A DNA stretch of 21,933 nucleotides from a virus. The position numbers and the translations under genes were made by a program. Of the stretch, positions 1 through 21,933 are shown in pieces. The notes below the pieces were generated by a model. It did not search any database. It had not been told where the DNA came from and worked only from the letters and a program-made list of their open reading frames with translations. The stretch is from the IMG/VR virus record IMGVR_UViG_3300028361_000136, positions 1-21,933 of that record; one strand, written 5' to 3'. Position 1 is the stretch's first letter. Every line of letters starts with the position of its first letter.

Positions 1-2
1 TG

Positions 3-287
3 CAAGCACTGCGCACCGATTACGGCAAAGCGATGGTGATTAGCAGCGGGTTTCGACACAGGACCCACCCGATTGAAGCCGCCAAAGCCGAGCCAGGCGC
101 TCACAGTACCGGCCATGCGTGTGATGTAACCATTCGTGGCGGGGATGCCTTGAAGCTGATTGAGATGGCGCTAAAACATGGCTTTACGGGCATCGGTGTG
201 AAGCAGTCCGGCGACAGCAGATTTATTCATCTTGACGACCTGCCACACGCGACCAGTCGCCCGCGTCCGTGGATTTGGAGCTATTAG
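3..287 (+). CDS. Endolysin, M15-family peptidase (5' partial)
   Basis: Zinc peptidase that would cut peptide cross-links of host peptidoglycan at lysis. The gene is open to the left edge, so the N-terminus is missing; an ATG at position 33 lies inside the domain and is not a likely start. The M15 signature is visible: an SSGFRH strand near the start, then GAHSTGHACD with zinc-ligand His codon 102-104 and Asp codon 123-125, and a C-terminal RFIHLDD with the third ligand His at 228-230. The protein ends WSY, as is common in phage members of this family. It is followed at once by small membrane proteins and spanin genes, which supports a lysis role. The exact bond cleaved (D-Ala-D-Ala or L-Ala-D-Glu type) cannot be told from the sequence. 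Confidence 0.88.
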   Translation, partial: QALRTDYGKAMVISSGFRHRTHPIEAAKAEPGAHSTGHACDVTIRGGDALKLIEMALKHGFTGIGVKQSGDSRFIHLDDLPHATSRPRPWIWSY

Positions 288-517
288 TGGATGACGAAAG
301 GCGGCGGCTCGAACCGCAAGATCAACAGCACCATGAGCGACCTTTAACGGATGCCGAGTTGCGAGACTTGCGCGAAGTGCTGGAAGCAGACCGACGCATG
401 AAGTGGGTATGGGCTTCAGCTCGAATTGGCGCTATCTGGATTGCCGCAGTCGCCGGCACAGTGTCCCTTTTGTGGGATAGCCTTGTTCGTTTTGTACTTC
501 ACATAGTGGGCAGATAA
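287..517 (+). CDS. Small single-span membrane protein of the lysis cassette
   Basis: About 76 residues. The N-terminal half is charged and probably helical, with many Asp, Glu and Arg. One hydrophobic segment follows near the C-terminus (IGAIWIAAVAGTVSLLW), then a short amphipathic tail. I chose the GTG at 287 because it overlaps the endolysin stop (taGTG) and has a GGAG six bases upstream at 277-280; another in-frame GTG at 269 has no visible ribosome site. It lies next to the endolysin gene, so a holin, antiholin or lysis-accessory role is plausible. I do not recognise a defined family. The cassette holds three small membrane proteins and the sequence does not say which one is the pore-former. 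Confidence 0.7.
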   Translation: MDDERRRLEPQDQQHHERPLTDAELRDLREVLEADRRMKWVWASARIGAIWIAAVAGTVSLLWDSLVRFVLHIVGR

Positions 518-970
518 ATGCGCGCTTTATTCTCAAAAGCTTATGAGTGTGAAAACCGCAGGCGCCCTAACATGGGCAAATTCACGCGATATGCACTTTA
601 CGTTGCGATTGTGAGCGCCTTGTGGGCTGGCTTTAAGAAATTTGAGCCAGCTGTATTCCCGGTTGTTAAGGGTTTTGAAATTACCAGCGCAAAGAATGAG
701 GCCGGTGGAAGGCTGCGCATAAGCGGCACCTTTGACAAAGTTCGACCGTGCGAGTTTGTGGAAGTCATCGGCTACTCCGGCAGCCAGTTTGTTTCGATTG
801 CCTTTGATGGGCTGCCTAATGCTCAAGTGCCCAGCCGGCTAACAGGGCGGCAGACCTATGGGCCGTGGATATTGGTGCCGGAGGTTAATCAGCTTGAACT
901 GTATTCGCGCCACAAATGCGCAACCGGCCAAGTTGTCACGAAACTATTTAACGGCGCGATAGTGCTATGA
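518..970 (+). CDS. Membrane-anchored hypothetical protein, lysis region
   Basis: 150 residues from the ATG immediately after the previous stop. A second ATG at 572 would remove an 18-residue basic leader and begin right before the hydrophobic segment (YALYVAIVSALWAGF), so the true start is uncertain. After this single N-terminal anchor the rest is a soluble, beta-leaning domain of about 100 residues that would face the periplasm. It carries two cysteines (in VRPCEF and HKCATG) that could form a disulfide. It overlaps the next gene by ATGA. I do not assign a function; its position among lysis genes suggests a role at the envelope, either in lysis or in altering the infected cell. Confidence 0.65.
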   Translation: MRALFSKAYECENRRRPNMGKFTRYALYVAIVSALWAGFKKFEPAVFPVVKGFEITSAKNEAGGRLRISGTFDKVRPCEFVEVIGYSGSQFVSIAFDGLPNAQVPSRLTGRQTYGPWILVPEVNQLELYSRHKCATGQVVTKLFNGAIVL

Positions 971-1188
971 GTGAGCATCCGAATCCCAGCCAGTATTGGT
1001 TCCACCGCAGGACAATGGCTTACGCCTGCTTAACCGCAATCATCGTGAGCCTTATCTGCGCCCTGACCGGAAAAATCCCTGAGCCAATGCTGCCGTTGGT
1101 TGAGGGATTATGCTGGATTCTCGGCTTCATCGTTGCGGCTTACTACACCAACAACGCGGCTGAAGCGTTCGCCAAGGTGCGCAAATGA
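967..1188 (+). CDS. Putative holin, two-span membrane protein
   Basis: 73 residues with a basic N-terminus (HRRT), a first hydrophobic helix (about residues 17-34), a short turn containing PEP, a second helix (about 45-61) and a charged C-terminal tail ending AKVRK. This size and topology match two-span holins, which form the inner-membrane lesion that triggers lysis. Of the three small membrane proteins between the endolysin and the spanins, it has the most holin-like layout. The gene starts within an ATGA overlap with the upstream gene and overlaps the next by the same arrangement, so it is translated as part of a coupled cassette. The holin call is inference from topology and context; no sequence-specific holin motif exists. 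Confidence 0.6.
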   Translation: MSEHPNPSQYWFHRRTMAYACLTAIIVSLICALTGKIPEPMLPLVEGLCWILGFIVAAYYTNNAAEAFAKVRK

Positions 1189-1550
1189 TCCCTTACGCCA
1201 AGCCCGCAATCGCCCTTGTCGCAGTCGCCGGATTAACCGCAGGCGGTTGGCTGGCCCGAGGCTGGTTTGAAGACAGCAAAGAACTCATCGCAATCACTGC
1301 ACAGCAAGCCCTAGCCGACGAAATCAGAGCGGGCCAGGCCGAAGTGTCACAGCTAGTTGAAAAGCGGCTGGGCGAGCTTAGAGCGAACGAGCGCGTGATA
1401 GACCGGGGAGTAATTCGTGAAATTCAAAAACCGATTTATCAGCGCGTGTGTCTTGCTCCTGACGCTATCAGCTTGCTCAACGATGCCGCCAGTGGTGTTG
1501 CCCGCGAATCTAACGATCAAATGCCCGCAAACCCTACCGCTGCTGACTGA
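1185..1550 (+). CDS. Rz: i-spanin (Rz-like), inner-membrane spanin subunit
   Basis: 121 residues. An N-terminal membrane anchor (IALVAVAGLTAGGW, about residues 9-22) precedes a long charged helical stretch (about 30-80, rich in Glu, Gln, Ala and Arg) that would cross the periplasm as a coiled coil. This is the usual i-spanin design: it pairs with an outer-membrane lipoprotein to fuse the two membranes in the last step of Gram-negative lysis. The identification rests mainly on the o-spanin gene that begins inside it in another frame at 1417. It overlaps the putative holin gene by four bases (ATGA). The sequence itself is not strongly conserved, as is normal for Rz proteins. Confidence 0.8.
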   Translation: MIPYAKPAIALVAVAGLTAGGWLARGWFEDSKELIAITAQQALADEIRAGQAEVSQLVEKRLGELRANERVIDRGVIREIQKPIYQRVCLAPDAISLLNDAASGVARESNDQMPANPTAAD

Positions 1551-1656
1551 CGGCACAGGTAAAGACGTTGTGCTGACCATGCGCGAATGGGCTTCCCAAT
1601 ATCACGATTGTTCGACTCGGCATAACGGCCTGGTTGACGCCCTTGGAGTTCAATAA
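1417..1656 (+). CDS. Rz1: o-spanin (Rz1-like) outer-membrane lipoprotein
   Basis: 79 residues from a GTG start at 1417, preceded by GGGGAG at 1405-1410. The basic N-terminus and hydrophobic core lead to a lipobox LSAC, with Cys20 as the lipidated residue. A proline-containing stretch (MPPVVLPA) follows the lipobox, as in many o-spanins. The gene starts inside the i-spanin gene in a different frame and runs about 105 bases past its end, so the pair is overlapping rather than fully nested. The mature lipoprotein would sit in the outer membrane and bind the i-spanin C-terminus. Start codon, lipobox and overlap together make this a secure call. Confidence 0.88.
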   Translation: MKFKNRFISACVLLLTLSACSTMPPVVLPANLTIKCPQTLPLLTDGTGKDVVLTMREWASQYHDCSTRHNGLVDALGVQ

Positions 1657-2819
1657 TGCCCGGAATCCCCGCGAACATCACAATCGAAGGCCGCACCCCG
1701 GCGACGATCAAAGGCCGCGTTGCGCCGCTGATTAATACACTGGCGTCTGCGCGTGGTGGGTTTCGGGCTGGGGATGATACGGGAGGTGGGGCTGCTCCGG
1801 TTGGTCTGTTTTTCCAAGACAATTTTAACGATCAGGCGGACTGGGATGCAACGATTGCCCCCGGTGAAGCCTATGCTGCCGCTGGAGATACATTACCAGC
1901 AGGATGGGATGCAGCCAGAACAACATCGGGGTGGTCGCCTTCCCGTGGCGCAGAGTATTCAGACGGCTTTGAGCCGCTTTATGTAAAGGCTGGCTCAGAA
2001 TTTACGCGCTCCGGCACTGGCAAAGCCCTTGTTGCATATCGTTCTGCACGAGAATCGTCAGCTTGGTGGGGGGATAAGATCCTATGCAAATTTCTACCAG
2101 AAGGGACAAAAAGTGTATTTGTGCGGTTTTGGATACGGTATCAACCCGGATGGACAAATCGCGGACAGACTAAAATATTCCGAGTCCAAGGCGCGGACAT
2201 GAATGAGAACATCTGGAACTCCAGCAGCTTGCGGCCAGGAGCCATCTGGGATTTTCAAGGAAATTCATATGGATCGAGGAATTTCATTTCCAGAAGATCG
2301 TCAGAGTTTGGGTGGACAAACCCGCCGATGGTTGGCACCCGACAGATTGGCACTGGGGGAGACAGCCCGCTTGATTGGCGCGTTGACAGCCATGACCTCG
2401 ATAACAACGGCACCCCAGACAACTACCCCCAATTGAGAAGTGCGATTGATAATTCGGTCATGACCCTTGACGGGAGCATCACCGAACACAGTGAGTTCAT
2501 GGGCTCTGCTTGGCACAAAATGGAGTTCTACATGGAAATGAACTCAGCAGCGGGCGAGCAAGACGGCAAGTTTGTGCAATGGGTAGACGACCAGTTAATT
2601 CACCGAAACCTTAAAATGCCGTGGCGTCAAAACGGCGCTGTTGGCTACGAAGATTTCAGGCTAGTTAAATTGGGTGGTAACGATGCTTGGTTTTCTGGGC
2701 AAGACGGGGCAGAAATCACCGACGAAATGAAGTTGCAAGAGTGGTATGCAATCGACGAGGTGCAAATCTACCTGAGCTTGCCGGAAGAGATGTCGTGGGT
2801 GTCAATGCCGCAGGTCTAA
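1656..2819 (+). CDS. Concanavalin-like jelly-roll protein, putative glycan-binding or lyase appendage
   Basis: 387 residues. The start forms a TAATG overlap with the o-spanin stop. The N-terminus holds a short duplicated motif (TIEGR and TIKGR, eight residues apart; DNA copies at 1683-1694 and 1707-1718), then a glycine-rich linker. From about residue 50 onward (FFQDNFND) the protein looks like a jelly-roll lectin, glucanase or polysaccharide-lyase fold. Typical strands include SVFVRFWIRYQPGW (about 151-165) and HKMEFYMEMNS, then KFVQWVDDQLIHRN (about 286-318), the usual layout in such domains. No signal peptide is seen. It could be a capsule-degrading or sugar-binding virion protein, but I cannot assign catalytic residues. 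Its location between lysis and packaging genes is the classical site for cargo genes in P22-like phages. Confidence 0.6.
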   Translation: MPGIPANITIEGRTPATIKGRVAPLINTLASARGGFRAGDDTGGGAAPVGLFFQDNFNDQADWDATIAPGEAYAAAGDTLPAGWDAARTTSGWSPSRGAEYSDGFEPLYVKAGSEFTRSGTGKALVAYRSARESSAWWGDKILCKFLPEGTKSVFVRFWIRYQPGWTNRGQTKIFRVQGADMNENIWNSSSLRPGAIWDFQGNSYGSRNFISRRSSEFGWTNPPMVGTRQIGTGGDSPLDWRVDSHDLDNNGTPDNYPQLRSAIDNSVMTLDGSITEHSEFMGSAWHKMEFYMEMNSAAGEQDGKFVQWVDDQLIHRNLKMPWRQNGAVGYEDFRLVKLGGNDAWFSGQDGAEITDEMKLQEWYAIDEVQIYLSLPEEMSWVSMPQV

Positions 2820-2847
2820 ACAGCAAAATTTTATTTGGAAGGTTTCT

Positions 2848-3744
2848 ATGAGTAATCCAAACGTAGCCGGCATTTTGGGAGGAATTGGTGGGGTAGGTGT
2901 GAAGACCCACACCTTTAGCGTTCCTTCAGGTGCTATTGCAGGCGAAAAACTTCTTCTTATCATTGCCGCGTATTCTGAAACCGGAGCCGGAAATTTTGAA
3001 ACTCCTGCCGGGTGGTCTGTCGGGGTAATGAACAGAAATGACAAAATCACTCTGTCTGTGTTTGAAAAAACTTCGACGGGTGGTGAGTCCACCGTAGCTC
3101 TGTCAGCGGAGCAAGGTGAAGCAACATCCTATGGATATGTACTAAGAGCTTCGGAGTGGGCAGACATTGAGTATGCTACCGTATTTGAGCAAGATGGATC
3201 TTTTAGTGTAACTTCTGTAACTGCGCCGACAGTCACACCGTCCTGGACTGAAGACACACTGTATTTAGTCATCGGAGCTAACGGACGAAGTAATAAGCTT
3301 TTCAATACCCCTGTAACTGGCTACACGAGCCTGGCTGGCGTATCGGGCGTAAATGCCGGTGGCCGGGGCGTTGGCCTACTTGTTGGGCATAAGCAAGGAG
3401 CTTCCTCGGCTGAAAGTCCTGGCGACTTAACGGCAGGAAACTATTCTGATTACAACTCGGTCACTATTGCGCTAAAAGCAGCGCCTGAGCCCGTTCCAAC
3501 AGTCACCACCACCGACACCCTGCAACCCGGCGAAGAGTTCACCCTAACCGCAACCAACTACGCCTCAACCCCAGTATCACCGGCCACGCTCACCGACAGC
3601 CAAGGCAGCACCATCACGGTTCCTGTCACAATCAGCGGCTCAGGGCCATACACAGCCGTGGGCACAATGCCAACCCTTGCCGAAGCGGTCACTGCGGGCA
3701 CGTCACTGTTGTTCGGCGATGTAACTATTGAGCTGTCCACCTGA
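2848..3744 (+). CDS. Beta-domain virion-associated protein of unknown function
   Basis: 298 residues starting at an ATG with GGAAGG a few bases upstream. Roughly residues 1-212 form one domain rich in Gly, Ser, Thr and Val (ending with VTIALKAAPEP), with strand-like stretches such as EKLLLIIAAYS and TLYLVIGANG. This pattern occurs in phage surface proteins with jelly-roll or Ig-like folds. The remaining ~85 residues, after a PEPVPTV linker, look like a separate small Ig-like beta-sandwich (QPGEEFTLTATNY to FGDVTIEL). It is coupled to the next gene by a TGATG overlap, so the two are probably made in fixed ratio and may form one structure. I see no catalytic motif or signal peptide. Confidence 0.55.
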   Translation: MSNPNVAGILGGIGGVGVKTHTFSVPSGAIAGEKLLLIIAAYSETGAGNFETPAGWSVGVMNRNDKITLSVFEKTSTGGESTVALSAEQGEATSYGYVLRASEWADIEYATVFEQDGSFSVTSVTAPTVTPSWTEDTLYLVIGANGRSNKLFNTPVTGYTSLAGVSGVNAGGRGVGLLVGHKQGASSAESPGDLTAGNYSDYNSVTIALKAAPEPVPTVTTTDTLQPGEEFTLTATNYASTPVSPATLTDSQGSTITVPVTISGSGPYTAVGTMPTLAEAVTAGTSLLFGDVTIELST

Positions 3745-5471
3745 TGGCTACCGTCGATGTCACCTACTCACCGGCAGCGGGGAGAAAGTTTGTCACCCTA
3801 ACAAGTTGGGCAGGTGACGCGGCATTCTCACCGACACCAGTGGCAGATGGACAGATCGAAGGGCCAGACGCGCTCACGATGGGCGCAGACGGGGTTGTGA
3901 CTGGCTCGGATGGCACGTATGCGCTGACGTATATTTCACCGACTGGCAATATTCAGGCGGCTAGTTACGAAATCGGCGAAGCGGCTGAATCAGCTACCGT
4001 CACGGCAACTTACGCCCCAGCAACAGGGCGTCAATTTGTATCGCTAACGTCATGGACCGGTAGCGCGACATTCGCTACTACGCCCACGGCTGGCAGTCAG
4101 ATCGAAGGCCCAGACGCGCTGACGATTGGCAATGACGGCGTAATCACTGGCCCCGACGGCACGTACACGCTGAATCACATCACCCCGGCGGGCGTTATCG
4201 AGTCGTTGAGTTTTGTGATAACCACGGCTGACACCACCGCGCCTATCATCTCGGCGTTGACCGCTGCGGGGACTGACCCTGACACAATCGACGTGGCCTT
4301 TAGCACAGACGAAGACAACGGCACGGCGTATTTCTTTGCATCCGGCAGTGCAACCGAGACAGCCGCAGCAATCAAAGCTGGAGCCCAGGGCAGCCAAGCT
4401 GTATCCGCAACCGGCGAGCAGTCCCTAACGCTAACGCTTGCGACGGGCACGTATCGTATTCACGCGATGCACGAGGACGATGCGGGCAATCAGTCGAATA
4501 TATTGTCTAGCGCTGAAGTGGTGTTGGCGGCGATACCCGAAGTGGGCACAGGCACTGCGACCTACGCGCCGCCCGCCAATATGACGCTAACGATTGTGCA
4601 GGAGCCAGTAGACGAATACCTGACTGATGGATGGAGCAGCCCGCCTGAAACTGGCGAGCAGGTTCTGACGTTTACCGCAGAAGGCGCATTCGACCCCCAA
4701 TTAAATTGGTCCGGTCCGGCTGAAGGCGCGTTTGATTATTATTACATCAACAACGCCGGCGCTATGTTTCAGCGCACGATTACAACTGGCTCGCTGGATT
4801 CTCTGCCTGATGAGAATACAGAGGTTCCACAAGGCACCTGGACCATCGGCACAATTACAATCGGCGAGACCACTGCGAGCCTGACGCCCAGCTACAGCCT
4901 GACTGATGCAGCCAGCTATCAATATTCGATCAACTCCGGCGACTGGGTAACGTTTACCGGCACTATCTCGCTGACAAGCCTGGCAGATGATACGCCGTTC
5001 AGTGGAGCGTTAAGGGCTACAAATTCGGTGGGCAGCGGGGCTAGTGCGTCGTTTTCGTTTACGACGGATGCGATACCTGCCGAGCCAACGGTTCCGCAAG
5101 GCGCGATAACGGCGCTGTTCCCCGTCACAACTCAGACCGCAGCAGAAATCACGTTCTCGTACAGCGAAACAGATTCTAACGGCTTTGAGTATTCATCAGA
5201 TGGGTCAACATGGACAGCGGCCACTAGCCCGCTTGAGTTTACTGGCCTGACTGCCAGCACCACGTATTCAGTTCAACTGCGAGCCATTAACGACGTGGGC
5301 GCAGGTGAAGTAATCGGCATCAACTACCGAACCAAAGGCGAAGTGACCGTTGTCCCAGAGGGTGACTGGCCATTCTTCGTGCCCACTACCGTTGCGCCAA
5401 AAACATGGCAATGGAGTGGCAGGCATCCGAAGACCGGTATGCGGGTTCGGATATTCGTTGAGACACCATGA
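3744..5471 (+). CDS. Ig/FN3-like multidomain repeat protein, putative phage surface or adhesion protein
   Basis: 575 residues made almost entirely of beta-sandwich-like modules. Residues 2-77 and 84-159 are a tandem repeat with about 60% identity, sharing GR-FV-LTSW and QIEGPDAL motifs. Residues ~160-263 resemble a bacterial Ig-like domain (TTAPIIS to HEDDAGNQSN). Residues ~264-350 begin with TATYAPPAN, which recalls the repeat start. Two FN3-like domains follow at about 361-448 and 450-540; both open with VPQG and hold Y-(S/V)-x-x-LRA-N-VG strands. The C-terminal 35 residues (WPFFVPTT to RIFVETP) are distinct and basic. Such domains often mediate weak sugar or cell-surface binding on virions. 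The gene shares ATGA with the small terminase gene. The specific role is not known. Confidence 0.6.
   Translation: MATVDVTYSPAAGRKFVTLTSWAGDAAFSPTPVADGQIEGPDALTMGADGVVTGSDGTYALTYISPTGNIQAASYEIGEAAESATVTATYAPATGRQFVSLTSWTGSATFATTPTAGSQIEGPDALTIGNDGVITGPDGTYTLNHITPAGVIESLSFVITTADTTAPIISALTAAGTDPDTIDVAFSTDEDNGTAYFFASGSATETAAAIKAGAQGSQAVSATGEQSLTLTLATGTYRIHAMHEDDAGNQSNILSSAEVVLAAIPEVGTGTATYAPPANMTLTIVQEPVDEYLTDGWSSPPETGEQVLTFTAEGAFDPQLNWSGPAEGAFDYYYINNAGAMFQRTITTGSLDSLPDENTEVPQGTWTIGTITIGETTASLTPSYSLTDAASYQYSINSGDWVTFTGTISLTSLADDTPFSGALRATNSVGSGASASFSFTTDAIPAEPTVPQGAITALFPVTTQTAAEITFSYSETDSNGFEYSSDGSTWTAATSPLEFTGLTASTTYSVQLRAINDVGAGEVIGINYRTKGEVTVVPEGDWPFFVPTTVAPKTWQWSGRHPKTGMRVRIFVETP
3747..4220 (+). 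repeat. Tandem 246-base coding repeat (two copies)
   Basis: Two consecutive copies with a period of 82 codons encode residues 2-77 and 84-159 of the Ig/FN3-like protein. Copy one covers about 3747-3974 and copy two about 3993-4220. Around 47 of 76 aligned residues match, and the DNA is near-identical over the stretch encoding QIEGPDAL (around 3856 and 4102). This shows domain duplication within the gene followed by divergence. Confidence 0.85.
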
Positions 5472-5950
5472 TGAAAAAGCTAACCGCAAGGCAGTCGCTT
5501 TTTGTGGGCGAGTACCTTGTTGACCTAAACGCTTGCCACGCCGCAGTCAGAGCAGGCTATAGCGAGAAAACCGCGAGCAGGATTGGCCCTGAGCTACTTG
5601 GAAAAACTTGGGTTGCCGAGGCTATCCAGAAGCGCATGAATGAGCGGTCAAAGCGCACAGAGATCAGCGCCGACTTTGTGCTCAACGGCATCATGAAGAA
5701 CATATCCCGATGCGAGCAAGGGGAGCCGGTTAGAGACCGTTCTGGCGAGCTTGTAATGATCGAAACGGACGACGGCCTAATTGCCCCGGCATACAAATAC
5801 GACGCATCAAACGCGCTCAAGGGGTACGAGCTGATAGGTAAGCACTTGAAGCTATTCACCGACAAGCACGAACACGCCGGTCCCGGTGGCGGGCCAATCC
5901 AAAACGCCGTCACGTTCAACTTCACAGGCGTCAATGCAGATTCAGATTAA
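5468..5950 (+). CDS. Terminase small subunit
   Basis: 160 residues, close to the 162 of P22 gp3, but the motifs are those of the Terminase_2 family. They are an N-terminal LTARQSLFVGEYL helix, then NACHAAVRAGYSEKTASRIG (a helix-turn-helix-like DNA-binding segment), and a helical remainder with MIRN-like oligomerisation features (FVLNGIMKNISRCEQG). The small subunit recognises the packaging site on phage DNA and recruits the large subunit. The start is the first of two adjacent ATGs and overlaps the upstream stop (ATGA). The C-terminus overlaps the start of the large subunit by 17 bases, which is the usual arrangement. Packaging by a headful mechanism is expected from the relatives but is not shown directly. 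Confidence 0.85.
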   Translation: MMKKLTARQSLFVGEYLVDLNACHAAVRAGYSEKTASRIGPELLGKTWVAEAIQKRMNERSKRTEISADFVLNGIMKNISRCEQGEPVRDRSGELVMIETDDGLIAPAYKYDASNALKGYELIGKHLKLFTDKHEHAGPGGGPIQNAVTFNFTGVNADSD

Positions 5951-7460
5951 GTGCCTGGATAAATTCCAGGCGCTGATTAAAAAACGAAAGCGCGTCAAGA
6001 TTATCCTGGGTGGTCGCGCATCCACCAAAACCACCTTTGTAGCAGATTACGTTGCCGCTTGCATGACAGCCGGCCAACTCTGGTGTGGTGGGCGAGAGTT
6101 TCAAAACTCCATTGATGAGTCGGTACACCGCACACTGCAAGACGAGATCCAACGGCTCGATATTCCAGGCTTTGAGTTCAGCCGCACCGATATGTCTCAC
6201 CAATCAGGCGGGCGGATCTTTTACCGGGGCCTAGCCCGAAACATCCTGTCACTCAAGGGCATTCTGTCCGGCGTTGATGGCTTATGGGTAGAAGAGGGCG
6301 AAGGGTTAAGCGAAGACACCTTGCGCATCATGACAGCCTCCACACGAGCCACAGCCGCCGACTTTGACGCAGCGGTGGCCGCAGGCATTCCGCTATCAGA
6401 AATGAAGACGCCTGAAATCTGGATCACGATGAACCGGGGCAGCCGATCCGACCCTATCAGCAAGAAGTACCTGGCGAGGGCTGAGCGTGACCTTGAGCGG
6501 CACCAGTATTACGAAGACGACGAATTAATTGTCATCGAGGCCAATTACAACGATATGCCGCGGGAGTGGTTCCTGGCATCTGGCCTTGAAACCGAGCGAG
6601 CGTCTGATTTTGAGCACATGACGCGGCAGCAGTACGAACACAAATGGCTTGGCAAGTACCTGGAGGCCGTGGATGACGCGATCATCCAGCCCGAGTGGTT
6701 TGATGCCTGCATTGATGCCCACGTAAAATTAGGGTTTAAGCCCGCAGGCCGCAAGGTGGTGAGCCACGACCCGAGCGACAACGGCGCCGACGACAAGGGT
6801 CTGGCTTATCGCCACGGCTGCGTGTTCTTCGACGTACAAGCGCGGAGCTTTGGCGATGTGTCTGAGGGCTGCGACTGGGCAACAGATTACGCAATCCAGA
6901 TGCAGGCGCAGGATTTCATCTGGGACGCTGACGGTCTGGGCCTTGGCCTTCGTCGCCAGGTGGCGGATAACCTCACCGGCCAGGCCATGCGGCAGGAACT
7001 TTTCAGAGGCTCCGCAGGTGTCGATAAGCCGGACGCCATGTATCAGCTGATTGACGACAACAGTGCCAAGCCAATCAGCAACCGGGACGCATTCAAGAAC
7101 CGCCGAGCGCAGGCATACGTCCACTTGGCCGACTGCATGTACCGAACGTATAGGGCAGTGGTCAAAGGCGAGTATCACGACCCTGACACCCTTGTGAGCT
7201 TTTCCTCCGAAATCAAAGAAATGAGCGGGCTGAAGTCCGAGTTATGCCGGATACCAAAAAAGCCGAACGGCACGGGCAAGATTCAGATAATGAGCAAAAT
7301 TGACATGAAGGCGCTGAAAATTGAGTCGCCGAATATGGCCGACGCCGTGATGATGTGTCTCGCAGTGCCGGACAAGATTGCTCAAGCCATTTTTATTCCT
7401 CCCGCCATCAAACCCATGGGCCAACGCAATGGAACTGGAAGAAATCAAAGAACTCGTTGA
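5934..7460 (+). CDS. Terminase large subunit (packaging ATPase and nuclease)
   Basis: 508 residues from the ATG at 5934; a more upstream in-frame GTG at 5886 would overlap the small subunit far more and lacks support. The ATPase domain has a terminase-type Walker A at residues 26-33 (GGRASTKT) and a Walker B around 115-121 (DGLWVEE) with the catalytic acid pair. The RNase H-like nuclease domain shows three acidic sites: D279 and D282 (SHDPSD), D331 and D333 (WDADG), and D470 near the end (NMADAV). It is close in length to P22 gp2 (499). The protein docks on the portal, drives DNA into the procapsid and cuts the concatemer. It follows the small subunit and overlaps the portal gene by 32 bases. 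Confidence 0.95.
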   Translation: MQIQIKCLDKFQALIKKRKRVKIILGGRASTKTTFVADYVAACMTAGQLWCGGREFQNSIDESVHRTLQDEIQRLDIPGFEFSRTDMSHQSGGRIFYRGLARNILSLKGILSGVDGLWVEEGEGLSEDTLRIMTASTRATAADFDAAVAAGIPLSEMKTPEIWITMNRGSRSDPISKKYLARAERDLERHQYYEDDELIVIEANYNDMPREWFLASGLETERASDFEHMTRQQYEHKWLGKYLEAVDDAIIQPEWFDACIDAHVKLGFKPAGRKVVSHDPSDNGADDKGLAYRHGCVFFDVQARSFGDVSEGCDWATDYAIQMQAQDFIWDADGLGLGLRRQVADNLTGQAMRQELFRGSAGVDKPDAMYQLIDDNSAKPISNRDAFKNRRAQAYVHLADCMYRTYRAVVKGEYHDPDTLVSFSSEIKEMSGLKSELCRIPKKPNGTGKIQIMSKIDMKALKIESPNMADAVMMCLAVPDKIAQAIFIPPAIKPMGQRNGTGRNQRTR

Positions 7461-9510
7461 TGACGCGGAAGCCAGCACCAGCGCAACCCGCGAAGAGGCG
7501 GGCGATATGCTGGTGTTTGGTCGCATATCCCAATGGGATGACGACATTGGCGCGGACGTACAAACCGAATTTCGCGGCACGTTCGATATTATCAAGTCAC
7601 GACGCAACCGGATATTGGGCGAGCTATGGTCCAACCCAGTGGGTATCAGCTTTCGGGCTGAAGATGGCGCTGACGAGGATGCAGCCGAAACCCTGACCGG
7701 TATGTACCGTACCGATATGCTGCGCTCAGAAGAGGCCATAGAGACCGCACTGCAAGACCAGGTTGATTGCGGCTTTGGCGCGTTTCGCTTTGTCACAGAG
7801 TACGAATCCAAGTTCGACGATATGAACAACTATCAGCGGATCATTGCTGAGCCAATCAACGAAGCCAACAACGTCGTCTATTTTGACAGCAACGCGAAGA
7901 AAAAAGACAAGTCAGACGCCCGCTGGTGCGCCATTATCACCACGTTCACTAAGAAGGGCTGGGAGCGTTTCGCGGACGAGATGGGCATTGATTACGAGGC
8001 CAACAAAGAGCCGACGCCGTTCAAGTCGCCGGAGCGCAGCAATACTCTGTTCTGGCGCTCAAAGTCTGACGAAATCAAGGTAGCCGAGTTTTACAGCAAA
8101 GAGAAAAAGCGCGAGCGCGTGCTGATCTTTGAAGATCCGCTGGGTCAGACCAAAGCCGTTTATCAGCGCGAAGTCAAAGACGTGATTGATGAAATGGAGG
8201 GCGCCGGGTTCGTCAAGATTGGCGAAAAGATGAAAGACCGCTGGGTAGTCACTAAAGAGATTGTGACCGGCGAGAAGGTGCTGAAGAAGCAGCGCATACC
8301 CGGCGAACATATCCCCGTTGTCCCGATTTACGGCGATTGGAGCCGCGTTGAAGGCCGCGAGCTATGGCGGGGCATCTATCACGACGCGCAGGACGGGCAG
8401 CGCCTGCATAACTTCACTATGTCGTATATGGCCGACATCGTAGCCAAAGGGCCGCGCCAGAAGCCGCTGTATTTCCCCGGCCAGATACAGGGCTTTGAGT
8501 GGATGCACTCGACATCTGGTGCCGACAACAATCTGCCGTATTTGTACCTGAACGAGCAGAGCCCCATCACCGGCCTGCCGTACCCTCAAGGGCCGGCATC
8601 CTACGTTGAGCCGCCACAGATACCCCAGTCCGCAGCCGCACTGCTGGAGTTTACCCGGCGCTCCGTGGATGACGTAACGGGCGGCGCATTGTCGCAAGAT
8701 CAGATGATGAGCGGCCAGGTAACAGAGGGTCAAATCAATTCCGCGCAATCCGCGCAGAACATGGAAACCTTTCTGTACCAGAACAGCTTCGCGCTGGCCA
8801 TGAAGCAAGCAGGCCGTGTTTACGCATCCATGGCCGCAGAACTGTATGACGTGCCGCGCGAAGCTATCACCACGCAGCCGGACGGCACTGAATCGTCTGT
8901 TAGCGTTATGGAGACGGTATTCGATGAGGAAACCGGCGAAGAAGTCACGCTGAACGACATAACTAAGGGAAAGTTCAACGTCTATGCGGACGTGGGGCCG
9001 AATTTCCAATCACAGAAAGACGAAGCCCGTACCGAAATGCGCGAACTTTACACAGCACTGGCAGGCACGCCAGAAGGCGAAATGGCGCTGTTGACTTACT
9101 TCACGCTGATGGATGGGCCAAAGACCGACCACCTGAAAGCTTACGCACGCAAGAAGCTAATCATGCAGGGGATCATGGAGCCTGACACAGACGAAGAAAG
9201 GCAGATGCTTCAGGAAGCCCAGCAGCAACAGAATAATCAAGAGCCAGACGCCAACATGATGCTGGCGATGGCAGAGCAGGCCAAGGCAGAAGCCGATATG
9301 GCCAAGGTTCAGATGGATGGGCAGCACAATCAAGTGCAGAGCCAGGTGGACGCTTACAACGCTGAAACGAAGCGACTGGATGCGATGGCCAAGGCCAAGA
9401 AGTACGGCGTCGAGTCCAGCAAAGTCAGTGCAGAGATACAGGGCACCGAACTGGACAACCTGCAAAAGCTTCAGCAGGCCATGATGCCGGCAGGTATGCG
9501 CTCCAACTAA
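7429..9510 (+). CDS. Portal protein, P22 gp1 type
   Basis: About 693 residues from the ATG at 7429 (MELEEIKELV); a TTG further upstream at 7378 would add an unlikely leader. It matches the large P22 portal class (P22 gp1 is 725) rather than the smaller siphovirus portals. Visible features are the N-terminal helical region, a GFGAFRF stretch, YFDSNAKKKDKSDARW, the central PVVPIYGDW and MSYMADIVAKGPRQK segments, and QVTEGQINSAQSAQN near the core. The C-terminal 100 or so residues are Gln/Ala/Met-rich and helical, which fits the barrel domain of P22-like portals. The dodecameric ring is the DNA entry and exit channel and the tail attachment point. No strong ribosome site is seen, so translation is probably coupled to the terminase gene. 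Confidence 0.93.
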   Translation: MELEEIKELVDDAEASTSATREEAGDMLVFGRISQWDDDIGADVQTEFRGTFDIIKSRRNRILGELWSNPVGISFRAEDGADEDAAETLTGMYRTDMLRSEEAIETALQDQVDCGFGAFRFVTEYESKFDDMNNYQRIIAEPINEANNVVYFDSNAKKKDKSDARWCAIITTFTKKGWERFADEMGIDYEANKEPTPFKSPERSNTLFWRSKSDEIKVAEFYSKEKKRERVLIFEDPLGQTKAVYQREVKDVIDEMEGAGFVKIGEKMKDRWVVTKEIVTGEKVLKKQRIPGEHIPVVPIYGDWSRVEGRELWRGIYHDAQDGQRLHNFTMSYMADIVAKGPRQKPLYFPGQIQGFEWMHSTSGADNNLPYLYLNEQSPITGLPYPQGPASYVEPPQIPQSAAALLEFTRRSVDDVTGGALSQDQMMSGQVTEGQINSAQSAQNMETFLYQNSFALAMKQAGRVYASMAAELYDVPREAITTQPDGTESSVSVMETVFDEETGEEVTLNDITKGKFNVYADVGPNFQSQKDEARTEMRELYTALAGTPEGEMALLTYFTLMDGPKTDHLKAYARKKLIMQGIMEPDTDEERQMLQEAQQQQNNQEPDANMMLAMAEQAKAEADMAKVQMDGQHNQVQSQVDAYNAETKRLDAMAKAKKYGVESSKVSAEIQGTELDNLQKLQQAMMPAGMRSN

Positions 9511-9546
9511 TTCTATAACCCTTCACGTAATGTTATAATGTTTCAC
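9511..9546 (+). promoter_or_regulatory. Putative sigma70 extended -10 promoter before scaffold and coat genes
   Basis: A perfect extended -10 element TGTTATAAT lies at 9531-9539 in the only sizeable gap of the late region. At the usual spacing the -35 (9511-9516, ttctat) is poor, which extended -10 promoters tolerate. The -10 is built from a direct repeat TAATGTT (9528-9534 and 9536-9542). Transcription would begin near 9546 and leave a leader of about 73 bases before the scaffold start. Activity is inferred from consensus only. Confidence 0.6.
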
Positions 9547-9553
9547 AATCGAG

Positions 9554-9569
9554 CAGGGCGAACACCCTG
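9554..9569 (+). other. Hairpin at the 5' end of the predicted scaffold-coat leader
   Basis: CAGGG (9554-9558) pairs with CCCTG (9565-9569) across a six-base loop. It lies within ten bases of the predicted transcript start and is not followed by a T-run, so it is not a terminator. A smaller pairing (CGG-ATA-CCG, 9582-9590) follows. A hairpin at the extreme 5' end could protect an abundant mRNA from decay. The ribosome site AAAGG (9604-9608) is outside the stem. Confidence 0.45.
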
Positions 9570-9618
9570 ATCCGAGTTCGGCGGATACCGAATATACGCA
9601 AATAAAGGCGTCAACTTT

Positions 9619-10623
9619 ATGTCACTGAAAGAATTACGAGCTTTAGCCGAAGAAGACGACACAGCCACCACCAAGGCGGACGAGCCGGAAATTCAGGATG
9701 AGCTAGAAGCGGGTGAAGCCGACGAAGGCAGTTCTGAGGAAGATGGCGCCGAAGCTGAAGATGAGGGCGAGTCGGATGATTTTGAGCTTGAGCTAGACGG
9801 GGAGTCAGAACCCGACCGACAGAAGCCTAGCGCAGAAGAGGCGCTGATTCATAAGCTGACCAAAGAGCGCAAGAAACGTCAACAGGCGTCTACGGAAGTG
9901 GACGAGCTAAAAGCGCAGATTGCGGATATGCAGAAGGCCATGAACACCGGCCAGTCGCAGCCGCAGCGCCAACAGCAGGCACCTGACGCGCAATACCCGC
10001 GTGTACCGTTGCTATATGAGAACGGGGTGGATACAGCCGAGCAATACGGGACGGCTTACCAGAAGTGGGTTAACGAGTGCAGGCGCATTGACGAATCGAA
10101 CAATCAGCGGGTTCAGCAAAATGATGAGTACGCCAAATCCATGCGGTCTAAGACCGAAGGGCTGGCAAAGCGGGCGGCGCAGTTTGCGACAGATAACCGG
10201 GTCAGTGTTGACCGTGTAGCTGATGCACTCAACCGCGCCACTGACGAGGTAGACGGAGCCACGAACATTGAAGGCTCTTTAGCTTACTTGTTGGATTCAG
10301 TCGGAGATGGTGGTGAGCGGGTCGCTTACTACATCGGCACAAACGAAAACGCCATGACGCAGATTAAGCAGTTGCTAACAGACGACCCCAACGGGTTTAA
10401 GGCAATCGCCCACATGACGCGACTGGCTGAGAAATTGAAACCGAAACACTCCAAACGAATCAGCAAAGCCCCTGCACCCGATGAATCATTGCGTGGTGAT
10501 GGGTCGCCAGCCTCCAGCCGGAAGCTACAAGATGCTTTTGATAAGGCATCCAATACCAGCGACCTGAAAGCCATGCGAGACATTCAGAAACAAGCGGATG
10601 CGCGAGGGGTTAAGCTCACATAG
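9619..10623 (+). CDS. Scaffolding protein (P22 gp8 position)
   Basis: 334 residues (P22 gp8 is 303). Residues ~10-67 are extremely acidic, almost all Glu, Asp, Ser, Gly and Ala. A basic coiled-coil stretch follows (LIHKLTKERKKRQQAS, about 75-115), then a Gln/Pro linker, a mixed helical domain and a basic helical C-terminus. The C-terminal KAMRDIQKQADARGVKL resembles the short basic helix-turn-helix with which P22 scaffold binds coat protein. Scaffold directs coat assembly into the procapsid and leaves before or during packaging. Its place directly before the coat gene and after the portal gene matches P22. The AAAGG ten bases before the ATG is the ribosome site. Identity rests on composition and position, since scaffolds diverge quickly. 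Confidence 0.85.
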   Translation: MSLKELRALAEEDDTATTKADEPEIQDELEAGEADEGSSEEDGAEAEDEGESDDFELELDGESEPDRQKPSAEEALIHKLTKERKKRQQASTEVDELKAQIADMQKAMNTGQSQPQRQQQAPDAQYPRVPLLYENGVDTAEQYGTAYQKWVNECRRIDESNNQRVQQNDEYAKSMRSKTEGLAKRAAQFATDNRVSVDRVADALNRATDEVDGATNIEGSLAYLLDSVGDGGERVAYYIGTNENAMTQIKQLLTDDPNGFKAIAHMTRLAEKLKPKHSKRISKAPAPDESLRGDGSPASSRKLQDAFDKASNTSDLKAMRDIQKQADARGVKLT

Positions 10624-10633
10624 GTATTAAGAC

Positions 10634-11896
10634 ATGGCTAATCAAACAGCTAAGAATATCCTGGCCTTCTACGACGAAGCCTGTAAGCAAATGAACGACA
10701 GCTTTGTTTATGCGTCACGCATGGGCATTGACACTCAACCCGGCGTGGATCTGCAAAACGCCAACAACGTGTACTGGAAGAGTGTTGAGCAGCAGGCGCC
10801 GATTGTATCCGGCTTTGACCTGTCCGGCACAACCCCAGGCAACATCATCGAGCAGACCTATCCGCTGAACGTGGAAGCGCCGCGGAACGATTGGTTTACC
10901 CTTCGTGCCGAGGAATTGCGCGATACCACCTTTATGAAACGCCGCGCCATGGCCGGTTCTCGTAAATTGAGCTCAGATGCCAACCTTCGTGCTGCCAACC
11001 TGGTAGCCAATACTGGCACCATGTACTACGAGTCTGGCAAAGCAGGTTTTGACTTCGTATCCGAGGCGTCAACGCTGATGTCTGAGCGCCAGGCGTATCG
11101 TGATATGGGCTCCAGTTTTTTCCTTAACCCGCGCACCTATCAAGTCATGGGCTCTGACCTTGCGTCACGCTCTGATCTGTCCGGTCGCCCTGAACAGGCG
11201 TACGGAACTGGCCAGATTGGCAAGAACGTGGCCGGCTTTGATGTGTTTGAGGCTCCGACCTACGGCACCATCCCGACCCAAGCGGGCGCAGCCAGCACAG
11301 TGTCCGCTAACGTGGTTGAAGTGCCTGAAGGCTTTAAGGAAGTGGGCGGATCTATCCAGAACATTGATTACCGTTACGGCACGGTCAATCTGACCTCTGG
11401 CGCCAACTACCAAGTGGGTGATGTTATTACTTTTGCTGGCGTGAACGCGCTGGGACTGATGGACAAGACAAACACTGGCCAGTTGATGACATTCCGTGTT
11501 ATCGCAAAAGCCACCAACGCCCTGACCATTTACCCCAAGCCGATTGCCGCAAACCAGGCTGGTATCACTGCATCGCAGGCCGCTTACGCCAATATCAGCA
11601 CGGCGATTGTGTCCGGCATGTCAGTGGCCAAGGTCAACGTAACGGGCGGGCAGGCGAACAGCTTCTGGGCTGATGACTCTGTTGGCTTCGTGAACGCTGA
11701 CGGCAACCTGGACGTGTTGAACGAGTTTGATGGCATGAAAGTGACTAGCGAAACCCTGGACAACGGCATTAAGCTGTACATGGCTTATGACGCCAAGCTG
11801 GACACCCTGAACTGCCGTGTTCGTCTGTTCACCTGGTATGGCCTGGTCAACAAAGACCCGAGCCGTAACGGTAACGCCATTTACGTACCGGCATAA
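10634..11896 (+). CDS. Major capsid (coat) protein, P22 gp5 family
   Basis: 420 residues (P22 gp5 is 430). Many segments align by eye with P22 coat: NNVYWKSVEQQAP (residues 44-56), NDWFTLRAEELRD, SRKLSSDANLRAANL, YRDMGSSFFLNPRTY, GKNVAGFD and a C-terminal RVRLFTWYGLVN. The inserted I-domain that stabilises P22 coat is recognisable at about 235-330, with RYGTVNL, GDVITFAGV and ITPKP-like IYPKPIA, ending in AYANIST. This is an HK97-fold shell protein of a T=7-type capsid. It is followed directly by a strong terminator, so scaffold and coat form a high-expression unit. Along with gp10, it is the most secure marker of P22 affinity in the window. Confidence 0.96.
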   Translation: MANQTAKNILAFYDEACKQMNDSFVYASRMGIDTQPGVDLQNANNVYWKSVEQQAPIVSGFDLSGTTPGNIIEQTYPLNVEAPRNDWFTLRAEELRDTTFMKRRAMAGSRKLSSDANLRAANLVANTGTMYYESGKAGFDFVSEASTLMSERQAYRDMGSSFFLNPRTYQVMGSDLASRSDLSGRPEQAYGTGQIGKNVAGFDVFEAPTYGTIPTQAGAASTVSANVVEVPEGFKEVGGSIQNIDYRYGTVNLTSGANYQVGDVITFAGVNALGLMDKTNTGQLMTFRVIAKATNALTIYPKPIAANQAGITASQAAYANISTAIVSGMSVAKVNVTGGQANSFWADDSVGFVNADGNLDVLNEFDGMKVTSETLDNGIKLYMAYDAKLDTLNCRVRLFTWYGLVNKDPSRNGNAIYVPA

Positions 11897-11902
11897 CGAG
11901 AC

Positions 11903-11927
11903 AGGGGGCGAAAGCCCCCTTTCTTTT
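11903..11927 (+). terminator. Rho-independent terminator after the coat gene
   Basis: AGGGGGC (11903-11909) pairs with GCCCCCT (11914-11920) across a GAAA tetraloop and is followed by TTCTTTT. It lies seven bases after the coat stop. It would lower transcription of the tail genes relative to scaffold and coat, unless a late antiterminator lets polymerase through. Confidence 0.9.
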
Positions 11928-11951
11928 GGCCCCTAAACCAGCGGGTGAGAA

Positions 11952-12431
11952 ATGACCAAGGGCGAACTGGCATCAAGAGTGCTGAAGCTAATCGGCGTCA
12001 ATTCGCGGTTTGCAGAGGCAGACCCCGGCGAGACTCAGGACACGCTGAAGTATATGGAAGATTGGATTCTGGCCAACAACGCCGTGGGCAGGCGTATCGG
12101 CTATATCGTGTCCGATGGCGAGCCGCAGGCTACTGAGGACTCCGGTATACCTGGCTGGGCCGTCATGGGCGTCACCAATTCCGTCGCAATGTACGTAGCC
12201 CCCTATTTTGAAAAGATGATCCATCCGGCGATTCCGCGCAATGCCAGCATGGGAATGCAGACCATCGCAAACCGTACCGCTGAAGCTGAGCCGGTGCAGT
12301 ATCCGGGCCGGTTCCCGAGGGGCCAGGGCAATCACGGCCTTTATGGCGCCAAGTATTACCACCCCTATGAGCGGGTGATTACTCATAACGACTTCCTTTC
12401 TGACGAAAACGACACGCCGGTAACGCCATGA
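11952..12431 (+). CDS. Tail accessory factor, P22 gp4 type (head-completion adaptor)
   Basis: 159 residues (P22 gp4 is 166). Shared features are the N-terminal TKGEL helix, VLKLIGV, the acidic ETQDTLKYMEDWILANN helix, a GYIVSDGEP segment, and the C-terminal PGRFPRGQGN corresponding to the PSRMP-GSGN of P22 gp4. In P22, gp4 binds the portal from below after packaging, forms a ring that extends the channel, and gives gp10 its binding platform. Some gp4 proteins have been reported to have muramidase activity; nothing here decides this. It starts 24 bases after the coat terminator and overlaps the gp10-like gene by four bases (ATGA). Confidence 0.85.
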   Translation: MTKGELASRVLKLIGVNSRFAEADPGETQDTLKYMEDWILANNAVGRRIGYIVSDGEPQATEDSGIPGWAVMGVTNSVAMYVAPYFEKMIHPAIPRNASMGMQTIANRTAEAEPVQYPGRFPRGQGNHGLYGAKYYHPYERVITHNDFLSDENDTPVTP

Positions 12432-13846
12432 AACTGCCGCTTATCAAAGGTACGCGGGTTGATGGTGACGCCGAATGGCGTGACACGCTGCCTGCAAACA
12501 TGGTGGGCTTCTCTCAAGCCGTGGGCTCGTGGACAGGCTACCTCCGCACCGCTGATGGACTTACTCAGTTCGGGGCGGGCATTGGCATAGATCGCGGCGG
12601 ATTGTGGTCTGACCGCTTCCGTAAGCACGTCCGAGTGTCAGGCGATAAACTGATTCAAGTGGGCCAGTTCGGTGAAGTCACTGAAATCACCGGGCCTGCT
12701 ATCGGTGGCCCCGGCCAGGTCGCTATGGATAACAGTTTCAACTCCGTTGCTATCGTGTCAGGCGGTGATTATTACCGCTATGACGGTGATGTGACCGTGG
12801 CAAAAGTCACCAAACCCGCAGGCGCAGGAAACTTCATAGACTTGTGCTGGATTGATGGCTATTACATCTTCACTGACGGCGAGAATCTATGGAATACCAC
12901 GCTCAGCGGCTCAGGTGAAACCACGTTTGGCGGAAACCAGCGTGCCGGGTCTGACTTTGCGCCGGATGAAATTGTTGGTATTGAGAAATCCACCGACAAT
13001 AAGTTGATGGTATTCAACCGATACACCACTGAGCGCTTCTACAACAACGCAGGGCCGCAGTTCCCGTTTGCCCGCATACCCAACGCTGCAATCCCGATTG
13101 GCATTGTTGGCACCCACGCCAAGGCCAGTATCGGTGATAGCCGCTTCGTAGTGTTTGGCGGCGGCAAAGAATACAGCCCCGGCTTCTACATGCTGACCAA
13201 CAGCTACCAAAGCATTTCGACAAAAGAAATTGATTCTGTCATTGACGGCTATTCGGATTTTGAGTTGGCCAATATTCAGATCGAATACCGGGACACCCGC
13301 GACCAGGGGCTGGTTATCTGCCACCTGCCAAGGCACACGCTGATCTATGACGTGAGTCTCAGTCAAACTCTGGGCGAGAACATCTGGTATCAGTGGAGCA
13401 GCGGCGAGTCACCTTGGCGCGGCGTGAACGGCGTTTATGATCCGCGTAACATTGACGACAAAGCATCTGGCTGGGTGTACGGCGATAAGCAGGATGGGCG
13501 CATTGGCAAGCTGGATCAATCGCTATGCACTCAATATGGCGAAACCGTGGAATGGTCATGCACAACGCCAATTGTTCGCGCCGGCACCACTGTCATGGCC
13601 GCTGAACTCGTCACGGCGCCCGGTCACAGCACGGTCATTGATGACGTTGTGTTCGTGTCCACCACTAAAGACGGCGTGCTTTACGGGCCTGAAGTGCTGA
13701 TGTATCGCGGCAACCGTGGCGATTATCAAAAACGCATCATTGCCCGCAGGCTGGGCGACTATCCGCGATGGTTCGGGATGCGCATCAGGGGCAAGAGCGC
13801 CGGAGTGTTCAGCATTACAGGGGTAGAAATAGATGAGGCAGGATGA
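12428..13846 (+). CDS. Packaged DNA stabilisation protein, P22 gp10 type (tail hub)
   Basis: 472 residues, exactly the length of P22 gp10. Conserved elements include the opening LPLIKG, TLPANMVGF with GYLRTADGLTQF, the repeated blade-like strands typical of this beta-propeller-like tail hub, ICHLPRHTLIYDVS (P22 has IIHLPRHVLVYDAS), CTQYGETVEW and the final KRIIARRLG with FGMRIRGKS. In P22 gp10 forms a hexameric hub beneath the gp4 ring and holds the tailspikes and needle, closing the channel. Here it is coupled to gp4 (ATGA) and to the small gene downstream (ATGATG). A confident call from length, order and motifs. Confidence 0.93.
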   Translation: MKLPLIKGTRVDGDAEWRDTLPANMVGFSQAVGSWTGYLRTADGLTQFGAGIGIDRGGLWSDRFRKHVRVSGDKLIQVGQFGEVTEITGPAIGGPGQVAMDNSFNSVAIVSGGDYYRYDGDVTVAKVTKPAGAGNFIDLCWIDGYYIFTDGENLWNTTLSGSGETTFGGNQRAGSDFAPDEIVGIEKSTDNKLMVFNRYTTERFYNNAGPQFPFARIPNAAIPIGIVGTHAKASIGDSRFVVFGGGKEYSPGFYMLTNSYQSISTKEIDSVIDGYSDFELANIQIEYRDTRDQGLVICHLPRHTLIYDVSLSQTLGENIWYQWSSGESPWRGVNGVYDPRNIDDKASGWVYGDKQDGRIGKLDQSLCTQYGETVEWSCTTPIVRAGTTVMAAELVTAPGHSTVIDDVVFVSTTKDGVLYGPEVLMYRGNRGDYQKRIIARRLGDYPRWFGMRIRGKSAGVFSITGVEIDEAG

Positions 13847-14079
13847 TGCGACAAGATAGCGCTGTCAGTTACGCCGACCTTGAGCGCCTTGGCTGGCCTA
13901 AATTCATGATTGACGACTATATGGGCCGGTTGCTTGAGCTATCACCCCAGCGGGGCGCCACGACCGACCCTAACGGCGTATACGCGGCTAACATCAACGG
14001 GATGTACGTCAACACGGCATCTAATGCCTTGTGGTTCAACCCAACGCCAGGGAGCCTAACCGGATGGATAGCTCTTTAG
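13843..14079 (+). CDS. Small protein in the tail-needle slot, function unknown
   Basis: 78 residues, starting in an ATGATG that overlaps the gp10-like stop. The N-terminal half is helical (YADLERLGWPKFMIDDYMGRLLEL) and the C-terminal half is Asn/Gly/Thr-rich (NGVYAANINGMYVNTASNALWFNPTPG), a pattern seen at tips and sheets of phage fibres. In P22 this slot encodes the 233-residue coiled-coil needle gp26; this product is far too short and has no heptad repeat. It might be a compact tail plug or a structural part unique to this group. I do not recognise its family. It overlaps the next start by 16 bases and lies in a dense coupled operon, so it is very likely expressed. Confidence 0.7.
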   Translation: MMRQDSAVSYADLERLGWPKFMIDDYMGRLLELSPQRGATTDPNGVYAANINGMYVNTASNALWFNPTPGSLTGWIAL

Positions 14080-14411
14080 AGTTCACCCCCTACTCTGGCG
14101 ACCTAATGGGCCTGCCTACCAACGAAAACCATATGATATTCCGCTGGAATCGGAAGGACTGCAAAGTTCTGTTCTCAGCTTCACGCCGGGGCAATGCCGC
14201 ATCCTGCCATTTTGCAAGCGACAAGCGAGGATTGCGCCACATCAAAGAAGCCGTTGACGGGTTTGTGCGTTTCGCTTTCTGGCTGTTTGATTGGTGCGAG
14301 ATGGTTCTGGCGCAGGTGGGCCGCGCAAGTGTGGGCAGGCTCATCGAGAAAACGGGCTTTATTCCCGTGGCTGAAATTGACGACACAACGGTTTATGCGA
14401 GGGCAAGATAA
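14064..14411 (+). CDS. GNAT-fold protein in the P22 gene 14 position
   Basis: 115 residues from the ATG at 14064, which has GGGAG eight bases upstream (14051-14055); a GTG further up (14031) is less likely. The sequence resembles small phage acetyltransferase-fold proteins: a CHFASDKRGLRHIKEA segment, a Trp/Phe-rich strand (FAFWLFDWCEMVLAQVG), and a typical GNAT C-terminus with SVGRLIEKTGFIPVAEIDD then TVYARAR. A normal acetyl-CoA loop (Q/R-x-x-G-x-G/A) is not evident, so catalysis is uncertain. P22 gene 14, also between the needle and ejection genes, encodes a head-assembly protein that I recall as GNAT-like. The role here is likely the same, a structural or assembly function, but this is inference. 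Confidence 0.68.
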   Translation: MDSSLEFTPYSGDLMGLPTNENHMIFRWNRKDCKVLFSASRRGNAASCHFASDKRGLRHIKEAVDGFVRFAFWLFDWCEMVLAQVGRASVGRLIEKTGFIPVAEIDDTTVYARAR

Positions 14412-15211
14412 TGGGCAACATTGTTTCAAAAGTTACGGACGGGCTCGGCCTTACGGACTCCCAGCAGGGCGCAAGAGCCGTTGAATCTGGCACAGCGCAG
14501 CAGGTAGCCGCACAGCGCGAAGCCCTTGCTTACATGAAAGAGCGTGAGGCGCTACCGCAGCAATTCCGTGAAGGCGCACTAACTCAGCTTGGCGGGTTTT
14601 ATGGCCTTGAAGGCGGCGATCCAAACGCTGACCAGAATCTGCAAGCGAATCCGCTATTCCAGGCAACCATTGGCCAGCTTCCACAACAGGAAGAGGCCAT
14701 TCTTCGCAACCAGTCCGCTACCGGCGCATTGCGATCAGGCGGCACTGATATGATGCTGGCCGACAATCAGCGCATGAATACCCTATCCGCTTACCAGAAC
14801 GCAATGGGAGGGCTCCAGGGTCTTGCCAGCCTGCCCTCAAACGCAAATCAGATCGCAAGCGGAATGGCGGGCATTGGCCAGACTCAGCGCCAGGGCACCA
14901 TCGGCGCAGCCCAGTCCAGTATTGCCGGCAAGCAAGCGGCTTTCGATGAAACAATGGGGCTGGTCAAGATGGGCGCGGCTGCATTCTCTGACGTTCGCCT
15001 AAAAGACAACATTCAACCAGCCGGTGAACGCTTCGGCCATAGCTGGTTCACATGGGACTGGAACGACACGGCCCGCGCTCTCGGCCTATCTGGAAGCTCT
15101 GAGGGTGTGATTGCCGATATGGTTAAGCCTGTACGCCCCGACCTCGTTGGAGAGCGTGACGGGTACCTGACAGTGAACTACCGCGATATGGAGAGCCAGT
15201 ATGCAGGATAA
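14411..15211 (+). CDS. DNA ejection protein, gp7-like, with S74-like C-terminal domain
   Basis: 266 residues (P22 gp7 is 229). The first ~190 residues are Ala, Gln and Gly-rich and mostly helical, as in virion proteins ejected with the DNA. From residue 193 the protein changes: SDVRLKDNI, then FTWDWND, GVIADMV, PDLV and GYLTVNYRDM. That is the order of motifs in the peptidase S74 intramolecular chaperone of tailspikes and fibres, with the Ser193 and Lys198 pair in the expected SDxRLK register. The domain is short at 74 residues and lacks the usual long C-terminal helix. The start forms a TAATG overlap and has GAGGG upstream. It is the first of the ejection genes. Function in ejection is inferred from order and composition. 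Confidence 0.8.
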   Translation: MGNIVSKVTDGLGLTDSQQGARAVESGTAQQVAAQREALAYMKEREALPQQFREGALTQLGGFYGLEGGDPNADQNLQANPLFQATIGQLPQQEEAILRNQSATGALRSGGTDMMLADNQRMNTLSAYQNAMGGLQGLASLPSNANQIASGMAGIGQTQRQGTIGAAQSSIAGKQAAFDETMGLVKMGAAAFSDVRLKDNIQPAGERFGHSWFTWDWNDTARALGLSGSSEGVIADMVKPVRPDLVGERDGYLTVNYRDMESQYAG

Positions 15212-15479
15212 CCAGTTCTATGTTCAGCCAGCGAAATACGACTGGAGCGGTGGAGGGAGCGAAAACCCAGACAAGCGGCTTTCAGGCTTAATGGGCCTGA
15301 ACCAGCAACCACAACAGCCAAATGCCTTCGCATCGCAGACCCCCGGCGCACCGCAGCAGCCTGGCCGGGTTGACGCCTCCAGCATGGGACAAGACCCCAT
15401 AGGTGGCGAAGGTGAAATGGACGGGGATTTCTTCAGTATGCTTGCGGCTAACATCGCCAGCGCGTTCGGGGGCAGCTAA
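15201..15479 (+). CDS. Small ejection-module protein sharing an N-terminal motif with the next gene
   Basis: 92 residues, with an 11-base overlap with the upstream gene and a GAGAG ribosome site at 15190-15194. It opens with QFYVQPAKYDWSG, almost the same as EFYVQPADYGSGW at the start of the following gp20-like protein. The middle is disordered (Gln, Pro, Gly, Asn) and the end has a short hydrophobic helix (FFSMLAANIASAFGG). It may be a minor virion or ejected protein or an assembly helper. P22 has no gene in this place between 7 and 20. I do not know its family. The shared leader motif and tight coupling make it likely that it acts with the ejection proteins. Confidence 0.68.
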   Translation: MQDNQFYVQPAKYDWSGGGSENPDKRLSGLMGLNQQPQQPNAFASQTPGAPQQPGRVDASSMGQDPIGGEGEMDGDFFSMLAANIASAFGGS

Positions 15480-16726
15480 TGGCCAATCGTGAGTTTTACG
15501 TTCAGCCCGCAGACTACGGCAGCGGATGGCGCGAAGGCGCGGCCATGATTGGCGACTACCGACAAAAGCAAGACCAGCAAGCGTATCAGGAGGCGGCAAA
15601 GAAAGCGGCAACCGAAGCTATGCAGTCGGGCGACCCTCGAAAGATTCGTGAGGCGGTGATTCAGTTCCCTGAGATCGCCAAAACCATGACCGATATGTTT
15701 GGCTTCACGAATGACCAGACAAAACAGGTCGCCAAAGAAGCCTATCGAAAAGCGCTGTCTGATCCGCAGAACGCAGGGCGGCATCTGCAAGACGGCATTA
15801 GCCAGGTAACGCAGTTCGGTGGCAGGCCGAACACTATGGCCGCAGACCTGCAAATGTTCCAGCAAAACCCCGAGGCGGGGCTAAAGAACATGCGAGTCGG
15901 CTATGCGGGCATTGCGTCAGAGGAAGAATATGGCGCCATGTTTGGCGAAGATGAAGGCATGGGCGGGCCTACCCCGGCAGCAATTCGAGTCTTTGAGGCC
16001 AACGCAAAAGCCGCTGGACTGGAGCCTGGCACCCCTGAATATATAAGGGCGGCACAGATTGAGCTTGGGCTTCAGCCTCGCGCCGGTATATCCGCGCAAG
16101 AAAGAATAGCCGGCGACCCGTCACTGAGCACTCAGGTCGCAGCCAGTGGCGCACAACAGGCGGGAGCGTCCGAGGGCGCAAGGCTAAACGCGCAGCTTGC
16201 GACAAAGCCAGCCATTGAAGGCGCTGTAACCACCGCAAGAGTTACTGCCGAGGGTCAGGCTAGGTCAACCAATCCAGAAGCACAAAAAGCCATTCAGATG
16301 GAGATCACGAGCGCCAGAGACACAATCGCTCAGATTGACAACCTGACATCGAATGACGACTACCTAAATGCAATCTCAGGCATTCGCGGAAAGCTCACAC
16401 CGATTCCAGGCACGCCAGGCTTTGATGCCGAGGTAGCATTCAATCAATTTAAAGACAGCCTAACCCTTGAGAACCTTGGAAAAATGTCAGGCGTACTTAC
16501 TGATAGGGATATTCAGTTGCTGAGCAGTGCAGCGAGCGGTCTAGCCTTGGGCATGTCACGCGCTGCCCTAGAGTCTCGCATGGCAATCATTAGAGGCGTA
16601 CTAGAGAGCAAGTCAGCAAGTGCGCGAGCTAAGTTGGAAAAAATGATGGGCGGTGAAGTTCAGGCACCAGCCGGCCAGCCCCCGCAGCGAATCCGCCTTG
16701 ATGCCAACGGGAATATAATCCAATGA
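15479..16726 (+). CDS. DNA ejection protein, gp20-like
   Basis: 415 residues (P22 gp20 is 471). The start shares its A with the previous stop (TAATGG). After the FYVQPADY leader it is largely alpha-helical and Ala, Gln and Lys-rich, for example RQKQDQQAYQEAAKKAATEAM and TKQVAKEAYRKALSD. A central stretch resembles AAQIELGLQPRAG, and the C-terminal half is helical with AQIDNLTSNDDY, FNQFKDSLTLENLGKMSGVLTDRDIQLL. That last segment recalls domains seen in ejection proteins of other podoviruses. In P22, gp20 leaves the virion with gp7 and gp16 to build a conduit across the cell envelope. The assignment rests on order, composition and the neighbouring gp16-like gene, not on a unique motif. Confidence 0.75.
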   Translation: MANREFYVQPADYGSGWREGAAMIGDYRQKQDQQAYQEAAKKAATEAMQSGDPRKIREAVIQFPEIAKTMTDMFGFTNDQTKQVAKEAYRKALSDPQNAGRHLQDGISQVTQFGGRPNTMAADLQMFQQNPEAGLKNMRVGYAGIASEEEYGAMFGEDEGMGGPTPAAIRVFEANAKAAGLEPGTPEYIRAAQIELGLQPRAGISAQERIAGDPSLSTQVAASGAQQAGASEGARLNAQLATKPAIEGAVTTARVTAEGQARSTNPEAQKAIQMEITSARDTIAQIDNLTSNDDYLNAISGIRGKLTPIPGTPGFDAEVAFNQFKDSLTLENLGKMSGVLTDRDIQLLSSAASGLALGMSRAALESRMAIIRGVLESKSASARAKLEKMMGGEVQAPAGQPPQRIRLDANGNIIQ

Positions 16727-18675
16727 TCGAAGTTGAGCTCCCAGATGGTCGCATAGTCGAGATCGACACTGACGACCCGCAGCAGGCGGCAAAGGCCGCG
16801 CAAAAGTTTATGCAGAGCCAGCCAGCCACTGAGGCCCCGCAAGATGCCCCTATGCCTGAAGGGAGCTTTGCCGACTCCATTATTGAGCCAATCCAGGCGA
16901 TAGCCGGTGGAATGGCTACTCAGGCAGTATCCGGCTTATCGGGCATTGCAGGCGCTGTGATGCCAGGGCCGCAAGGCCAAGGGCTTGCCACCATGCAGCA
17001 AACGCAACAGGCATTGCCAGACTTTGCCCCTGAGACTCAAGCAGGGCAGCGAGGGATGCAGACAGTGGGCGATCTGATAGAGCGGGGCGTTGACCTTGTA
17101 AACTTCCCCATATCGGGGCTTGCTGGGCTTGCCGAGCTTATTGGCAGCGGCGGAAATATCGACAGCGCAGCAAGCGTGGTTGGTCGCGTTCAAGAAGAAG
17201 GTGTAGGCCCGATGATGGGCGATGCCGTTCTTGAGTCCACAGGATCGCCGGCACTGGCTACAGCGGCAAGCATGGCACCCGACATTGCCGGGGCGGTTGC
17301 AGGTTTTAAGGGCGGGCAGATTGCAAGTAAGCCAGCTATCGCAAAGCTGAAGCAAATGGCCGATGCCAGAAAGCAAAAAATCCTTTTAACGCCTGACGGT
17401 GAGTTATCGCCTGTTTTTGAAAGGGCATTGAAGCGAGAAGGTATAACACTTGATGCCATTGTTGACGATATTCAAGCGCTGCCGGAGATAGCCGACCCCA
17501 GGCAGGCTGTCAGAGATCTGATTAAGAAAAAGATCCAGCGCGGCGATACTGATGGCGCTTTAGCCACAAAGCGCCTTGATACGATGGGCAACATTGTTGA
17601 TGACCCGCTAGGCGCTGCGGCAGTCAAGCAGGGATTTGCGCCGGGTGATGTGCAAGCTATAAAGAATGCAAAGCTTGGCAGCAATAGAGCCATGCAGGAA
17701 ATGGTACGGATTAATCAGTCTATCTTTGATAACACTCGACGTGCCGTTGATATTCAACCTACCGACGTTATCGGGCGCTCTGCAATAGGCCGGTTTAATC
17801 ACATACGCGACACGGCGAACCGGGCCAGCCAGGAACTAGATTCTATTGCCAGCAGCCAGCTAAAAGGCCAGCAGATAGATTCTGCGCGTGTTACTGACGC
17901 CTTTTACCAGCAGTTAGCCAATCGTGACATAAAGATAGATGCGTCAACCTTTCCGCCTAAGCTGGACTTTAAAGGTTCAGCCATATCAAAGAGCCGGGCA
18001 GATCAGCGTGTTGTGCAAGATACGCTAGACCTTCTGTCAGAAGATGAAGTGGTTGACGCACTCAGAGCACACAAGTTGAAGCGCCAACTGGACCGGATGA
18101 TTGACTACAAGAAGGGGAAGCCTGGAGAGCTAACACCCGACGGTGAGCGGGTGGCCAAATCAATCAGAAAAGCTCTTAACGATTCTATCCGCGATGTTAA
18201 CGATGACTACGCACGAGTTAACGATACGCTCAGCCAGTCTCTGACGGCCATAGGCGACTTTAAGGATGTTCTAGGGCCATCCATTAACCCATTTGCCGAG
18301 GGAGCCGAGAAAGCCGTAGGACGCGATCTGAGGGGCTTGCTCAGTAACCGAAAAACTCAAACCAAGCTAGAGAATGCGGTCAGACAACTGGACGAGGTGG
18401 CCAAAGACCTCGGCGGCGAATTTACTGACGATATTGGCGACCTGGTGAACTTTAACGGCATACTTCAGGGTCGCTTTGGGTCTACTCGTCGAGAGTCATT
18501 TGCTGGTCAGATAGGGTCAGAGATAAGCCGTAACGCAAACACCGCACTAGAAGGCAAAGCCGGATTGACTCGAATGGCGATTGATAAAGCCGGGGAAGGC
18601 ATCGAGGCAGCACGAAACATCAACGACCAAGAAGCGTTTAAGGCAATTAATAGACTTTTGAGGGAAAGACAATGA
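16723..18675 (+). CDS. DNA ejection protein, gp16-like, membrane-active
   Basis: 650 residues (P22 gp16 is 609), ATGA-coupled to the previous gene. The N-terminus IEVELPDGRIVEIDTDDPQQAAKAA is a motif often found at the start of large phage ejection proteins. Several Gly/Ala-rich hydrophobic stretches follow (about residues 53-85, 126-145 and 174-203). They could insert into the host membrane, in line with the membrane-perturbing role of P22 gp16. The remaining ~430 residues are charged and helical, including a likely coiled coil (KLKRQLDRMIDYKKGKPG). No lysozyme or transglycosylase motif is seen. It is the last of the ejection set and is followed, in ATGA overlap, by the tailspike adaptor. 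Confidence 0.78.
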   Translation: MIEVELPDGRIVEIDTDDPQQAAKAAQKFMQSQPATEAPQDAPMPEGSFADSIIEPIQAIAGGMATQAVSGLSGIAGAVMPGPQGQGLATMQQTQQALPDFAPETQAGQRGMQTVGDLIERGVDLVNFPISGLAGLAELIGSGGNIDSAASVVGRVQEEGVGPMMGDAVLESTGSPALATAASMAPDIAGAVAGFKGGQIASKPAIAKLKQMADARKQKILLTPDGELSPVFERALKREGITLDAIVDDIQALPEIADPRQAVRDLIKKKIQRGDTDGALATKRLDTMGNIVDDPLGAAAVKQGFAPGDVQAIKNAKLGSNRAMQEMVRINQSIFDNTRRAVDIQPTDVIGRSAIGRFNHIRDTANRASQELDSIASSQLKGQQIDSARVTDAFYQQLANRDIKIDASTFPPKLDFKGSAISKSRADQRVVQDTLDLLSEDEVVDALRAHKLKRQLDRMIDYKKGKPGELTPDGERVAKSIRKALNDSIRDVNDDYARVNDTLSQSLTAIGDFKDVLGPSINPFAEGAEKAVGRDLRGLLSNRKTQTKLENAVRQLDEVAKDLGGEFTDDIGDLVNFNGILQGRFGSTRRESFAGQIGSEISRNANTALEGKAGLTRMAIDKAGEGIEAARNINDQEAFKAINRLLRERQ

Positions 18676-19199
18676 CCCCAATTCAGACCAATAAGCCCGT
18701 GTTTTTCGACTCAGAAGGCGAGCCCCTGAACGGGTCCATCTTCATTGGCCAGCCCGACCAAGACCCACGCGCATCACCAAAAACCGTGACGCTTCGTGAT
18801 TCGGGCGGCGTCGAGTTCCCCGCAGGCACGAAACTGAACGTCAACGATGGCCGCATCACTTACAACGGAAAGCCCATCATTGCGCTCGTTGACGGCAACT
18901 ACTCCATGCTGACGCTGGACGAGTCGGGCGCCCAGGTGGATTACTCGCCGCTGGTAGAAGTGCCGGGAGGTAGTGGCGCCGACTTTACTGGCGTAATTCG
19001 CTTCGGCCTGACGCTGACCAACATCAAAGCCTTTGACGTGTCTGTGGGTGACGCTGTGCGCAATATCGGCAAGGTTACGGCCACCGATGGCGAGGGCAAG
19101 GACTGGCTTGTAACGAGCAATACGGGGTCATCTGGCGATGACGTGGATTTGATTGATTTCAGCAACGGCTTGCAGGGCCAGAGCTACACCATCGCATAA
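18672..19199 (+). CDS. Tailspike head-binding adaptor (P22 gp9 N-terminal domain type), no receptor domain
   Basis: 175 residues. Residues ~5-95 match the P22 tailspike head-binding domain: KPVFFDSEG, LNGSIFIGQPDQDP (P22: GKIYIGQIDTDP), RITYNGKPI (P22: KIVYNGQLV), and YSMLTLDESGAQVDY (P22: HSMAIYDANGSQVDY). Residues ~100-175 form a second small domain (VRNIGKVTATDGEGKDWLV) common after such head-binding domains. The protein stops where the beta-helix of the P22 spike would begin. It would trimerise on the gp10 hub and carry another protein, most likely the fibre encoded next. GAGGG at 18660-18664 serves as ribosome site; the start overlaps the upstream stop (ATGA). Confidence 0.85.
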   Translation: MTPIQTNKPVFFDSEGEPLNGSIFIGQPDQDPRASPKTVTLRDSGGVEFPAGTKLNVNDGRITYNGKPIIALVDGNYSMLTLDESGAQVDYSPLVEVPGGSGADFTGVIRFGLTLTNIKAFDVSVGDAVRNIGKVTATDGEGKDWLVTSNTGSSGDDVDLIDFSNGLQGQSYTIA

Positions 19200-19208
19200 G
19201 GAGTCATA

Positions 19209-20285
19209 ATGGCCACGGTACAAAGCTACCCCGTCCGACCGTTCACCGAGCAGCAAAAATTCTTTGTTTATGACCCGGCATCAAAAACCAGCTCACTCGT
19301 GACCGGTGCGGATATTAAGCAATCCATTCAGGCAGGTGAGTCTGCCGTTGTCGCAACCTCAACATTTAAAGCACTGAAAACAGAAAGCTACAAAGTTGGC
19401 ACGATTGTCCAGACTTCTGGCGGCGAAGCGATCGCTGACGAATCGAATGGCCTGTACGTCATTCAACCCCCAGGCAGTGGCGGCACCGTAATATTCAACG
19501 GCAACGAGGCCGTGGAGCTTCCGCTGGTTAACTTTGTAGTATCAGACGCATCTAGTGCCACAGTTGTGAATGACGCCGGTACACGCACGATAGAGGTGCT
19601 GGCCGATGCGGTAGACCTTAAAATATTCCGCGCCACGAATGCCGCTGCCGTTGCAGCACTTCCGGCAGTCGCAGGCTATCAAGTGCTCATGTCCGGCGCC
19701 CCCTCCGGCCTCTTTGAGTTCTCCACAACCAACTTTGCCTCAGCCGTTGGCAATGACCCCGGCAAGCTCGTTTACATCCCGCCATCGTCTGACGCGACGG
19801 GTGCGAGTGGTGCGTGGGTGAAAAAAAGCGGCACTGAAGTTGGCGAGGTCATTACGTTCGCCGGTAATGCCGCGTCGCTGAACCGAAAGTATGGCCAAGG
19901 CTGGCGCATTGCTGATGGCACTGACGGCACGCCAAATCTAACAGACGCTTTCCCGAAGTTCGGCACGTTCGTGCAGAAGTCAGATACAGGTGGCGCGAAA
20001 ACTATTACGCCCGCGGGCTCTGTTTCGGTGGCCAATCACACGCTATCAGTTGCGCAAATGCCATCTCACGATCACCCGGTGCCAATGTATGTCGGCAGTG
20101 GCGCGTTTGGTAGACCATTACACCAAGGCGGCGCCTCAACAAGCAATGCAAGCACCAGTGGCGCAGGAAGTAACGGCGCTCACGCTCACGGCGCATCCTT
20201 TAGCGGCTCTAACCACACCAACGAACCCCAATTTACCTACCTCGTTCCCCTCTACTTCACCGGCGTTGCTGGCTCTTACTCATAA
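19209..20285 (+). CDS. Tail fibre with collar-type receptor-binding tip
   Basis: 358 residues, with a strong AAGGAG five bases before the ATG. The N-terminal ~40 residues (YPVRPFTEQQKFFVYDPASK) are typical of phage fibre leaders. Residues ~52-108 and ~142-208 (TFKALKTESYKVGTIVQTSG; VYIPPSSDATGASGAWV-like YIPPSSD to GAWVKK) resemble neck modules that precede beta-helices in tailspikes. From ~211 a tail-collar type domain begins: GEVITFAG, YGQGWRIADGTDGTPNLTDAF, TLSVAQMPSHDH, then a Gly/Ser/Asn-rich stretch with HAHG. The SHDH and HxH groups recall the metal-binding trimer tips of T4 gp12 and gp37. It would bind the host receptor. The Gly/Ser-rich tip is the part expected to vary among relatives. 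Confidence 0.82.
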   Translation: MATVQSYPVRPFTEQQKFFVYDPASKTSSLVTGADIKQSIQAGESAVVATSTFKALKTESYKVGTIVQTSGGEAIADESNGLYVIQPPGSGGTVIFNGNEAVELPLVNFVVSDASSATVVNDAGTRTIEVLADAVDLKIFRATNAAAVAALPAVAGYQVLMSGAPSGLFEFSTTNFASAVGNDPGKLVYIPPSSDATGASGAWVKKSGTEVGEVITFAGNAASLNRKYGQGWRIADGTDGTPNLTDAFPKFGTFVQKSDTGGAKTITPAGSVSVANHTLSVAQMPSHDHPVPMYVGSGAFGRPLHQGGASTSNASTSGAGSNGAHAHGASFSGSNHTNEPQFTYLVPLYFTGVAGSYS

Positions 20286-20294
20286 GGACTGACT

Positions 20295-20888
20295 ATGATT
20301 GTCACCATGATTACAGAAGATAGCTCGATTACAGTTGACGGCGACCAGATAAAGGTTCCGGTTGCTGCGGATTTGGGCGAGTGGGCTGTTCAGTTTGACG
20401 GTGAAAGTGCAGAGGTGGAATACAGCGACAACCGGCCCAACGAAGTGATTAATGCGGCCACTTTCTATGCCCGATACCAGTCAGACATTGACGTACACGC
20501 GGCGGCTCGATTGGCACTGAATGAAGCCGAAGCGCTGGCAAGTATACCCACCACAGCGCAACTCATCGCACAACTAACGGCAGAGCGGAAGTTGCAAGAG
20601 CAGCAAGGTGTAACCGTTAACGACATACGATACGCGGGCGACCCCAGTAACCGGCAGGCAATAGCCGAGGCCATGCAATTTATGGCCGACGCTGAAGCAA
20701 CCGAGTTCCCGGTATGGAAAGACTCTGACGATGTGTTTCACGCTAATCACCCACTGACCGATGTAGTTGGCGCCTACCGGGCCATTGGAGTGCGCCGTGT
20801 GCAGCTTATCGCAGCAGAAGGTCAGTATGCCGCGCAGGTGGTTGACGGCTCGCTGACAGAGGTCACAGGGCTAACTTGGCCGCAATAA
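20295..20888 (+). CDS. DUF4376-like tail fibre accessory or assembly protein
   Basis: 197 residues, with AAGGA seven bases before the ATG. The N-terminal ~100 residues are acidic (WAVQFDGESAEVEYSDNRPNEV), and the C-terminal ~95 residues look like a DUF4376-type domain (ERKLQEQQGVTVNDIRYAGDPSNRQAIAEA, FPVWKDSDDVFHANH, LIAAEGQYAAQVVDG). Proteins with this domain are commonly encoded right after tail fibre genes in phages and prophages, where they are thought to help fibre assembly or form a cap. The immediate upstream gene here is a fibre, which fits. No catalytic motif is visible. I quote two long helices only in part; the boundary of the domain is approximate. Confidence 0.68.
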   Translation: MIVTMITEDSSITVDGDQIKVPVAADLGEWAVQFDGESAEVEYSDNRPNEVINAATFYARYQSDIDVHAAARLALNEAEALASIPTTAQLIAQLTAERKLQEQQGVTVNDIRYAGDPSNRQAIAEAMQFMADAEATEFPVWKDSDDVFHANHPLTDVVGAYRAIGVRRVQLIAAEGQYAAQVVDGSLTEVTGLTWPQ

Positions 20889-20902
20889 TTGAGGCATGAA
20901 CC

Positions 20903-21271
20903 ATGAGCAACCCAATCACCCGAAGCGCCGCTTGGCGCTTTTTTTATGTGCGAATTTATCGCCGGCTGAAGCTGGCCTGGCTGCTGCTTCGCGCCTACGT
21001 GTTCAATCTGTTGGTTGCCGGTGATACGTTTCTGAATACCGTCATCGGTGGTGATCCCGGAGAAACCATCAGCTCACGCATGGGCAAAGGTAAGCTAAAA
21101 GGCCAGCCGGTGCATACCTTCCTTAGCCGTGTGATTGATGCCGTGTTCAAGGTTCTGTTCAACGAGTCTGACCACTGCGTTAACGCCATCCAGCACGACG
21201 AGGGCAAGGGTGCGATTTCAGAGGTTATCAACCGCTACCGGGCTGGGAATAAGCACCTCTGGAAACCTTAA
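20903..21271 (+). CDS. Small amphipathic phage protein of unknown function
   Basis: 122 residues from an ATG with GAGG eight bases upstream (20891-20894). A strong terminator (20923-20945) is encoded within codons 7-15, so a start at GTG 20948, just after it, is the main alternative (107 residues). The body has a basic and hydrophobic N-terminal helix (RIYRRLKLAWLLLRAYVFNLL), the motif GGDPGETISSRMGK, and a C-terminal part with HCVNAIQHDEGKG. The GGDPxETxSSRxGK motif is one I have seen in small phage proteins near lysis or late operon ends, but no function is established to my knowledge. The 3' end overlaps by 44 bases with the convergent minus-strand gene. Confidence 0.65.
   Translation: MSNPITRSAAWRFFYVRIYRRLKLAWLLLRAYVFNLLVAGDTFLNTVIGGDPGETISSRMGKGKLKGQPVHTFLSRVIDAVFKVLFNESDHCVNAIQHDEGKGAISEVINRYRAGNKHLWKP
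20923..20945 (+). terminator. Rho-independent terminator at the end of the late operon
   Basis: AAGCGCC (20923-20929) pairs with GGCGCTT (20934-20940) across a GCTT loop and is followed by five more T bases, giving a run of seven. The stem is seven base pairs with a GC-rich core. It lies 35 bases after the DUF4376-like gene. Unusually, it sits inside the first codons of the next gene if that gene starts at its best ribosome site. It works on the plus strand only; the opposite direction has no T-run. Confidence 0.87.
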
Positions 21272-21479
21272 AGGTGCCAATGTAAGGGCTTGAGCCTCCA
21301 TCCTTGTCGGCATCTCTAGCGAGCGCATTAAATGACGCATCCATAATGCTGTCTGTTAATTTAGCGCCATTAAAGTTTATGCAATCGTTGAGTTGATCGT
21401 TTAGTGCGCACTCCAATTCCGCAATCCTTTCCTCAAGCTCGATGATTGTCTTGGTAATCCATGGCCCATTATCCGGCAT
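21228..21479 (-). CDS. Small coiled-coil hypothetical protein, last gene of the minus-strand operon
   Basis: 83 residues. A very good ribosome site (GGAGGG, seven bases before the ATG on the minus strand) supports the start. The N-terminal third forms a likely coiled coil (TIIELEERIAELECALNDQLND); the rest is polar and has no recognisable domain. It overlaps the upstream minus-strand gene by 11 bases, so translation is coupled. Its stop codon lies inside the last plus-strand gene, which it faces convergently. Small accessory proteins like this are common in phage early operons. Function unknown. Confidence 0.68.
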   Translation of the reverse strand: MPDNGPWITKTIIELEERIAELECALNDQLNDCINFNGAKLTDSIMDASFNALARDADKDGGSSPYIGTFKVSRGAYSQPGSG

Positions 21480-21864
21480 TGTCAGTCCCTCCAGTCTTGC
21501 TGGCCTCGTTGCGCAGAATCAAATCACGCTCGTAATCCCAGCTATTCATGGGCGTATGATTTGGCTGGCTGCTATGCCGATACATTTCCTCGCCGCACAT
21601 ACACACCCCGGTCTCAACGGGAGCCTGATTGATAAATGATTCAAGCTCAGCCACCCGCGCCTGCAAGCGCTCATTCTCTGCAATCAGCCCCACATTTACT
21701 TTGCCGTTATCGGTGACAACAGGCAGCGTATCAGCCCGCACATACTTCACCGCTTCCTCCGGGTCACAGTGATCTGACGGGGCGCTTGACTCGCACCACA
21801 CCATGCCGGGGTAGCCCTCGATGTCTTCGCCGGGGATTAGATATATAATCTCGGGAGTGCTCAT
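21469..21864 (-). CDS. Accessory protein with coiled coil and CxCG metal-binding-like motif
   Basis: 131 residues from the ATG at 21864, chosen for AGGAG eight bases upstream and an ATGA overlap with the preceding gene; a further ATG at 21909 lies inside that gene. The N-terminal half (IYLIPGEDIEGYPGMVWCESSAPSD, EEAVKYVRAD) resembles the body of Ead/Eaa-type accessory proteins that many temperate phages encode in their early regions. A coiled coil follows (AENERLQARVAELESFI), then GVCMCGEEMYRHSSQPNHTPMNS, a Cys-x-Cys-Gly group with two histidines that could bind zinc. Such proteins are not virion parts and are of unknown function. Family naming here is tentative. Confidence 0.72.
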   Translation of the reverse strand: MSTPEIIYLIPGEDIEGYPGMVWCESSAPSDHCDPEEAVKYVRADTLPVVTDNGKVNVGLIAENERLQARVAELESFINQAPVETGVCMCGEEMYRHSSQPNHTPMNSWDYERDLILRNEASKTGGTDNAG

Positions 21865-21933
21865 TCGCTTTGCTCCTGCTTTGATCCATGCAGCGGGCAA
21901 TCTTGCCATTTAACCTCGCCGCAAAGGCATACA
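21861..21933 (-). CDS. 3' end of a small Cys/His-motif protein (partial)
   Basis: Only the last 23 codons are inside the window; the gene continues past the right edge. On the minus strand the frame reads CLCGEVKWQDCPLHGSKQE and ends in a TGA at 21861-21863 that overlaps the next ATG as ATGA. The CxCG followed by CPLHG looks like a small zinc-binding motif, and it recalls the CMCG motif of the gene downstream. The overlap geometry and the Cys/His pattern are the evidence that this short stretch is a gene end rather than chance. Confidence 0.6.
   Translation of the reverse strand, partial: VCLCGEVKWQDCPLHGSKQEQSE

Follow-up and report, generated by a model that had tools for sequence, protein, structure and literature searches.

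Between the lysis and packaging genes of a P22-like phage, we found a block of three genes that is a mobile cassette: its enzyme and the head of its second protein are swapped between phages, while the N-terminal tag of the enzyme and the second protein's tail with the third protein are kept constant. The explanation that we favor, at slightly better than an even chance, is that the block encodes a modular virion fiber presenting a glycan-active enzyme; within this explanation, we infer the catalysis, the exopolysaccharide (EPS) substrate, the docking through the tag, and the presence in the virion. Modular fibers bearing depolymerases are already a known kind, and in the 3 genes a constant attachment module was indeed found combined with a variable receptor or enzyme module.

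The window, by which we mean the whole stretch of DNA that was analyzed, is a 21.9-kb IMG/VR virus record and represents a fragment. Its gene set is P22-like, including a portal, a coat, a gp4-like accessory factor, a stabilization protein, and an injection protein. A first-pass annotation of the sequence had placed a three-gene block between spanins and terminase, which agrees with the ORFs and flanking gene families that were identified between Rz1 and the terminase small subunit (TerS):

1185-1550, plus strand: Rz-like gene, left border of the cassette (phrog_1152, E = 2.7e-18)
1417-1656, plus strand: Rz1-like gene overlapping the Rz-like gene, left border of the cassette (LysC PF23793 / phrog_456)
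1656..2819, plus strand: ORF A, N-terminal tag and predicted jelly-roll glycan-enzyme domain (387 aa)
2848..3744, plus strand: ORF B (298 aa)
3744..5471, plus strand: ORF C, putative Ig/FN3-repeat shaft (575 aa)
5468..5950, plus strand: TerS, right border of the cassette (PF03592, E = 4e-25)

These genes had been described as joined by overlaps, and the sequences TAATG (Rz1-A, 1654-1658), TGATG (B-C, 3742-3746), and ATGA (C-TerS, 5468-5471) are all there; A and B, however, do not overlap, but are separated by a 28-nt gap containing a ribosome-binding-like TTTGGAAGG. By inspection, no signal peptide was evident in ORF A, B, or C, as had been noted before. Neither ORF A nor ORF B matched any Pfam, PHROGs, or NCBIfam model, and ORF C matched fn3 alone. 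As relatives in other phages keep these reading frames, we consider all 3 ORFs to be real genes.

Scans of IMG/VR showed that the A-B-C gene order recurs in other phages. The block is not small cargo peculiar to the window phage, but a recurrent cassette of Marinobacter-type phages. Four parts of ORFs A and B are needed to describe its mosaic structure:

1656..1769, plus strand: constant N-terminal tag of ORF A, MPGIPANITIEGRTPATIKGRVAPLINTLASARGGFRA (90-95% nt identity, three unrelated phage contigs)
1797..2816, plus strand: swappable enzyme domain of ORF A, with homology to secreted proteins encoded in EPS gene clusters of the Marinobacter type
2848..3465, plus strand: variable head of ORF B, approximately residues 1-206, with different sequences in its place in relatives and no family match
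3490..3741, plus strand: constant, Ig-like tail of ORF B (71-83% aa identity between phages)

When the window was compared with contigs L003/L007, L005, and L008, common DNA was found at the tag (about 38 aa), beginning where ORF A starts, or in L005 with the last 30 nt of Rz1, and extending up to base 1769-1781. A second common stretch begins at base 3490-3502 and covers the tail of ORF B and the beginning of ORF C, at 76-83% nt identity for the most part. The sole other match of the window to these contigs was a 90-nt patch in the enzyme gene of L008, and the enzyme domains of the contigs that share the tag are just 35-42% identical at the protein level. The same pattern was seen in the lambda-like phages L016 and L019: their ORF C proteins are 96% identical and they have a common tag (MPNNGAYNNQAA...), but their enzymes are only 47% identical. 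The heads of ORF B in relatives are unrelated or very divergent. In the window, the N-terminal 205 aa of ORF B gave a low-confidence AlphaFold model (pLDDT 38), while the C-terminal ~90 aa are Ig-like in appearance; phmmer matches of ORF B in PDB (CD276, E = 8.5e-7) are a mere hint of an Ig-like fold. The carriers of the cassette differ in their packaging and head genes, with an HK97-type terminase, portal, and capsid in L008, lambda-type terminases in L016-L020, and another terminase type in L003 and L012.

No family model scored above its cut-off for ORF A, including PL14 (PF21294), whose gathering score of 27 bits was not reached; in relatives of ORF A, matches to this family were likewise weak, at 18-19 bits. 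No significant match to ORF A or ORF B was returned by tblastn among 50,697 phage records, and a sequence profile search of PDB with ORF A gave no useful match, and hence no sequence homology to the alginate lyase Aly36B. An AlphaFold2 model, built on an alignment of 18 sequences, reached a pTM of 0.78, with the first 46 residues, including the tag, being disordered. The solved structures nearest to this model in a fold search of PDB were two Teredinibacter TtX122 domains, Aly36B (E = 2e-7), vAL-1, and GH16 enzymes, all of which are jelly rolls; as their query-normalized TM-scores are modest (0.30-0.42), the search supports a fold class and not a family. The model supports a beta-jelly-roll of the polysaccharide-lyase/GH16 type for this domain. 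The jelly roll that had been read from the sequence of the first gene is thereby borne out, and the fold search against polysaccharide lyases that had been proposed along with it yielded two of them, Aly36B and vAL-1. A search of a viral fold library returned generic jelly-roll matches alone, and a match to the glucuronan lyase 2zzj (E = 0.44) was set aside as evidence. ORF A is probably a polysaccharide lyase or glycanase. Among 41 phage and host sequences, R129, K173, R176, R208, K288, D303, and N342 are invariant or nearly so, and the window ORF A keeps all of these, as well as G341 next to N342.

Relatives of this domain were sought by using the jelly-roll alignment as a query against 84,980 genomes. 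Matches were returned mainly from Marinobacter and its relatives (Saccharospirillum, Tamilnaduibacter, and Salinibius), and one more from a MAG binned as Flavobacteriaceae, in which the surrounding genes correspond to those of the Marinobacter cluster. A match was present in 27 of the 124 Marinobacter species genomes. The host proteins are about 370-407 aa long, nearly all with an N-terminal hydrophobic leader, and are encoded next to genes for glycosyltransferases, CapK-like, hexapeptide-transferase, and PcRGLX-like proteins, a Wzx flippase, and WecB/WecC (UDP-sugar) proteins. The Salinibius copy (L034) has an exceptional neighborhood. Among 20 Marinobacter loci that were fetched, L070 proved to be the cassette of a lambda-like prophage in genome G015, and 18 of the 19 non-phage loci lie inside EPS clusters; the possibility that the host matches are prophages was therefore rejected, with the exception of L070. 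Genome G015 carries both this prophage cassette and an EPS-cluster copy (L071). The window ORF A contains the homologous domain, with the invariant columns common to the EPS-cluster family, but has neither a signal peptide nor an EPS-cluster location, carrying instead the phage tag and lying between Rz1 and TerS.

Phage and host copies of the domain are 26-61% identical and retain the invariant residues. A single phage clade was rejected by the AU test (p = 0.0005 with 20 sequences, p = 2e-7 with 34 sequences), and the domain of L003 nests within a host clade (support 97/92). As phage and host domains interleave in the trees, the enzyme domain appears to have been exchanged repeatedly between phages and hosts, with the direction of each transfer unproven. 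A suspected near identity of the phage enzyme of L020 to a Marinobacter flavimaris copy was rejected, as the two share 47%. The window enzyme is the most divergent, with about 36% identity at best to any other; its long branch leaves its exact origin unsure, and its divergence means that its substrate may differ. ORF A shares its family with an enzyme found among the slime-coat (EPS) genes of ocean Marinobacter, a kinship suggesting that the phage crosses this coat with a tool of the bacterium itself.

ORF C is built of repeats, as the first-pass annotation had described for the third gene:

3747..4229, plus strand: tandem duplication of ORF C, residues 2-80 against 84-162 (61% identity, E = 5e-34)
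4869..5363, plus strand: two FN3-like units of ORF C (34% mutual identity, E = 2e-11)
5331..5468, plus strand: C-terminal segment of ORF C, presumed anchor, with a relative in a record of the same phage alone

The duplicated segment is present once in L008 and L003, and one of the FN3-like units was recognized as fn3 (PF00041, E = 4e-6). A tblastn search of ORF C against the 50,697 phage records gave an FN3-type match alone, and related proteins, all annotated as hypothetical, are encoded by the isolates Marinobacter PS3 and PS6, the former of which also has a related fourth gene. For the C-terminus, no relatives were found beyond the record of the same phage.

In related cassettes, this is where known anchors are found. 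In L003/L007 and in the Marinobacter prophages of G119 (L090) and G040 (L091), ORF C ends in a Gp77 fiber-tail adaptor (PF23148), which scored above the Pfam cut-off in three lineages (genomes G002, G003, G119, and G040). In L008, the gene directly after ORF C encodes a spike base of the Rcc01079 family of RcGTA (NF048002), the only one among 11 records. In RcGTA, the homolog of this protein holds the head spike, which allows RcGTA to attach to the host capsule (PMC7296036, PMC10218006). The anchor thus seems to be a separate module that is matched to the particle. In the window, ORF C included, the Gp77 domain was not found, nor was a spike base or other known anchor found in this fragmentary record. 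Attachment of the proteins to the virion, as proposed in the first-pass annotation, therefore gains indirect support from the anchors of homologous cassettes, but not from the C-terminus of the window's own ORF C.

One further protein of the window bears on this question:

18672..19199, plus strand: P22 tailspike head-binding domain protein without an enzyme domain, 175 aa (PF09008, 23.8 bits, just below the cut-off of 24; PDB 1lkt, E = 1e-6)

This domain is absent from ORF A. As the head-binding domain of the window lacks an enzyme, some other protein may do the work of the spike, and the 175-aa protein is a possible partner or docking site for the cassette. The idea that the block supplies a depolymerase in place of a missing spike enzyme is consistent with this arrangement, with the homology of ORF A to EPS-cluster proteins, and with its lyase/GH16-type jelly-roll fold; the catalysis and the virion location that it presumes are putative. 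Adhesion to mucus, another role that had been considered, found no support. No P22-like portal was detected in the 124 Marinobacter genomes, and no host was found when one was sought for the window phage; this host may be Marinobacter-like.

Taken as a fiber, the block would work as follows. A, B, and C would be made late in infection, together with the spanins and terminase. ORF C would form an Ig/FN3 shaft, tied to the particle by its C-terminal end or by a downstream partner, and ORF B would be a fiber component with an exchangeable head. ORF A, an exchangeable jelly-roll enzyme, would dock on the B/C complex via its constant tag and, on contact, cut or bind the EPS coat of a Marinobacter-like host, which would give the particle access to the cell surface. 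Recombination between co-infecting phages at the tag and at the B tail and ORF C would swap the enzyme and the B head and keep assembly intact; as these parts are constant, such a swap could occur without loss of assembly. This swapping step is supported by the mosaic pattern seen when the contigs are compared. On a wider scale, we tentatively suggest, at rather less than even confidence, that the cassette is a recombination unit through which phages of the Marinobacter type, with virions of no fewer than four kinds (P22-like, a second podovirus type, HK97-type, and lambda-like siphovirus), trade EPS-degrading enzymes that have repeatedly come from the EPS biosynthesis clusters of their hosts. 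Conserved tag and fiber sequences would serve as swap handles, and the virion-specific anchor would be a module of its own, either closing ORF C or encoded by the gene that follows.

The main rival to the fiber is a soluble spreading factor, in which A, B, and C would be made late, remain outside the virion, and be released at lysis, clearing EPS for the diffusion of progeny. The block adjoins the spanin genes and is coupled to them, a position among lysis genes that suits release; a signal peptide would be unnecessary if lysis releases the proteins, and the cassette is common to phages with different heads and tails. We nevertheless judge this unlikely, as the constant short N-terminal tag on ORF A points to attachment to a particle, and so do the Gp77 adaptor that closes ORF C in three lineages and the spike-base gene that follows ORF C in another. 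A little less likely still is a fiber that does not cut, the jelly roll of ORF A binding EPS as a lectin-like receptor-binding domain. Lectins are frequent among ConA-like jelly rolls, ORF A has no assigned catalytic residues, and the PL14 matches are below the Pfam cut-off; on the other hand, the charged residues R129, K173, R176, R208, K288, and D303, which potentially line a cleft, are invariant or nearly so in the 41 sequences, and single secreted glycan-cutting enzymes are generally known to be common in EPS clusters.

Far less probable than either is that the genes are cargo for lysogenic conversion, changing the EPS of the lysogen or blocking superinfection like the morons near cos in lambda-like phages. 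The slot between lysis genes and terminase is a typical moron site, and temperate carriers exist in PS3 and the G015 prophage, but the proteins lack a signal peptide, the genes are translationally coupled into the late operon, and relatives carry fiber-anchor domains. The fiber that presents an enzyme thus remains the reading that we prefer.

Several known systems resemble parts of this fiber. By homology, the closest is the EPS-cluster protein of Marinobacter-type bacteria (an unnamed family with weak similarity to PL14, PF21294), although the host copies begin with a leader peptide and lack B/C partners, whereas the phage copies have the tag and lie in a late operon. The PL36/PL14 lyases Aly36B and vAL-1 are the closest characterized enzymes by fold alone, without a significant sequence match. 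The P22-type tailspike likely fulfills the same role, but is a beta-helix with a head-binding domain, which the modeled jelly roll of ORF A does not have and which the window phage retains as a separate protein. The branched depolymerase systems of Klebsiella KP32-like phages also attach an exchangeable enzyme to an anchor protein through a short, conserved peptide at the N-terminus; these enzymes are beta-helices, unlike the jelly roll of ORF A, and the likeness is one of architecture. The RcGTA head spike (Rcc01079 base, Rcc01080 fiber) is a surface fiber for the host capsule and differs from the window, which has no spike base; we know of no enzyme module of the ORF A kind in it. The Gp77 adaptor is that of podophage GP4, and ends ORF C in related lineages but not in that of the window.

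The origin of phage depolymerases and the movement of specificity between unrelated phages are largely open questions. Here, one enzyme family occurs both in host EPS clusters and in a phage fiber cassette, and once in the same genome (G015). In a limited literature search, we found no description of a phage depolymerase that originated in an EPS cluster, of an enzyme module from a family seated in host EPS clusters, or of the A-B-C cassette and its spread over several virion kinds; the available part of the PS3 paper does not discuss the block. The substrate of an unannotated phage enzyme may be predictable from the host EPS cluster that holds its nearest homolog. We predict that the phage enzyme will act on the EPS whose genes lie next to the host homolog, and that one enzyme module can function on particles that differ in morphology.

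Two minor observations concern the carriers. Among phages that have a fourth gene, a period-4 aliphatic repeat occurs in the C-terminal tail of ORF C in L012, L013, L016, PS3, and PS6 (p = 0.003-0.02), but not in L008 and L020; it is similar in concept to the docking peptide with leucine repeats of the RcGTA head fiber (PMC7296036), and, having been picked after the data were seen, is suggestive only. Most of the cassette phages are uncultured, all come from marine or saline settings, and several of them, including PS3 and the G015 prophage, are temperate.

Positions 18672-19199 of the window encode a 175-aa protein that consists of the P22 tailspike head-binding domain alone, without the enzyme domain, and the gene that follows it (19209-20285) has the appearance of a short fibre of the tail-collar type. 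Inside the structural gene region, a gene at 14031-14411, flanked by those for the stabilisation protein and the injection protein, encodes a 126-aa product that is acetyltransferase-like by eye.

The A-B-C order is kept in two Marinobacter prophages (L090 and L091), where Gp77, the fibre-tail adaptor domain, ends ORF C. Their A modules, of 465 and 429 aa, differ from the jelly-roll ORF A, and may be further enzymes or lectins occupying the same slot. In another phage contig, L005 (3850-5400), the upstream gene joined to the cassette differs: the last 8 codons of Rz1 run into another short ORF (MPAPTQWKAADLTPAPIKASDGSIRTVLG...LVDALGVQ) that looks like a tag of a different kind. The frame of ORF A in this contig is broken by small indels, which are perhaps assembly errors.

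In three further phage contigs (L012, L013, and L016) and the Marinobacter phage isolates PS3 and PS6, the last ~24 residues of ORF C carry period-4 aliphatic repeats, and a small fourth gene follows. These repeats, a pattern picked after inspection of the data, are possible docking peptides.

The Marinobacter EPS clusters (L024-L035, L071-L089), which contain host homologues of the ORF A domain, also encode a large PcRGLX-like protein (~860-880 aa), and some of them a protein of ~570 aa that matches no Pfam family and may resemble heparinase II/III enzymes.
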